This document shows, in pieces, positions 1-64,000 of a stretch of 64,000 bases of DNA (position 1 is its first letter; each line of letters opens with the position of its first letter). The DNA comes from Planctomycetota bacterium (GTDB lineage Bacteria > Planctomycetota > Planctomycetia > Pirellulales > Pirellulaceae): positions 62,001-126,000 of the forward strand of contig VGZA01000001.1 in NCBI GenBank assembly GCA_016872775.1, written 5' to 3'. A model generated the notes under the pieces. It searched no databases. It saw nothing but the letters and a program-made list of their open reading frames with translations, and was not told where the DNA came from. The translations under genes and the position numbers were made by a program.

Positions 1-635
1 CCTATGCCGCCGAATCGTTCGGATACATTGAGCGAGGCGACGCGATCCCGGCGCCGTTGCCGGCATTCAAGGTCGTGCGATTCCGTGAAAAACCAGACGC
101 GGCAACCGCCGAACAGTACCTGGCCACGCAACGATTTTACTGGAATGCGGGTATCTTCGTATGGAAGGCTGCCGCCGTTCGCGCCGCACTGGCGAAATTC
201 GAACCGGAGATGGCGAGTCGGTTGGCACAGATCGGATCCGCGTACGGTAGTTCCCGTTTCCTTGCGACGCTGGACGAACAGTTCCAGGCGATCCAGGGGA
301 AATCGGTCGACTATGCCATCATGGAGCGTTACGATCACGTGATCGTGGTCGAAGCGCCGTTCCGTTGGGACGACGTCGGCAGCTGGCAATCGATGGCGCG
401 CATTCAAGGCGCGGATGCCGATGGCAACACGGTGGTAGGAAAACATGTCGGTTATCGCAGTGAAGGCTGCATTGTGAAGACAGATGACGATCACCTGGTC
501 GTCACCCTGGGGATGAAGGACTGCATCGTCGTCCGCACTCCCGACGCAACCTTGGTGGCCAACAAGCACGACGAGGAGTCGATTCGGAAAATCGTGGAGA
601 TAGTCCGGGAGCGCGGCTGGACGGAGTATCTTTAG
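1..635 (+). CDS. Mannose-1-phosphate guanylyltransferase, 5' end missing
   Basis: About 210 residues of the C-terminal part are present; the reading frame is open from base 3, so the gene starts outside the window. The enzyme makes GDP-mannose from mannose-1-phosphate and GTP for cell-surface glycans. Visible family features are FREKP, WNAGIFVW, and the C-terminal RWDDVGSW and GMKDCIVV blocks, which match the COG0836 nucleotidyltransferase family. The protein stops shortly after these blocks, so it lacks the phosphomannose-isomerase cupin domain of the long bifunctional form. The N-terminal nucleotide-binding loop cannot be seen. Stop codon is TAG. Confidence 0.87.
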   Translation, partial: YAAESFGYIERGDAIPAPLPAFKVVRFREKPDAATAEQYLATQRFYWNAGIFVWKAAAVRAALAKFEPEMASRLAQIGSAYGSSRFLATLDEQFQAIQGKSVDYAIMERYDHVIVVEAPFRWDDVGSWQSMARIQGADADGNTVVGKHVGYRSEGCIVKTDDDHLVVTLGMKDCIVVRTPDATLVANKHDEESIRKIVEIVRERGWTEYL

Positions 636-689
636 CGTACCGGACCTGGCGTGGCATTCGGTCGAAGTGGCTTCGGATGGAGGAGTTCA

Positions 690-1718
690 ATGAACATGGT
701 TGACAGCAACCTGGGCCGCGGCCCGTTGTCACTTGCCTTGCTGGCGTTGCTGCAGATATTCCCCTGGCTGAACACGGAGCAGGCCGCCGCCGCCGAACCA
801 CTCGTCGGCATCGTGTCGCGCTACCTAAACGTCGAAGCACCAACGATGGGAGGCATGCAGGTCTGGTCGGATATTCGCGTTCGCCACGACTGGCGCATCC
901 AGCGCAACGTACTTACCGGACATTGCCGGTTGTTGGACGAGCACAATGTCCGGCGGCGCTGGGGCACAAAGGAACAGTGCCTCCAGGAACTGGACCTGCT
1001 CGCCGCGAAGCAGTCGATTCCCGCCGTGCGAGGGCGCGTGGTGATTACACTGCACGGACTCGGATCGACCCGACGAGGACTCGAACCGATCGGCGAGAAG
1101 ATCCGCGAGCAGGGCGACTTCACCGTGCTGAACGTATCGTACGCCAGTACGCGCGGCGACTTTGCTGCCCATGCCGCGACACTTCGCGAAGTGCTCGACG
1201 GTCTGGAAGATGTCGAGCAGTTCAACTTCGTCTGCCACAGCATGGGAAACCTCGTCCTGAGATATTGCCTGGGCGAATGCCGCGAGGACGAATCGGGCCG
1301 ACGGATTCTGGCTCGGTTGAACCGCATCGTGATGCTCGCGCCGCCCAACAACGGTGCGCAGTTGGCGGAACGCTTCAAGAATGTCACCATCCTGGAGCCG
1401 CTAGTGGGCGCCGCCGCGACGCGTCTGGCAAGAGAGGGAAAGGAGTTTACCACTCAGCTCGCGCGGCCCGACTGCGAATTCGGCATTATCGCCGGCGCCG
1501 TGGGCGACGATGCGGGCCACAATCCATTGCTCAGCGGCGATGACGACTTGATCGTTCGAGTCGAGGAAACTAGGCTGCCGGGTGCCCGCGATTTCGTTAC
1601 CGTCCCCACCCGGCATCGGTCGCTGCTTTACGACGAAAAGGTGCATGCCTACACCCTGCGGTTCCTCACCAGCGGATTCTTCGTCGGCGAATCCGAGCGA
1701 GCCCCGATTTCCAAGTGA
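690..1718 (+). CDS. Exported alpha/beta-hydrolase (lipase-like)
   Basis: A 342-residue protein. ATG at 690 is preferred to an upstream GTG because AGGAG lies 5-6 bases before it and translation then begins with a signal-like hydrophobic stretch ending in AAAA near residue 35. The nucleophile elbow HSMGN has its serine near residue 184, and VVITLHGLGSTRR near residue 115 fits the oxyanion-hole HG motif; both are typical of alpha/beta-hydrolases of the lipase/PGAP1 kind. The substrate is unknown. The 3' end overlaps the region where ruvX may start, so the two are probably co-transcribed. Confidence 0.72.
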   Translation: MNMVDSNLGRGPLSLALLALLQIFPWLNTEQAAAAEPLVGIVSRYLNVEAPTMGGMQVWSDIRVRHDWRIQRNVLTGHCRLLDEHNVRRRWGTKEQCLQELDLLAAKQSIPAVRGRVVITLHGLGSTRRGLEPIGEKIREQGDFTVLNVSYASTRGDFAAHAATLREVLDGLEDVEQFNFVCHSMGNLVLRYCLGECREDESGRRILARLNRIVMLAPPNNGAQLAERFKNVTILEPLVGAAATRLAREGKEFTTQLARPDCEFGIIAGAVGDDAGHNPLLSGDDDLIVRVEETRLPGARDFVTVPTRHRSLLYDEKVHAYTLRFLTSGFFVGESERAPISK

Positions 1719-1729
1719 AGAGGCAACCT

Positions 1730-2191
1730 GTGAATGACCGCGTTCCGTCGCGCGGGCGGCTCGCCGCGTTCGACTTCGGCACGGTTCGGATCGGAGTGGC
1801 GGTAACCGATCCCGATCAGCGTATCGCTTCGCCCCTGGAAATTCGCCAACGCGGCAGCGTGAACGCGGATTGCCAGTGGTTAATGGACCTGGTCGAGCGG
1901 GAGAACATCTGTGGTATCGTGGTTGGCCTGCCGATCCACGGGAATGGACGCGAAAGCATTAAGTCGCTGGAGTCGCGCCGTTTCGCCATCTTGATACGCG
2001 AAATCACCGGGTTGCCGACGCAACTGTACGACGAGCGGTTTACGACCGTCGAGGCCGACGCGTTGATGTCCGAGACCAAGACCACGCGCAAGAAGCGAAA
2101 ACAACGCCGCGACAAACTGGCGGCCCAAATCCTCCTGGCGTCGTTCCTGGAATCGACCCGAGACAGCGCACCCGGTTCGCTGGATGACTGA
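1730..2191 (+). CDS. ruvX: RuvX/YqgF-family Holliday junction resolvase-like nuclease
   Basis: A 153-residue RNase-H-fold protein of the YqgF family, which acts on Holliday junctions and/or 16S rRNA 5' processing. Seen in sequence: AAFDFGTVRIGVAVTDP with the first catalytic Asp at the N-terminus, the VVGLPIHGNG block, and DERFTTVEA with further conserved acidic residues; the length is normal for the family. GTG at 1730 is chosen because AAGAGG sits six bases upstream. A GTG at 1715, overlapping the upstream stop codon, is the alternative and would add five residues. Likely in one transcript with the hydrolase. Confidence 0.86.
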   Translation: MNDRVPSRGRLAAFDFGTVRIGVAVTDPDQRIASPLEIRQRGSVNADCQWLMDLVERENICGIVVGLPIHGNGRESIKSLESRRFAILIREITGLPTQLYDERFTTVEADALMSETKTTRKKRKQRRDKLAAQILLASFLESTRDSAPGSLDD

Positions 2192-2268
2192 GCGCCGACG
2201 GCGTGTCGCCTTGAATTCATCGCAGAGCGGTTTGGACGCGCGAGCAATGGAGCCGGCCGGCCCTTCAC

Positions 2269-3285
2269 TCAACCGAATTGCTTGCCGATCGCTTCCGCAA
2301 TCTTGCGGCACCGCAGCATCGTCGCTTCGAACTGAGGGATACTGAGCGACTGATAGCCGTCGCTCATCGCCTTTTCGGGATCAGGATGGACTTCCAGAAT
2401 CAGACCGTCCGCTCCGGCCGCCACGCTGGCGACCGCCATGTCGGGAACAAGATAGGTGTGTCCGGTTCCATGGCTGGGATCGACAACGACCGGCAGGTGC
2501 GTCTTGTGATGCAGGTAAGGGACGGAAGCCAGTGGGAGCGTGAAGCGGGTGTGGTTCTCGAAGGTGCGAATTCCCCGTTCGCAAAGCATGACCTGCGTAT
2601 TGCCTTCGTTGAGAATATACTCCGCCGCCAGCAGCAATTCCTCCATCGTGGCGCTGGGACCGCGTTTCAGCAGCACGGCGTTGCGGGTGTGACCGACCGC
2701 TTCCAGCAGCCGGTAATTCTGCATGTTGCGAGCTCCAATTTGCAGGACATCCGCGTATTTGGCCACGAGCTCCACATCCTCCGTCGACATCACCTCGGTG
2801 ACGATCGCCAGGCCGGTTTCCTCGCGCGCCGAGGCGAGGAATTTCAAGCCTTGCTCCTTGAGTCCCTGGAAGCTATACGGGCTGGTACGCGGCTTGAATG
2901 CGCCGCCTCGTAACGCCGAGGCGCCGGCCGCTTTCACCGCCCGCGCCGTCTGAACGATCTGCTCCTCGGATTCGACCGAACAGGGGCCCGCGATCACCCC
3001 CACCGCGCCCGCACCCACGTGCAGGCCACCGACGACAATCTGCGTCGGGTCCTTCTTGACTTCGCGACTGGCGACCTTGTACGGCGCGAGAATCGGCACC
3101 ACTTCGGCGACCCCTGGCCCCGATTCCAGCGACTGCCGGGTCTCTTCCCGCTTCACCCCGATGGCCGCTATCACCGTTCGCTCCGTGCCGACAATCACAT
3201 GGGCCTTCAACCCCAGACCCTCGACCCGTTCCACCATATGCTGGACCTGTTCCTGGGAAGCTCCCTTTTCCATGACGACGATCAT
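2269..3285 (-). CDS. aroF: 3-deoxy-7-phosphoheptulonate synthase (DAHP synthase)
   Basis: A 338-residue enzyme for the first step of the shikimate pathway, condensing phosphoenolpyruvate and erythrose-4-phosphate. It is the AroF/AroA(G) form with an N-terminal ferredoxin-like regulatory domain (about residues 1-70, starting MIVVMEKGA) followed by the TIM barrel: [28 protein letters not shown] and DPSHGTGH are visible. The frame stays open upstream to 3483, but the family start is MIVVM and a GGAG lies about eight bases before ATG at 3285. A strong terminator-like hairpin stands 20-58 bases before this start (separate entry). Confidence 0.93.
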
Positions 3286-3304
3286 GACATGCTCCGTGGA
3301 TTGC

Positions 3305-3343
3305 AAAAAAAGCCCCGCGAAATCAGGCTCGATTCGCGGGGCT
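3305..3343 (-). terminator. Intrinsic-terminator-like hairpin in the aroF leader (candidate attenuator)
   Basis: Read on the minus strand, the arms AGCCCCGCGAA and TTCGCGGGGCT form a perfect 11-bp stem with an 11-base loop, followed at once by seven T residues. This is a textbook Rho-independent terminator. It ends only about 20 bases before the aroF ATG, so a separate aroF promoter cannot fit between them; transcription of aroF must pass through it. It may end the transcript of the upstream unknown gene, regulate aroF by attenuation, or both. Two upstream copies of TTCGGGGCT (3385-3393 and 3400-3408) could pair with its first arm as an antiterminator. Confidence 0.7.
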
Positions 3344-3465
3344 TGAATGTTCGCTGCCGTGTCTGCCGCCCAGACCGGCCAATTAGCCCCGAATCCTCCA
3401 GCCCCGAAACTTCGTCGAGGCAGACGAAAACACTCGTAGGCCCAACCTGGACCGATCATCCAAAC

Positions 3466-3494
3466 ATTATGACCTTGCCTCAAGAGACCTGCAA
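3466..3494 (-). promoter_or_regulatory. Possible aroF leader promoter
   Basis: On the minus strand CATAAT (3471-3466) is preceded, 17 bases upstream, by TTGCAG (3494-3489). The -10 is close to consensus but the -35 matches only three of six positions. It would start a leader of about 170 bases carrying the hairpin before aroF. Weak evidence. Confidence 0.3.
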
Positions 3495-3547
3495 GCGGCT
3501 GAAGAGTGAAGAGTGAAATTGCCGAGAGCGGAGGTCACCCTTCACTC

Positions 3548-4387
3548 TCAGCCCAGCAAAGGAATCAACATCCCGGCGCTGAAGCTGGCCAAGTTGGCAA
3601 GCGAGGAATACGCCAGTGCGATCCTGGGCGGGAACGCCTTGCGGGACGTCAAGACGAACGCCTCGACGACGACTGCCGCAAGTTCGCAAAATCCAAGCAT
3701 CACCATTGTCGGGCCGACTTGCCCCGATACGATCATGGTGATCATGGTCGCACTCCAGACGATGGGAAGCGTCAGAGTGTTTCCCAGCAGGCAACGTACG
3801 AACAGACCGCGAACATTGGTCGGTTTGATCCGGGCGACAAAGATGCCAAGCACGATCGATTCTACGGCCAAGGTCACACAAAACGCGGTCAAGATTTCAT
3901 GGCGGGCCAGGAGGATGAACCAGTCGATCACTTCCTGGTCGGTGGCGTCGTGCCACAATTCGGCGGAACCGTCGGAACGCAGATTCAGAAACCAGGTATT
4001 GAGGATCGGGTGCGAGTCAACCACATTGGAAAGAAATACCTGCTTTCGGTCGGGAAGCCAGACCGCCAGCCGGAATCGCGGCGCCGCCGCTTGAGGCATG
4101 TTTACCGCATCTTTGATGACGCCCTGCGTCGTTGTTATCCAGCGGCAGTCGTCGACCGGTGGCAGCGAACTTGACTCAAAGCCGTAAAACTTCTCCGCAC
4201 GGTGCCCGCGTGCCGACGGGCTGCAGTCCAGAACGGCAAGTGCATACTTTTCGCCTCGCAACGGGTTTCCATCCCAAGTCATCGTCAGCCGGGGCGGACT
4301 CCCGATCTTAGGGCCGAAATCGGCGTGTACCTCGGCAACCGTTCCCAGGCTAAAAGCCAGAAACATGGCGAAACGTGCTGTTTTCAT
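3548..4387 (-). CDS. Unknown membrane protein with signal peptide
   Basis: A 279-residue protein of unknown function. ATG at 4387 is chosen because translation then begins with a typical signal peptide (MKTARFAMFLAFSLG, cleavage plausible after VHA). The middle, about residues 25-160, is soluble and probably periplasmic; the last 115 residues contain four hydrophobic helices ending at the C-terminal PLLG. The layout, an exported sensory-like domain plus a four-helix membrane domain, recurs among uncharacterised planctomycete proteins, but no named domain is recognised. An upstream extension to 4567 is open but lacks protein-like composition. Confidence 0.55.
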   Translation of the reverse strand: MKTARFAMFLAFSLGTVAEVHADFGPKIGSPPRLTMTWDGNPLRGEKYALAVLDCSPSARGHRAEKFYGFESSSLPPVDDCRWITTTQGVIKDAVNMPQAAAPRFRLAVWLPDRKQVFLSNVVDSHPILNTWFLNLRSDGSAELWHDATDQEVIDWFILLARHEILTAFCVTLAVESIVLGIFVARIKPTNVRGLFVRCLLGNTLTLPIVWSATMITMIVSGQVGPTMVMLGFCELAAVVVEAFVLTSRKAFPPRIALAYSSLANLASFSAGMLIPLLG

Positions 4388-4692
4388 AGTGGCGAACGTC
4401 TTTTTTTGGCGATTCGGCCGGAACGATCGATGGCCCAACCGCGTCAAAAGCGACAGGCCGGATTTCGTCAGCGCAATGCAGGCGGATGAGCTGCCGTTGT
4501 GTAAGGCAGGAGAACACCACGCGGTTGCCCTCAAGCCACATACGCTATGATACCCGCCACGCAACAACTATTCCCCACAAGTAGCTCGAAACTTGTTTCG
4601 AGCATGACCGCAACAAACCCCCGCTTGATCGCCGCGCGACCCACCGACCCCGATTTCCATACGACCGTCCGACCATCCGGAGCACGCCGATC
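4388..4692. other. Intergenic region between divergent unknown genes
   Basis: About 305 bases with no convincing gene. It separates two divergent envelope-protein genes, so it should hold both promoters, but no clear pair of -35/-10 boxes was found. It contains one copy of the CTCGAAAC palindrome listed separately. Confidence 0.5.
4584..4603. repeat. Dispersed palindrome CTCGAAACTTGTTTCGAG, copy 1
   Basis: GCTCGAAACTTGTTTCGAGC is a perfect 20-base palindrome in an intergenic region, preceded by GTA. The same core occurs downstream of the S51 peptidase at 19206 and, with AAA for CTT in the centre, at 19450. It is likely a short repetitive extragenic palindrome. Confidence 0.65.
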
Positions 4693-5739
4693 ATGAATCC
4701 GATCCGCACCATTATCCGCGAATTCGCTCGACCTTGCACCACCAATCTTTGGGTCACCCTGAACGCGAACCCTCGCGCGGCGGGAATCGTTCGCGGGGCT
4801 CTCGCGGATCGACGATTACCGACTCGAAGCCTGCTCACGCTGGTGCTGGGCGCGATCCTGGCGGCTGCGGGATCAGCGGGATCCTCCAACGGAGACGACA
4901 ATTCGAACGCCGCAGTGCCGGGAGCATTACCGCAGCCGAGTCCCGTCGCCTCTGGCTTGCAGCTGCGGGTGATCTCGGTTGGCAGTGGCGTCGACGAGCA
5001 GAAAGCGGACCTGCGGGAAGCGATCGTCTCCGAATTTGCTGAATGGCGTTCCGTGACGCTCTTGGCCGAACTGAAGAATGTCGGTGAAAAGCCGATTCGG
5101 CTGATGGGCGTGCGGTACGGCGATTCGGTATCGGGTCCGTATATTGGGAGGAGCAATTCGGATCATTTCGCGCCGGCCTTGTTTCGCTACGACTTCCTCA
5201 CGCCGGCGGGGCAGGGGGTGAGTACGCCGCAGCGGACGCCTCGCGACGAGCAATTCCTGGAACTCAGTGGCGCCCAGGTCGAATCGCTTGGCCCAGGCGA
5301 ATCGATGGTATGCCTGCTGCGGCCGTTGAAAATGCGGCATGATGCGCCGCATTGGCTGCCGTCCGGCGAGTTTTCCATCCGAGTCCGTTATCTCGGCGCG
5401 AGCCAAGCGGCGCAGACGGTCATGCACAAGCACTGGCCCGACAAAGGGTTTACGGGCCTGTGGCACGGGGAGCTGATCTCCAATTCGGTTCCGATCAAGA
5501 TCGGCGAACGGCGGCCCCTGGAATTGATTTGGGGACCGGTGACGGCAGGGCTGCAGGCGGCCGCCGAGTTACGTGATTACGATACTTTCCGTCATGCGGA
5601 CCGTAGCTTGCCGCGCAACGAATTCCCTCTGCAGGGCGCTGTTTCGTCCTATGTGCATGTGAAAAATTTCAGTGACCGAGTCCCAGTCGGACATTGTGCT
5701 CAAGGCGATGAGTGCTCGCGGCGACTAAGGAAGGAGTAA
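4693..5739 (+). CDS. Unknown secreted or membrane-anchored protein
   Basis: A 348-residue protein that I do not recognise. A hydrophobic stretch at about residues 46-64 (LLTLVLGAILAAAGSAG) follows a long basic N-terminus and could be a signal anchor. The rest is soluble, rich in beta-strand-like segments; it contains LAELKNVGEKPIRL and FSIRVRYLG, compatible with an immunoglobulin-like or similar beta-sandwich fold. The ribosome-binding AAGGAG of the next gene lies inside its last codons, and only three bases separate them, so the two are almost certainly co-transcribed. Confidence 0.55.
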   Translation: MNPIRTIIREFARPCTTNLWVTLNANPRAAGIVRGALADRRLPTRSLLTLVLGAILAAAGSAGSSNGDDNSNAAVPGALPQPSPVASGLQLRVISVGSGVDEQKADLREAIVSEFAEWRSVTLLAELKNVGEKPIRLMGVRYGDSVSGPYIGRSNSDHFAPALFRYDFLTPAGQGVSTPQRTPRDEQFLELSGAQVESLGPGESMVCLLRPLKMRHDAPHWLPSGEFSIRVRYLGASQAAQTVMHKHWPDKGFTGLWHGELISNSVPIKIGERRPLELIWGPVTAGLQAAAELRDYDTFRHADRSLPRNEFPLQGAVSSYVHVKNFSDRVPVGHCAQGDECSRRLRKE

Positions 5740-5742
5740 CGG

Positions 5743-6813
5743 ATGGCGATTCAGTGCAGTTACGATATCACGCGCAGCTGGGAGGAGAATTGTCAGCGAG
5801 GCCCGCAGTTCCTGGAACCAGCTGGTCCGGTTCCCGATGGCCCTTGGAAGACTTTCCTGGGCATGCCGGTCCGCAGCCGACTGGGGATCGCGGCCGGCTT
5901 GTTGGCGAACAGTCGCTGGGTATTACCCTACGCGAAACGCGGTTTCGACATTTTGACCTACAAGACGGTGCGGTCGGAAGCGCGTGAATGCTATCCGCTT
6001 CCCAATTGGGTATTCGTCGATGGTGAAGGGAACCCCGACGATCCAGCCGGTCCGGTGACGGTGACGGATCGAATCGGCGATGATCCGACGCGTATCAGTT
6101 CTTCCGTCTGTTTTGGGATGCCGTCGGTCGCTCCCGGTATTTGGCGCGATGACGTACGGCAGGCCAGGTCGGGGTTGGCTCCCGGACAGTTGCTGATTGT
6201 CTCCGTCGTCGCCACCCCCGGTCCGCGAGACGGTTTGGACGAGTTGGCCGACGACTTCGCGCGATGCGCCGCCTGGGCGGTCGCGTCGGGATCGCATGCG
6301 ATCGAGGCGAACCTCTCTTGTCCCAACGTGTGTTCCGCGGAAGGCACGTTGTACCACGATGCCGAGGCCAGCCGACTTGTGGCCCAACGCATACGTGCGG
6401 CGATCGGATCGGTTCCACTGCTGCTCAAGCTCGGCGCGTTCCCGTCGGACGACGCGATGGTCCGCTTGTTCCGCGCCGTGAACGGATTGGCGGACGGCGT
6501 CACCATGGTGAATTGCCTCAGTCGCCCGGTGTTGCATCCCAATGGCGAACCGGTGTTCGGCGCCCGGTTTCGAATGGCGGGAGTTCTGGGGCGGTCGATC
6601 CATCGGCCGTCGGTGGAGATTGTGCGCGCCGCGAAGAATTGCCTCGAACGCGAAAAACTGTCGCTTCAGATCGCGGCGGTCGGCGGCGCCTCGACGATCG
6701 AAGATATCGCCGACTTCTTTCATGCCGGCGCCGACGCCGTGCTCTGCGGGTCCTCGCCGATGTACCTGCCCGATTTGGCGATCGAAGCCAAACGCCGGCA
6801 CCCGGAGTGGTGA
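5743..6813 (+). CDS. Dihydroorotate dehydrogenase-like flavoprotein
   Basis: A 356-residue TIM-barrel flavoprotein of the dihydroorotate dehydrogenase/PreA superfamily. Visible are the FMN-barrel opening MPVRSRLGIAAGLLANS, YKTVRS, the substrate/catalytic loop NLSCPN, LLLKLG, and a C-terminal phosphate-binding IAAVGGAS and GADAVLCGSS. The SCPN cysteine is the catalytic base expected in class 1 enzymes. The N-terminus carries about 35 extra residues before the barrel, and the partner gene is an unknown envelope protein rather than a pyrimidine gene, so a role outside pyrimidine synthesis is possible. AAGGAG precedes ATG by seven bases. Confidence 0.75.
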   Translation: MAIQCSYDITRSWEENCQRGPQFLEPAGPVPDGPWKTFLGMPVRSRLGIAAGLLANSRWVLPYAKRGFDILTYKTVRSEARECYPLPNWVFVDGEGNPDDPAGPVTVTDRIGDDPTRISSSVCFGMPSVAPGIWRDDVRQARSGLAPGQLLIVSVVATPGPRDGLDELADDFARCAAWAVASGSHAIEANLSCPNVCSAEGTLYHDAEASRLVAQRIRAAIGSVPLLLKLGAFPSDDAMVRLFRAVNGLADGVTMVNCLSRPVLHPNGEPVFGARFRMAGVLGRSIHRPSVEIVRAAKNCLEREKLSLQIAAVGGASTIEDIADFFHAGADAVLCGSSPMYLPDLAIEAKRRHPEW

Positions 6814-6861
6814 ACCTCGACAGAGGTTCAAGTCGCCCCCCGCTTTTCGCCGATACTGACG

Positions 6862-6890
6862 TTGACATACCTTGAGGCTTGAGGTATTCC
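6862..6890 (+). promoter_or_regulatory. Candidate PadR promoter with overlapping operator
   Basis: A perfect -35 TTGACA (6862-6867) is followed after 17 bases by TATTCC (6885-6890). The dyad ATACCT-N9-AGGTAT (6867-6887) overlaps the spacer and both boxes. PadR-family repressors commonly autoregulate through such dyads, and the padR start codon lies nine bases downstream of the proposed -10, so either the transcript is leaderless or nearly so, or the boxes serve as operator only. Confidence 0.45.
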
Positions 6891-6898
6891 TCCGCACC

Positions 6899-7258
6899 AT
6901 GAAACGCAATCGCGGCAATTCCGACTTTCTCAATGGCGTCCCCGAGCTGCTGATCCTGCATTTGCTGGCGGAGCGGCCTCGGTACGGCTACGAACTGGTC
7001 AAGACCTTGCGCGAGGCGAGCGGCGAGACGCTCGACTTTGGCGAGGGCTGCATCTATCCGATCCTGCATCGGCTGGAGGCGGAAGGCCTCCTGGAAAGCA
7101 GTCCGCAGTCGGTCGCCGGACGCCGGCGATTTGTTTACCGGGTGACGACGAGTGGCCGGGCGCGGCTCGACGAGTGCCGCAGTTCGTGGTCGAACATCGT
7201 CGCAGGGATTTCACGTGTGCTTCAAGGAGGAAGCCATGGACAGCCGGCAGTGGCTTGA
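6899..7258 (+). CDS. PadR-family transcriptional regulator
   Basis: A 119-residue winged-helix repressor. The PadR signature is clear: ELLILHLLAERPRYGYELVK near the N-terminus, then the wing region GCIYPILHRLEAEGLLES and RRFVYRVTTSGRARL. ATG at 6899 gives a normal N-terminus; the TTG at 6872 would read through the putative operator. Its last 23 bases overlap the next gene, a membrane protein of the kind usually paired with PadR regulators, so the two form a coupled regulator/effector unit. Confidence 0.86.
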   Translation: MKRNRGNSDFLNGVPELLILHLLAERPRYGYELVKTLREASGETLDFGEGCIYPILHRLEAEGLLESSPQSVAGRRRFVYRVTTSGRARLDECRSSWSNIVAGISRVLQGGSHGQPAVA

Positions 7259-7955
7259 GTCGGTGCTTGAAAAACTGGCACCCTGCAATCTGCCAATGAA
7301 CTATCAACAGCGGCTCCTGGAGGAGCTCGCGCACCACCTGGACGATCTCATGGAGGAGACGATGAGCATCACTGTTTCTGTCGAACAACGTATGGGCGAT
7401 CCTGGCCTTGTCGCAAACGCAGCGGCGGAGGCGCAGCGGCGGCGCGGATCACGGAGCTGGCTGGCGGTGCTGGCGAAGTTGTTTGGCTTCGTAGTACTTC
7501 CGTTACCGGCGGTGATCGTCATGTGGGGACTGATCGGTTGGTTGGGACTGGCCGTATTTGGATCGCTGCTGGGCACGTCGCGCGAAACACTGCCCGAATG
7601 GCTGAAAACGGCGATGAGCGAACATCAGGTGGGCATACGTATCGGCCTCTTGGCCTTACTCGTCGCAATCTCGAGTCTGGTGACGGTGGCTTACGGCGTG
7701 GTCGTGCGTCGTTTCGGCTTGAATTGGCGCTGGATGCTGATGGCGACGCTGCTCGTCGTACTAGTGACAGCTCCGCTGACAATGAAAATCGAGTACACGG
7801 GAGTGACGGGGCAGAACAGCATTTCCGCCGGCCTGGGATTTACCGGAGCGATCGCGCCGTTGCTGTTGCAGGGTGCGCTGCCACTGGTAGTTGGGCTCTG
7901 GTTTGTCGTGCGTCAGGCGCGGCAGGCCCGTGGATTCCTGGCTGGTTGTGCCTGA
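7236..7955 (+). CDS. Membrane protein of the PadR-linked HAAS/permease-prefix type
   Basis: A 239-residue protein whose first 65 residues (MDSRQWLESVLEKL ... ELAHHLDDLMEE ... RMGDP) form the helical domain found next to PadR regulators, with the recurring ELxxHLxDL pattern. Four to five hydrophobic helices follow from about residue 70 to the end. AAGGAGG lies five bases before ATG at 7236, inside padR. The substrate or signal is unknown; such proteins often link an envelope signal or a transporter to the PadR repressor. Confidence 0.7.
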   Translation: MDSRQWLESVLEKLAPCNLPMNYQQRLLEELAHHLDDLMEETMSITVSVEQRMGDPGLVANAAAEAQRRRGSRSWLAVLAKLFGFVVLPLPAVIVMWGLIGWLGLAVFGSLLGTSRETLPEWLKTAMSEHQVGIRIGLLALLVAISSLVTVAYGVVVRRFGLNWRWMLMATLLVVLVTAPLTMKIEYTGVTGQNSISAGLGFTGAIAPLLLQGALPLVVGLWFVVRQARQARGFLAGCA

Positions 7956-8210
7956 GGCGGCTCGGGGTCCGGCCGCCATTCCCGGATGGACGGCCGAACT
8001 GTGACAAACCCTCCGCTGACCGTTCTCTCCAACGCGAAACAATCGTTGCGCATTCCAACATCGGTCGGCGGCTCCAGAGTATTCCACTGCTGCGCCAAAA
8101 GGCGTAAGACCGGGCCGCGGTCCCCTGATGACCGGAGAGCTGCGGAGCTCTACGATGGTGGTAACTTTGCCCGGCACCCGGAGCCATTGGCCATTATCAG
8201 GAGCGGAACT

Positions 8211-9512
8211 ATGACTCGATCGAACCCCCGTTCACGTCGTGAATTTCTATGGAACAGCCTGACTGCATCGGCCGCCTTGACGGTCGTGCCGTCCCACGTG
8301 CTGGCGCGCAATGGCTCGGTCGCGCCGAGCGGAAAAATCGCACTGGGCATTATCGGCATCGGCCCCCGCTGCACCTATGACTTGAAGTCGATCTTGCCGT
8401 TTGACGACGTGCGTTGCCTGGCGATCGCCGACGTCCAGGCGTCGCGGCGCGACGCCGGCAAGAAGCTGGTCGACGAGCACTATCGTAACGCCGATTGCCG
8501 CCTCTACCGCGACTTTCGTGAATTGCTGGACCGCAAAGATATCGACGCGGTGCTGATCGCCACCGGCGATCGCTGGCATGCGGCGGCATCGATCCTTGCC
8601 GCCAAGGCCGGCAAGGATGTCTACAGCGAGAAACCGTGCGGGATCACGATCTCGGCCTGCCAGGAACTGGCCGACACGATGCACCAGGAGAAGAGGGTCT
8701 TTCAGGCCGGCACGCAGCGTCGCAGCGTTCTGAATTTCCAGAAAGCGGTCGAGTGGGTCCATCAAGGAAAGCTCGGCAAGCTGCACACGATGCATGCTTC
8801 GGTCTACGTTCCGCAGCTCGACAACACCTGGTTGCCTGCCCAACCGCAGCCGCCGCGCGAACTGGTCGATTGGAATTTGTGGCTTGGCCCCGCCGCGTGG
8901 CGGCCGTTCAATCAGGCCTATTGCGACGGCAAGTGGCGCGGGCATTGGGATTTTGATTCGGGCGCCCGTTTACTCGACTGGGGCGCCCATACGGTTGACC
9001 TGTGCCAGTGGGCCAATAAAGCCGACGATACGATGCCAATCGAATATGAACCGAACGAAAACAACATCGTCTGCCGTTATGCCAATGGTGTGAAACTGGT
9101 CATCGATTTTCTGCCGCAGCCGTTTGGCGATCGCTCGCCACAGTATATCACTCGACTGGGCACGTGCCCGGTACGCTTCATCGGCGATGCGGGTTCGGTG
9201 GAAACGGGCGACTCCGGCGAAATTGTCGCGCAGCCGGAATCACTGCAGAAGGAGTTGCCGGATGGTTCGAAGCGCGTCGTGGGGCTGGATGTGACCGCGC
9301 ATGCCCGGAACTTCTTTGATTGCATACGCTCACGAACCATGACGGCCGCAAATCAAGACGTCATGCGACGCTCGCACATCGCCAGCCATGCCGCAGCGAT
9401 CGCCTGGATTCTCGGTCGCAAGCTGCGAATCGACCCGGTCAAGGAGGAGTTCATCGGGGATCCAGAGGCCAATCTGCTGCGGACTCGCCCCCAGCGCGCC
9501 TGGGCGACCTGA
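8211..9512 (+). CDS. Tat-exported Gfo/Idh/MocA-family oxidoreductase
   Basis: A 433-residue NAD(P)-dependent dehydrogenase. ATG at 8211 follows AGGAG and yields a twin-arginine signal (SRREFLWN followed by a hydrophobic stretch to VLARN), so the protein is exported folded with its cofactor. The Rossmann motif IGIIGIG lies near residue 45, and the family EKP motif appears as YSEKPCG near residue 140. Substrates are usually sugars or inositols. Planctomycetes carry many exported paralogues, so this specific substrate cannot be assigned. The preceding 255 bases contain only a small hairpin (8136-8151). Confidence 0.88.
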   Translation: MTRSNPRSRREFLWNSLTASAALTVVPSHVLARNGSVAPSGKIALGIIGIGPRCTYDLKSILPFDDVRCLAIADVQASRRDAGKKLVDEHYRNADCRLYRDFRELLDRKDIDAVLIATGDRWHAAASILAAKAGKDVYSEKPCGITISACQELADTMHQEKRVFQAGTQRRSVLNFQKAVEWVHQGKLGKLHTMHASVYVPQLDNTWLPAQPQPPRELVDWNLWLGPAAWRPFNQAYCDGKWRGHWDFDSGARLLDWGAHTVDLCQWANKADDTMPIEYEPNENNIVCRYANGVKLVIDFLPQPFGDRSPQYITRLGTCPVRFIGDAGSVETGDSGEIVAQPESLQKELPDGSKRVVGLDVTAHARNFFDCIRSRTMTAANQDVMRRSHIASHAAAIAWILGRKLRIDPVKEEFIGDPEANLLRTRPQRAWAT

Positions 9513-9570
9513 GACGGACACCGCGGTGGCGTTCGCGCCGCCGGCGCGATCGACGCGCGCTGGAGCCTGG

Positions 9571-10899
9571 TCAGAACAGTTCGTTGATCGGCCGACCCGC
9601 ACCGACGATGCTGACCGGTCGACCGCTGGCGTCTTCGAAGTGGGTGTCGAGCGGTATTCCGAGTTGGCGGTAGATCGTGGCGAGCAGGTCGAGCGGGGAG
9701 ACGGGTCGTTCGAGGACACCGCCGCCCCATTTTTCGCTGGCGCCAACGACGCGGCCGCCTTGGATTCCACCGCCGGCCAGCAGCACGCTGAAGCAGTCCG
9801 ACCAATGGTCGCGTCCGGAGTGGCCGTTCATGCGGGGCGTGCGGCCGAACTCGCCAACGCAGTAGACCAGTACGTCGTCGAGCATTCCTCGCTCTTCAAG
9901 GTCGACAATCAGCGCGGCGATCGCCCGATCGAGCGGAGGGAGGTGTTCGTCCAGTCCTTTGACGATGTCGTTGTGATGGTCCCAGTTTCCGGTGTTGATA
10001 TTGACGCATCGCGCGCCGGCCTCGATCAATCGTCGCGCCAACAGCGCACTCTGTCCGTACCGGTGTCGGCCATAACGGTCGCGAAGCTCCGCCGATTCCA
10101 CGCTGATATCGAATGCGGCGCGCATCCGTTCCCCCGACACCATTTCCAGTGCCTGCCGCTTGAACGTGTCGAGCCCATCCATGACCCCCGATTCGTCGAT
10201 CTCACGGCGAAGCGAATCGAAGCTGTCGAGCAGTCCGCGGCGCTTGGCCACGTTCGCCGCGGTGAGCCCGCCGGGCAAAGTCAGGTTCGGCACCTTGAAA
10301 TCGCTGGCATTGGGATCGCCACCGACCTCGAAAGGGTTGTAGGCCTTTCCAAGATAGACCGCGCCTTGATAGCCGAATGCCTCCAGCCGCGGGATCGTGA
10401 TATACGCGGGCATCGGAGGTCGCCGCGAGCCCACCGACCGCGCAATGACCGAACCCAACGACGGCTTTTGCGCCGCATTCCGCGCCAGCGTCGGTCCGAA
10501 GTAGCCGGTCTGCATCCAGTGGGCGGACGGCGCATGGATCCCGTTTTCGTGGTGCACCGAGCGGACAATCGCAACCCGCCGCATCACTTCCGCTTGGCGC
10601 GGCAGGCGTTCGCCCAGTTGGATGCCGGGAACCGTCGTACCGATCGGCTGATACGCGCCTCGGTATTCCATTGGCGCCGCGGGTTTCAAATCGTAGCTGT
10701 CTTGTTGACTAATCCCGCCATCGGTCCAGAAGACGATGATCGACTTGCCCGACGCTGCTTTACCGGCCTCCGTGGCCCGCGCGTCGCAGCGCAGCAGGTC
10801 GGCCAGTCCCAATCCCAGAATCGGACCGCCCACCTGCAACAGCGCGCGCCGCGTGGGTCGGTTGTCGAGCCCGCATCCAGGTTTCGGTAGCTGCATCAT
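9571..10899 (-). CDS. DUF1501 domain-containing exported protein
   Basis: A 442-residue protein of the planctomycete DUF1501 family, related in fold to alkaline phosphatase/sulfatase enzymes. A twin-arginine-like signal (PTRRALLQVGG) opens the protein. Family landmarks are IIVFWTDGGISQQDSYDLKP, VRSVHHENGIHAPSAHWMQTGY, NTGNWDHHNDI and CVGEFGRTPRMN with GRDHWSDCFSVLLAGGGIQGG. It is the last gene of a three-gene minus-strand operon behind the DUF1549/DUF1553 protein, 14 bases away. The biochemical role is not established; the operon type is thought to act on complex carbohydrates. Confidence 0.9.
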   Translation of the reverse strand: MMQLPKPGCGLDNRPTRRALLQVGGPILGLGLADLLRCDARATEAGKAASGKSIIVFWTDGGISQQDSYDLKPAAPMEYRGAYQPIGTTVPGIQLGERLPRQAEVMRRVAIVRSVHHENGIHAPSAHWMQTGYFGPTLARNAAQKPSLGSVIARSVGSRRPPMPAYITIPRLEAFGYQGAVYLGKAYNPFEVGGDPNASDFKVPNLTLPGGLTAANVAKRRGLLDSFDSLRREIDESGVMDGLDTFKRQALEMVSGERMRAAFDISVESAELRDRYGRHRYGQSALLARRLIEAGARCVNINTGNWDHHNDIVKGLDEHLPPLDRAIAALIVDLEERGMLDDVLVYCVGEFGRTPRMNGHSGRDHWSDCFSVLLAGGGIQGGRVVGASEKWGGGVLERPVSPLDLLATIYRQLGIPLDTHFEDASGRPVSIVGAGRPINELF

Positions 10900-10913
10900 C
10901 GGTCGCAGTGGCC

Positions 10914-13256
10914 TCAGTGGTTAAACAGGAACTCGTTTGTCGCAAACAAGGCCCAGAGCAGCGAGCGGCAGGCTTCCGCCCGGTCGGCGGTTTCCGATTC
11001 GAGGAAATTCACGGCCGTCCGCAGTTCCTCGTCGCGCGCGGGCCGGCTCAATATTCGCGGGAAGATCTCGTGGACCAATTCTGTGGCGGGCTTGTCGAGG
11101 GCTGCCAGTCGGGCGGCGTAGCCCGCGGGATGCAATAACTTCCGTTGAATCTCCGAGGAATTCACGAGTTCCAACGCCTGCCCCAGCGACGGTGCATCGG
11201 TCCGCTCGCATTCGCAGGCACTCAGTCGCGACGGCCGGCCAAAAACATCCAGAAAATGGGCTGCCACATTCTCGTCGGGGAGGTCGATCGACCGCGTTCC
11301 GGGCGATACGCCGGGAAACTCCGTCGGCACATCCAGCACCTGACTCAGGGCGTCGATCAGCACTTCGGCCTGCAGTCTGCGTGGATAGAACCGCGCAAAC
11401 GACTGCGAATCGGCGATGTTGTTTTCGGTAGGCGTTGCCTGCAGCGCATAGGCGTGGCTGTTACAAATCGCGCGAATCAACTGCTTCACATCGTACCCGC
11501 TGGCGACGAATTCGTACGCCAGAGCGTCCAACAGTTCGGGATTACTTGGTGGATTGCTGTCGCGCGCGTCGTCGATCGGATGCACAATGCCTCGGCCCAG
11601 AAAGTGGGCCCAGAGTCGATTCGCCATCGTCCGCGCGAAAAAGGGGTTGTCGGCGCGGGTCATCCAGCGCGCCAGACTTTCACGCGGGTCGTCGCCGGGC
11701 TTCAAGTCCAAATCGGTTCCACCCAGCGGTCGAGGGCGAACCGTCTTGCCCGTCCGCGGATCACGGACCTCCGTGTGATCCTTGACAAAGATCGACTCGT
11801 CGGTCGGCACCTCGGCGTCGGCAAAACCACCCTTGCGCCCCACCCGCGAAAAGACGGCCGCCAGCCCGAAATAGTCCGCCGTACCCCAGCGCTCCGTCGG
11901 GTGATGATGGCATTGCGCGCATTGCACCCGCACCCCAAGAAACGCCTGGGCTACCGACTCCACAAATTCCGGAGGTTTGCGTACCGTGCGGTACCAGACC
12001 GTGGGCGGGTTTTCGTTCTGCCTGCCGGCGGCAGTCAGAATCTCCGTCACAAAGCGGTCGTATCGCTTATTCGACGCAATCGAATCGCGAATCCACGACG
12101 CGAACAAGGCTGTCCCCGCCCGCTGTTGGCTCGTCGAATACCCCGCACCCCGATTACGAAGAATGTCGGCCCACTTCAGCGCGAAATAACTGGCGTACTC
12201 CGGGCGATCAAGCAGACGATCGATCAGCCGCTCCCGCTTGTCGTCACGCGTGTCCGCGCGGTACGCCGACAGTTCGTCCGGCGTCGGCAGGGTGCCGCAG
12301 ATGTCGAGCGTAACACGTCGGAGAAAAGCGGCATCGTCCGCCATCGGCGAGGGCACGATTCCCAGCCGACGCCATTGTCGAATCAACATCCGATTGATTT
12401 GCGTGTCGGGGATCGGTGGATCCAGTCGGTCGAGGACGGCCTGAGCCGAGGCCAGATCCTCGGGCTTGTCCACAAACGGCACCGTCGCTCGAAAGGTCGC
12501 GATCTGTTCGCCAAATCGGGCCATTACGGCCGCCACGCCTCGGCGATCGCCTACCGTGACTCCACCGACCGTATCGACGCTGATGATGCCCGGTTCATTG
12601 GATTGGTAGATCGTTTGACGCGTAACGTCGCGGGTGCTGCCATCGGAGAGGAACACCGTCACCCGCAACTGCAGGCTGGCATTCGAATCGAGAACCCGCT
12701 CGGCGGGATCAATTTCGATCCGCAGCGGCCGCGCATCGCCGGGGTGAGGTGGCAACGCACCCTGGGCGATCCAGCCACGCAGGATTCCGTATTCGTCACT
12801 CGCCTCCTCAAGCCGGCGGCCGCCACCATGCGGTACCCGCGCCGTCGCCTTCAACAGCAGTAAACTGCGATCGGGCGCGGCAATCGAGATTCGCCGACCG
12901 CGCGATTCCGTGACTAAGGACTCGTAGTCGAATTCCGGTTCGAAGCCCAACAGCGATAGTCGAAACCCGTTTTGCCCGGTCGCCTTGCCGTGGCAGCCTC
13001 CCCCGTTGCAGCCCAGCCGCGTCAGTACCGGCACGACTTCGGTGCCGAAGAATACCCGCCGCGCACCGGCTGCGAGTTCCTCATCCGTGGAGCCGCCTGC
13101 CCTCGCTTCGCTGTTTGCCGTCTCGCCCGCGGCGAGTGGAACCGCCAATCCCAGAACGAGGATTCCAACCGCGAGTGTCGCCCAGGCGCGGGTCGACATC
13201 AGGCCAGATGGCGTCGAGCCATGCACCCAACCAGCGATCCCGACATGCCAATTCAC
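10914..13256 (-). CDS. DUF1549/DUF1553 domain-containing exported protein
   Basis: A 780-residue planctomycete protein. Order seen: signal peptide (about residues 25-42), an N-terminal cytochrome-like segment CNGGGCHGK near residue 85, a bacterial-Ig-like region (residues 180-260), DUF1549 with FLRRVTLDICGTLPTPDEL and CAQCHHHPTERWGTADY, and DUF1553 from about residue 530 (WMTRADNPFFARTMANRLWAHFLGRGIVHP). The first Cys motif is CX4CH, not the haem-binding CXXCH. The GTG start overlaps the upstream stop by four bases, indicating coupling; ATG at 13199 is the alternative start. Confidence 0.9.
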   Translation of the reverse strand: MNWHVGIAGWVHGSTPSGLMSTRAWATLAVGILVLGLAVPLAAGETANSEARAGGSTDEELAAGARRVFFGTEVVPVLTRLGCNGGGCHGKATGQNGFRLSLLGFEPEFDYESLVTESRGRRISIAAPDRSLLLLKATARVPHGGGRRLEEASDEYGILRGWIAQGALPPHPGDARPLRIEIDPAERVLDSNASLQLRVTVFLSDGSTRDVTRQTIYQSNEPGIISVDTVGGVTVGDRRGVAAVMARFGEQIATFRATVPFVDKPEDLASAQAVLDRLDPPIPDTQINRMLIRQWRRLGIVPSPMADDAAFLRRVTLDICGTLPTPDELSAYRADTRDDKRERLIDRLLDRPEYASYFALKWADILRNRGAGYSTSQQRAGTALFASWIRDSIASNKRYDRFVTEILTAAGRQNENPPTVWYRTVRKPPEFVESVAQAFLGVRVQCAQCHHHPTERWGTADYFGLAAVFSRVGRKGGFADAEVPTDESIFVKDHTEVRDPRTGKTVRPRPLGGTDLDLKPGDDPRESLARWMTRADNPFFARTMANRLWAHFLGRGIVHPIDDARDSNPPSNPELLDALAYEFVASGYDVKQLIRAICNSHAYALQATPTENNIADSQSFARFYPRRLQAEVLIDALSQVLDVPTEFPGVSPGTRSIDLPDENVAAHFLDVFGRPSRLSACECERTDAPSLGQALELVNSSEIQRKLLHPAGYAARLAALDKPATELVHEIFPRILSRPARDEELRTAVNFLESETADRAEACRSLLWALFATNEFLFNH

Positions 13257-15835
13257 TCGACGATCTCCAAGGGCAAATACTGGCCGCCAAAAAAGCTCGG
13301 ACTGTCCTCAACGACGCCAACGGTAAACAGGCGCAGAAACGACGCCGTTCCCAAGGGAGCATCCTCGTTCACGACTATCTGCAAAGAACCCGTCTGCGCT
13401 TGTCCAACAAACGTCTCGCCGCGCCCGCGCAGCCCGGGGACATTCGTCACGACACCGGGAACCGCAAGCTCTGTATGCATCTTACCAATGAATCCATTCA
13501 CCCGTCTGCACGAATACGCCACCGTTATCACTTCGCCTCGCTTTGCCCTGGCTACCGTGAAGGGAGCAAGCTCCACCACGAACGCCGCCGGCTGCAGATC
13601 GATCGTCACGGCGTTGCTGTAAACCGTCGCGGCGGCAACCTTGCCATCGGCACCTATTGTGGACGAGTCGGCGCGAACGACAAACGAATACGGACCCGTA
13701 GGCAAAGTCGACGGAAGATAGAAGCTCAAGTAACCCGCGGACTCACCCGCCGAAAAGGTAACGGGCGGCGGCGCCAACGACGATGGAAGGCCGACAAGCT
13801 GCAGGCGGATCGGCGCGGCGGGCTGGTTCCCGATACGCTCCACGCGCACCGCCACGTCGACGATGCCACCCGGTGAATGGCGAGCGTGCAGTTTGCCATA
13901 AAGATGATGCTCCACAACCTGATGCGCGTCCGCGGAGATGCGCAGGCTGGCCTGGCCACCTGTCATGTACGGCAGCCGGCTGGGGATGCGCGCCCAGCCG
14001 GTCGGGGTTCCGGATCGCACCACGGTGGCGCCGCGTACGACGCGTCGCGCCTCATTGACCGACGAGGCTCCCGGCGCGTCGTTCTTCTCCTGCCGCTTTG
14101 CGGCCGACGAAGACTCGACAAGCTCGGCGACAAGCTGCAACTCGCCAATTCCTCCGACGGCCGACGCGTCTGCCGATAGCATGATGGTGGTGCGGTCGAC
14201 GCCCGGACCAAACCATGCCTCGTCGCAATGCAGGCCGGGCAGCAACTGCTCCGCGGTGACTCGAATCGAACCGTCGCAACCTCGCTGCCGCTGCGCAAGC
14301 AACTCGATCGCCGTTCGCCCGCCTCGCGGCACAAAGAGTCCACTCATTCCGTCGCGACGAGGTACGGCGAGAACTCGGAAGTCCGCTTCCTCGCGCCGAA
14401 CACCCAACCGATACCAGCGCCGCGCGGCATCTTGATTGCCTTGGGACAAATTCCGTACGGCAATCCAGTAGCGACCGTCGCGTGGACAGACCCAGCGTCC
14501 CTCCGCGTCACGATGCTGCGTCGGCAATCCGTCGATCCCATCTCCAAAATCATCGTCGAACTGCGCAAGTTCGCTCTGCCGCTCCGCATCGAAGACGCTG
14601 ATCCGAAGGTCGACCGAGGACGCGATTCGCTGGCCCATACCGTACAGGAAGAGCACTTCACCGCGTCGCGCCGAGATGGAATGCCAAGCAACGGACTCGT
14701 CCGCCGCGAATTGACCGCTCCATTCGCACGGGATCGGCAGTTCACCGACCCGTTCACCCACGACATCACCCACGCCTTTACCCAAAGGCGCCGACGACGT
14801 TGAGCCAAAACCGGGGTCGACAACGATCGGGACGTCGCTGAGCCCGATGAGTATCGGCGCATGCGCTCCGGGTGGCAGGTACGGGAAGGCCGATTCCGAA
14901 TGCACGATCTGCGATAGTTGCATTGGCACTCGAAGTGGCCATGCGGGATGGGCGACGGACGCCGGGATCTCGACTCGCAGTTGATCCAGTGGCTCGTTCG
15001 CAGGTGGACGGCCCGGGACCGGCCCAGGGTCACCCGCCGCGGCAGGTTCGACCGGCGGAAACCGCTGTGACAAGTTCCAGCCAACCAAGGTAACGTTCGC
15101 AGCTTTGCCTCGTTCGATCACCTGGGGCACGGAAAAAAGCACGCGTGGGCCGGTATCGATGTCCAGGCGATAATAATGTTCGGCGGTCGCCGAAGCCGTC
15201 AGATCTTGAATCTGTACGTGATAGTCTCCATCGTCGGGGACGCGGAAGTCGATCAGCGGGTCGATACCAAACCAGCCTCGATTGGCTGCCAGACGCCGAC
15301 CGGAGGAGTCGTAAAGTTCCAGCACCGCTCGCAAACGAGATTCGATGCGTTCCGCCCAGCATTCGATCACTACCCGCTGACCGCGCCGAGCCGTGAATTG
15401 AAAGCGGTCGAGATCGCCCGGTTTATCGATGCGACCGTTGACGACAACATTCAGGGGTACCGACATCGAACCGGCTGAAGGTTCCGCCGATTCCACCTCG
15501 ATCCGCTCGACGCGATTCCCGACCTGAAAACTGCGAGGGGCGCTGAATCCCGCATCGTTGACTGCCCAAAGGTCATACAGGCCCGGCTGGACATTGGGAG
15601 CGACTCGCAGCAAAAATCGGCCGTCGGGTAAACGTTCGCTTTGAATACCAAGCTCGCCGGAATAGAGTTGCCGAACATCCGCCAGTCCCGTGCCGGCAGA
15701 TGTTACCTCAACGGTCGTTCCAGCTTGCGCGCCGGCGGGAAACAGCGTGTTGAGAACGGGAGCTTCCTGAGCCAGCAAAGAAATCGACAAACACTCCATT
15801 CCCAACAAGACGACGATCATCGACGGGCGCTGCAC
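13253..15835 (-). CDS. PPC-domain-containing exported protein
   Basis: An 860-residue exported protein heading the triad operon. A signal peptide ends near SLLAQ (residue 22). Residues about 120-230 form a pre-peptidase C-terminal type beta-sandwich (DKPGDLDRFQFTARRGQRVVIECWAERI ... DYHVQIQDLT), and a second similar block occurs around residues 395-480 (ISARRGEVLFLYGMGQRI ... RYWIAVRNLSQ). The remainder resembles beta-sandwich modules. No catalytic residues are recognised; the family is found immediately upstream of DUF1549/DUF1553 and DUF1501 genes, and probably binds their substrate or partner. Confidence 0.8.
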   Translation of the reverse strand: MQRPSMIVVLLGMECLSISLLAQEAPVLNTLFPAGAQAGTTVEVTSAGTGLADVRQLYSGELGIQSERLPDGRFLLRVAPNVQPGLYDLWAVNDAGFSAPRSFQVGNRVERIEVESAEPSAGSMSVPLNVVVNGRIDKPGDLDRFQFTARRGQRVVIECWAERIESRLRAVLELYDSSGRRLAANRGWFGIDPLIDFRVPDDGDYHVQIQDLTASATAEHYYRLDIDTGPRVLFSVPQVIERGKAANVTLVGWNLSQRFPPVEPAAAGDPGPVPGRPPANEPLDQLRVEIPASVAHPAWPLRVPMQLSQIVHSESAFPYLPPGAHAPILIGLSDVPIVVDPGFGSTSSAPLGKGVGDVVGERVGELPIPCEWSGQFAADESVAWHSISARRGEVLFLYGMGQRIASSVDLRISVFDAERQSELAQFDDDFGDGIDGLPTQHRDAEGRWVCPRDGRYWIAVRNLSQGNQDAARRWYRLGVRREEADFRVLAVPRRDGMSGLFVPRGGRTAIELLAQRQRGCDGSIRVTAEQLLPGLHCDEAWFGPGVDRTTIMLSADASAVGGIGELQLVAELVESSSAAKRQEKNDAPGASSVNEARRVVRGATVVRSGTPTGWARIPSRLPYMTGGQASLRISADAHQVVEHHLYGKLHARHSPGGIVDVAVRVERIGNQPAAPIRLQLVGLPSSLAPPPVTFSAGESAGYLSFYLPSTLPTGPYSFVVRADSSTIGADGKVAAATVYSNAVTIDLQPAAFVVELAPFTVARAKRGEVITVAYSCRRVNGFIGKMHTELAVPGVVTNVPGLRGRGETFVGQAQTGSLQIVVNEDAPLGTASFLRLFTVGVVEDSPSFFGGQYLPLEIVE

Positions 15836-15938
15836 GACTGTTGCCCCTGCAAGTTGACGTTGAAGTCGAATGGATGCCTGCTCCGATGCACAGTTCCCCG
15901 ACTTCTACCACGCGATGCGACGGGTTGCAACCGTCAGC

Positions 15939-16037
15939 GTGGCACCCCACAGTGTGGCACCCCACCGCGTGCCACTGGCAGTCCGCCGGGAACGACCTCA
16001 CGTTGCAGAAAAGTCCCGCCGGCGGACCGCCAGTGCC
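15939..16037. repeat. Tandem GTGGCACCCCAC pair plus REP-like inverted repeat
   Basis: GTGGCACCCCAC occurs twice with a three-base gap. Immediately after it GCCACTGGCAGTCCGCCGG (15971-15989) is mirrored by CCGGCGGACCGCCAGTGCC (16019-16037) with two mismatches and a 29-base loop. The structure fits a short palindromic extragenic element upstream of the PPC-domain gene. Confidence 0.55.
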
Positions 16038-16121
16038 GACGGCAATAGACGGCGTGGAGGAATTGTCAGGATAGATCTTATAGAAAATTATTATACCCAC
16101 TAGGTGGGATTGGGGGGGGCC

Positions 16122-16146
16122 ACTGGCTCGGAATTCCCGAGCCAGT
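16122..16146 (-). terminator. Hairpin just after the S51 peptidase stop codon
   Basis: ACTGGCTCGG and CCGAGCCAGT form a perfect 10-bp stem with a five-base loop, beginning four bases beyond the stop codon of the minus-strand peptidase gene. The minus-strand tail is GGCCCCCCCC rather than a T tract, so it may stabilise the 3' end or act with Rho rather than being a classical terminator. Confidence 0.45.
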
Positions 16147-16150
16147 TTGC

Positions 16151-17524
16151 CTACGGAATCTCTGGAGCGGTATCGGTTTGTTTGAGATATAGAGGGCCGG
16201 TGAGCCGAATCGGCGTAATGTCGAGGTGAATGTTGACGATCGTGTAATCGTCACCGCCAAACGACTCGGTCTCCCAACCCATCGTATCGGCATCGCGGAA
16301 GAAACGGAATTCGAATCCGTCGACGGGCCCAAGTCGTGCCGCGGCACCGTCGAACGCCAACCCGAAAGCCTCGTCATGCCGATTGTCAAGCAATTTATAC
16401 ATCACGTCGAGTACCGCGGTATTGCCCAGGATGTCGTTGGAGAAAACCCGGTGTCGAAACAGCGGGTGGAAGTCGGGGGCCTGCGGATCGACGCGTCGAT
16501 CCGCGGCCTTCTCCGGCGAGGGCGTGACTTCCAGCGTTTCCAGGTTGATCGAGTCGCCTCGATCGAGATAGGTCAATTTCGCGTTCTTCAGGTTGAAATG
16601 TTCCAATCGGTCGTCGCTGCTGGCTTCCGACAGGTCCATCACGATTGCCCCACGGTAGCCGATCACGCGGGCCTCGTCGTTCTGCACGACCACCGCGCTG
16701 TCTTCATCCACCCCGATGCCATATCGGAACCCATGTTTCTGCATCGCCACGAGTGCCCGAGCGAATCGGCCTCGCACCAGGCAGTGTTGGTCGACGAACC
16801 AATCGGGATCCATGAACCCCAGTCCCGTATCCACCTCTCTACCCATGGAGATCCCGTTGAGCATCGTGCCCAGCACCGAACGTCCATTGCGATACATGAT
16901 TCGGCTCATGACCGCCGCACCAGCACTGGTACCGGCGATCACGCCGCCGTGCCGGTAGACGTCCCAAATCGCATCCAGCAAGGGGGTATTGTTGCCGGCG
17001 TCGTCCATTAAGACCTGCTTGATTCTCGACTGCTCTCCGCCGATAAAGAACACGCCATCGGACTGCCGAACCCGGTCGGACTGATCGGGGTCGCTCACCA
17101 CTTCTTTGTGGTCCTGATCAAATCCCCGCAGGGCCACGGGCACAATAAAGGCGTCGGCTCCCGCCTGATTCAAGACCCGAACGATATCGGTGCCGTACTC
17201 GACCGGGTACCCACTGGCCGTGGGAATGACCGCAATTTTGCCGCCTCGTCCCCCCGCAAGCTCCACGATTGTCGACCAGATTGCCGTATTGTCGAAACGC
17301 TCTGACCCGCCGATGATCACCAGCGAGCCTTTGACCAATTTGTTGGATTCGGGCCGGTCGAGGGTCGCGCCGCCAGGCGTTTCGGCTCGATTTGACCCGC
17401 CAGTCAGGCTAAGGATCAGCAAGCTGGCAAGTACGGTGGCGAATCTGCGTGAAGTCGGCGACAAACGGGTGGACGACGAGGAAACCAGATTCGGCCCATC
17501 GATCATTCGGGAGTAACCTTCCAT
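16151..17524 (-). CDS. Cyanophycinase-like peptidase (family S51), paralogue A
   Basis: A 457-residue exported protein of the cyanophycinase/peptidase E family. ATG at 17524 is preferred because AAGG lies about six bases upstream and the frame before it is not protein-like. A hydrophobic segment near residues 30-45 is a likely signal. The catalytic core has LVIIGGSERFDN, AVIPTAS, GVFFIGGEQSRI, the nucleophile block GTSAGAAVMS, and DQHCLVRGRFARALV. These match cyanophycinases, which hydrolyse Asp-Arg dipeptide polymers. The C-terminal 150 residues are an extension shared with paralogue B. It is transcribed divergently from that paralogue. Confidence 0.83.
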   Translation of the reverse strand: MEGYSRMIDGPNLVSSSSTRLSPTSRRFATVLASLLILSLTGGSNRAETPGGATLDRPESNKLVKGSLVIIGGSERFDNTAIWSTIVELAGGRGGKIAVIPTASGYPVEYGTDIVRVLNQAGADAFIVPVALRGFDQDHKEVVSDPDQSDRVRQSDGVFFIGGEQSRIKQVLMDDAGNNTPLLDAIWDVYRHGGVIAGTSAGAAVMSRIMYRNGRSVLGTMLNGISMGREVDTGLGFMDPDWFVDQHCLVRGRFARALVAMQKHGFRYGIGVDEDSAVVVQNDEARVIGYRGAIVMDLSEASSDDRLEHFNLKNAKLTYLDRGDSINLETLEVTPSPEKAADRRVDPQAPDFHPLFRHRVFSNDILGNTAVLDVMYKLLDNRHDEAFGLAFDGAAARLGPVDGFEFRFFRDADTMGWETESFGGDDYTIVNIHLDITPIRLTGPLYLKQTDTAPEIP

Positions 17525-17889
17525 ATCACCTTCAGGACGAGCGGTTCGACGCCCGGCCCCCCCTCCGAATTGGAAAACTCCTTTTCTCCGTTGCTTCCGG
17601 TGGACGTTAAAGTCCATCAGCTCCATGGATCAATGCCGCAGGCTACTTGAATCGGCCTATCCTGTCCAGATCGATGTCCGTTTATCCGATCCGGGTGGTG
17701 TAGCCGCCCGCGGAAATAGCACCCATTTACTATCATACGTCCGACTCGCTTTGTGAGCCGAATCAAATTGCGGGAAATGTCGCATTTCCCGAAAAAGGAG
17801 CCGGGAAAATTTCTCTTGAATGATTTGGCCCCATCGGACATAACACTGGGACGGATCAACTTCCATGGATTAGAAAGGGGTGGACAGTA
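17525..17889. other. Divergent intergenic region with a perfect hairpin
   Basis: About 365 bases between the two S51 peptidase genes, so both promoters should lie here. GGGAAATGTCGCATTTCCC (17772-17790) is an 8-bp perfect dyad with a three-base centre and could be an operator; no T tract follows. GAAAGGGG stands just before the plus-strand ATG at 17890 as a ribosome-binding site. Confidence 0.45.
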
Positions 17890-19200
17890 ATGGATCAACC
17901 GCGACGCACATTTCTTTGTGGCATTGTCGGCGTCCCAGCGATGCTCGCCTGCCTGCCCGCGAAAACGGTTTTCTCGGCCGATCGGACTCCGGTCGACTCC
18001 GCAATGGGCTCCCTGCTGATCATTGGTGGCTCGGCGCGAACCGACAACCAGGAAATCTGGGCGGAGATGATCCGGCTTTCCGGCGGAATCGGGAAGCGAA
18101 TCGCTGTAATCCCGACGGCGAGCGGGGTGCCGCTCCGCAGCGGCAACCGTACGGTTTCCTTCCTGAATTCGAAAGGCGCCGATGCCTTCCTGGTGCCGGT
18201 CGCGGCCAAGGATGTTGAACCCGCCTGGCAGCCCAATATCGCTCAGGATGACTCCTGGGCGGAGGTTGTGCGAGCATCCGATGGGGTCTTTTTTCTTGGC
18301 GGCTCGCAAGGACGAATCCGGGACACGCTGGTCGACGAGCAAGGACGCAATTCGCCTCTGCTGAACGCCATCTGGGATGTTTACCGCCGCGGCGGCGTCG
18401 TGGCCGGCTCGAGCGCCGGGGCGGCGATCATGAGCCAGGTGATGTTCCGCGAAGCCGGCGTCGTGCTGAACACGATGATTAACGGCGTCAAAATGGGGAA
18501 GGAACTCGACCACGGCCTGGGGTTCCTCGCCCCGGACTGGTTCGTCGATCAGCACTGCTTGGTGCGAGGCCGATTTGCGCGGTCGCTGGTCGCCATGCAC
18601 TCCCAGTCGGTGCCGTTCGGCGTCGGTATCGATGAGGATACCGCGCTCGTGGTCGAGAAGGGGACCCAGGCTCGAGTCGTAGGCTACCGCGGAGCGATCG
18701 TGATGGACCTGTCGGAAGCCCGATCGGACGAGGCGTTAGGGAGTTTCAACGTTCAGAATGCTCGGCTCACCTACCTGGATCGCGGAGACATGATCAACCT
18801 GGCGACGCGGGAGGTCACCCCCTCGACCGCCAAGGCCGAACGGAAGATTGATCCGCATGCGCCCGGTTTTCGTCCCTCCAGCAGTCGAAAGCTCTTCTTT
18901 AACGACATCCTGGCCAACACCACGCTGTTGGACGTCTTGCGACGGATCATCGATCACAGCGATGGGACAGCCGTGGGACTCGCATTCGACGGGTCGAAGG
19001 CCCAGGAAGGTTCGACGATTGGTTTTGAATTTCGGTTCTATCGCGCGTCCGACAGCCTGGGCTGGGAAACGGAAATCCACGGCGCGACCGATATGACGAT
19101 CCAGAATATCCACCTCGACATCCGGCCAATCGAGATCCAGGGCCCGCTCTATACGGACTACGCCAAGGCCCCCGCAGCCCTGGCGGCACAACCCAAATAA
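17890..19200 (+). CDS. Cyanophycinase-like peptidase (family S51), paralogue B
   Basis: A 436-residue paralogue of the divergent gene. The N-terminus carries a Tat-like signal (PRRTFLCGIVGVPAMLA). Core motifs parallel paralogue A: LLIIGGSARTDN, AVIPTASG, GVFFLGGSQGRI, the nucleophile block GSSAGAAIMS near residue 178, and DQHCLVRGRFARSLV. The long C-terminal part (YLDRGDMINLATREVTPS, then a beta-rich segment) is shared with A and is absent from short peptidase E. The two probably arose by duplication and inversion. Substrate is likely a peptide or polymer in the periplasm; cyanophycin itself is only a guess. Confidence 0.83.
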   Translation: MDQPRRTFLCGIVGVPAMLACLPAKTVFSADRTPVDSAMGSLLIIGGSARTDNQEIWAEMIRLSGGIGKRIAVIPTASGVPLRSGNRTVSFLNSKGADAFLVPVAAKDVEPAWQPNIAQDDSWAEVVRASDGVFFLGGSQGRIRDTLVDEQGRNSPLLNAIWDVYRRGGVVAGSSAGAAIMSQVMFREAGVVLNTMINGVKMGKELDHGLGFLAPDWFVDQHCLVRGRFARSLVAMHSQSVPFGVGIDEDTALVVEKGTQARVVGYRGAIVMDLSEARSDEALGSFNVQNARLTYLDRGDMINLATREVTPSTAKAERKIDPHAPGFRPSSSRKLFFNDILANTTLLDVLRRIIDHSDGTAVGLAFDGSKAQEGSTIGFEFRFYRASDSLGWETEIHGATDMTIQNIHLDIRPIEIQGPLYTDYAKAPAALAAQPK

Positions 19201-19205
19201 CGTAA

Positions 19206-19223
19206 CTCGAAACTTGTTTCGAG
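19206..19223. repeat. Dispersed palindrome CTCGAAACTTGTTTCGAG, copy 2
   Basis: CTCGAAACTTGTTTCGAG starts five bases after the stop codon of the S51 peptidase and is preceded by GTAA, matching the left flank of copy 1. Its position suggests a role at the transcript 3' end, though no T tract follows. Confidence 0.65.
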
Positions 19224-19449
19224 CCGTTCACGCGCCGAACACACCCGGTCCCCCGCAAACATTCCATCCCCCTGCGAAACCATCGCGGCGTTCGGCATCG
19301 TGCGACGACCCTCCAGCTTGACGGGTTGTCGGAGAATCTGGGAGTTCGCGAAGCGCAGAGGCATGAGTGGATGGGTGGCACGATTTTTCGGCGCAGCGTC
19401 GCGCCGCGTTGGGATGGCTCGGAGCAACGGTCGAGGTCGAGCGGAGATT

Positions 19450-19467
19450 CTCGAAACAAATTTCGAG
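19450..19467. repeat. Dispersed palindrome CTCGAAAC-type, copy 3
   Basis: CTCGAAACAAATTTCGAG, followed by CTACG. Read on the minus strand it gives CGTAG then CTCGAAATTTGTTTCGAG, so the conserved CGTA flank shows that this copy is inverted relative to copy 2. Confidence 0.6.
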
Positions 19468-19574
19468 CTACGTTCGGCCGCCGAGCGGGGTGGCGTGCTA
19501 GCAGAGGGGCAAGCGGCTTCCGCTTCGTTTAACTCTGCGAATTCGGCAAAGTCAGCCCCGGTTTCCTGCCGATC

Positions 19575-20474
19575 ATGGGAAAGCCAAATCGCGCGATGCG
19601 CCCCGGATCCGAGCAGCGATTCATGTGGTGTTCCACCTGTCAACAAGACGTGCCCGCCATCGTTTTGCCTGGGAGCGACGATCCGCAACGTTGCTGCGCG
19701 CGCTGCAAACGGCGGTTTGAACTGACGACTGGCGGCGATTTGGCCGAAAAAAACGCAGCAAGTGGGGGCGCTGTTACGGAGGCCCGGGGCGTTCCTCGCC
19801 CCGCGTCTGGCTCCGAGGACCATCGGCTGCTGTTCGATACCTGGAAGCTGGACGAAGAACTCCGTGCCGCCGACGACTTATTGCGCCGGATTGGACTACC
19901 TGCCCGGCCGCTGGAGAACCCGCTGACCGCAGACGTCGAGCAACGGCGAGCGGAACTGGCGATGCGGCGAGTCAATGCTGCCCATGCACCGACTCAGACT
20001 CCAGCGAGACGGACGCAAACGCCAGAAGCGGAGCACGACGCCCCTGACCGTTACCCTGCCCGCCGCACCTCCTGGATCGCCTGGCTGGCGCTCGGCTTCG
20101 GCATCACCACGCTGGTCTGCGGCGGCGTCTTGATCGGTTGGTCGCTCGTGGCACCCCGACCGGATCTCTGGAATATTGGTCTCCCGTTGGCGCTGATCGG
20201 CCAGGCGGCGGTTGTGATCGGTCTGCTATTGCAACTGGACCGGCTGTGGCAGAGCAGCCGCGCGACATCGGAAGCGATTCAGCAGATCGACGGCGAAATT
20301 GAACACTTGCGGCACTCCACGCGGCAGATTGCCGCGCACCGCTCGCCATCGGCCCAGTCGTTTTACGCGCATTGGGCAGACGGTGCCGGCCCGCACTTGC
20401 TGCTCACCGACCTCAAGGGACAGCTCGATCTGCTCTCCGAACAACTCGCCGACCGGGAACGCCGTCAGCTTTAA
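19575..20474 (+). CDS. Zinc-ribbon membrane protein of unknown function
   Basis: A 299-residue protein. The N-terminal 50 residues hold two cysteine pairs (WCSTCQQ and CCARCKRRFE) that look like a zinc ribbon. A charged variable region follows to about residue 160, then two hydrophobic helices (IAWLALGFGITTLVCGGVLIGW and the NIGLPLALIGQAAVVIG segment), and a C-terminal region with coiled-coil character up to LSEQLADRERRQL. ATG at 19596 is a possible later start. Proteins with this plan recur in planctomycetes but have no assigned role. It converges on the TPR gene, 25 bases away. Confidence 0.6.
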   Translation: MGKPNRAMRPGSEQRFMWCSTCQQDVPAIVLPGSDDPQRCCARCKRRFELTTGGDLAEKNAASGGAVTEARGVPRPASGSEDHRLLFDTWKLDEELRAADDLLRRIGLPARPLENPLTADVEQRRAELAMRRVNAAHAPTQTPARRTQTPEAEHDAPDRYPARRTSWIAWLALGFGITTLVCGGVLIGWSLVAPRPDLWNIGLPLALIGQAAVVIGLLLQLDRLWQSSRATSEAIQQIDGEIEHLRHSTRQIAAHRSPSAQSFYAHWADGAGPHLLLTDLKGQLDLLSEQLADRERRQL

Positions 20475-20499
20475 TCCGACTTGCCGCGCTCGTTCGGTT

Positions 20500-21531
20500 T
20501 CAGGTGTCGTTGGCTGCGTTGACGGGGACTTCGTCGTGCAGTTGCTTGAGCAACGTGCGGACCAGTTCGTCCTTTGCACCAGCGAGGGGCAGGGCAGCGC
20601 GGAGGAATTTTTCGGCCCGCTCGCGATCGGAATCCAGCAGTTGCATGACGCCCAGTAAGACGATCGGCGTGGCGTCGCGTGGCTGATCAAGGGCCCGTCC
20701 GGCAAGCATTTCGAGGTGCGAGTTCTTCGCGGCATTGTCGGGCCCGTAGACGGAGTCGAGCGAGAAGGGGTTTCGAACAAAATCGGGGTCGAGTCGAATT
20801 CCTTTCAGGCAGGCATTCAGTGCGGCGTCGTAGCGCCGCGTCGCGACATAGGCCAGCGTTTGACGGAACAACGGCATCGCCAGGTCGGGTGCCGCCGCTG
20901 ACGCTTGCTGGTATTGCTGCAAGGCGCTCTCATAATTCTGCCGCGAAAAGTGATGGTCGCCGATTTCGGCATAGCGTTGACATCGATCGCGGGCCGCAGG
21001 AAGGGAAACGCGCACGCGCGGTTTCAGCACGAGGGGCGGATCGTCGGCGGCCTGACGCGGCGGGACAACTGCATCGTCGGCATGATCCGCCCTGGCGGCG
21101 TTCCGATCCGCCGCGTCACCTCCGCCGGCAAGCGGTGGCAATACGATGATCGTATTATTCCGCGGCGCGGGCGGAGCGTAGTAATCGACCCACGGTACGA
21201 ATCCCCAGGGCGCACCGGCTCCGATGCCGAAGTAATTCGCTCCGTAGCCCCAGCCCGAAGAGTAGCCATATCCAAGTCCATAGTAGCCGATACCGCTGAA
21301 GGCATAATTCGGCGCGTAGATCGGAGGATCGATCGGCGGATAACAAGAGTAGTCCGAACGGTAACGCACTGAGTAATAACTCGGAAAGCCCACCCCGATT
21401 CCCGCACGCACAACCGCGCCCTGCGTTACGTGCCGATGCCCGCCTCGCCCGTGCCAACCCGGATCCGCCGAAAGTTTTCCCGTCAACAGCATTGCGCTGA
21501 ACAGTATCATGAAAAATTGTCGTGATCGCAT
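20500..21531 (-). CDS. TPR-repeat exported protein with a Gly/Tyr-rich region
   Basis: A 343-residue protein. ATG at 21531 is chosen because AAGGGAGT precedes it by six bases and it begins with a signal peptide (MRSRQFFMILFSAMLLTG). Residues about 45-120 are unusually rich in Gly, Tyr, Pro and Trp (for example YYGLGYGYSSGWGYG), suggesting a flexible surface segment. The C-terminal half contains tetratricopeptide repeats: CQRYAEIGDHHFSRQNYESAL and LAYVATRRYDAALNACLKGI. It probably scaffolds protein contacts in the cell envelope; no enzymatic motif is seen. Confidence 0.65.
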   Translation of the reverse strand: MRSRQFFMILFSAMLLTGKLSADPGWHGRGGHRHVTQGAVVRAGIGVGFPSYYSVRYRSDYSCYPPIDPPIYAPNYAFSGIGYYGLGYGYSSGWGYGANYFGIGAGAPWGFVPWVDYYAPPAPRNNTIIVLPPLAGGGDAADRNAARADHADDAVVPPRQAADDPPLVLKPRVRVSLPAARDRCQRYAEIGDHHFSRQNYESALQQYQQASAAAPDLAMPLFRQTLAYVATRRYDAALNACLKGIRLDPDFVRNPFSLDSVYGPDNAAKNSHLEMLAGRALDQPRDATPIVLLGVMQLLDSDRERAEKFLRAALPLAGAKDELVRTLLKQLHDEVPVNAANDT

Positions 21532-21640
21532 TGCCGACTCCCTTGGAATAACTACCGGACTCGTCACCTTCCCGCGGCTGGCATCCAACGAATTATCCGC
21601 CGTCGGCGGCAATCGAGCAAGAGAAATGTACCGAACCGCT

Positions 21641-22447
21641 TCAGCCAAGAAACCGGTTCAAGGCCGCGAGGGCGGCGGGACAGAATTGCCGTGGGGGGAT
21701 CTGCCAAATCTGGGGATTGAGCAGTTCCACCGCGACACAACCCTGGTAGCCAATTTCGCGCAATCGCCGTACCAACGGCTCCCGCGGGATATCGCCATCC
21801 CCCGGCAGCACACGGTCCGCGTCGGCGGCGAACTCACGCGGTATTCCCGCGAGATCACAGACCTGGACGTGAAACAGGTTTTCCCGCGTGAGGCATTCCA
21901 GGTCCTCGGTTTTGCTCGGGCCGACATGAAAATGAAAAAGATCGAGGCAAAGTCCCAGGGCAGGGGAGTCCGCCTCTTCAATCATGGCAGCGGCGGACTG
22001 CAGGTTATTACCGAAAGCTGACGAGGCCTGGAATTCCAGGGCCAGTTTGATGCCGTGAGCATCGGCTGCGCGCGCGGCCTCCCGCAGCGATACCCGCACC
22101 CGCTCCAGGTCGAGCGACGTCAGTGGGGCGCCTACATCGCAGGCGATGACCAGGGTCGCGATCCCCAGATCGCGGCACAGTCGCAGCCGCCGTTCGAACA
22201 GTTCCCATGCCGAGCGGCGGGCTTCGCCCTGGCTTGCGAGGATCCCCCCCTGATAACTGGCCACCGCCAATTCCACCGCATGCTGGTCGACCAGTTCCCG
22301 GATTTCGTTCAACGAACGTCGACGCAGGCAGTCCTCGAGCTTTGTGAGCCACACATCGATTGCGTGACAATCGCCCGCCGCATACTCCTCAATGTCCGAT
22401 TCGAACGGCGCGTGCAACGACGAGACCTGACTGATGGCGGGCTTCAT
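21641..22447 (-). CDS. Sugar phosphate isomerase/epimerase-like TIM-barrel protein
   Basis: A 268-residue protein of the xylose-isomerase-like TIM-barrel family. Conserved acidic/His metal-binding positions are visible in LALEFQASSAFGNN, LGLCLDLFHFHVGPS, FHVQVCDLAG and GCVAVELLNP. The ATG overlaps the glyS stop codon by four bases, so it is translationally coupled to glycyl-tRNA synthetase although the functions look unrelated. The substrate (keto-sugar, inositol derivative or similar) cannot be deduced. Confidence 0.77.
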   Translation of the reverse strand: MKPAISQVSSLHAPFESDIEEYAAGDCHAIDVWLTKLEDCLRRRSLNEIRELVDQHAVELAVASYQGGILASQGEARRSAWELFERRLRLCRDLGIATLVIACDVGAPLTSLDLERVRVSLREAARAADAHGIKLALEFQASSAFGNNLQSAAAMIEEADSPALGLCLDLFHFHVGPSKTEDLECLTRENLFHVQVCDLAGIPREFAADADRVLPGDGDIPREPLVRRLREIGYQGCVAVELLNPQIWQIPPRQFCPAALAALNRFLG

Positions 22448-24054
22448 GGCGATAGTCTTTGCCGCAGTTCGGCGACGCAGTCGTGCAGATTGACGCGCCA
22501 CTGCCGCAGAGTATCGCGATCGCGAATGGTGACCGTCTGATCCTGCAACGTCTGGCTATCGACCGTGATACAGTACGGCGTACCCGCCTCGTCCTGCCGC
22601 CGATAGCGCCGACCGATCGCGCCTTTTTCGTCGTAGAATACGTTGAAGTTCCTCTTCAAGTCGCGGTAGATCCGCTGCGCCACTTCGGGCATGCCGTCTT
22701 TCTTTACGAGCGGAAATACCGCGGCCTTGATCGGCGCGATACGGGGATGGAGTTTCATGACGATGCGCGTCTGCATCACTCCGTTTTCATCGGGCGCCTG
22801 GTCCTCCGTATAGGCTTCGCAGAGAAACGCCAGTGTCGCTCGATCCGCGCCGGCGGAAGGTTCAATCACATGCGGGATGAATCGCGCATTGGTGAGCTCG
22901 TCACGGTAGCTCAAATCCTTGCCGCTGCCGCGCCAACGGGGTTTGCCGTCGGGACCGGTTTCCAGCTTCAGCGGGCGCGTACTGGGGTCGAGCTTGCCTT
23001 CCATGTGGCTGCGCAGATCAAAGTCGGCTCGATGCGCCACCCCCTCCAGTTCGCCGTACTCGCCGGAGTTCAGAAACGGAAACGCGTATTCGATGTCCGA
23101 AGTGCCGCAGGAGTAATGACTGAGCTCATCGGCAGAATGCTCGCGCAGCCGCAGCCGATCGCCGGCCAGCCCCAGGTCGACATACCACTTTAGCCGCCGG
23201 TCGCGCCAGTATTGATACCATTGGAACGACGAGTCGGGATGGCAGAAGAACTCGATTTCCATCTGCTCGAATTCACGCGAGCGAAACGTGAAATTTCGCG
23301 GCGTGATTTCGTTACGGAAGCTCTTTCCGGTCTGGGCGATTCCGAACGGTATTCGCACCCTGGTGCTATCCAGCACATTCTTGAAATTGACAAAGATGCC
23401 CTGTGCGGTTTCCGGTCTCAGGAACGCCGCGTCGTCCTCGCCGCCCAAAGCGCCCACGATCGTCTTGAACATCAAGTTGAATTCGCGCGGCGGCGTCAGC
23501 GTGCCCAGCTGTTTCGCGTCGGGACCCAGGACCTGCGCCAGATCCGTGACGGTAATCAGTGAGACCAGATCGGTCTCCCAGGTCAGGTCGCCCGCATCCT
23601 TGCCGCGCAAATTGAAGTACTTCAACGCCCGCTGTTGCACGTCCGACCGCTGTTGTTCGTCCTCGACCGCGGTCGCGACGAAAAGGCGCTTTCCATCGTG
23701 GCTCACCCAGCGGCCTTTGACCTGGTCGTGCCGGTACCGTTTTTTCGACTCGCGGCAGTCGACCATGAAATCGTGAAACAGGTCATAGTGGCCGGAACAT
23801 TTCCAGACCTGGGGGTGCATGATGATCGAACAGTCCAGGCCGACCATTTCATACGCCTCCGGAGCACCGGCCGGAACGCCCAGATCGTCATGCCCGCTGA
23901 CCATGTCGCGCCACCAGGCTTCCTTCACATTCCGCTTGAGTTCCACCCCCAGCGGCCCGTAATCCCAGAACCCGTTCAGCCCCCCGTAAATCTCGCTCGA
24001 CTGAAACAGGAATCCCCGCCGCTTGCACAGCGAGACCAGTTTGTCCATTTCCAT
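22444..24054 (-). CDS. glyS: Glycyl-tRNA synthetase, single-chain (class II)
   Basis: A 536-residue class II synthetase that charges tRNA-Gly. It is the homodimeric single-chain form (opening LCKRRGFLFQSSEIYGGLNGFWDYGPLG) rather than the alpha/beta tetramer. Motif 2 is visible as FGIAQTGKSFRNEITPR with FRSREFEQMEIEFF, and motif 3 and the C-terminal anticodon-binding domain (RIAPIKAAVFPLVKKDGM) follow. The length is normal. A separate tRNA-Leu gene lies upstream on the other strand. Confidence 0.95.
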   Translation of the reverse strand: MEMDKLVSLCKRRGFLFQSSEIYGGLNGFWDYGPLGVELKRNVKEAWWRDMVSGHDDLGVPAGAPEAYEMVGLDCSIIMHPQVWKCSGHYDLFHDFMVDCRESKKRYRHDQVKGRWVSHDGKRLFVATAVEDEQQRSDVQQRALKYFNLRGKDAGDLTWETDLVSLITVTDLAQVLGPDAKQLGTLTPPREFNLMFKTIVGALGGEDDAAFLRPETAQGIFVNFKNVLDSTRVRIPFGIAQTGKSFRNEITPRNFTFRSREFEQMEIEFFCHPDSSFQWYQYWRDRRLKWYVDLGLAGDRLRLREHSADELSHYSCGTSDIEYAFPFLNSGEYGELEGVAHRADFDLRSHMEGKLDPSTRPLKLETGPDGKPRWRGSGKDLSYRDELTNARFIPHVIEPSAGADRATLAFLCEAYTEDQAPDENGVMQTRIVMKLHPRIAPIKAAVFPLVKKDGMPEVAQRIYRDLKRNFNVFYDEKGAIGRRYRRQDEAGTPYCITVDSQTLQDQTVTIRDRDTLRQWRVNLHDCVAELRQRLSP

Positions 24055-24376
24055 CGTGGAACCTCCTCCAGGGGTCGCAAGGCCAGAACAAAGTCCAACA
24101 GTTTAATCACTGGACCTTGTCATGGTCCATGCGTCGCGCCGACGTTCGACCGTCACCGGACCCCGGCAGGCGATCTCCAACGATGCCGAATCGTGATCTA
24201 CAACGATGCCGAATCGTCGCGGAGTTCCCTGGCTCGTGGCGAATTTCACCTGCCCGTCCGTCTTGGCGTCTCGGGCGGTCCCGGGGGCCAGCCTTGCCGA
24301 TCCCGGTTCTTGGCTCTAGAATCAGCACCGTCGATCCGGCGTCCGGGAAACGGCGCCAAGGCAGGATCGGAAAGCA
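24055..24376. other. Intergenic region with a direct repeat and a tRNA promoter
   Basis: About 322 bases between glyS and tRNA-Leu, transcribed divergently. CAACGATGCCGAATCGT occurs twice, at 24178-24194 and 24201-24217, with a 23-base period; each copy is itself nearly palindromic (ACGAT/ATCGT). The tRNA promoter is listed separately. No protein-coding gene is supported. Confidence 0.55.
24294..24322 (+). promoter_or_regulatory. Probable promoter of tRNA-Leu
   Basis: TTGCCG (24294-24299) and TAGAAT (24317-24322) are separated by exactly 17 bases; the -10 matches five of six consensus positions and the -35 four of six. The predicted start near 24329 gives a leader of about 48 bases before the tRNA. 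Confidence 0.5.
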
Positions 24377-24460
24377 GCCAGAGTGGCGGAATGGCAGACG
24401 CGCCGGATTCAAAATCCGGTGTCCGATAAGGACGTGTGGGTTCAAGTCCCTCCTCTGGTA
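24377..24460 (+). tRNA. tRNA-Leu (anticodon CAA)
   Basis: An 84-base tRNA. Acceptor GCCAGAG pairs with CTCTGGT (first pair G-U), discriminator A; the anticodon stem CCGGA/TCCGG encloses TTCAAAA, giving anticodon CAA (codon UUG). A long variable arm, typical of leucine tRNAs, folds around GTCCGATAAGGAC. The T loop TTCAAGT is canonical, but the T stem GTGGG/CCCTC has one U-U mismatch. No CCA is encoded. The porin gene on the other strand ends nine bases downstream. Confidence 0.93.
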
Positions 24461-24468
24461 CTTCTTCG

Positions 24469-26070
24469 CTAAAAATTCACGGTAAACTGGGTGTAGAAGA
24501 AATCGGCGTCACCCCGGAACGGCACGTTCGGCGTCAGGCGATAGTAGTCGCCGGCGAAAAAGTGTGAATAGCCGAAGACCAGGTCCATGCGCGGCTTCAG
24601 CTTCCAGGTAGCAGTCAGGTCGATTTCGTGACCCAGGTCGGCACTGCGCGGCGCGGTGGCTCCGTTGAACGCCGACATGTTCAGGTTGTACGGAGAATCG
24701 TTCTTGTTCTCCAGGAAGAAGTAGTGGTACCATGCCAGCAACTTCCACTTCTCGTGCGGCTGAAACTCCAGCATCACGTTCGGAGTCTCGATATTGCTGC
24801 GGGCGTAGAGATCGATGAATCCGTGGTACTTGTGCCCCAAGGGAAACAGATGGTCAAACCCGCGCCGCTGGCCTCGCAGGTTGCCACCGCTCGACCAGTC
24901 GTAGTAAGCCCAGATCACCGGTTTCCAAGGGCGATCGAGTTTCCTCCCAAGACCGGCGACCGCGAAACCGGCGTTATGATCGGAGCCATCGTCGTTCGAG
25001 CCAAACTGGTACGCGCCCTCAAAATCCCAAAGCAGGCATTCATGGCTGCCCTGCCATCGAGAACCGACGGTGCTGTCGTGGATGCCGTTATTGCCTGCCA
25101 GCGCGAGAACGTTTTCATTTGAGTAATAGAAATAATAGAGATCGAGAGTCTGGTTTTCGCGAAGCTTGTGGCTTCCGAACACGCCCGCGAACGCTTGTTG
25201 ATCATCGGCACTGTCAAAATTCCTTGGATCGGTGACGACGGGCCGCGTCAAGAATGTACTGATCGTCCAATCGGCGGAGCGATAAATGAAGTCCAGGCCC
25301 TCAAATGTCCGTCGCGTGTTGCCCCAATCGAGCGGCGAAACCAGACGCTGCGAACCGTACAGCAGCTCCTGGCGGCCGATCCGAGCGGTAACTTCGCCGT
25401 CCAGTAGATCGAACAGCGCGACGTCGGCGAACAGGTTCAGCATGTCCGCGCGATTCACGTCGATTCCGCGGGGCGCGAAATTCTCCCCGTTGCTTTCGGC
25501 ATCGATCATTTCACCATACACGCGAACGCGCGATCCGATTTCCAGGTTGGCGTACAAGCGGGTGCGGTGCAGCAGAAAGTCGTCATCGCGACCGGTCAAT
25601 CCGAGACCGCGGAAGTTGCGCTCGCCGTGGTAGCGAGCCCGGTATTGGCCGCCGATATCGAGAACCATATTGTCTCCGACGCAGAACCGCTTCAGATTCT
25701 CGCCCAGATGGTGGTCGCAATAGGCCGGGTCGCAGAGGTAGTTGAATTTGTTGTTAAAGAACAGCGGCGCGTAGGCGCCGGCTACCGCTTTCTTCAACGC
25801 ATTACGCTTTGCCTTGCAGGCCTCGCATTCGCAAGGGGCCGCGCATGGTCCAGCAACTTCGGAGCTTGCCGCCAGGCTGACATCGTACGTTTCGCCCTCA
25901 GATACGGAATTATCGGCAAACTCAACGCCGCTTAACTCCGGTGTGATCAGGTCCTCGGTTGTGGAGGAACTCAGATCATGGATCCGTACCTGTACCGACC
26001 TTGGTTCTTCCGCGGTCACCGCACTTGCCAAGAGTGTGATCACTACCGCACATTTGCAGATGGTCCGCAT
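24469..26070 (-). CDS. Outer-membrane porin of the alginate-export (AlgE-like) type
   Basis: A 533-residue predicted beta-barrel. ATG at 26070 gives a signal peptide (MRTICKCAVVITLLASAVTA) and follows AAAGGAAG. After a Cys-rich segment CAAPCECEAC (near residue 85) the rest is built of alternating aromatic/hydrophobic strands and ends in FTVNF, the C-terminal aromatic pattern of outer-membrane proteins. The blocks MVLDIGGQYRARYHGERN, RIGRQELLYGSQRLVSPLDWGNTRRTFEG and ATWKLKPRMDLVFGYSHFF match the alginate-export family. Natural substrate is unknown. Confidence 0.8.
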   Translation of the reverse strand: MRTICKCAVVITLLASAVTAEEPRSVQVRIHDLSSSTTEDLITPELSGVEFADNSVSEGETYDVSLAASSEVAGPCAAPCECEACKAKRNALKKAVAGAYAPLFFNNKFNYLCDPAYCDHHLGENLKRFCVGDNMVLDIGGQYRARYHGERNFRGLGLTGRDDDFLLHRTRLYANLEIGSRVRVYGEMIDAESNGENFAPRGIDVNRADMLNLFADVALFDLLDGEVTARIGRQELLYGSQRLVSPLDWGNTRRTFEGLDFIYRSADWTISTFLTRPVVTDPRNFDSADDQQAFAGVFGSHKLRENQTLDLYYFYYSNENVLALAGNNGIHDSTVGSRWQGSHECLLWDFEGAYQFGSNDDGSDHNAGFAVAGLGRKLDRPWKPVIWAYYDWSSGGNLRGQRRGFDHLFPLGHKYHGFIDLYARSNIETPNVMLEFQPHEKWKLLAWYHYFFLENKNDSPYNLNMSAFNGATAPRSADLGHEIDLTATWKLKPRMDLVFGYSHFFAGDYYRLTPNVPFRGDADFFYTQFTVNF

Positions 26071-26235
26071 ATCCACAGCTTCCTTTCGGCCAATCCATAG
26101 CACGTCTTATTAATCGACCGCCTCCACCCGAATTCGGAATCATTTCCGCTGCGGGTCGGAACAGATTACCCGGTTTGAAGTGCGCGTGTGCGGCCCGGCA
26201 GCGCGCGGTCTTATTCCAGAAGCCGGGGGCGAACT

Positions 26236-27570
26236 CTACTGGATCGCGAATCGTTCCAGTGCTCGATACAGCGACCGTCGGCTGATCCACAATCTGCGGG
26301 CGGCGCGCGCCTTGTTGCCGTTCTCGGACTCCAGTACTTCGACGATCTTGGCGCGCTGCAGCGACGCCAGATCGCCGGAGACAATGTCGTCGCGCAACGT
26401 TGCAGGCATCATCTGAATTTCCGCGGGGAAATCTTCGAGAAACACCTCTCTCTCGTCGGCCATGATCTTCGCTCGTTCGATCGCATTGATCAACTGACGC
26501 ACGTTGTCGGGCCACGGATAGGCTTCCAGGGCGGCAAGCGCCTCGGCGTCAATCGCCCATTGCGATCCAAGAAAGTGGCGAACCAGCAATCGCACGTCGC
26601 CCGGCCTTGACCGCAAGGGAGGAACCTCCAGGTACAGTACGTTGATTCGGTAGTAAAGATCCTCGCGGAACCGCCCCACCTTTACCTCGTCTCCCAACTG
26701 CCGGTTGGTCGCCGCGAGCAGCCGCACATTGACGCGTCGCTCCTTCACCGAACCGACGCGGCGCATCGAACCGTCTTCGAGCGCCCGCAGCAGCTTGGCC
26801 TGCAATGAACCCGGCATTTCGCCCATTTCGTCAATGAACAACGTGCCGCCGTCGGCCATTTCAAATAATCCGGGCTGGTACGATACCGCTCCGGTGAACG
26901 CCCCTTTCTCGTAGCCGAACAGTTCGCTTTCGAGCAGCGTTTCTGGCAGAGCCTCGCAATTGATCGTGATCAAGGGCCGATCATGGATCGGGCTGGCCCG
27001 ATGCAATTCGCGCGCGACGAGTTCCTTTCCCGTTCCGGTTTCACCCTGGATCAGGATCGGCTTGCCCGAGGGCCCCGCCCGCTCGATCAGCTTCAACAGG
27101 TCCTTGATCGCCGGCGATTCCCCCAGCATCCGGCTCGACTCGCCGCTGCGCTGCAGCACCGTCCGCAGCGTGCGATTCTCCTGACGCAGTTTGCCGTGTT
27201 CGTCGGCCTTCTGGACTGCGACCAGCAAGACCTCGAGGCTGGCCGGCTTCGTCAGATAGTCAAAAGCGCCGCGCCGCATCGTCTCCACCACCGACTCGAT
27301 GCTGCCGGACCCGGTCAGAATGATGGCCTCACTGTCAAACTCGAGCTCTTTGATCTTCGCCAGCAGTTCGAGTCCGGATTAGCCCGGCATGAACAGATCG
27401 ACGATCACCACGTCGAAATGGCGGTGGTTCATCTTCTCCAGCGCCCCCGGCCCGTCGGGGGCCTCGTCCACGCGATGCCCCTAGCGCGCGAAGCGGCGCA
27501 ATACCGCATGACGAAAATCGAACTCGTCGTCGACAATCAAGATATCCAGCGGTACCTGTCGCAATTCCAT
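26236..27570 (-). pseudogene. Sigma-54-dependent response regulator interrupted by two stop codons in the receiver domain
   Basis: A single uninterrupted frame of 445 codons from ATG 27570 reads as a complete NtrC-type regulator except for TAG at codon 30 (27483-27481) and TAA at codon 64 (27381-27379). The receiver retains the acidic pair (IVDDEF), the phospho-acceptor Asp (VVIVDLFMPG), Thr (ILTGSGS) and Lys (YLTKP). Then come the AAA+ domain with GETGTGKE, the sigma-54-contact motif [18 protein letters not shown], and a Fis-type HTH (NKARAARRLWISRRSLYRAL). Restart at GTG 27291 could give a 351-residue AAA+-HTH protein without the receiver. Twelve bases separate it from the FG-GAP gene upstream. 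Confidence 0.8.
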
Positions 27571-27582
27571 AATCTCGCCAAT

Positions 27583-28878
27583 TCACTCCCGTGGGTTGTT
27601 CCAGTAGATCTTCACGTTATGTGTCTGCCGGCCCACGGCGACAATGTCCACGCGACCGTCGCCGTTCAGGTCGCCCGCGGCCAGATCCTCGATCGCGACA
27701 CCGCCTGGATCGATGATCGAACGCGTCCAAGACGTTTTCTCTCCATGGGGTGGATCGTAGATCCGCAATCCGCGCCGCCAGTTATCCGACCGATCGTCGC
27801 GAACGCCAATGATCAGTTCTTCCTCGGGGTCGTCGTCCAGGTTGGCACAGGCCACGGCGTGCCCCCATTGCAAGTCTTCGTCCAGCACCTGCCGACTCCA
27901 TAGCCATTCGCCTTGACCGGGACGCGGTGAATCCGGTCGGGTATAAACCACGACTTGATGCCCGTGCCACGGTTCGATCGTTGCCAGATAATCGCGACCG
28001 CCCGTCAGCATGCCGCGTCGGATTTCACTCGCGCCCCGATTGGGACTCGTCTCTTGGTTTCCCGTCCCGATTCGCGTGCGCCGCCAAGCACCGGGCCGCC
28101 GCGGTTCCTGTGGCTGCTGCGGATTGTCACGCTGCGGGGCACGCTCAAGCAGATGCACGCCCTCGAACGACACGACGAGCAGTTCCAGTTTGCCATCCCC
28201 ATCGATGTCGGTCGGATGCAGGTTGTGGCTGACGTGCAGTTCGTCGTCCAGAACGCGGGCTTTCCAGGGCCCCGACTTGGGGTCGTCGGGAATCGTGTAC
28301 GAAAGCAACCGCACGCCTTGTTCCGCGAAATGCGGGCGCGTCGACCCGCGCCCCAGCAGCGGTGAAACCAACAGTTGGGCGCGGCCCGTTCCGTCCAGAT
28401 CGGCGAAAGTCATCCGATGCGTCGTTGGTTCCTCGCCAATCGGATGAACGGTCCATGGCGCCGCCGGGTCCGCGACCGCTCGCATCCACTGGATCGTTCC
28501 GCCTGAACTGGTGTTGCCCGGATTCCAGTCGGCGCCCACGGCGAAGTCGGGTTTCCCATCGCCGTCAATATCGTACGGCGCGAAACAGACGTTGTCTTTT
28601 CGGGTCTGCCCCGGACCGATCAGCAGGTGCTCGCGGAACGACGGGTTCTCGAGCCACAGAATCCGCTCGGAATCCACGATGGCGACATCGAGTTTGCCAT
28701 CCTGGTTCATGTCCAACAGCCGGACGGCGTAGCCCACGGTGAGTTGCGTATCGAGTTGTTGTTCGCGAAAGGAGAACTTCGCCGGCTCCGCCGCCTCGCT
28801 GCAGATAGTACCTGGACCGCAATGCAATAGCGCCAGGATGAGGCCCGCTATTGTGGTCCGAAGCAGATTCGCATTCAT
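27583..28878 (-). CDS. Exported FG-GAP/VCBS-repeat protein
   Basis: A 431-residue protein. ATG at 28878 is chosen because it opens a signal peptide (LLRTTIAGLILALLHCGPG) after GGGAAG; the frame is open but unlikely further upstream. Calcium-binding repeat loops occur along the chain: DMNQDGKLDVA, DIDGDGKPDFA, DIDGDGKLELL and DLNGDGRVDIV, typical of integrin-like beta-propellers. No catalytic domain is seen. Such proteins are abundant in planctomycetes and are thought to act in surface binding. The regulator with broken receiver lies directly downstream. Confidence 0.8.
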   Translation of the reverse strand: MNANLLRTTIAGLILALLHCGPGTICSEAAEPAKFSFREQQLDTQLTVGYAVRLLDMNQDGKLDVAIVDSERILWLENPSFREHLLIGPGQTRKDNVCFAPYDIDGDGKPDFAVGADWNPGNTSSGGTIQWMRAVADPAAPWTVHPIGEEPTTHRMTFADLDGTGRAQLLVSPLLGRGSTRPHFAEQGVRLLSYTIPDDPKSGPWKARVLDDELHVSHNLHPTDIDGDGKLELLVVSFEGVHLLERAPQRDNPQQPQEPRRPGAWRRTRIGTGNQETSPNRGASEIRRGMLTGGRDYLATIEPWHGHQVVVYTRPDSPRPGQGEWLWSRQVLDEDLQWGHAVACANLDDDPEEELIIGVRDDRSDNWRRGLRIYDPPHGEKTSWTRSIIDPGGVAIEDLAAGDLNGDGRVDIVAVGRQTHNVKIYWNNPRE

Positions 28879-29033
28879 TCGCCACACTTCCCGATCACCA
28901 CACCGCGAAACCGATTGTTTTGCCGTCGATCGTGAACACGAATTCCAGCCCAGTACGGGTACGGAGCCAGTCGGCGTTCGTGTTCCAGTTCGCCCCAGCA
29001 TAACACAAGGCGACGATCCTCTGCAGTGGAGGG

Positions 29034-32000
29034 TCATGGCCCTGTGCTCAGTCCGAGGATATACGAACGCCAGTCGGCCTCGAATTCCGCCAACGGCATG
29101 CCGACAAAGCGTTCGAAACGCGCGACCGGTTCGATCGAGCGAGTCCCGCGGCGAACGTAGGAGTCAAGGAATCCGCCCGAGATCAGGTCATATTGAAAAA
29201 CCAGGTAGTAGGCAACACCCCAGGCAACGAGATAGTGCCGATGGGAGTCCGGCAAATCATGGCTGGCAAGAAACGCCTGGTCGTTCGCCCGCAGCAATTC
29301 CGTCAGCGACAGGTATTCCTGCGACATGAGCAATCGCCGGAGTTCCCGCAAGCGGCTTCGGTCGGGCCCGTCAATGCGTAACGTATCGTCGTCGAGCTGA
29401 CTCGATTCGACGATCTGAGCCAACCCTTCGTTCAACCATCTGGGGACGGCATACCGATCTCCGGGGTAAACAAAGTCCTCCAGATAGGCATGGAAAAGCT
29501 CGTGGTTCAGACGTTGGAACAGTTGCCGGGCAAGCTGATCGAATCGACGAGCATTTCCTAGGCGGGCTTCCTGAATCCGGCTGATTGCTGTTTCATATTC
29601 ATCTCCCCAGAGTTTTCTGCGCAGCCGCAGTTCTTCGCGCACCTTTTCGTCGCTGAATTCAGCGGCTCGCAATTCACGTGCCACGTTGGCGATGCGCGAA
29701 GGGAATTCGGCGCGCCGTTTCTCGAACTGCCACTGCTGGACATCCAGCTCCTGCCTGACGACCGACCATCGCTCGCTGAACGCGGCTAGATCGCTGCCCG
29801 CGATCACCTGATGCGAATCGACGGCATAAACGGCCGGACCGGTGAACTCCAGCCCCGCATCGGCGAAGACCCTGGCTCGTTCCTCTTCGGACCCCAGCAG
29901 CACGACGCGCAGCAGGCGTTGGGGAGCCCTGCGGGGCGGAAGCAGTTGCCGGAACGCGCGGAATACCTGCTCGATGCGAACGACGGCTCGACGCGTTGCC
30001 TGATCGCCCGCGGTGCTTTCGAGTTCAAACCAGGGGCCACGGTAGTCCCACCAGCGGGTCCCGCCGCGAAGTCGTTCCTCGAGCGGGACGCGGTCCATCC
30101 GCGCCGCCTCGATACTCGCGCGACCGCGGATCCAGCGGAATCGTTCCACCAGTTCCCCGCGCTGCTCGTCCGGCAATCGCTTGAATTCCTGGACATCCTT
30201 GGCAGCGAGCGGGTGCACGACCGCGGAAACCGCTTTGCCCGGCGCGCGAGTGATCTCGGCGAAATCGAACTCGTCATCGAGCTCGGCAAGCGACAATCCG
30301 CGCAGCAGCCGGCCATCTCGCAATCGCAGTTGTTCCATCGGCCAATCACCGGCGCGCAATCCAAGGATCGAATTTTCGTCGATTCGAGGCAGCGCCGCGA
30401 TCGATTTTTCCCCCTCCGCCAATCCTGGCACGCGCGGGTCGTGCACGCCTAAAAATTCCTGCCGCTGTTCGGACCACTCAATCGCCTGCAGCACCGCGAT
30501 CGATTTGCGCGTTCGTACCTGTGGATGCCCGCGCTGACGCAATGCATCCACCGTTCGCGGAGGCACCGATTCCTCAACTACCAGCTCGTCCGGTCTCCAT
30601 TGATGATGAAATCGCGGATCCTGGACGGCATCGGCCAGATCGCGGTCCAGGTCGAGCCGCCGCACCAACAGGGAAGCAACCTGGGAGATAATCGTCGGAC
30701 CGCCGGCGGCGCCGAGTGTAAGCAGGGGTTTCCCGTCCCGCAGCACAATGGTCGGGCTCATGCTCGACAACGGCCGCTTGCCCGGTTCCACTCGATTCGC
30801 CTCCGCTCCCACCAGTCCAAAAGCGTTTGGAACTCCCGGTTCCAGCGAAAAATCATCCATCTCGTTGTTCAGAAAGACACCTGTGCCGGGGACCACGACC
30901 TTGGAACCGAACGAGGTATTGACCGTGGCTGTAATCGCCACCCAGTTCCCCTCGTCGTCGGCGGCCGCGATGTGGGTGGTGTGTTTCTGGAATAGCTCTT
31001 CGCGGGCCACTGGCGGTTCGCCATGCCCGTCGACCGCCGTTGCCCGCTGCGGGTCGATGCGGCGCGCGAGCGCGGCGCCGTACTCGGGCGAAGCGAGTCC
31101 GCGCGGGACGGGTGCAAAGGCCGGATCGCCGAGCCAGTAGGCGCGGTCGGCAAACGCCAGCTTCATTGCTTCCGCCATCAGGTGGAAGCAGGCGGCGGGA
31201 TCTTGCGAGTGCACGGCTCGCAGGTCGAACGGGGCCAGCGTATTCAAGATCTGCGCCACGTGCACTCCGCCGGAACTTGGCGGCGGAAAGCCGATGATCT
31301 CATATTCGCGATAGCGGGAACGGAGCGGTTCGCGCGATATTGCTTCGTAGCGGGCAAAATCCGCGGCGGTCAGGATACCGCCATTCTCGGTCATCCATTC
31401 CCCGACCGACTCGGCGAACGGCCCCTGATAAAACCAGTCGACACCTTTTTCGGCGATCGCACGGTAAGTTTTTGCCAGGTCGGGCTGGAGCAGGATTTGC
31501 CCTTCGCGCAGCGGATCGCCGTCGGGGGCCAGCAGAATCCGGCGCGTCTCCGGGAATTTCTCGATCGCCGACCGCGACTGGCGGATATTCCGGGCGTAGA
31601 CGGCATCGATCGCAAAGCCGCTGTCGGCGATCCGCGCGGCGGGCAACAGTAATTCGCTGAGACTACACCGGCCATGTTCCTTGATCGCCCGCTCATAGGC
31701 CCGCAGCGCGCCAGGCACCGCCACGGCCAACGGGCCTGTCTGACTCCATTCGACCTTCGCCACGCCATTGACCAGGTACATATCGGCGCGCGCGGCGGCC
31801 GGCGCGGTCTCGCGCCCGTCGATGGCGAACAACTTGCCGTCCGCGCGACGCAATAATACAAAACAACCGCCGCCAATCCCCGAGTTGTGGCCGTCGACGA
31901 CTCCCAGCGTCAGCGCGGCCGCTACGGCCGCATCGATGGCGTTTCCGCCCGCGCGAAACACATCGAGCCCGGCACGCGTCGCACGCGGGTGGACCGTCGC

Positions 32001-32081
32001 CACCATGTTTCGTGATGAACCGGGGGCTGCCGACAGCGCCAGCACCAGGAACAGCGGAGCCGTGGTGACTGTGGAGATCAT
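29034..32081 (-). CDS. Gamma-glutamyltransferase fused to a DUF1570-like zincin domain
   Basis: A 1015-residue exported fusion. Residues about 25-550 are gamma-glutamyltransferase: NAIDAAVAAALTLGVVDGHNSGIGGG, then the autoprocessing site HTTH with Thr near 369 as new N-terminal nucleophile, NTSFGSKV, and the oxyanion region LSSMSPTIV and GAAGGPTIISQ. After a small beta segment (LRLRDGRLLRGLSLAE, residues 585-600) comes a second domain with LNHELFHAYLED, a HEXXH motif at 860-864, and NEGLA with Glu near 885 as likely third zinc ligand. That part resembles planctomycete DUF1570 proteins. Seven bases separate it from the DUF3500-like gene. Confidence 0.85.
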   Translation of the reverse strand: MISTVTTAPLFLVLALSAAPGSSRNMVATVHPRATRAGLDVFRAGGNAIDAAVAAALTLGVVDGHNSGIGGGCFVLLRRADGKLFAIDGRETAPAAARADMYLVNGVAKVEWSQTGPLAVAVPGALRAYERAIKEHGRCSLSELLLPAARIADSGFAIDAVYARNIRQSRSAIEKFPETRRILLAPDGDPLREGQILLQPDLAKTYRAIAEKGVDWFYQGPFAESVGEWMTENGGILTAADFARYEAISREPLRSRYREYEIIGFPPPSSGGVHVAQILNTLAPFDLRAVHSQDPAACFHLMAEAMKLAFADRAYWLGDPAFAPVPRGLASPEYGAALARRIDPQRATAVDGHGEPPVAREELFQKHTTHIAAADDEGNWVAITATVNTSFGSKVVVPGTGVFLNNEMDDFSLEPGVPNAFGLVGAEANRVEPGKRPLSSMSPTIVLRDGKPLLTLGAAGGPTIISQVASLLVRRLDLDRDLADAVQDPRFHHQWRPDELVVEESVPPRTVDALRQRGHPQVRTRKSIAVLQAIEWSEQRQEFLGVHDPRVPGLAEGEKSIAALPRIDENSILGLRAGDWPMEQLRLRDGRLLRGLSLAELDDEFDFAEITRAPGKAVSAVVHPLAAKDVQEFKRLPDEQRGELVERFRWIRGRASIEAARMDRVPLEERLRGGTRWWDYRGPWFELESTAGDQATRRAVVRIEQVFRAFRQLLPPRRAPQRLLRVVLLGSEEERARVFADAGLEFTGPAVYAVDSHQVIAGSDLAAFSERWSVVRQELDVQQWQFEKRRAEFPSRIANVARELRAAEFSDEKVREELRLRRKLWGDEYETAISRIQEARLGNARRFDQLARQLFQRLNHELFHAYLEDFVYPGDRYAVPRWLNEGLAQIVESSQLDDDTLRIDGPDRSRLRELRRLLMSQEYLSLTELLRANDQAFLASHDLPDSHRHYLVAWGVAYYLVFQYDLISGGFLDSYVRRGTRSIEPVARFERFVGMPLAEFEADWRSYILGLSTGP

Positions 32082-32088
32082 CTGGTCG

Positions 32089-33168
32089 TCACCCGACCGC
32101 GTTGGTCTTCACCGCGGGATCATTCGCGATATTCACCCAGACATGCACATGCGGCACGCCACGGAAATACCAGACGAACGCCGGACCTTCGAGCCGCCAG
32201 TTGTCCCAGACCTTGTCGCCGCCCAGATCCTGGTCGGTGTAGAACGCAAGATGACACTTGTCCAGCCCTCCCTGTTTGGTCAGGCACTGGGCAACCTCGT
32301 CGCGGTCGGACTGCCGGTAAGGTTCGAGCAACTTCCGCAACACCTCTTGCACGAGCCCTTTCTGATCGCCGCTCAGTTCGGCGATCGGCAGGCCGTCGAA
32401 CTTGCCGGCGAGACCACGGAACGCGATGCTCGACTCCTGCGGCGACTTGGCCACCTCGGCGATCGCCCGCTGTTTCCCATCAAGCATCTCGTAGACTTTG
32501 TTGGTAGCCAAAGCCTGTTCCCAGAATACGTTGCCCGGGTGACCTGGCTTTTCGTCGAAACCACTGGCGGCATGACCATAAAAGAGGGGACCGCCAAAAG
32601 CGACATGCTCCGTGCTGTTGCCGTCGCATCGCATCGTCATATGCCGGCCCGTCATTACGAATTCAAATTTCGCGTCTCCGGGCTTACCAAAAATCGCCAG
32701 GCTCTGGTCGCCGCCGAACGGCTTGCCGCCCGTATCGTCCTTCAGCTGTTTGTCGATTCTCGCGTGCCACTCCGGGTTGACGATGCCTTCAAAAATCGAT
32801 CGAACCAGTCGCTGCTGCTGTGGCGTGTAGAAGTCGCTGTGGATCGACGGCTCGGTGATCTGCCAGTTGTTCGAAACCCGCGACCGCAACAGGCCCCGTT
32901 TCGGATCGACATGATTCCAATCGAAGCAGACGACTTTACGTTGGGCGGGCGTCAGCAGGTCGAACAGTTCCTTGACGCTCGACTCGGGAGCGGTGCCTGT
33001 GGGAGTTGCCTCCGCAGGAGCCGACAGCAATCGGGAGCCCGGCGCCCCCGTAGCACCCGCGGCCGCAATTCCCGCGGCGCCGATGCTCGCCAATCGCAGG
33101 AATTCGCGCCGGCCAACTTCACTTGATTCACGTTCACAATCAGGACAAAACGGCTCCCGAGAACCCAT
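32089..33168 (-). CDS. Tat-exported DUF3500-like protein
   Basis: A 359-residue protein. ATG at 33168 has GGGGGAG six bases upstream. An N-terminal CPDC pair precedes a twin-arginine signal (GRREFLRLASIGAAG). The body contains FEFVMTGRHMTMRCDGN and FGGPLFYGHAASGFDEKPGHPGNVFWEQA, which match the DUF3500 family; no function is established for it. The gene ends seven bases before the gamma-glutamyltransferase fusion, so the two are probably one transcript. Confidence 0.75.
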   Translation of the reverse strand: MGSREPFCPDCERESSEVGRREFLRLASIGAAGIAAAGATGAPGSRLLSAPAEATPTGTAPESSVKELFDLLTPAQRKVVCFDWNHVDPKRGLLRSRVSNNWQITEPSIHSDFYTPQQQRLVRSIFEGIVNPEWHARIDKQLKDDTGGKPFGGDQSLAIFGKPGDAKFEFVMTGRHMTMRCDGNSTEHVAFGGPLFYGHAASGFDEKPGHPGNVFWEQALATNKVYEMLDGKQRAIAEVAKSPQESSIAFRGLAGKFDGLPIAELSGDQKGLVQEVLRKLLEPYRQSDRDEVAQCLTKQGGLDKCHLAFYTDQDLGGDKVWDNWRLEGPAFVWYFRGVPHVHVWVNIANDPAVKTNAVG

Positions 33169-33278
33169 GGATGCTCCCCCCAATCTTGTCAAACCGAGAC
33201 AACCCGCGCCGGCACAACCGCAAACACCGCGCTACGCCGGTATTAGACCGGAATTTGCGAGGGCTTGCAAATCGGCGT

Positions 33279-33307
33279 TGCTTCAGGCCCGTGGTGCTTC
33301 AGGCCCG
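33279..33307. repeat. 13-base direct repeat after ispH
   Basis: TGCTTCAGGCCCG occurs twice with a 16-base period (33279-33291 and 33295-33307), immediately downstream of the ispH stop codon. Probably a slipped duplication. Confidence 0.4.
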
Positions 33308-33318
33308 GGGAACCACGA

Positions 33319-34260
33319 TCAACGGGAGATCGGAGTGAGCGAACGAAGCTCGCGCGGCAGAGGGAAGTGGACCTCTTCTTCGCGAATGGTGCGCGTCTCG
33401 AGCGTGGCACCATAGCGTTGACGCAGGAATTCCAGGCAATCCGCGACTTTCGATTCCGGCGCGCTCGCTCCGGCCGTCACCACGACGGTTTCGTGACCTT
33501 GAAACCATTCGTCCGAAATATCGGCGGCCGAGTCGATCAGGTAAGCCCGCACTCCCCGCTCCAGAGCCAGCTCCTTCAGCCGCTGGCTGTTGGAACTATT
33601 CTGACTTCCAAGCACCAGCACCACATCGGCTTCACTCGAGAGAATCGCGACCGCCTCCTGCCGATTCTGCGTTGCATAGCAGATGTCCTCCTTGGGAGGC
33701 GCCGCAATTTGGGGAAAGCGTTCCTTGAGTCGTCGTATGATCCGGTTGGCGTCGTCGACGGACAGCGTCGTCTGCGTCAGGTAGGCGAGCCGAGCGTCGG
33801 CGGGTAGGTCGAGCCGGTCGACGTCCTCGGGTTGCTCAACCAGCACGATCGATTCCGGGGCTTCCCCCATCGTGCCGACGACCTCGTCGTGCCCCTCATG
33901 GCCAATCAGTATGATCGTGTACTTTTCCCGAGCGAATCGAATCACTTCCAAGTGCACCTTGGTGACCAGCGGGCAGGTGGCGTCGATGGCATTGATGCGG
34001 CGTTCGGCGGCCAGGCGACGGATCTCCGGGGAAACGCCGTGCGCTGAAAACAGCAGGTTGGCCCCCGGCGGTACCTCCTGCATGCTGTCGACAAATACGG
34101 CCCCCTTGTCGCGAAACGACTCGACGACAAACTTGTTGTGTACGATTTCATGGTAGACGTAGACCGGCGGCCCGAACGCCTTGAGGGCCAAGCCGAGACT
34201 CTCAATTGCCATATTGACCCCCGCGCAGAATCCGCGAGGGCTCGCCAGGATCAACCTCAT
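33319..34260 (-). CDS. ispH: 4-hydroxy-3-methylbut-2-enyl diphosphate reductase
   Basis: A 313-residue iron-sulfur enzyme that makes isopentenyl and dimethylallyl diphosphate in the last step of the MEP pathway. The three cluster-binding cysteines are in place (Cys12 in RGFCAGV, Cys96 in DATCPL, Cys194 in DICYATQ), as are EIVHN, SAHGVS, the catalytic Glu126 of HEGHDEVVGT, and GSQNSSNS. It lies divergently beside the hopanoid genes, whose isoprenoid substrate it feeds, with only 55 bases between the two starts. Confidence 0.95.
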   Translation of the reverse strand: MRLILASPRGFCAGVNMAIESLGLALKAFGPPVYVYHEIVHNKFVVESFRDKGAVFVDSMQEVPPGANLLFSAHGVSPEIRRLAAERRINAIDATCPLVTKVHLEVIRFAREKYTIILIGHEGHDEVVGTMGEAPESIVLVEQPEDVDRLDLPADARLAYLTQTTLSVDDANRIIRRLKERFPQIAAPPKEDICYATQNRQEAVAILSSEADVVLVLGSQNSSNSQRLKELALERGVRAYLIDSAADISDEWFQGHETVVVTAGASAPESKVADCLEFLRQRYGATLETRTIREEEVHFPLPRELRSLTPISR

Positions 34261-34315
34261 GGTTCTCTTTTTCCTCCCTGGGCATCATACTGTCGACGAG
34301 TCTCCCTGAACAGCG

Positions 34316-35431
34316 ATGCTCACCGACGAGGCTTCCCCAGAAATGCCCCCCAATCCGATTCCGTCCGATGACGGCCAGTCCCGTTCGACGGCATGGGACC
34401 CGCGAAATGTCGACCGCCGACCGGTGAGCCTGCGCGCGGCCAACGATTTCTGCCGGCGCTACGCCCGGCAGCATGAAGAGAATTTCACCGTTGCCAGTTT
34501 TTTCCTGCCCCGGGAACTGCGAAGACATTTCTATCACATTTATGCCTACTGTCGCTGGTCGGACAATCTCGCCGACACGTCGCCCGATACCGGCTCCGCG
34601 CTGGAACAGCTTGCCCAATGGGAGCAGCAGCTCGACGACGCCTATCGCGGCCGGGCGACCCACCCGGTGTTCGTTGCCTTGACGGAGACAATCGAGGAAT
34701 TCCAGATTCCGGCCCAGCCGTTCCGAGACCTGCTCAGCGCCTTTCGCCAGGATCAGCGCCAGACGCGGTATCTTGCCGTCGATGAATTGCTCGACTATTG
34801 TCGCCGCTCGGCCAATCCTGTGGGCCGGCTGGTACTGCACCTGGGCCGCAGCGTCGACGCGACGAACCTGGACCTCTCTGATTCGATCTGCACCGGCTTG
34901 CAACTCGCCAACTTCTGCCAGGATGTGGCTCGCGATTTCGCGCGCGGCAGAATCTATCTGCCGGTCGAATGCTGGCGCGCTCACGGATACATCGAAGCGA
35001 TGTTCGAACGGCGGGAGTTCAATCCGGCGTTCCAATCGCTGCTTTCCGCGGAGGTCGAACGGGCGGAAGCGGCGCTGCGGCACGGCTGGCCGCTGGTCGA
35101 TCGGCTGCCCGGCGTCTTGGCGATCGACGTCGAACTGTTCGTGCAAGGCGGTCTGGCAATCCTGGATCGGATCCGCGGCCAGGGCTACGATGTCTGGCGA
35201 CGAAGGCCGGTCGTCGGCAAGTGGCGGAAGCTGCGGTTGCTGGCCGGCGCCTGGTTTCGTCGTCGGTTCCCGGCGTACGCCCGGCATCCGCGGCGGGACG
35301 CCGGCAAGTCGAGGGAGGGGAGTCGCGTCGATACGGAGCATGGTTCACCGACGGTGAGCTGCCCGGGCGTGGGAACACCCCAGGGCGAATCGCGGACTCC
35401 GAAATCGCTCGGAGCGAAGGACCGGCCATGA
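34316..35431 (+). CDS. hpnC: Squalene synthase-like protein HpnC (hydroxysqualene synthase)
   Basis: A 371-residue trans-isoprenyl diphosphate synthase-like protein. In the HpnCDE route HpnD makes presqualene diphosphate and HpnC converts it to hydroxysqualene. Both Asp-rich motifs are visible: YCRWSDNLAD near residue 83 and NFCQDVARDFARGRIYLP near residue 205. The last 50 residues (from about 320) are a non-conserved tail rich in Arg, Ser and Gly. The stop codon overlaps the ATG of the following hpnD-hpnE gene (ATGA), implying coupled translation. Confidence 0.9.
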   Translation: MLTDEASPEMPPNPIPSDDGQSRSTAWDPRNVDRRPVSLRAANDFCRRYARQHEENFTVASFFLPRELRRHFYHIYAYCRWSDNLADTSPDTGSALEQLAQWEQQLDDAYRGRATHPVFVALTETIEEFQIPAQPFRDLLSAFRQDQRQTRYLAVDELLDYCRRSANPVGRLVLHLGRSVDATNLDLSDSICTGLQLANFCQDVARDFARGRIYLPVECWRAHGYIEAMFERREFNPAFQSLLSAEVERAEAALRHGWPLVDRLPGVLAIDVELFVQGGLAILDRIRGQGYDVWRRRPVVGKWRKLRLLAGAWFRRRFPAYARHPRRDAGKSREGSRVDTEHGSPTVSCPGVGTPQGESRTPKSLGAKDRP

Positions 35432-37788
35432 GCGAACGACGGTGGAACCGCGAATCAAGTTACGCCTGGTGCCGTCGTGAGACGCGCCGCGCGGCATCCA
35501 GTTTTCATTGGTCGTTCCACGTGCTGCCACGCGCCAAACGGCGCGCGATGTACGCCCTCTATGCCTTCGCGCGCGTCGCGGACGATCTTGTCGACGTCGA
35601 CAAGTCGGCAAGCCAGAAGCGGAACGCTTTGGGGAATTGGCGCCAGGCATTCACCGCGTCGTTACGCGAGGAATTCCTCCATCCGCTCTTTCCGGCGCTG
35701 CATGACGCAATGATCCGTTTCCGTATTCCGCCCCAACTATTCCACGAACTCCTGGACGGCGTCGCGCTCGACATCGAACATCGGCCTCCGGAATCGTTGG
35801 CGGAGTTAATCGGTTATTGTGATCGAGTCGCGTCGTCCGTGGGGCTGGCTTGCCTGCACGTATGGGGCGTAAGCAGCACGCAGGCATTCGCGCCGGCGCG
35901 GTGCTGCGGCTGGGCGTTCCAGCTGACCAACATCCTGCGCGATCTGGCCGAGGACGCGCCGCGCGGGCGCCTCTACCTGCCACTGTCCGACCTGCGCGAT
36001 CACGAGCTTACGCCCGAACAATGGCGATCCAAGAACTGGTCAGCTCAGCACAACGCCCTGTTTCGATTCGAGCTACAGCGCGCGGAGCGCTGGTTCGCGG
36101 AGGGACAGGCGACCCGCGATTTTCTGACGCGGGACGGTCAGCGCGCATTCGATTTGATGTTCCAACGCTACCGGTTACTGCTGCGTGAAATCGGCCGGCA
36201 GCGGAACCCCTTTCAGGGCCGCCGGGCGCGCATCGCGTTGACCTCGAAATTGTCGATCCTGGCTTCCGCACTGCTGGGCAGGACCCCGACCTCCGCTGCA
36301 CCGTCGAAATCGGCGGACACGCCGCCGGGTACGTCGCCAGGGCGGAAGAGCGAACCGAGTTTCTGGATAGGGTCGGCACGGCCGCGACCTCGCGTCGCGA
36401 TCATCGGAGGAGGACTGGCGGGTCTCGCCGCCGCCGTCCAGCTCTGCGAACAGAATTTCGTGGTAACGTTGCTGGAATCGCGACGACAGCTCGGCGGACG
36501 GGCCGGATCGTTCACACTCCCCGATACCGGCGAGGAAATCGATCACTGCCAACATGTCGGAATGGGCTGCTGCCGGCGCCTGATTGAGTTGCTGGAGCGG
36601 GTCGGGATCACCGACCTTTTCCGCCGCGATCGACGACTGACGTTCATCGGCCCCGACGGACGCACCGCGACAATGGCGGCAACCCCCGGGCTGCCCGCAC
36701 CGCTCCACTTGGGAAGCTCGTTCCTCAGCGCGCATTACCTTTCCCTCTCCGATCGGATTTCGATCGTCCGCCGCATCCGGGAGATGCAGGCGTTCGATGT
36801 CCGCGGGGACGGCGCCGACGAAACGATCGACGACTGGCTGCGTCGTCGCGGCACATCGGAGCAGGCGCGAAGCCGATTCTGGAGCACCGTTCTGGTGAGC
36901 GCTCTGGGCGAGACGCTGGAACATGCGTCGCTTCGCGCCGCGCGGAAAGTGATCGTGGATGGATTTCTGAACGACCGCGACGGATACGAATTGATCGTCC
37001 CCCGCGTGCCGCTCGCCGAGATCTATCGCCGAATCGACGACTGGCTGACCGCGCGGGGCGCGACGATCCACACATCCGCGATGGCCACCGAGGTCAGCTT
37101 CCGCGAGGGAATCGCCAGCGGAGTCGATTGGCGCGACATTGTCGGAACACGCTCGGACCTGAACCACGAAGCCGTCGATTATGTCGTTGTGGCTGTCCCT
37201 TGGCGGCGCGTCAAACCGCTGTTTCGCCAGGCACCGTCGACGCTCGACCCTTCGTTGAGTCGCCTGGAGGAAATACCGTCGTCGCCCATCACCAGCCTGC
37301 ATCTCTGGCTCGACCGTCCCTGCCTGCCCATTCCGCACGCCGTGCTTGTCGATCGGCTGGCCCAATGGGTTTTTCGGAGCGACCACGACGAAGTCGGGGC
37401 CCGCGACCAACAGCCGCAACGGTACCACCACCAGGTCGTGATCAGTGCCTTCCGCACATCGGAGGTCGACGACAAAGACGCACTGACGCGCAAGGTACTG
37501 GAGGAACTCTCGGCGATCTGGCCGCAATTCGGCGCCGCAACTTTGCTCGACCATCGCTGGGTCTGTCAGCCGGAAGCGGTGTTCTCCTATCGACCGGGAA
37601 TCGATGCCCTGCGTCCGGCGCAGGAGACCGCGGTCCCTAACCTGTTTCTGGCGGGGGATTGGACGCGTACCGGCTGGCCGGCGACGCTCGAAGGCGCCGT
37701 TCGCAGCGGTATGATCGCCGCGGATGGCATCCTGGCCGCGGAGCGCAAGGCGGCATGCTCGGCAACCATGGCCACCGCTGCTACGTGA
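35428..37788 (+). CDS. hpnDE: Fused presqualene diphosphate synthase and squalene-forming FAD oxidoreductase (HpnD-HpnE)
   Basis: A 786-residue fusion of two hopanoid enzymes normally encoded separately. Residues about 1-280 are HpnD, joining two farnesyl diphosphates: FARVADDLVDVD and NILRDLAEDAPRGRLYLP carry the two Asp motifs. A Pro/Ser-rich linker follows (about 283-320). Residues 323-786 are HpnE, which reduces hydroxysqualene to squalene: RVAIIGGGLAGLAAAVQL (FAD-binding), RRQLGGRAGSF, and the C-terminal FLAGDWTRTGWPATLEGAVRSG. There is no stop, frameshift or ATG in the linker, so the fusion is genuine. The start at 35428 overlaps the hpnC stop; an upstream open frame lies within hpnC. 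Confidence 0.9.
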   Translation: MSERRWNRESSYAWCRRETRRAASSFHWSFHVLPRAKRRAMYALYAFARVADDLVDVDKSASQKRNALGNWRQAFTASLREEFLHPLFPALHDAMIRFRIPPQLFHELLDGVALDIEHRPPESLAELIGYCDRVASSVGLACLHVWGVSSTQAFAPARCCGWAFQLTNILRDLAEDAPRGRLYLPLSDLRDHELTPEQWRSKNWSAQHNALFRFELQRAERWFAEGQATRDFLTRDGQRAFDLMFQRYRLLLREIGRQRNPFQGRRARIALTSKLSILASALLGRTPTSAAPSKSADTPPGTSPGRKSEPSFWIGSARPRPRVAIIGGGLAGLAAAVQLCEQNFVVTLLESRRQLGGRAGSFTLPDTGEEIDHCQHVGMGCCRRLIELLERVGITDLFRRDRRLTFIGPDGRTATMAATPGLPAPLHLGSSFLSAHYLSLSDRISIVRRIREMQAFDVRGDGADETIDDWLRRRGTSEQARSRFWSTVLVSALGETLEHASLRAARKVIVDGFLNDRDGYELIVPRVPLAEIYRRIDDWLTARGATIHTSAMATEVSFREGIASGVDWRDIVGTRSDLNHEAVDYVVVAVPWRRVKPLFRQAPSTLDPSLSRLEEIPSSPITSLHLWLDRPCLPIPHAVLVDRLAQWVFRSDHDEVGARDQQPQRYHHQVVISAFRTSEVDDKDALTRKVLEELSAIWPQFGAATLLDHRWVCQPEAVFSYRPGIDALRPAQETAVPNLFLAGDWTRTGWPATLEGAVRSGMIAADGILAAERKAACSATMATAAT

Positions 37789-37875
37789 TCCCCAGCCCCA
37801 CGGCGCGTGGGCCGATTCGAGTCTGCCAGAGCCGGCACCAATTGCTTCGAGACGCGGTGCGTCGACGCGCTCGCC

Positions 37876-38742
37876 TCAGGACTCCTCGCGGCGCGCCAAA
37901 GCCGGGATCAATCCCTGCAGCACGCGGGCCAGTCGATCGGACGCGACAATCGCCCGCTCCCTCAGATTCCACATCTCCTTGACGCTCGCCGGGCGTCGCA
38001 GGACGGCGCCTGCCGCGGCGCCGAGCCGCGAAGCGAACGACTTCTGGCTGACGATCGACTCGATGTCCGGCGGAAGCTCGTCCAACAGATCATCGGTGAC
38101 GACGCGTACGGAAAGCAAGCCGATGCCTTGCTCCCGCGCCGCCTCCAGTACCGCCGACGTTTCCATATCGCAGGCGCAGGCCGACCATTTTTCGGCCAGC
38201 AGCCGTTTCTCTTCCGCCGTTCGAACGACGCGGTCGACGGTGAGCAGACGCCCCAGATGCACACCGGCCGACGTAGCGCCCCAGTTGCCGGGAATCGGAA
38301 TCTCCCGGCCCGATTCGTCAATCACCGACGTTGCCAGCACCAGATGCTGCCGGGCCACAGCGTCGATAAGCCCCCCGGCGAATCCGGCCGAAATGATCCA
38401 GCGGGGACGACGCATGGCGATCAGTTCCCGCGCGGCTCGTGCCGCCGCCACCCGCCCCACGCCGGTCTCCACGACCGCGACAGGCATCCCCGCCAGATTG
38501 CCGACATGTTCGATCAGCGACGGGCAGCGCGTCGACTGCAGGTCTGCCAGCAGATCGAGGATGCCGCCGGCCTCGAGTTGCATCGCGCAACAAACGGCGA
38601 TCTCGACGGACGGCAGCGGTTCGGCTTCCGCGCCGTCGGCAGGTGGAAACGAGCGTGTTTTGAGACCGCGATCCAGCAAGGAACGCATCGTCTGTTCCGC
38701 ATTCTGCCGCATCCACTGTTGCAGCAACGATCGAACGAACAT
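37876..38742 (-). CDS. Phosphorylase/nucleosidase of the MTA/SAH type, probably HpnG-like
   Basis: A 288-residue member of the nucleoside phosphorylase superfamily. Visible are IAVCCAMQLEAGGI, VETGVGRVAAARAARELI, WIISAGFAGGLID and CDMETSAVLEAA, the last corresponding to the DMES/ETAAV substrate-binding block. In hopanoid clusters such enzymes (HpnG) remove adenine from adenosylhopane made by HpnH. Its place between the hpnDE fusion and the cyclase supports that role, although it is on the opposite strand; a generic S-adenosylhomocysteine nucleosidase is the alternative. ATG at 38742 is the family-like start; the upstream frame is low complexity. Confidence 0.72.
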   Translation of the reverse strand: MFVRSLLQQWMRQNAEQTMRSLLDRGLKTRSFPPADGAEAEPLPSVEIAVCCAMQLEAGGILDLLADLQSTRCPSLIEHVGNLAGMPVAVVETGVGRVAAARAARELIAMRRPRWIISAGFAGGLIDAVARQHLVLATSVIDESGREIPIPGNWGATSAGVHLGRLLTVDRVVRTAEEKRLLAEKWSACACDMETSAVLEAAREQGIGLLSVRVVTDDLLDELPPDIESIVSQKSFASRLGAAAGAVLRRPASVKEMWNLRERAIVASDRLARVLQGLIPALARREES

Positions 38743-39118
38743 AGTGCTTTTCCGATCCTCGGGGACTCCGGCCTCTGCCGCAGCGACAGTTCCGCCGCCA
38801 CCGCTGGCCCCTATCTTACTCAAAATGCCCGTCGCCTGCGGTCGGGCCGAAAGAACCTGGAATCGGCGGGCCGCACGATCGGGTCGACAGCCCACCTCGA
38901 ATTGTCCGGGGTTGCTTGACCTGCACCGAGGCGCGTTGGCGAGCGGCACGGGCGGCGAGGGGCGCGAGCGGCGGCGAGCGGCGGCGAGCGGCGGCGAGGG
39001 GTGTTCTTTGGCCTTGAACGCTTGCCGCGAATCGCCTAAGTTCTCAACACGCTGGAGGCCGTGAAATCTCCTGTTCGCGAAGGCGGCCGGCGGAAACCAA
39101 GGATGGAAATTGACGGGA
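38743..39118. other. Divergent intergenic region upstream of the cyclase gene
   Basis: About 376 bases between the nucleosidase and the squalene-hopene cyclase, which start divergently. Its main feature is a run of about four copies of a 10-base unit GCGGCGAGCG at 38951-39000. No clear promoter boxes were found. Confidence 0.45.
38951..39000. repeat. Tandem 10-base repeat GCGGCGAGCG
   Basis: Two exact copies (38971-38990) flanked by imperfect copies, about 50 bases in all. A simple GC-rich tandem array, likely to vary in copy number between strains. Confidence 0.6.
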
Positions 39119-41266
39119 ATGGATCGACGGAATTCCACCGACGCGGACATGCGGCAGGAACGCCCCTCGCACGCCGCTGGATTCGGCGAAATCGCCATGC
39201 GGACCGCGGCCGCCGCGCGTCGCGGTGCGCAGTGGCTGCAGCACCGGCAGGCACCGCAGGGGTACTGGTGCGGTGAACTGGAAGGTGACTCGATCCTGCA
39301 GAGCGAGTACCTGCTCTATCTGGCCTGGCTGGGCCGGGAGAATTCGGAGGTCGGCCGCAAAGTCGCGGAAACGCTGCTGCGTCAACAGCTGCCGGAGGGA
39401 GGCTGGGGAATGTTCCCCGGCAGTTCGCTGGAAATCAGCGCGAGTGTCAAAGCCTATTTCGCACTGAAGCTCGCGGGGCACGCCGCCGATTCCGAACCGC
39501 TGACGCGTGCCCGAACGGCGATCCGCGCTCATGGCGGCGCCGACGCCGTCAACAGTTTCACGCGTTTCTATCTGGCGTTGCTGGGGCAGATTTCCTACGA
39601 ACTTTGTCCGGCGGTGCCGCCCGAAATGGTGCTGCTGCCCGACTGGCTGCCGTTCAATATTTACCGGATGAGCGCCTGGTCGCGCACCATCTTCGTGCCG
39701 CTCGCACTGGTCTGGGCCCATCGGCCTGTACGCCAGATCGATACCGAGCAGGGCATTGGGGAGTTGTTTCTGCGTTCGCCGGACGACTGGCCCGCGCTGC
39801 GTTCGCCTGGCGATTCCGGGCAGAGCGCAGCCCGTTTCTGGCGTCGGTTCTTTCTGATGGTCGATGCCGGGCTGCGCGGACTGGAACGACGAGGGTGGCG
39901 GCCATTACGCCGCCGCGCGATCGACGTGGCGCGGGATTGGGTTTTGGAGCGGTTCGCAGCCAGCGATGGTCTGGGCGCCATTTTTCCGCCGATGATCTGG
40001 AGCGCAATCGCGCTGCGCTGCCTGGGCTTCGCGGAACAAAGTGAGCAAGTGCAATATTGTGAACAACAACTGAACCGCCTGATGATCGACGAACACGATT
40101 CGATCCGATTGCAACCTTGCGAATCCCCGGTCTGGGATACGGCGCTTGCGATTCGAGCCCTGACGGCGACCAACGCACCCGCCAGCGAACTGGCCATCGA
40201 GCAGGGCGTCGATTGGCTGCTCAGCAAGGAAGTTCGCCAGCAAGGAGATTGGGCGAGCACGGTGCGCGCCGAACCGGGCGGTTGGTACTTCGAATACCGC
40301 AACGCGTTCTATCCCGATATCGATGACACGATCATGGTGCTCATGGCATTGCGCGAGCAGAATCAACACGCACTGCAGGTGGCTCCGATTCGCTCGGAAT
40401 CCCATCGCACTCCAATTCGCGCCGCCACCGATTGGCTGGAACGAGCGGTTTGGCCCAGCGCGCGGTCGGCTGACTCCGCACCGGCCATGTCTTTTGTCGA
40501 GTTGGATCGCGTCGGCTCGCTGGCCAGGGGCCACGAGCGCGTCGACAGAATCGCGCGGCTCACCGCCGCCTGCCAGCGCGGAATTACCTGGACCCTCGCC
40601 ATGCAGAATCGTGACGGAGGTTGGGGAGCTTTCGACAAAGACAATGATGCTAAGTTTCTCTGTCACGTGCCATTCGCCGATCATAACGCGATGATCGATC
40701 CCAGCACTCCCGATATCACGGGCCGCGTGTTGGAAATGCTCGGCCAGTACGGATTCACCCGCGCCGACAGCGCGGTGGAGCGGGCAGTGGGGTACCTCCG
40801 CGCGACCCAGGAGTCGGACGGAAGCTGGTACGGCCGCTGGGGTGTCAATCATATCTATGGCACCTGGCAGGTGCTGGTGGGCTTGAGACAGGTCGGGTTG
40901 TCGCAGAACGACGGAGCGATCACGCGCGGAGTCGACTGGCTGCTGCGCTACCAACAGCCAAGCGGCGGGTGGGGCGAAAGCCCCGCAAGTTACGCCGACG
41001 ATGCGCTGCGAGGCCAGGGACCGGTCACAGCGTCGCAGACCGCCTGGGCACTGTTGGGCCTGATCGCCGCGGGAATGCACGCGGATCCGGCGACGCGACG
41101 AGGCGTGTCCTTCCTACTGGAACGGCAACGACCCGACGGCTCCTGGTCGGAACCGGAATTCACCGGTACCGGATTTCCCCGAGTTTTCTATCTGCGGTAC
41201 CACCTCTACCCGCAGTATTTTCCCACACTGGCCTTGGCGCAATGGGCGCGTCTGGCCCGGGAGTAA
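39119..41266 (+). CDS. shc: Squalene-hopene cyclase
   Basis: A 715-residue triterpene cyclase converting squalene to hopene and hopanol at the membrane. The catalytic acid motif DIDDT is at residues 400-404 (YPDIDDTIMVL). Several QW repeats are visible, for example EGGWGMF, QNRDGGWGAFD, QESDGSWYGRWG, QPSGGWGES and RPDGSWSEPEFTGTGFP, and the N-terminal WCGELEGDS is family-typical. ATG at 39119 is used; TTG at 39110 and ATG at 39149 are alternatives. The hpnH gene follows after six bases. Confidence 0.95.
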   Translation: MDRRNSTDADMRQERPSHAAGFGEIAMRTAAAARRGAQWLQHRQAPQGYWCGELEGDSILQSEYLLYLAWLGRENSEVGRKVAETLLRQQLPEGGWGMFPGSSLEISASVKAYFALKLAGHAADSEPLTRARTAIRAHGGADAVNSFTRFYLALLGQISYELCPAVPPEMVLLPDWLPFNIYRMSAWSRTIFVPLALVWAHRPVRQIDTEQGIGELFLRSPDDWPALRSPGDSGQSAARFWRRFFLMVDAGLRGLERRGWRPLRRRAIDVARDWVLERFAASDGLGAIFPPMIWSAIALRCLGFAEQSEQVQYCEQQLNRLMIDEHDSIRLQPCESPVWDTALAIRALTATNAPASELAIEQGVDWLLSKEVRQQGDWASTVRAEPGGWYFEYRNAFYPDIDDTIMVLMALREQNQHALQVAPIRSESHRTPIRAATDWLERAVWPSARSADSAPAMSFVELDRVGSLARGHERVDRIARLTAACQRGITWTLAMQNRDGGWGAFDKDNDAKFLCHVPFADHNAMIDPSTPDITGRVLEMLGQYGFTRADSAVERAVGYLRATQESDGSWYGRWGVNHIYGTWQVLVGLRQVGLSQNDGAITRGVDWLLRYQQPSGGWGESPASYADDALRGQGPVTASQTAWALLGLIAAGMHADPATRRGVSFLLERQRPDGSWSEPEFTGTGFPRVFYLRYHLYPQYFPTLALAQWARLARE

Positions 41267-41272
41267 GCGCCG

Positions 41273-42466
41273 ATGACTGTTCCGCTGTCCCAGATGATCG
41301 CGGTCGCCCGTTTCGTGCTGGGCAAGAAGTTACGCGGGATCAAGCGCTACCCGCTGGTCCTGATGCTCGAACCGCTGTTTCGATGCAATCTCGCCTGCGG
41401 CGGCTGCGGCAAGATTCAGTTTCCAGCGTCGATCCTGCGCCGCGAACTGGCGCCGCAGGACTGCTTCCGCGCCGCCGACGAATGCGGTGCGCCGATCGTT
41501 TCGATTCCCGGCGGTGAACCGCTGCTCCACTCCCGGATCGATGAAATCGTCGCTGGGCTCGTGCAACGTCGCCGATTCGTTTATCTCTGCACGAACGGAC
41601 TCAAACTCGAGGAATCACTCGACAAGTTCCAGCCCAGCCGGTTCCTGGCGTTCTCAGTGCATATGGACGGTCCCCGCGAGGAACACGATCGGGCGGTCTG
41701 CCGAGAGGGGACGTTTGACATCGCCGTCAACGCGATCAAGGCCGCCCGCCGCCGCGGATTCCGCGTCACGACAAATTCCACGCTGTTCGTCGGCGTCGAT
41801 CCCCAACGCATCCGTCGATTATTCGACGAGATGTCCGAACTGGGTGTCGAAGGGATGATGGTGTCGCCGGGCTATCGTTACGAAAAAGCGCCCGACCAGG
41901 AGCACTTCCTTGCCCGCAACCAGACGCGGCGACTGTTCCGCGAACTGTTGCGGAATCCCAGCCCCCGCTGGCGTTTCAACCATACTCCGCTGTTTCTCGA
42001 ATTCCTGCGCGGTAAATGGGAACTCGAATGCACACCGTGGGGAAATCCGACCTACAACATCTTTGGCTGGCAACGGCCCTGCTATCTGCTGGACGAAGAG
42101 TATTGCCAGACCTTTCGCGAGTTGATGGAGACGACCGACTGGAGCCGGTACGGCCAATCCAGTGGCAATCCCAAGTGCCGCGACTGCATGGTGCATTGCG
42201 GATACGAACCGTCGGCGGTGGCCGCGACTTTCGGGAGTTCTCGCGGCCTGCTGAGATCGGCCTGGATCAGCCTGCGTGGATTCGAACCGATCGAGGAATC
42301 CGTGCCGCCCGAGTCCAACCGGTCGCGTCGCTCCTCCCCGCACGCGGACCACGCGCTGCAGGGGCCCATCGGATTGAACGCTCCTCGTCGGGCGACCAGC
42401 GAACTGGTGACGATTGAAACCGGTTCGCTCGCCGCCGATCGTTCAGTCGGTTCGGACCTTGAATAG
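41273..42466 (+). CDS. hpnH: Radical SAM adenosyl-hopene transferase HpnH
   Basis: A 397-residue radical SAM enzyme that joins the 5'-deoxyadenosyl radical to hopene, giving adenosylhopane. The cluster-binding motif CNLACGGC supplies Cys38, Cys42 and Cys45; GGEPLLH and the C-terminal cysteine-bearing KCRDCMVHCGYEPSAV (auxiliary segment) match the family. It directly follows the cyclase in the same operon. The last 24 bases overlap the end of the convergent glycosyltransferase gene, so the tail of about 60 residues after the conserved part is probably not critical. Confidence 0.94.
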   Translation: MTVPLSQMIAVARFVLGKKLRGIKRYPLVLMLEPLFRCNLACGGCGKIQFPASILRRELAPQDCFRAADECGAPIVSIPGGEPLLHSRIDEIVAGLVQRRRFVYLCTNGLKLEESLDKFQPSRFLAFSVHMDGPREEHDRAVCREGTFDIAVNAIKAARRRGFRVTTNSTLFVGVDPQRIRRLFDEMSELGVEGMMVSPGYRYEKAPDQEHFLARNQTRRLFRELLRNPSPRWRFNHTPLFLEFLRGKWELECTPWGNPTYNIFGWQRPCYLLDEEYCQTFRELMETTDWSRYGQSSGNPKCRDCMVHCGYEPSAVAATFGSSRGLLRSAWISLRGFEPIEESVPPESNRSRRSSPHADHALQGPIGLNAPRRATSELVTIETGSLAADRSVGSDLE

Positions 42467-44647
42467 CTCGCCCAGTTGCGGATCCGATTCCAGCGGCACA
42501 ACTTCCAGAATCCGCTGCTCGCGCACCAGTTCGCCGCGGACTAACTCCTTGGTCACAAACGGCGAATATCCGTAGGTTGCTCGATACCGTTCGATCTCGC
42601 GCCAATACACAAACAGATACGTTATGCCGGCCTCGCGCAACGCCGCCAGCCGCTCCTCACGCGACTTTCCCTTCAACAACAATTCGAAAATGCACTCGTC
42701 GAAACAGGTGTTGTAAAGCGAGGGCGGCACAAGCGCGAACGGTTGCGCGTCCCCGACCAGCAGCACGCGCATCGACGACTCCCGTTCGCGCTCCAGCTCC
42801 ATCGCGTAACGCCGGTTGAGCAACTGATGAATGGGGTGCGGGGCGATCGACCGCAGCTTCGACAACGGCACGAAAAAGCTGGTGTCGGCGACCACGCCGG
42901 AGAAACGGGTCCCGAACACCACCAATCCGATCACCACCCAGGCGACGAGAATGGCCGCCGTTCCCTGTCGCCAGATCGATTGTCGATACGCGGCAACACC
43001 GTAGCCGGCGAACACAGCGATCAACGGCAGGACCGGAATCCAGAAACGATCGATGCGGTGCGTGAACAGCCACCAGCCGGCGAAATACGCGAGCAAATAC
43101 AGGCCGATCGACACCGCCGGTCCGCGCTTCGCGCGGCGGAGGGCGATGCTGATGCCCAGCAAGCCGAACGGAATCACCAGGGGACTGAGCCATGCGCTGC
43201 GCAACAACACCCGCGACGCCGACTCCCAGAATCGCTCCAAGGTAAAACTGCGGCCCTTGGCATCCTTGTCGCGATGCGCTTCGCGAAATTGCAGATCCTG
43301 TTCGGGCGTCCGGCCCGCGGCACCGAAGATCGAATAGGCCAGAGGATAGACAGGATTCCCGGTCTGGACCCAGTTCTTCACGTACCAACTGCCGCCACAG
43401 ACAAACGTGGCAATCAGAAACACGGCTACCGAGATCGCCCGCCGCCCCGCCGATTGCGAGCGCATCCCGATCCAGATCGCCACGGGAACCACCAACAGCA
43501 CCACGGGCGGGTACTTCGTGGCAATCGCGCCGCCAGCCATCCCGCCCGCCAGCAGCAGCCATCCCCAGACTTCCCGCCGCGTCGCCGATTCGTTGACCGC
43601 CGCAAGCGACCAGCGATAGACCGCGGCAATCGTCGCCATGATGTAGAAGCCAACCACGCCGTCGATCAGCCCCGTCATGCTTACGTGCGCGATCCAGGGG
43701 GTCGACAGATAAATCAAGCCGGCGGCACGACCCGCCGCCGGCGAAAACAGGCGCCGGCCCAAACCGTAAATCAGACCGACCGTCAAAATACTGAAGCTGC
43801 CGGTGACCGTCTTGCCGGCGATCGCGCCCCACCACCAGGCGTCCTCGCCCCAGTGCATCACCATCGCCAGCAACGAGTGCATCTCGGCGCCCAACGGCAT
43901 GTTGCCGTAGATGTTGTGCGGAAGGAAACGAATGCTGCCATCCAGGAACCACTCCTTCGGCACCTGCAGATGATACTCGCACACATCAAATTCCCACGGC
44001 GGCAAAAGACAACCCAGAACGATCACCATCGCAAACGCGGCGATCGCGATCCATGCCCACCGCCCGTCCGCGGCGGCGGGAAGGGCCGCGCGCTGCCGCA
44101 CCGCCGATGGTTTATCCTGCTCCGAATCCGCCCTGTCACCGCGTCCATCCTGACCGTCGCCGTCAGTACGTTCGTCGCCAGTGCCGCCGGCGGACGCCCG
44201 ATCCGCACGCCAGGAAAGAGCGGCCGCGGCCGCCAGAAACATCAGAGGCAACAGCATCGTCAATCGATTCCGCAACTGCCCCGCAAGCCCCATCCAAAGG
44301 GTGTAGTTCGAGACAACACATAGCCCAATGCCTGTCGAGAACGCCGTCCGCTCCCATCCGGACAAGACTCGAATCTCCAACGCCCCCAGCATGCATCGCC
44401 CCAGCGAATACCCCAGCGCGACAATCAACATCGCGATCGTTAACGGCCCGATGCGCTCGAACAACGCTCGACCAAACTCGCCGCCGCTGAACCATTCATG
44501 CACGATAACGTCGGGCAATAACGCCAACGCCAGCCAGCCCGATCGCGGCGGAACCATGAAAAAGCAGACGACGTAGACGGCGATCGCCAACAACAGGGCC
44601 CGAACCAGATTGCCCGAATCGCGTTCCGCAGGGTTCAAGTTTGCCAT
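42443..44647 (-). CDS. Glycosyltransferase family 39-like multi-pass membrane protein
   Basis: A 734-residue integral membrane protein with about a dozen hydrophobic segments, of the PMT/ArnT-like GT-C fold. The first large external loop has the expected acidic patch in [22 protein letters not shown], followed by [13 protein letters not shown] and a substrate-binding DGVVGFY. A low-complexity charged insert lies near residues 160-195. The C-terminal 110 residues are soluble. It would transfer sugars from a polyprenyl-phosphate donor; acceptor unknown. ATG at 44647 is preferred over TTG 44668. Confidence 0.75.
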
Positions 44648-44796
44648 GGGTCGCGATTCGTGTGGCAACGATCGAAGCTGAAGTAACGATTATCCGTGGG
44701 GGACGGCAACGACGACAACGTTGCGTCCGGGAAACACCAAGCTATGATTGTAACGCAAACTCAACATTTCATGTCCCCCGGATCGGATCAGGACCC

Positions 44797-45822
44797 ATGT
44801 CGCAACAGCGTCTCGCCGGAATCTTTACTCCCAATATTGTGCCGCTCAACGAACAGGGTGATATCCATGAGTCGGAAACTCGCAGGTACGTCGACTGGCT
44901 GATCGAACGGGGCGTGCATGGACTCTACCCGAACGGATCGACGGGTGAATTCACGCGATTCACTGCCGAGGAACGCCGAAGAATCATCGAAATCATCGCG
45001 GATCAGACCCGCGGCAGGGTCCCGATCCTCGCCGGCGCGGCGGAAGCCAACACGCGGGAGACGATCAAAGCCTGCGAATATTACCATACGCTCGGCTGCC
45101 GCGCGGTCGCGATCGTGTCGCCGTTCTATTACAAACTGACCCCCGCCGGCGTGTATGCCTATTTTAAGGAAATCGCCGTCAATTCACCGATCGATATCAC
45201 GCTCTATAACATCCCGCTGTTCGCCTCCCCCATCGACGTCCCCACCGTGCAGCGGCTGGCCGAGGAATGCGAGCGCGTCGTCGCGATCAAGGACTCGTCC
45301 GGCGACCTGCCCCATATGATGCGAATGATCGCCGCCGTGCGACCCCAACGCCCCGACTTCGCATTCCTGACCGGTTGGGACGCGGCATTGCTGCCGATGT
45401 TGCTCATCGGCTGCGACGGCGGCACCAACGCCACCAGCGGTATCGTGCCGGAAATCACGCGGAAACTGTTCGATCTGACCCAGGCCAAACGCTACGACGA
45501 AGCGCTCGATCTGCAGTATCGACTGCTGAAACTGTTTGACGCCATGCTGTTTTCCGCCGAGTTCCCCGAAGGGGTGCGCGCGGCGCTGCGGTTGCGCGGA
45601 TTTCAAACCGGCGAAGGAAGACAGCCCCAATCGGCCAACCAGCAACTGCAATTGGAAAAAATTTCGGACCAGATTCAGTGCCTGCTGGCCGCCGAGGGAT
45701 TCACCAACGAACCGGTCTGCGGTTGCCCAATCGGCCAAGCCGCAAACGAAGAAGAGGTCGCGCGTATCGTCGAAGGCGTCGTCGGGGAACTGCGACGACA
45801 AGGAATCCTGGGAAGAGGGTAA
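44797..45822 (+). CDS. Dihydrodipicolinate synthase (DapA)-family aldolase/lyase
   Basis: A 341-residue class I aldolase of the DapA/NAL superfamily. The Schiff-base Lys165 (VVAIKDSSG), Tyr137 (TLYNIP) and phosphate/carboxylate-binding GSTGE (48-51) are present. It is about 45 residues longer than typical DapA; the C-terminal extension contains CGCPIGQA. Together with lack of lysine genes nearby, this makes a sugar-acid or N-acyl-neuraminate lyase-like reaction as likely as dihydrodipicolinate synthesis. ATG at 44797 follows AGGACCC. Confidence 0.83.
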
Positions 45823-45823
45823 C

Positions 45824-45918
45824 GGGTTACGGGGGAACGGGCGAACCGGAACGGACCGTGTGCCACGGGTGAGGGCCGTCCCCTTCTCCCTTTTCCCTTG
45901 CCCCGTTCCCCGTAACCC
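45824..45918. repeat. Intergenic inverted-repeat element with GTGCCACGGGTGAGGG core, copy A
   Basis: Between convergent genes, GGGTTACGGGGGAACGGG (45824-45841) is mirrored by CCCGTTCCCCGTAACCC (45902-45918), differing by a single extra G. The interior carries GTGCCACGGGTGAGGG (45860-45875) followed by CCGTCCC, a 23-base sequence identical to 58238-58260. It starts two bases after the DapA-family stop codon. Confidence 0.7.
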
Positions 45919-45922
45919 CGCT

Positions 45923-46258
45923 TCACCGATAGTCATCACGGATTGGATGGAAAACATCGAGAGCACGCGCGGGTTTGTCGCCGGTAATGACGCTGTGCTG
46001 GACGCCACCGGGGATGCGCCACATCTGGCCAGGCAGCACATGGTGGGTCTCGTCGCCGATATGGAAAGTCAATTCACCTTCCAGCAGGATACCCACCTGC
46101 TCGTGCGGGTGCTCGTGGGGTTGGACGACGGAATGCGGGTCGAGCTCCACAAAGGCGAGCATCATTTTCTCGGCGCAGAACGAGTGGATCCGGACACCGG
46201 GAAAAATTTCATGTTGCGAACCTTGGGACGCATCCATCACATATTTCGAGTTTGACAT
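45923..46258 (-). CDS. Cupin-domain protein
   Basis: A 111-residue single-domain cupin. The metal-binding pattern is visible as VVQPHEHPHEQVGILLEGELTFHIG (His, His, Glu or Gln) and then PGQMWRIPGGVQHSV with the final His. It is the last gene of a minus-strand run and begins 11 bases after the enolase-like gene. Stand-alone cupins like this often bind small metabolites or catalyse isomerisation of sugars, so it may serve the same pathway as the enolase-like protein and phosphotransferase upstream. Confidence 0.85.
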   Translation of the reverse strand: MSNSKYVMDASQGSQHEIFPGVRIHSFCAEKMMLAFVELDPHSVVQPHEHPHEQVGILLEGELTFHIGDETHHVLPGQMWRIPGGVQHSVITGDKPARALDVFHPIRDDYR

Positions 46259-46269
46259 CGTTCCGCTCC

Positions 46270-47541
<1,272 letters not shown>

Positions 47542-47577
47542 GCTGCAAGCCCTGCGCTGCCGCCGCTCCGCGGCGGC

Positions 47578-48657
47578 TCAAGTCGAAGTTGCAATCGTTG
47601 CCCGCACTTCCGGCCAACGAGCGAATGGCAGTCGAAAGACCGCATCCGCGATCCGCAGTACACGCGGGACATCGACATCATAATCGATCCGGCTCTTGCC
47701 GATGACGCGGGCGATCAGGCATCCCGCCAGATTGCGGTGGCCTCGGTCGGCAACCATGTCGACTTCCTCCACCGTGCAGACCGGTTCGAGTCGCGCGCGG
47801 TAGGCGTCCCAGAACCGATCGATCAGCCGCAGAATCCGCGGCTCGTCGCGCGGGACTCGCGCCGCCTTGAGACACAAATGCGTCAGGAAGAAGCCCAGAT
47901 CGAACGCCGGGTCGCCATAGTGGCCGACTTCAAAGTCGATCAGCGTGACTCCGGCCGCGCTGACCAACAGGTTTTTTGGACTGAAGTCGCCATGGACCAG
48001 GCAATGTCGATGGGACCAGACGGACTGGATCAGGTCCTCCAGCCGCTCCCGCAGCCGCGGTTCCTGAGCGGCCGAGAATCGGTAGTACGGGTCCAGTCGC
48101 AGGGCATCGAAGAAGGAACGGTTTTCGAACGCTGCGGCGACCGCCGGCTTGTGCCAGGTATCGGCGTGCACGATACCCAGCATTCGCCCGCAGGCCTCGG
48201 CGGTTTCCTCGCGGTAATCGCCAGCCAGCAACAGCGACTTCCATGTGGCATGCGGTTCTTCGACCGCCGACATGACGAAGGCGAAATTGCCGCGATCCTC
48301 CATCAACAATTCAGGGACCATCACTCCGACGGCATCGCTGCCTTGTTGCCGTCGCCGCGCGAGCAGATCGGAGCAGGCACGCAGCGTCGCGATCTCGCAC
48401 CAGATTCGCTCGGGGCTACAGAACCACGGTTCGGCAGTCCGCAGCTGCGTACGCGACTGTTTCAGCACGAACGGCGCGCGGGAAACTGGATCGCAGCGCA
48501 GGACAAGGTTAGAAACGCCCCCGTCCAAATCTCGAACGGTAATCCGCTCGTCCGGTCGCAGAAACCCGCTTGCGCGCAGATACGATTCGGCTTGATCCGC
48601 TTCGATCCAGCACACCTCGTTGTTCGGGCCGCGGATCGGAGTCGCAGGCTGTTCCAT
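47578..48657 (-). CDS. Aminoglycoside-phosphotransferase-like kinase
   Basis: A 359-residue kinase of the APH/choline-kinase fold. The Brenner-type catalytic motif HGDFSPKNLL (about residue 222) and the metal-binding LIDFEVGHYGDPAFDLGFF (about 240) are intact; a GGVSNLVL loop and FVLKQS with the ATP-binding Lys lie in the N-lobe. Small-molecule alcohol or sugar is the likely substrate, for example methylthioribose or a similar metabolite, in step with the enolase-like protein downstream. The gene begins two bases after the end of the S9 peptidase gene. Confidence 0.8.
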   Translation of the reverse strand: MEQPATPIRGPNNEVCWIEADQAESYLRASGFLRPDERITVRDLDGGVSNLVLRCDPVSRAPFVLKQSRTQLRTAEPWFCSPERIWCEIATLRACSDLLARRRQQGSDAVGVMVPELLMEDRGNFAFVMSAVEEPHATWKSLLLAGDYREETAEACGRMLGIVHADTWHKPAVAAAFENRSFFDALRLDPYYRFSAAQEPRLRERLEDLIQSVWSHRHCLVHGDFSPKNLLVSAAGVTLIDFEVGHYGDPAFDLGFFLTHLCLKAARVPRDEPRILRLIDRFWDAYRARLEPVCTVEEVDMVADRGHRNLAGCLIARVIGKSRIDYDVDVPRVLRIADAVFRLPFARWPEVRATIATST

Positions 48658-48659
48658 TG

Positions 48660-50918
48660 TCAGGGGCTCGCATCGTGCGTCGGATCAAAACCGGGAATTT
48701 GGTCCGCTCCCTCGGGCACCTCGAAATTCGCACCCTTGAACGCGTCTTGCATCGGCTCGGCACGCCCGCCAAGGTGCCGCTGCAGAAACGCCTCGGTCAC
48801 GGCGTAGAACGCAAACCGGTTTTCCGGAATCGCAAACCCGTGCCCCTCGTCCAGAAACAGCATGTAGGTAACCGGGATCTTACGCTGCCGCATCGCGTCG
48901 ACGATCTGATCCGCCTCCGCTCGCTTCACTCGCGGGTCGTTGGCCCCTTGTGCAATCAACAGAGGTCGCTCGATCTTTTCGACATGGAACAAGGGCGAGC
49001 GCGACTCGAGGAACCGCCGGCCTTCCTCCGTCGTGATATCGCCCACGCGCAATTTCATCACGGGCATCTGCGGCATCCAGTAGGGCGGCGGATTTTCCAG
49101 CAGCGTGACGAGATTCGAGGGTCCCACAATATCGACGCCGCAAGCGAAGAGCCGCGGCGTGAACGTCAGGCCGACAAGCGTCGCGTAACCGCCGTAACTT
49201 CCGCCGATAATCGCGATCTTTTCGGGTTGGGCGATCTTCTGATCGATCGCCCATTGCACCGCATCGACAAGATCGTCGTGCATCGTACCGGCCCATTGCT
49301 GGTTGGCACTGTTGATGAACTTCTTGCCAAAACCGGTGGACCCGCGGTAATTCACCGCCAGCACCGCGTAGCCCCGATTGGCCCACAGCTGATGCTCGGG
49401 ATCATAGCCCCACTCATCCCGCGCCCAGGGCCCACCATGAACGCTTAACACCATCGGAACCGGTTGCGCCGGCCGCCCCGTCCGCTGCGGGTCACTTTCC
49501 GCCGGCAACGACAGGTAGGCAACCAGTTGCAACTGGTCGCGCGTCGGAATCGTCACCGCATGCATCGGCACCAGGTCCAGAGACTCCAGCGCCGAATTGC
49601 TGCTGAACAGGTAGCGGATGGTCCGCTTTGGTTCCCGTTCGTAGAGATAAAATCGAGCCGGCCCCGAATCGACGAGGTAAGTCACGGTCCAGCGGCGGTC
49701 ATCCAAGGTCCGACTTGTGATCTGTATTTCGCCTGGGGCCACCTTGCGCAGGAAATCGAAGTCGGGCTGAATGGCCGGATCGAGCAGTTGCCATTCCGTG
49801 CGCGCGTAGGTGAAGGAGGCCGCCTGCACGCGCTTCTGCCGGGGATCGACGAGCACCGAACCCAAGTCAGCGCGGGGATCCTCCGCCAGCAGTTGCCGCG
49901 CCCCTGTTTTCAGATTGACCGACACCAGCGCCGACGTGTCGCGTTCGCGACTGTCAATCCAATACAGCAGGTCGCCGCTATCGTCAAAACCGACCGGCGA
50001 AGTTGTCATCGCGTCCGCCGCGTCGATCGCCTCGGACTCGATCCACTCACCCGCGTCGTCCCGGCGCAGCACCAACATCCCTCCGGATTCCGTGGTGGTG
50101 ACGGCGAAACGCACTTGAAACTGTTCGTCAATCAAGAAACCGGCGAAGCCGGGATTCTGCAGAACCAACCTGCGATCCCCGGTTTCGATATTCACGCGAT
50201 AGAGATCGTGGAAGAACCGCTCGTCCCGGTCGTTGATTCCGACCAGAATCTCGTCAGGAGAATGCTCGCTGATCGCCTCGATCCGCGCCGCGATTCTCTC
50301 GATCGGCGTCAAGTCATGCACCTCCCCCGTCGCAAGCGTCACGCAGTAGAGGTGATCATCTTCGTCGCCATTCTTGTCCTGCGTGTAGAGCAGGTGCCGG
50401 CTGGTGTAAGCCCATTGGAATTCCACGATCCCTCGACGCCGATCGTCGGTGACAGGTCGAGCGGCCTCGAGGTTGTCGAACGGCGCCACCCAGACGTTGA
50501 GGACGCCCTCGCGCGGCGCGACGAATGCGATCTGGGCACCGTCGGGACTGAGTCGAGCCCTCGCGCGATCCGGGTTACCGAAGATCGTTCGCCGCGAAAT
50601 GAGGCCCGACGGCGACGACCGCGGCAGAGAACGATCGGCATCCTCCTCGGCGGTTCTCCCTGAGCGGCCGACAACCGCGTCCTGTGCGGCGGTACCCGAT
50701 TGATTCCCGACGCCCCCACGACGATCCTGGTCCTCCGCCACGCCGGACAAGGAATCCGCCGGCGCCGGGCTGGTCGATGCCGAGTTGGTCGATCGCGACT
50801 GCGAACCGCCGCAACCGGCTCCCCCCGCGACGGCAATCGCGACCAGCCACAGGCCGAGCCTCTCCAAATTACGGCATCCCCATCCTCCGCCAACTCCACG
50901 CCCCGCGCAACGAAACAT
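48660..50918 (-). CDS. Prolyl oligopeptidase-family (S9) serine peptidase, probable lipoprotein
   Basis: A 752-residue S9-type peptidase: beta-propeller N-terminal part, then an alpha/beta-hydrolase domain with the nucleophile GGSYGGYA near residue 574 and the His in DEGHGF near 690. ATG at 50918 follows AGGGAGT; the frame upstream is made of a dispersed repeat. The N-terminus (VAIAVAGGAGC) resembles a lipobox, suggesting membrane anchoring. A low-complexity Ser/Ala/Asp region (residues 40-110) joins anchor and propeller. It cleaves peptides or acts as an acylaminoacyl peptidase. Confidence 0.85.
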   Translation of the reverse strand: MFRCAGRGVGGGWGCRNLERLGLWLVAIAVAGGAGCGGSQSRSTNSASTSPAPADSLSGVAEDQDRRGGVGNQSGTAAQDAVVGRSGRTAEEDADRSLPRSSPSGLISRRTIFGNPDRARARLSPDGAQIAFVAPREGVLNVWVAPFDNLEAARPVTDDRRRGIVEFQWAYTSRHLLYTQDKNGDEDDHLYCVTLATGEVHDLTPIERIAARIEAISEHSPDEILVGINDRDERFFHDLYRVNIETGDRRLVLQNPGFAGFLIDEQFQVRFAVTTTESGGMLVLRRDDAGEWIESEAIDAADAMTTSPVGFDDSGDLLYWIDSRERDTSALVSVNLKTGARQLLAEDPRADLGSVLVDPRQKRVQAASFTYARTEWQLLDPAIQPDFDFLRKVAPGEIQITSRTLDDRRWTVTYLVDSGPARFYLYEREPKRTIRYLFSSNSALESLDLVPMHAVTIPTRDQLQLVAYLSLPAESDPQRTGRPAQPVPMVLSVHGGPWARDEWGYDPEHQLWANRGYAVLAVNYRGSTGFGKKFINSANQQWAGTMHDDLVDAVQWAIDQKIAQPEKIAIIGGSYGGYATLVGLTFTPRLFACGVDIVGPSNLVTLLENPPPYWMPQMPVMKLRVGDITTEEGRRFLESRSPLFHVEKIERPLLIAQGANDPRVKRAEADQIVDAMRQRKIPVTYMLFLDEGHGFAIPENRFAFYAVTEAFLQRHLGGRAEPMQDAFKGANFEVPEGADQIPGFDPTHDASP

Positions 50919-50936
50919 CACGCTGAACTCCCTTTC

Positions 50937-50960
50937 GTTCCCCGTTCCCCGTTCCCCGTT
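50937..50960. repeat. GTTCCCC tandem repeat, related to the inverted-repeat element
   Basis: Three or more copies of the 7-base unit CGTTCCC lie between sixA and the S9 peptidase start. The same units form the arms of the inverted-repeat elements at 45824 and 58200, so this is probably a degraded copy. Confidence 0.45.
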
Positions 50961-51451
50961 CAAGAAATATCCTTCGGCAGCCAGAGATTCAGCAACTCAC
51001 CCCGCGTCGCGCTGGAAAAATCTTTCCAGGCACTGATCGGCAGTTCGATGTGGGCGATCGCGCCGGTGGGCAGGTGTCGCGCGGCGCCGGTGACATGGGC
51101 CAGGAACTCTTCGATCCCGGGGCAATGACCGACAAGCATCACGCGGCCATACTCGACGGGGAGTTTGACAAGGACTTTGACGAAGTGCGTGATTTCGGCG
51201 AGGTACAACTCGGCCTGGAGTTCGCCTTCCCCGCGAACATTGGCCGATTTCATGACGAGTCGCATGGTATCGCGGGCGCGGACGGCGGTTGACGCGACAA
51301 AGGCCTGTGGCACGACGTTGCGTTCGACGACAAACCTGCCCATGCGATTGGCGTCCATCCGGCCGCGCTGGTCGAGCGGCCGATCGTGGTCGGAAAGCGA
51401 GTCATCCTCGTGGCTCGACATGGCGTGTCGCATCAGCATCAAGGTACGCAT
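50960..51451 (-). CDS. sixA: Phosphohistidine phosphatase SixA
   Basis: A 163-residue histidine phosphatase. The RHG-type catalytic opening is MRTLMLMRHAMSS, and the second conserved block is VMLVGHCPGIEEF with the other active-site His. SixA removes phosphate from phosphohistidine in phosphorelay proteins. It lies between ppk and the S9 peptidase, 66 bases after the ppk stop codon; SixA-like genes are often near polyphosphate genes. Confidence 0.87.
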   Translation of the reverse strand: MRTLMLMRHAMSSHEDDSLSDHDRPLDQRGRMDANRMGRFVVERNVVPQAFVASTAVRARDTMRLVMKSANVRGEGELQAELYLAEITHFVKVLVKLPVEYGRVMLVGHCPGIEEFLAHVTGAARHLPTGAIAHIELPISAWKDFSSATRGELLNLWLPKDIS

Positions 51452-51517
51452 ATATGGAGAATCCCCGGTCCTCTAACCAGCATGCCTAGGAATCGGCGTG
51501 CGCACAAGTCGTCAAAC

Positions 51518-53623
51518 CTAATCGCTACCGGGGGCGCGATGGGGCTCGAAGACGGTGCGTTGGGCCTGTTCCGCCTGTTTTACCCGCTGGCACACCAGTT
51601 GACAAAGGGTCTCCTGGCTGCGGACGGTCGATTTTCCGCGGGAACCGCGCACGCGCTGGTAGCGGCCGTCGGGGAGCAGCCGTTTGGCCTTTTCGGTATC
51701 GCGGAAGTACGTTTCCAGAATCTGCAGCAGCCGGGCTTTGCAGTTCGCATCCTCGATCGGGATCAGTAATTCCACGCGGCGGTCGAGGTTGCGGGGCATC
51801 CAGTCGGCGCTCGAAATATAGACGCGGTCATCGCCGCCGTGATGGAAATGCAGGATGCGGGCATGTTCCAGGAATCGATCGACGATGCTGACCACACTGA
51901 TCTGGTCGCTGAGGCCTTTGATGCCCGGCCGCAGGCAGCAGATTCCACGGACGTTGAGCCGAATTTTGACCCCGGCCTGCGAGGCGGCATACAGGGCCTG
52001 AATGATCTCGGGGTCGACGAGCGAATTGAATTTGGCGGTGATCTGTGCCTGCTGGCCCTGTTGGCGGCGCTGGGTTTCGCTCTGGATCATTTCCAGCAGT
52101 TTGTCGCGCATTCCGAGCGGCGCGGCGTCGAGTTTTTGGAATCCGAGCGGCTGCGAGAGTCCGCAGATGGCGTTGAAGAAACTGGAGGCATCGGCGCCAA
52201 GCGCTTCGTTGCTGGTCAGAAAACTGATATCGCTGTAGATTCTGGCGGTGGCTTCGTTGTAGTTGCCGGTGCCGAAATGCACATAGCGCTGGATTCCCTG
52301 GGGCTCTCGGCGCACGACGATGCAGACTTTGGCGTGGGTCTTGAGTCCCTTGACGCCGTAGATCACCTGGACATCGGACTGTTCGAGGTTGCGTGCCCAT
52401 TCAATATTGCGGGCCTCGTCGAAGCGGGCTTTCAGTTCCACGATCGCCGTGACGTTTTTGCCCCGCTGTGCCGCGCGCGCCAGCGCCGCGACGATGGGAC
52501 TGTTGCGGCTGGTACGATAGAGAGTCTGTTTAATCGATAGCACGTCGGGATCGTTCGCCGCTTCCTCGATGAATCGCACCACCGGTTCAAAACTCTCGTA
52601 GGGATGGTGCAGCAGCACGTCCCGCCGCGCGAGCACCTCGAAGATGCTTGCCTTCGGATCGACGTCCAGCGAAGGCTGGGGCGGCCATGCCTCATAACGC
52701 AAGGCGTCGAAGCCTTTGAGATCGGTCAGCGGCATGAAAGCGAAAAGGTCGAGCGGTCCGGGGATACGAAAGACATGGACCGGCGGTACGGAGAGCCTTC
52801 CAGCCAGGAATTCGAGCAGCTCGTCGGAGACGCCCTGCGCGATTTCCAACCGAACACAGTTTCCCTGCCGGCGGTTATCGAGCACTTCTTCCATGTCGGC
52901 AAGCAGATCGGCGGCCAGATCCTCGCGCAGATTGAGGTCGGCGTTGCGGGAGATCCGGAACGGAATACACTCCAGGACCTCCTCGTTGGGAAAATACCGA
53001 CCCGCATGCAGCGCGACCAGGTCTTCGAGCAGCAGGTAAGCGTAACCCCGCTCGGCGGGAATCGTGAACCAGCGGTGCGTCGACCGGCCGAGCGGGATCA
53101 TCGCGAAGCGGTCGCCCGCTCCGCCGGCGGCCCGCACACGGATTCCGAGGTTCAACGAGCCGCTCGCCAGCAGCGGAAACTCGCCGGCCGGATCGAGCGC
53201 CTGCGGAGTATGGACCGGGTAGATATCCTCCTCGAAAACCTGTTTCGCAAGGTTGCGCTGCCTGTCGAGCAACTCGCCAGGCGCCACGCGGCGGATACCG
53301 GCCTGGGTCAATTCCAGATCGATGTGACGGAACCCGGCGTACTGATCGTCGACCATACGGCGCGTTCGCTCCCCGATCGCATCCAGCTGTTGGCGGGGCG
53401 TCAATCCAGCGGGATCCGGGTTGGTTACGCCGCGGGCCAGCCGCAATGCCAGACTGCCGACGCGCACCCGATAGAACTCGTCCAGATTCGACGCGGTGAT
53501 CGTGAGGAACTTCAGCCGTTCCAGCAACGGGACCGATTCGTCTTGCGATTCGTCCAGAACGCGCTGATTGAATTCCAGCCAGCTCAATTCGCGGTTAAAG
53601 AACTTCGCTTCGGAGTCACTCAT
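51518..53623 (-). CDS. ppk1: Polyphosphate kinase 1
   Basis: A 701-residue enzyme that polymerises the terminal phosphate of ATP into polyphosphate. The N-terminal domain (FFNRELSWLEFNQRVLDE, LTITASNLDEFYRVRVG), central head domain and both C-terminal catalytic domains are recognisable: SIKQTLYRTSRNSPIV, THAKVCIVVRRE with the phosphorylated His, and HFGTGNYNEATARIYSD. RNLDRRVELLIPI lies near the C-terminus. The length is normal. It follows ppx by 21 bases. Confidence 0.94.
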   Translation of the reverse strand: MSDSEAKFFNRELSWLEFNQRVLDESQDESVPLLERLKFLTITASNLDEFYRVRVGSLALRLARGVTNPDPAGLTPRQQLDAIGERTRRMVDDQYAGFRHIDLELTQAGIRRVAPGELLDRQRNLAKQVFEEDIYPVHTPQALDPAGEFPLLASGSLNLGIRVRAAGGAGDRFAMIPLGRSTHRWFTIPAERGYAYLLLEDLVALHAGRYFPNEEVLECIPFRISRNADLNLREDLAADLLADMEEVLDNRRQGNCVRLEIAQGVSDELLEFLAGRLSVPPVHVFRIPGPLDLFAFMPLTDLKGFDALRYEAWPPQPSLDVDPKASIFEVLARRDVLLHHPYESFEPVVRFIEEAANDPDVLSIKQTLYRTSRNSPIVAALARAAQRGKNVTAIVELKARFDEARNIEWARNLEQSDVQVIYGVKGLKTHAKVCIVVRREPQGIQRYVHFGTGNYNEATARIYSDISFLTSNEALGADASSFFNAICGLSQPLGFQKLDAAPLGMRDKLLEMIQSETQRRQQGQQAQITAKFNSLVDPEIIQALYAASQAGVKIRLNVRGICCLRPGIKGLSDQISVVSIVDRFLEHARILHFHHGGDDRVYISSADWMPRNLDRRVELLIPIEDANCKARLLQILETYFRDTEKAKRLLPDGRYQRVRGSRGKSTVRSQETLCQLVCQRVKQAEQAQRTVFEPHRAPGSD

Positions 53624-53644
53624 GAATGTCGCTCGCTCGGGGCA

Positions 53645-55219
53645 CTACGGACGTGATTTTCGCAGCAGGACCTGCATGCCGAATGTCTCTTCGAACAGAT
53701 TGCCGCTTTGCCGCGAGGCGAGTTGCTCCAGGGACAAATCGTCGACGTCGGGGACGGCGATCACCAGCCGGTCGTTTTCGCGCTGGCAGTGAAATTCGTG
53801 GATGCGTTGGCTGCGGGAATCGTCAAGCGCGACGGCGACGCGGAGAATGGCGGCAAGTTTGGCCACGGCAATACGACCATCGCGGTCGAGTGTGATGTAG
53901 CCCTCGTGTTCGGGCTTCGGCGACGCGCGCCGGTGGTAACGGGCGACCAGCGCGACCAGCAGCGTGTCGCGGCGGCTCAGGCCGAAAAGCTCGCTGTTCT
54001 GAATCAGGTACATGGAGTGCTTGTGCGCGCTGCGGCTGCTGACGAACAGTCCGATCTCATGCAGCAGCGCCGCCAGATACAGGATCGTTTCGTTGCGATC
54101 GTCCAGCCGATGCTCGTCGCGCAATTCGCGAAACAAGGAGCGTGACAGGTCGGCGACATGCCGGGCATGGGCCTCGTCAAATTCGAATTTCCGGCCCAGG
54201 TCGAGCGCCGAGCGGACGATCTGCGCGCTGAACTCCTCGGTCCAGGCGTCCTTGATCGACATCTCCTTAAGCAAACCGTCCCGCAGCGTGGTACTGGTGA
54301 CCAGCAGATTGGAAAGACCGAACGCACGGGCCAGTTCCACGTAGGTTAACAGGGCCGGACCGAGCGTCTCCGCGTCCGGCACGCTCACGTGGTACCGCTG
54401 GATGATCTGGTCCTCGCTCAAATTCAACATCTTGTTCGTGAGCTGCGACAGGCGCGTCACCGAGATGCGGGCCAGCGCGTGGGGGTTCCAGTCTTGAACG
54501 AGCTGCGCGGCGGCGAACCGCACGTCGCTGCCCATGGCGATCAGATCCATCGGGCCTTCGGGAGGCACTTCCGCCACGACCTGCTCGACCGTCTTGTGGA
54601 TCTGCGTTTCCAGGAACTGCCGACGCTGCACGACGGAAGCCCGCATATGTTCCAGCACTTCGCGCCAGCGCAACGTTCCCAGGCGGTAAGTGCGCGAGAA
54701 CAAGACGTTACCGCTCCGCACCACCAGCAATTCCGTACTCCCGCCACCAACCTCCACCACCATCGCGCGCCCCGCGGCCAGGTCAGGATCGGATTGCAGG
54801 AACGGCTGCACTCCCAGGTAGGTCAGTCGGATAACGTCGGCTTCTTCCAGCGGTTCGATCTGCATGCCCGTCGCGATGTAGACGCGATCGATGAACGCCA
54901 GCCGGTTGGTGGCTTCGCGGACCGCGCTGGTGGCGACCACGCGCACCTGGTCGTGTTGCGTGATCTGGTATTCCCGCAATACGCGGCTGTAACTTTTCAG
55001 AACCCGCACGCAGTCCTCGATCGTCTCCTTGCTGATCACGCCGCTGGAAAAGGCATCTTTGCCGATACTGACGGTCTGCGACAGTTTTTCCAGCGTGCGG
55101 AACTGTCCTTTGTCGTCAATTTCAGCGATCGCCATTCGGATCGATGTCGTGCCGACGTCGACCACCGCGACCGGGCGGACCGATTTTGCCGTGGCGATGC
55201 TTTCGCGTGACTGCGTCAT
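53645..55219 (-). CDS. Exopolyphosphatase/guanosine-pentaphosphatase (Ppx/GppA) with HD domain
   Basis: A 524-residue ASKHA-fold phosphatase that removes phosphate from polyphosphate or pppGpp. The N-terminal half shows the phosphate-binding motifs VAVVDVGTTSIRMAIAE, VVATSAVREATN, VVEVGGGSTELLVV and IAMGSDVRF; the C-terminal half has the HD-type segment LYLAALLHEIGLFVSSRSAHKHSMYLI. ATG at 55219 overlaps the ROK stop codon; a frame open to 56290 is an artefact of the ROK gene in another frame. It precedes ppk1, so synthesis and breakdown of polyphosphate are encoded together. Confidence 0.9.
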   Translation of the reverse strand: MTQSRESIATAKSVRPVAVVDVGTTSIRMAIAEIDDKGQFRTLEKLSQTVSIGKDAFSSGVISKETIEDCVRVLKSYSRVLREYQITQHDQVRVVATSAVREATNRLAFIDRVYIATGMQIEPLEEADVIRLTYLGVQPFLQSDPDLAAGRAMVVEVGGGSTELLVVRSGNVLFSRTYRLGTLRWREVLEHMRASVVQRRQFLETQIHKTVEQVVAEVPPEGPMDLIAMGSDVRFAAAQLVQDWNPHALARISVTRLSQLTNKMLNLSEDQIIQRYHVSVPDAETLGPALLTYVELARAFGLSNLLVTSTTLRDGLLKEMSIKDAWTEEFSAQIVRSALDLGRKFEFDEAHARHVADLSRSLFRELRDEHRLDDRNETILYLAALLHEIGLFVSSRSAHKHSMYLIQNSELFGLSRRDTLLVALVARYHRRASPKPEHEGYITLDRDGRIAVAKLAAILRVAVALDDSRSQRIHEFHCQRENDRLVIAVPDVDDLSLEQLASRQSGNLFEETFGMQVLLRKSRP

Positions 55220-56220
55220 GGTACTTTTCTGTGGGGCGCGGAGGCGTCCGTCAGCGTCGCTTCGACCCAGGCCGCCGCGCCCATGGCATTGGCGTCGTCG
55301 CCGAGCCGTGCTTCGACGAACTTCACGGACCTGGAAAAGGTCGGCATCGCCTGGGCCCGCGCGGCCTGTTCGATCGTGTCGACCATCAATTTGGGCAGGG
55401 CCTCGATCAATCCACCGCCAAGCACAATCGCGTCGGGAGCGAGCAGGTTCATCAGGTTTCCGATCGCGGTACCAATGAACGTGGCGGCCCGGCAAACGAT
55501 CCGCTCGATCACGACATCGCCCGCGCGGATCGCGTCGGCCAGTGCCCCGCTGCGGATCTTGCTCAAATCGGTACCGGCAATCGCCATCAGATTGGGAGCC
55601 TCGCCGCGATAGGCGGCGCGCGCCGCCTCCGCCGCGATCGCCAACCGGCTCGCCTCCGTCTCCAGGCAGCCGATCCTGCCGCAGCCACAGAGCCGTCCGT
55701 CGCCGCGGACCTGGATATGGCCGATTTCCATGCAGGAGTATTTGCGGCCGCGGAACACTTTGCCCTCGTAGATGCAGCCACCGCCAATGCCCGTGCCTGG
55801 AAAGACGCCCAGCACGCAACGCGCGTCGCGCGCCGCGCCAAATCGATACTCGCCGTAAAGCCCCGCATCGACGTCGTTCAACAGGGCGACCGGGCAACCA
55901 AACGTGCGGCTGATCCGCTCGCGCACCTTCGTATCGCGCCAGCCCAGATTGGCCGATTCCAAAATCATGCCTCGATCGAGATCGATCGCGCCGGGACAAC
56001 CGATCCCGATCCCTCCCAGCTTGCCGCGGGAAATTTTGGCCGCCGTCAGCGTCTCCTCGATCATCTGCTCGATGCGCTGCAGCCCGGTGCGCGCTCCTTC
56101 GTGCCCCTTGGTCTTGCGGCGCTCGCGCGCCAGGCACTGAAAGCGAGCGTCGAACGCCATCGCCATCATCTTCGTTCCACCCAAGTCGAATCCGATCCAA
56201 TATTTGCCTGACTCCGTCAT
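55216..56220 (-). CDS. ROK-family sugar kinase (glucokinase-like)
   Basis: A 334-residue ROK kinase. The ATP-binding DLGGTKMMAMAFD, the substrate motif LNDVDAGLYGE, GTGIGGGCIYEG, the EIGH catalytic/zinc motif, and the zinc-binding CGCGRIGCLE are all present, with a phosphate motif VLGGGLIEALP at the C-terminus. Glucose is the likeliest substrate but other hexoses or N-acetyl sugars are possible. It starts the run of minus-strand genes down to the cupin and overlaps ppx/gppA by four bases. Confidence 0.88.
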   Translation of the reverse strand: MTESGKYWIGFDLGGTKMMAMAFDARFQCLARERRKTKGHEGARTGLQRIEQMIEETLTAAKISRGKLGGIGIGCPGAIDLDRGMILESANLGWRDTKVRERISRTFGCPVALLNDVDAGLYGEYRFGAARDARCVLGVFPGTGIGGGCIYEGKVFRGRKYSCMEIGHIQVRGDGRLCGCGRIGCLETEASRLAIAAEAARAAYRGEAPNLMAIAGTDLSKIRSGALADAIRAGDVVIERIVCRAATFIGTAIGNLMNLLAPDAIVLGGGLIEALPKLMVDTIEQAARAQAMPTFSRSVKFVEARLGDDANAMGAAAWVEATLTDASAPHRKVP

Positions 56221-56379
56221 CGCGCTCCTCGCTGGTCTCTTCCCTTCGCAAAGCTAGCCTCAATCTGCACGATGCGAAGCAGCGGTGCAAGAGGCAATGG
56301 CTCCGCCCGAAAGCCGCCGCTCGGGCTTCATCAAAACTTCATCAACGGCCCAATTCGCCACGCCCGATCGACGCCACTC

Positions 56380-58113
56380 TCAAGAAGATTCCTTGGCCAT
56401 TTCCCGTCCCAACACGCTGTTTCGCCGCCCGTACATCAGATACATCGCAATTCCCAGGAGTAGCCAGAGCGCCAGACGGACCCAGGTGTTCACGGGCAGA
56501 AAAAGCATCAGCACCAGGTTGGTCAAGATTCCAGCCGGCGCCAGCAGAAAAACAAAGGGACAACGGAAAGGCCGATGGGCATCCGGCCGACGTACGCGCA
56601 GCAGCAAAACCGAGGCACATACCAGCACAAACGCCATCAGCGTGCCGATATTCACCATCGACTCCAGAATCCGGATCGGTGTGAAACCGGCCACGACACA
56701 CATCACGGCTCCGGTGAGGATCGTCGATCGATGCGGCGTGCGGAATCGCGAATGAATCGCCGCGAAGATCGACGGCGGCAGCAGTCCATCGCGCGACATC
56801 GCCAGAAAAATCCGGGCCTGGCTCAAAAACGTCACCAGCAACACGCTCGTCATTCCCGCCAAAGCGCCCGTAGCGACCAATCCGGCCGAGGCGCGAAGGT
56901 AGCCACTGCCGGTACGCTCCGCCTGCCGACTGAACGCCGTGGCAACCGCTGCCTCCGGGTCAATGTCCGGATACGGTTCCATCCCGCTGATCACCGCCGC
57001 CACCGCCATATACAGAACCGTGCAGAGCGCCAACGACGCGAGAATTCCGATCGGCACGTCGCGCTGCGGATTCTTCGCCTCCTCCGAATGCGTCGAGATC
57101 GAATCGAACCCGATGTAAGAAAAGAAGACCAGCGCCGCGCCGACCATCAATCCAGACAGACCATACGGACAAAACGGACTGCGCAGCCGGTCGTCGATCG
57201 GCTGCAACAGATGCTTGAATCCGAGCACTCCCAGCAAGCCCCATTTTTCGCCTTCGGACGGCATCTTGCGCAGCTGAACCAGTTCGCGTTCGTCCAGTCG
57301 CCGGGCAAGCTCGGGCACCGCCTTCAATAGTTCCGCGCCGGTCGTCATCTCATGCACCGCTCCATCCGGCACCAGCTCTTTCAGCTCCGGACGCACATGC
57401 AGAAAATCGATCGTATCGGTCGGTAGCCGCTGGGCAACAGGAACCGAAGTCCAATTCGCCGAATTGACGAACCGCCAGCCGACGCCGATCACAAACAACA
57501 CCACACCCAACTTGACCAGTACCATGATCGTGTTCATGGCAGCGCTTTCGCGAATGCCGAGTACCAGCACGACCGTGACCAATGCAATAATCAACATCGC
57601 CGGCAGGTTGCAGCCCCAGGCCAGCGAGTGTCCCGTTTCCTTGCCGAGAGTGAACGGGTCGTTCAACAGCACTTCAGGAATCTGCCAGCCGAACAACGTC
57701 TTCAAGAATTGATTGAAGTAGTTCGCCCAATGCGCGGCGACAACCGCACTGCTCATCGCATACTCGAGCACCAGATCCCAGCCGATGATCCAGGCCCATA
57801 GCTCGCCCAGGGTCGCATAGGTATACGTGTACGCACTGCCGGCGACCGGCGCCATCGCCGCAAATTCGGCGTAGCAGAACGCGGCAAACGCGCAGGCGAT
57901 CCCGGCGACCACGAACGATATCACGATCGCCGGACCCGCATCCGCCGCGGCGACCTGCCCGGTCATCGCGAAAATTCCCGCGCCGATGATGGCTCCAACC
58001 CCTAACGACGTCAGCGCGACAGGGCCCAGCGCGCGGTGCAGCCGGTTATCGTCCTCCATCTCCTTGAGAAGTCGGTCGAGTGACTTGCGAGCCCATAACT
58101 GCTTCCAACTCAT
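56380..58113 (-). CDS. Amino acid permease, APC superfamily (cationic amino acid transporter type)
   Basis: A 577-residue transporter with 12 or more hydrophobic helices. The N-terminus has LGVGAIIGAGIFAMTG, the helix 1 glycine-rich break of the APC family, and GSAYTYTYATLGELWAWIIGW in helix 3. LVFFSYIGFDSISTHSEEAKNPQRDVPIGI in helix 6 marks the cationic amino acid transporter/YfnA group. An extra soluble loop (about residues 220-310) interrupts the membrane part. The C-terminus has further helices. Substrate is probably an amino acid; which one is not shown. Confidence 0.9.
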   Translation of the reverse strand: MSWKQLWARKSLDRLLKEMEDDNRLHRALGPVALTSLGVGAIIGAGIFAMTGQVAAADAGPAIVISFVVAGIACAFAAFCYAEFAAMAPVAGSAYTYTYATLGELWAWIIGWDLVLEYAMSSAVVAAHWANYFNQFLKTLFGWQIPEVLLNDPFTLGKETGHSLAWGCNLPAMLIIALVTVVLVLGIRESAAMNTIMVLVKLGVVLFVIGVGWRFVNSANWTSVPVAQRLPTDTIDFLHVRPELKELVPDGAVHEMTTGAELLKAVPELARRLDERELVQLRKMPSEGEKWGLLGVLGFKHLLQPIDDRLRSPFCPYGLSGLMVGAALVFFSYIGFDSISTHSEEAKNPQRDVPIGILASLALCTVLYMAVAAVISGMEPYPDIDPEAAVATAFSRQAERTGSGYLRASAGLVATGALAGMTSVLLVTFLSQARIFLAMSRDGLLPPSIFAAIHSRFRTPHRSTILTGAVMCVVAGFTPIRILESMVNIGTLMAFVLVCASVLLLRVRRPDAHRPFRCPFVFLLAPAGILTNLVLMLFLPVNTWVRLALWLLLGIAMYLMYGRRNSVLGREMAKESS

Positions 58114-58199
58114 CGACGCCCCCCCTTTGCCATACGATCCCGCAAAACCGCTCCAACAATCACAAGAATGTAGAGGCCCCGGCGGAATTGAGCAATGTC

Positions 58200-58480
58200 G
58201 GGGAACGGGTTACGGGGAATGGCCCGTGCTGATTCGGGTGCCACGGGTGAGGGCCGTCCCGAGCACGTGTAAGGTGACAAAGTTGAGGTTGGAGTTTGCA
58301 GGAAGGTCGAATCGGAGCCAAGTCACCGGCTTCTGATCTGACGTTGACCGAAGATTCAACGTTGACTCTGTCACTTGGGCACCGGCTCGGGACTACCCTC
58401 ACCCGTGGCACACGTTCCCGGTTCCTGGGTCCACGTTCCCCGTGACCCGTTCCCCGTGACCCGTTCCCCGTAACCCCGGG
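58200..58480. repeat. Intergenic inverted-repeat element, copy B
   Basis: In the 368-base gap between the permease and fliA. Left side: GGGAACGGGTTACGGGGAA near 58201 and GTGCCACGGGTGAGGG at 58238-58253. Right side: CCCTCACCCGTGGCAC at 58396-58411, its exact reverse complement, then tandem copies of CCGTGACCCGTTCCC ending CCCCGTAACCCC near 58476. The outer and inner arms match copy A; the interior of about 140 bases is not repeated elsewhere. No gene is supported in it; ACGTTGAC occurs twice inside (from 58340 and 58359). Confidence 0.65.
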
Positions 58481-58481
58481 T

Positions 58482-59408
58482 TCACGTTCCGAACTCAGGC
58501 CGGCGTTTGGCGAGTTGCGATTGTAGACGCTGGACGATGCTGCTGTGCATCTGACTCACGCGGCTTTCACTCAGATCGAGTGTCGCGCCAATTTCCTTCA
58601 TCGTGAGTTCCTCATAGTAATAGAGGATGATGATCAGTCGTTCGTTGCGGTTCAGTCCTTTGGTAACGAGTCGCATCAGGTCATTTTTCTGGATGCGGCG
58701 CGTGGGATCTTCGCCTTTCTTATCCTCGAGAATGTCGATCTCGCGGACGTCCTTGTAACTGTCGGTTTCGTACCATTTTTTGTTGAGGCTGATCAGGTTG
58801 ACGGCGTTTGCTTCGAGGATCATCTTTTCGAGTTCTTCCAGCGGCAGCTGCATCTGCTCGGCCAGTTCCAGTTCAGTGGGGTACCTTCCGAGTCGAGCTT
58901 CCAGGCGTTTGGTGGCTTCCTGAAGTTTGCTGGCTTTGGAGCGGACGAGTCGCGGGACCCAGTCCATGGTCCGGAGTTCGTCGAGCATGGCGCCGCGGAT
59001 ACGCGGCACGCAGTAGGTTTCGAACTTGACACCCCGGGTGAGATCGAAGGCGTCGATTGCGTCCATCAGTCCGAAGACGCCGGCGGAAACGAGATCGTCG
59101 AGTTCGACGCCTTCGGGCAGTCGTGCCCAGATACGTTCGCCGTTGTATTTCACCAGCGGAAGGTAATTTTCGACGAGTCGGTTGCGCGTATCCTGGGTGG
59201 GAGATTCCTTGTATTGCCGCCAGAGTGCCTCGAGCGCTTCGTTCATTGGCGAGCTGACGCGTACTTCGGCTTGGTCGTCGAACTCTGCCAATTGATCGGC
59301 GATCTGGTCGATCCGGGACGCGATATCCGGCGGAGGGCCGACGGGCACTTCCGTTTGCATCGAGGGGAGCTGCGTTAATTCAGCCGTTGTCGCGAGCGTC
59401 GTCGCCAT
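58482..59408 (-). CDS. fliA: RNA polymerase sigma factor of the FliA/WhiG (sigma-28) group
   Basis: A 308-residue sigma factor for late flagellar or motility promoters. Region 2 reads RNRLVENYLPLVKYNGERIWARLPEGVELDDLVSAGVFGLMDAIDAFDLTRGVKFETYCVPRIRGAMLDELR in part, with region 3 (GRYPTELELAEQM) and region 4 (LYYYEELTMKEIGATLDLSESRVSQMHSS). The residue pattern is that of FliA/SigD rather than the primary sigma factor. Its upstream neighbours are a small membrane protein and the FlhF-FlhG pair. The hairpin at 59428-59445 precedes its GGAGG ribosome-binding site. Confidence 0.9.
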   Translation of the reverse strand: MATTLATTAELTQLPSMQTEVPVGPPPDIASRIDQIADQLAEFDDQAEVRVSSPMNEALEALWRQYKESPTQDTRNRLVENYLPLVKYNGERIWARLPEGVELDDLVSAGVFGLMDAIDAFDLTRGVKFETYCVPRIRGAMLDELRTMDWVPRLVRSKASKLQEATKRLEARLGRYPTELELAEQMQLPLEELEKMILEANAVNLISLNKKWYETDSYKDVREIDILEDKKGEDPTRRIQKNDLMRLVTKGLNRNERLIIILYYYEELTMKEIGATLDLSESRVSQMHSSIVQRLQSQLAKRRPEFGT

Positions 59409-59427
59409 GCCATCCTCCGTGATTGCA

Positions 59428-59445
59428 CCGCCGCTGTAGCGGCGG
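59428..59445 (-). promoter_or_regulatory. Hairpin in the fliA leader
   Basis: CCGCCGCTGTAGCGGCGG forms a strong 7-8-bp stem. It lies 20 bases upstream of the fliA ATG and just before the GGAGG site, with no T tract. It could affect translation or be a remnant of the end of the 81-residue gene's transcript. Weak evidence for a regulatory role. Confidence 0.35.
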
Positions 59446-59517
59446 ACTGACTTTCGAGTTCCATCTCAGTCAACAACACCCGGCGCCGGTTCGATTACCG
59501 GTCCGGGGTGTCCGATG

Positions 59518-59763
59518 TCATCCAGGTTTTGTCGCGGCCGATTCCGCGCGATTCATCTCTTCAACGAATCGGCGCCGAACCGCGTCGGTGACGATCGACT
59601 CGGCGGCCAGACCGAGCAGAAAGCCCAGGGCCGCGAACACGATCGCTCCGCCGCAACTCGTCATCACCGTTCCTTCCAATCCCGCGTCGTGCATCGCACC
59701 GCGCGTGAGCATGGTGAGGAAAGCAACGATTCCGAGAATTCCAGCGTATTTTTTTGCGACCAT
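59518..59763 (-). CDS. Small membrane protein in the flagellar region
   Basis: An 81-residue protein of unknown function with two hydrophobic segments, YAGILGIVAFLTMLTRG at the N-terminus and SCGGAIVFAALGFLLGLAAE in the middle, joined by a short Gly/Asp loop, and a charged C-terminal tail RRRFVEEMNR. It lies between the FlhG-type ATPase gene and fliA on the same strand, so a role linked to flagellar regulation is plausible but unproven. About 194 bases separate it from the FlhG gene, with nothing recognisable in that gap. Confidence 0.55.
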   Translation of the reverse strand: MVAKKYAGILGIVAFLTMLTRGAMHDAGLEGTVMTSCGGAIVFAALGFLLGLAAESIVTDAVRRRFVEEMNRAESAATKPG

Positions 59764-59957
59764 CGTCTATCGCGTACCGGGAAACTGCGAATCGAAACCG
59801 GCGAATACCTTGGGAATTCGCTGCCTTCGTTTATCGACGATTGCCGAGGTCGATGTTGAGTGATTTCTCCTTTTTCCGCGAATCTGTCCCGCAATCTGGA
59901 CGATGAAGTATATTTGCGGCACCGCGCATCGCGCGCTGATCGTTACAACCGGTCAAC

Positions 59958-60803
59958 TCAAGCCGCCCGATTTTCCCGCGATCGGGATGATTCCTCCTGT
60001 GCCAGTCGGCCAGCCAATTGTTCCAGGGCCAGGACGGCCGGCTGGCGAGTGGCGGCGAGCACGAAGGGAGTGCCATTCCGGGCCGCGTCGGGGATCGCAT
60101 CGTCGCACGGCAGCCAGCCGAGCGATTCCACGGAGAGGCCCAGGAAGCGTCGCGTCGACTGATCGATGCGCCGATGGACATCCTCCGCGGCCCGCCGATC
60201 GGGACACTGGTTGACCAGTAATCCGATCGGGAAGGAAATATTGCCTTGCGTGAGCGCCTTGATCGTCGCGTAGGTATCCATCACGGCGTACGATTCGCAG
60301 CTGGTTACCATGACGATTCGTTGCGCCATTTCCCAGAATCGTCGCACGGACTCATCGATGCCGCAACCGACATCCACGACGACCAGGTCGGCGTGGCGAC
60401 CGATTGACCGCAGCTGCTGCAGCAGCCGATTGTGTTGCCGCGAGGAATAATCGTGCCGCGTTCCCGGCGCCCAAAGCCCCGGGACCAACTGCAGGCCCGC
60501 GGGTCCGCGCACCAGCACTTCGTGAATGTCGCGTCGCAGGTTCATCACATCGGCGATATCGCCGCGCTCGGTGACACCGCACAGCATCGCGACGTCGCCT
60601 CGGCGCAGGTTGGCGTCCACCAGCACGACCCGCGAACCTTGATTGGCCATCGCGACGGCGAGATTAACCGCCAGGGTCGTGACGCCCAGGCCGCCCTTGC
60701 CGCCGGTAAGCACGATCGACCGCGGCGCCGGGCCGGCGTCGATGCCCGGTCCACGCGAGGAGCACAGCACGAGTTTTCGAAGTTCCGTGGCTTGATCAGA
60801 CAT
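59958..60803 (-). CDS. flhG: MinD/FlhG-type ATPase
   Basis: A 281-residue ParA/MinD-family ATPase. The deviant Walker A is GGKGGLGVTTLAVNLA; Walker B and the switch region appear as ADLVVVDVGCGID, with VLVDANLRRGD at the A-prime motif. FlhG restricts flagellar number and placement by acting on FlhF. ATG at 60803 overlaps the flhF stop by eight bases, consistent with the usual flhF-flhG order. The C-terminal part lacks an obvious membrane-targeting helix of the MinD type, so binding to the membrane may go through FlhF. Confidence 0.87.
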   Translation of the reverse strand: MSDQATELRKLVLCSSRGPGIDAGPAPRSIVLTGGKGGLGVTTLAVNLAVAMANQGSRVVLVDANLRRGDVAMLCGVTERGDIADVMNLRRDIHEVLVRGPAGLQLVPGLWAPGTRHDYSSRQHNRLLQQLRSIGRHADLVVVDVGCGIDESVRRFWEMAQRIVMVTSCESYAVMDTYATIKALTQGNISFPIGLLVNQCPDRRAAEDVHRRIDQSTRRFLGLSVESLGWLPCDDAIPDAARNGTPFVLAATRQPAVLALEQLAGRLAQEESSRSRENRAA

Positions 60804-62016
60804 GGATTTGTTCCAATCCCAGCACGACGCGCGCCAGCTTGCGGCGTTCGGCCGGTTCGATGTCGGCTGGCACATTCTGGCCGTTGGTGATGTAGCTCAG
60901 CGGCAATCGGCTGGAGCGCACCAATGGCAGCAGATTTCCCAGCCCGGTCGCTTCGTCCAGTTTCGTCAACAGCAGCGACGTCACGCCGACGCGTGCGAAT
61001 TTTTCGGCGGCCTTCTGCATTTGAGGCAGGCTGGCCACGGCGCTCAGCACCAGATGCACTTCGTGCGGCTGGGCCTCGTGCAGCAGCGATTTCAACTCCT
61101 GGATCCGCACTTCGTCCCGAGGGCTTCGTCCCGCGGTGTCCATCAACACCAGATCGAAGTCGGAGAATTTCTGAATCGCCGCCCGCATTTCGCGTGGCGT
61201 CGCCACCACTTCCATCGGCAGGTCCATGATGTCGGCGTAAGTTCGCAACTGTTCCACGGCGGCGATGCGATAGGTGTCCACGGTGATCAGGCCGACGCGG
61301 CGGTGTTCGCGCAGTCGCTGGTTCGCCGCCAGTTTGGCGATCGTCGTCGTCTTGCCGACGCCGGTCGGGCCGACCATCGCCACTATACGGCACTCCCCCG
61401 GCGCGGGCTCGATCGGGCCTGTGACCCGAATCTCCTCTTCGATGAACCGGGCCAGACGAGCCTTCAACAACATCAGGTCGTTCAGGTCGTCGGCGGACGC
61501 GCTGCCGCGGATGCGATCGATCAGCTCCCGCGCGAACTCCTCGCTCAGCTCGGCATCGATCAGGTCGGTGAACAGCCGAAAAAGGGCGTCCGGAAGTTCC
61601 GGTCGCTGGGACGGCTCACGTCCCCGGCTGAGCTGTTCCACGAGCGAATCGAGGCTTGACAGCTGTTCTTTGCGGGCTCCGCGGAAGCGGGACCGGTAAC
61701 CAAGCTCACCCAGCGCCGGCAAGCGGACTTGGGCCGCGGCGGCCGTTTCCTCGCCGCGCCATTCGGCCTCCATCGGCTCCACTTCGTCCGAAGAATCGTC
61801 GGCGTCGCGTGACGGCGGCCGCAGGTCGGTGAGATGACTCGGGACGTTCACTTCGACCGAAGCGGTAACCTCGATGTCGCGCGCTCCGGTAAACCAGGTC
61901 CATAACCCACGCGGCAACTCGCGCGTATGCAGCACGGCGGCTTGTGGGCCTAGTTCGTTACGCACCAGTCGCAATGCATCGTGCATGGTCCGCGCTCGAA
62001 ATGTCCTGACATCCAT
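60796..62016 (-). CDS. flhF: SRP-like GTPase FlhF
   Basis: A 406-residue GTPase of the SRP family that marks the site of polar flagellar assembly. The N-terminal 190 residues (starting MDVRTFRARTMHDALRLVRNELG) form the basic B domain and linker; the NG domain has the P-loop GPTGVGKTTTIAKLAA near residue 215, DTAGRSPRDE, and LLLTKLDEATGLGNLL. It lies between flhA and flhG, as in other flagellated bacteria. Confidence 0.93.
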   Translation of the reverse strand: MDVRTFRARTMHDALRLVRNELGPQAAVLHTRELPRGLWTWFTGARDIEVTASVEVNVPSHLTDLRPPSRDADDSSDEVEPMEAEWRGEETAAAAQVRLPALGELGYRSRFRGARKEQLSSLDSLVEQLSRGREPSQRPELPDALFRLFTDLIDAELSEEFARELIDRIRGSASADDLNDLMLLKARLARFIEEEIRVTGPIEPAPGECRIVAMVGPTGVGKTTTIAKLAANQRLREHRRVGLITVDTYRIAAVEQLRTYADIMDLPMEVVATPREMRAAIQKFSDFDLVLMDTAGRSPRDEVRIQELKSLLHEAQPHEVHLVLSAVASLPQMQKAAEKFARVGVTSLLLTKLDEATGLGNLLPLVRSSRLPLSYITNGQNVPADIEPAERRKLARVVLGLEQIHV

Positions 62017-62068
62017 GTCGGAAGCCTCCTTTCAACGTGGTTCGATACCGCCCTGGGCCCGGCGGCGT

Positions 62069-64000
62069 TCATACTTTCTGGGGTACAAGGTCGGAGACAA
62101 TCGCAACCGATTCAATCCGCGTATCTCGAGTGATCTCGTTGTAGCTCAGGATGACCAGTCGCGGCAGATTCGGCGCCGTCATCAGCTTCAATCCGGGCCG
62201 GATCTGCGGACTCACCAGCAGCAGGGGCGGATGGTTCGACCGCGTCAATTTCACGACTTCCTCGCCGATCAACTCGCACGTGCGGTCGACCGCCTGCGGC
62301 GACATGCGGATGAACAGCCCCCGCTCGCTATGCTCGATTCCCGCCGCGATGCGGTCCTCCATCGCCGGATCGAGTGTCACGACGTGCAGCCGCTGGTCTT
62401 TGTCGCGATACCGCGAACAGATCGTGCGCGCCAGCCGATGACGGGCATACTCGGTCAGCCATACCAGGTCCTTGGTCTTGGGACCATGGTCGCCAAGCGT
62501 TTCCAGGATTGTCCCCAGCTGTCGGATCGGCACCTCTTCACGCAGCAGCGTTTGCAGCACCTGCTGCACATCCGTCAGTTTCATCACCCCCGGGATCAAC
62601 TCATCGACCACCGCGGGCTGGGATTTCTTGAGTTCGTCGATCAGATGTTTCGTGGCATCCCGCGTCAACAATTCGTCGGCGTGCCGCCGCACGACCTCCT
62701 GCAGATGGGTCGCCAGTACGGCCGTCGGCTCGACGGGAGTAAACCCCTGCATCACGGCGCGGTCCTTCAACTGCGGTTCGATCCAATAAGCGGTCCGCTG
62801 GAACGCGGGGTCCCGCGACTCTTCCCCAGGCAGCCGACCGTTCGATATTCCCGAATCCATCGCTAGCAGCCGATCGGGAAACACCGCGCCATGGGCGACG
62901 GTGTTGTTGGCGATCTTCAACCGGTAGGAGTGGTCGGGCAATTGCACATTGTCGCGAATACGGACCTTGGGCAAGACGATGCCGATCTCGGCCGCCACGG
63001 CCTGGCGAACACCGGTAATCCGTGGCAACAGATCGCCGCCTCGATTGGGATCCGCCAGCCGGATCAAGCCTACACCAATCTCCATTTCCATCGGATCGAT
63101 CGCCAGGTAATCCTCGATCCGCTCCTCGACGCGCTTCTTGGAGTCGGCCTGGGCACGCTCCTGTGCGGCCTGCGCCGCGTGTTCGGTCTTCTTGCGACGA
63201 TTCATCACCGCCGCCAGCCCCAGACAGCCGCAACCGATCGCCAGCAGGGGGATCGTGGGCAGATTCGTGAGAATCAGAATGCCAAGGAATCCGGCCGCCA
63301 CGACCATCGCGATCGGTCGGGCGAACATTTGCTTCAGCATCTCGCTGGGAAGATTCTGGCGCTGCGTGCTGCGGGTCACCAGATAACCGGCGGCCATCGA
63401 AATCAGGAAGGCCGGCAACTGGCTGACCAGACCGTCTCCGATCGTCAACTTGCTGAAGACCTCGCCGGCCTGACGCGGTGACATGCCGGCGTCGAACACG
63501 CCGATAATCAATCCGCCAAAGATATTGATCAGCGCAATGATGATGCCCGCGATCGCATCGCCGCGCACGAACTTGCTGGCACCATCCATCGCCGCATAGA
63601 AGTCGGCCTGCTGCGTAATTTCCTCGCGGCGACGCTGCGCTTCCCGCTCGTCGATCAACCCCGCGTTCATGTCGGCGTCGATCGCCATCTGCCGGCCAGG
63701 CATGCCATCCAGAGCGAATCGCGCGGCCACCTCGCTGATCCTGGTCGCACCCTTGGTGATCACGACAAACTGAATCACGATAATGATCGCGAAGATGATC
63801 ACCCCCACGACCAGACTGTCCCCCGCCACGAATTCGCCGAAGGAACGAATCACCCCCCCCGATGCCATCAGCCCATCGACACCGCCGCGCGTAAGGATCA
63901 AGCGCGTTGAGGCCACGTTCAGCACCAGACGAGCCAGGGTCGTCGAGAGAAGCAGTGAAGGAAAAACACTGAATTCGAGCGGCGTCCGCACATACAAGGT
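62069..64000 (-). CDS. flhA: Flagellar export apparatus protein FlhA, 5' end missing
   Basis: The last 643 residues of FlhA; the frame is open through the end of the window and the usual N-terminus (about 40-60 residues) is missing. FlhA forms the export gate of the flagellar type III system. Visible are LYVRTPLEFSVFPSLLLSTTLARLVLNVASTRLIL in part, the FHIPEP-type central region (RISEVAARFALDGMPGRQMAIDADMNAGLI), membrane helices to about residue 270, and the cytoplasmic domain with RIRDNVQLPDHSYRLKI and LLVSPQIRPGLKLM. Stop codon is 52 bases before flhF. Confidence 0.95.
   Translation of the reverse strand, partial: TLYVRTPLEFSVFPSLLLSTTLARLVLNVASTRLILTRGGVDGLMASGGVIRSFGEFVAGDSLVVGVIIFAIIIVIQFVVITKGATRISEVAARFALDGMPGRQMAIDADMNAGLIDEREAQRRREEITQQADFYAAMDGASKFVRGDAIAGIIIALINIFGGLIIGVFDAGMSPRQAGEVFSKLTIGDGLVSQLPAFLISMAAGYLVTRSTQRQNLPSEMLKQMFARPIAMVVAAGFLGILILTNLPTIPLLAIGCGCLGLAAVMNRRKKTEHAAQAAQERAQADSKKRVEERIEDYLAIDPMEMEIGVGLIRLADPNRGGDLLPRITGVRQAVAAEIGIVLPKVRIRDNVQLPDHSYRLKIANNTVAHGAVFPDRLLAMDSGISNGRLPGEESRDPAFQRTAYWIEPQLKDRAVMQGFTPVEPTAVLATHLQEVVRRHADELLTRDATKHLIDELKKSQPAVVDELIPGVMKLTDVQQVLQTLLREEVPIRQLGTILETLGDHGPKTKDLVWLTEYARHRLARTICSRYRDKDQRLHVVTLDPAMEDRIAAGIEHSERGLFIRMSPQAVDRTCELIGEEVVKLTRSNHPPLLLVSPQIRPGLKLMTAPNLPRLVILSYNEITRDTRIESVAIVSDLVPQKV

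Follow-up and report, generated by a model that had tools for sequence, protein, structure and literature searches.

A gamma-glutamyltransferase joined in frame to a DUF1570-like zincin domain in a member of the Pirellulaceae

Introduction

Gamma-glutamyltransferases (GGTs) are described in the review PMC8062742 as exported precursors that cleave themselves before a threonine, with which the small subunit then begins. The same review lists GGTs that were purified in active form with a His tag at the C-terminus, so additions at this end can be tolerated; it also reports a harmful effect on Bacillus licheniformis GGT of deletion beyond the ninth residue from its C-terminus. The proteins to which the other half of the locus presented here is closest are DUF1570 (PF07607), which by its Pfam name is a family of unknown function, and the gluzincins of clan MA (Peptidase_M1, Peptidase_MA_2).

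Here, we analysed a stretch of 64,000 nucleotides, referred to in its full length as the window, where an intact open reading frame of 1015 residues without internal stop combines a GGT with a DUF1570-like zincin. E. coli GGT (PDB 2e0w/2dbu) is matched over residues 23–550 of the fusion, including the nucleophile Thr368 and the motifs PLSSMSP and NNEMDDF. Compared with gamma-glutamyltransferases in general, the fusion has about 457 extra C-terminal residues, whereas the standalone orthologs of the taxonomic family stop at or near the junction. Relative to DUF1570, the zincin half adds a helical insert of about 90 residues and an N-terminal region lying outside the Pfam model. With the gluzincins it shares HEXXH followed, after 20 residues, by Glu, and it is to this stretch that the weak profile matches are confined; its scores lie below the family cut-offs, and peptidase activity is a prediction.

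A description of a GGT-DUF1570 fusion was not found in listings of the open-access literature, and the passages of PMC4568574 consulted hold nothing on fusions; going by the same listings, DUF1570 is named in one paper and DUF3500 in three, none of them a functional study. GGT is a known enzyme, and its joining to a DUF1570 partner was found to be unreported.

Results

Organisation of the fusion gene

The fusion gene, its parts and the two adjoining genes are compiled in Table 1. Within the first 30 residues of the protein, the hydropathy reached a maximum of 2.02. When the columns conserved in at least 90% of the relatives were inspected, the GGT half of the fusion was found to retain 193 of its 196 and the zincin half 43 of its 49, with HEXXH, Glu and Tyr among those kept. 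Of the six zincin columns that differ, one corresponds to the start Met in standalone proteins, and a smaller share of conserved zincin columns than that of the fusion was seen in just 4 of the 40 standalone relatives. As read from the alignments, both predicted sets of catalytic residues are complete in the fusion.

Table 1. Features of the fusion gene and of its direct neighbours, in window coordinates.
Feature	Position	Strand	Basis or remark
Fusion gene GGT::DUF1570-like, 1015 aa	29034..32081	-	ORF and domain searches
N-terminal hydrophobic, signal-peptide-like segment, residues 1-23	32013..32081	-	Sequence, hydropathy
GGT domain, residues 24-557	30411..32012	-	PF01019, TIGR00066, E. coli GGT 2e0w
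Thr368, predicted autoprocessing nucleophile and first small-subunit residue	30978..30980	-	PDB chain starts, TTH motif
Junction/linker, residues 558-577	30351..30410	-	Near standalone GGT ends; hydrophobic N-terminal segment of the partner missing
DUF1570-like zincin domain, residues 578-1015	29037..30350	-	Pfam, alignment, profile-profile comparison
Long, probably helical insert before HEXXH, residues ~767-857	29511..29783	-	Profile-profile gap, low-confidence model
HELFH, residues 860-864	29490..29504	-	H, E and H invariant in 41/41
Glu885 (NEGLA), presumed third zinc ligand	29427..29429	-	E in 41/41
DUF3500 gene, TAT-signal-like N terminus, directly upstream, 7 nt gap	32089..33192	-	Pfam
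FG-GAP-repeat protein, signal-like N terminus, downstream of the fusion	27583..28878	-	Likely start 28878; ORF open to 29037

Another composite open reading frame of the window, with 939 residues (34969–37788, plus strand), carries a squalene/phytoene synthase domain (residues 173–422) followed by an FAD amine-oxidase domain (residues 483–922). It directly follows another squalene/phytoene synthase gene (34316–35431), and we take it to be an HpnD-HpnE fusion adjoining HpnC, in hopanoid/squalene synthesis.

The gamma-glutamyltransferase half

An initial annotation of the locus, made from sequence, had proposed a complete gamma-glutamyltransferase in the N-terminal half. This was borne out by PF01019, which scored 550.8 bits over residues 40–551 (cut-off 27), and by TIGR00066, an NCBI equivalog model, which scored 488.4 bits over residues 26–550 (cut-off 357.85). 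The best-matching solved structure was that of E. coli GGT (2e0w) with an E-value of 1e-124. The autocatalytic threonine, previously placed at position 369, had to be moved by one residue, since the small-subunit chains of solved GGTs in the PDB and the TTH motif both start at fusion residue 368, identifying Thr368 as the predicted nucleophile. Further GGT motifs begin at residues 405 (NNEMDDF), 437 (PLSSMSP) and 457 (GAAGGPTI).

GGT orthologs (E ≤ 1e-120) were present in 109 of 241 genomes of the family, own genome included, the longest other frame having 846 residues. In the two longest of these frames (L235, L236), the extra length precedes the GGT domain and the C-termini end at the usual place.

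The zincin half

For the C-terminal half, a DUF1570-like, gluzincin-like pattern of HELFH and a downstream NEG had been claimed and a domain search suggested as a check. This search supported the assignment, with PF07607 (DUF1570) matching residues 878–961 of the full protein at 27.8 bits (cut-off 22). DUF1570 was matched by all 41 members of the C-terminal family (E ≤ 0.01). An alignment of the half with 40 standalone relatives, reaching down to about 31% identity, revealed both His residues of HEXXH, the intervening Glu, a downstream Glu, one Tyr and three Trp to be invariant in 41 of 41 sequences. The invariant Glu lies 21 positions past the second His of HEXXH and is found, in the fusion, within NEG at residues 884–886. 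The HEXXH variant was HEAFH in 34 of the 41, and the context of the later Glu, itself present in all, was NEG in 28. Because of the invariance of HEXXH, Glu and Tyr, and because 40 further family genomes encode the half as a gene of its own, the domain signal is regarded as more than chance.

When the half was compared, profile to profile, with three ordinary DUF1570 proteins encoded in the same genome, the match had a probability of 97.5 and an E-value of 8.6e-12. The match spans positions 139–458 of the C-terminal-half query (residues 555–1015 of the fusion) and pairs HEXXH with HEXXH and WLNEGLA with W-x-x-EGLA, the approximately 90 residues before HEXXH being unmatched in these proteins. 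Searching the PDB with a core profile of 40 sequences at E ≤ 10 returned just two sequences, a neutral metalloprotease and a glutamyl aminopeptidase (E-values of 0.18 and 0.24); in both alignments, HEXXH is paired with HEXXH and NE with NE. The full zincin profile returned four designed helical proteins; these match the helical insert and were set aside as composition matches. A single-sequence structure model of the C-terminal half had a mean pLDDT of 42.8, and the charged helical insert before HEXXH (query positions 213–303) was the only stretch modelled with some confidence, with a pLDDT of 66–89 in places. The C-terminal half was without a match in PHROGs, and 52 pattern matches in the viral contigs searched for zincin relatives included no relative.

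The zincin half might be no peptidase at all but a catalytically weak or structural module that binds, anchors or regulates the GGT. In line with this alternative, no Pfam peptidase model was above its cut-off for the C-terminal half, Peptidase_M1 (PF01433) reaching 11.1 bits against the 27.7 needed, for which reason the half is not filed as M1, and DUF1570 is named in a single paper of the open-access library searched. Across the 41 sequences, Peptidase_M1 was matched in ten and Peptidase_MA_2 in four, all weakly (E up to 5) but in keeping with a zincin; several other recurring weak Pfam matches were to coiled-coil families, as expected from the helical insert. However, HEXXH, the downstream Glu and the Tyr are the same in every one of the 41 sequences, even where identity falls to about 31%. 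Such constancy would be difficult to account for if no metal chemistry were involved, and we consider a non-peptidase module unlikely.

Distribution of the zincin gene and search for further fusions

With residues 555–1015 as the query, the C-terminal half was retrieved at E ≤ 1e-20 from 41 of 241 family genomes and from 74 of the 396 genomes that sampled the order, and at E ≤ 1e-10 from 27 of the 392 that sampled the phylum; the three samples overlap, and each count includes the own genome. In the family and order searches, every match except that of the window lay within a frame of at most 836 residues, which is too short to hold both a GGT and a zincin. Four other long zincin frames, all from the phylum sample, were rejected as second fusions, with Pfam revealing no GGT in any of them. 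Two of these (L266, L267) contain DUF1570 with at most weak further matches, a third (L268) matches no family, and the fourth (L265:1824-6002, genome G630), from another lineage of the phylum, has a protein kinase domain joined to a DUF1570 domain of the same type instead.

The combination of the two halves had been called unusual, and the searches agree: it was encountered only in the genome of the window, the sole genome of its genus in the sample, and a second GGT-zincin fusion was found in none of the 241 family, 396 order and 392 phylum genomes of these overlapping samples. A GGT of genome G276 (L269:3544-7290) likewise bears a long C-terminal addition, with the parts in the same order, but the partner there is a discoidin-like DUF7402/F5_F8_type_C region without a zincin, and its GGT is just 44% identical.

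Origin of the junction

A hydrophobic segment precedes the shared region in all 40 standalone zincin proteins (maximum mean hydropathy 1.55 to 2.93), although in these open reading frames, taken from the first start, it is not always next to the shared region; the linker of the fusion reaches a maximum of just 0.56. In most standalone GGTs, the C-terminus lies no more than a few residues from DPRVPGxAxG, a motif corresponding to residues 548–557 of the window protein; four aligned ones extend about 10 to 25 residues further. As GGTs end there and the hydrophobic segment is gone, the junction unites the natural end of a GGT with the mature part of its partner. This looks like a real, derived fusion of two formerly neighbouring genes.

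The fusion could instead be a functionless accident, arising from a recent stop loss or an assembly error, and its confinement to one genome, with no second member of the genus for comparison, would fit such an origin. Yet the junction is in frame, the hydrophobic segment of the partner is cleanly gone and the active-site residues are kept in both halves; since the signal segment of the partner would still be present after a plain stop loss or sequencing error, we regard an accident as quite improbable.

Protein trees were consistent with a vertically inherited zincin gene, the family members clustering with a support of 93/82, which is not strong, and trees of either half left the window sequence without a resolved position.

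Gene neighbourhood in relatives

A GGT was sought in 80 of the 94 zincin-carrying genomes, and an ortholog of about 60% identity was detected in ten of these. In four of the ten, the two genes are adjoining or one gene apart: in G231 and G101, the zincin gene comes directly after GGT on the same strand, at distances of 4 and 17 nt, and a PQQ-propeller gene stands between the two in G060 and G061, which belong to one genus. In the remaining six, the genes were not found adjacent, being about 74 and 417 kb apart on one replicon (G064 and G063, respectively), on different contigs (G032, G114, G057) or, in G115, with the GGT cut by the contig end. One set of 80 GGT loci, scanned with the zincin profile, contained no neighbouring partner.

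Genome-wide co-occurrence was rejected as support for a link between the two genes, as both occurred together in 10 of 241 family genomes where 18.5 are expected if GGT (109/241) and zincin gene (41/241) are independent. The link is, therefore, based on neighbourhood and not on co-occurrence.

Of 22 GGT loci, five have DUF3500 immediately upstream of the GGT, as do five of 40 zincin loci immediately upstream of the zincin gene. Directly downstream, glnD followed on the opposite strand in 2 of 22 GGT and 9 of 40 zincin loci; flhA was the downstream gene in 1 of 22 and 3 of 40, respectively. Since glnD is convergent with its neighbours, no shared transcript is implied. In several loci, glnD was followed by a 112-residue gene, which we presume from its size and place only to be PII, and then by an ammonium transporter. 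In the window itself, flagellar-type genes (FHIPEP/flhA, an SRP54-type GTPase, ParA-like) occupy positions 58482–64000 on the minus strand, about 30 kb from the fusion; such a flagellar-type run follows the zincin gene in several relatives and the GGT gene in one.

The simplest history starts from an ancestral DUF3500-GGT-zincin arrangement next to glnD or flhA; other genomes would then have lost or relocated one or the other of the genes, whereas in the lineage of the window GGT and zincin gene were fused. An alternative in which the exported protein cleaves itself at Thr368 and is cut again in the linker, freeing the zincin so that the fusion only couples production, is very unlikely in our estimation, even though the linker, about 20 residues long, shows no conserved sequence and relatives make the same proteins from separate genes, operon-like in two genomes.

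Discussion

In the reading that we favour and consider probable, the window encodes an in-frame fusion of neighbouring genes for exported proteins, in which a self-cleaving GGT would carry a zinc-binding zincin and both bond types would be cut together. The signal peptide of the GGT would export the fusion protein, and the GGT half would, by established GGT maturation, cleave itself before Thr368 to give the usual large subunit (residues ~26–367) and an unusually long small subunit of 648 residues (368–1015). From the order of the parts and the same maturation, the zincin would stay on the small subunit. There, to judge from its conserved residues, it would bind zinc via His860, His864 and Glu885 and would cut peptide (or other amide) bonds as a second hydrolytic activity, which may be that of an aminopeptidase, an endopeptidase or another amidase. 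The gamma-glutamyl and alpha-peptide bonds of one substrate class would thus be cut in one place, which would serve the recovery of amino acids or nitrogen. Amino acid recovery from gamma-glutamyl peptides is a reasonable guess; a role in nitrogen recovery, suggested by GGT biochemistry and by the glnD neighbours on the other strand, is speculation.

A wider and tentative proposal, which we think rather unlikely to hold in full, is that, throughout the order, DUF1570-type zincins serve an exported GGT as its peptidase partner, both belonging to a DUF3500-GGT-DUF1570 module that degrades gamma-glutamyl peptides and in several genomes adjoins nitrogen-control genes (glnD). The window protein would be the fused form of this module, a single complex cutting gamma-glutamyl and alpha-peptide bonds.

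For DUF1570, the fusion to a GGT and the gene neighbourhood provide a concrete, testable hypothesis on its function, namely that its substrates may be peptides which are either acted on or released by GGT. With the fusion, a construct for assaying GGT and zincin activities together is already available. If self-cleavage holds true for this protein, a GGT can accommodate about 50 kDa of additional protein at its C-terminus. The fusion hints that GGT and the zincin-like protein work together.
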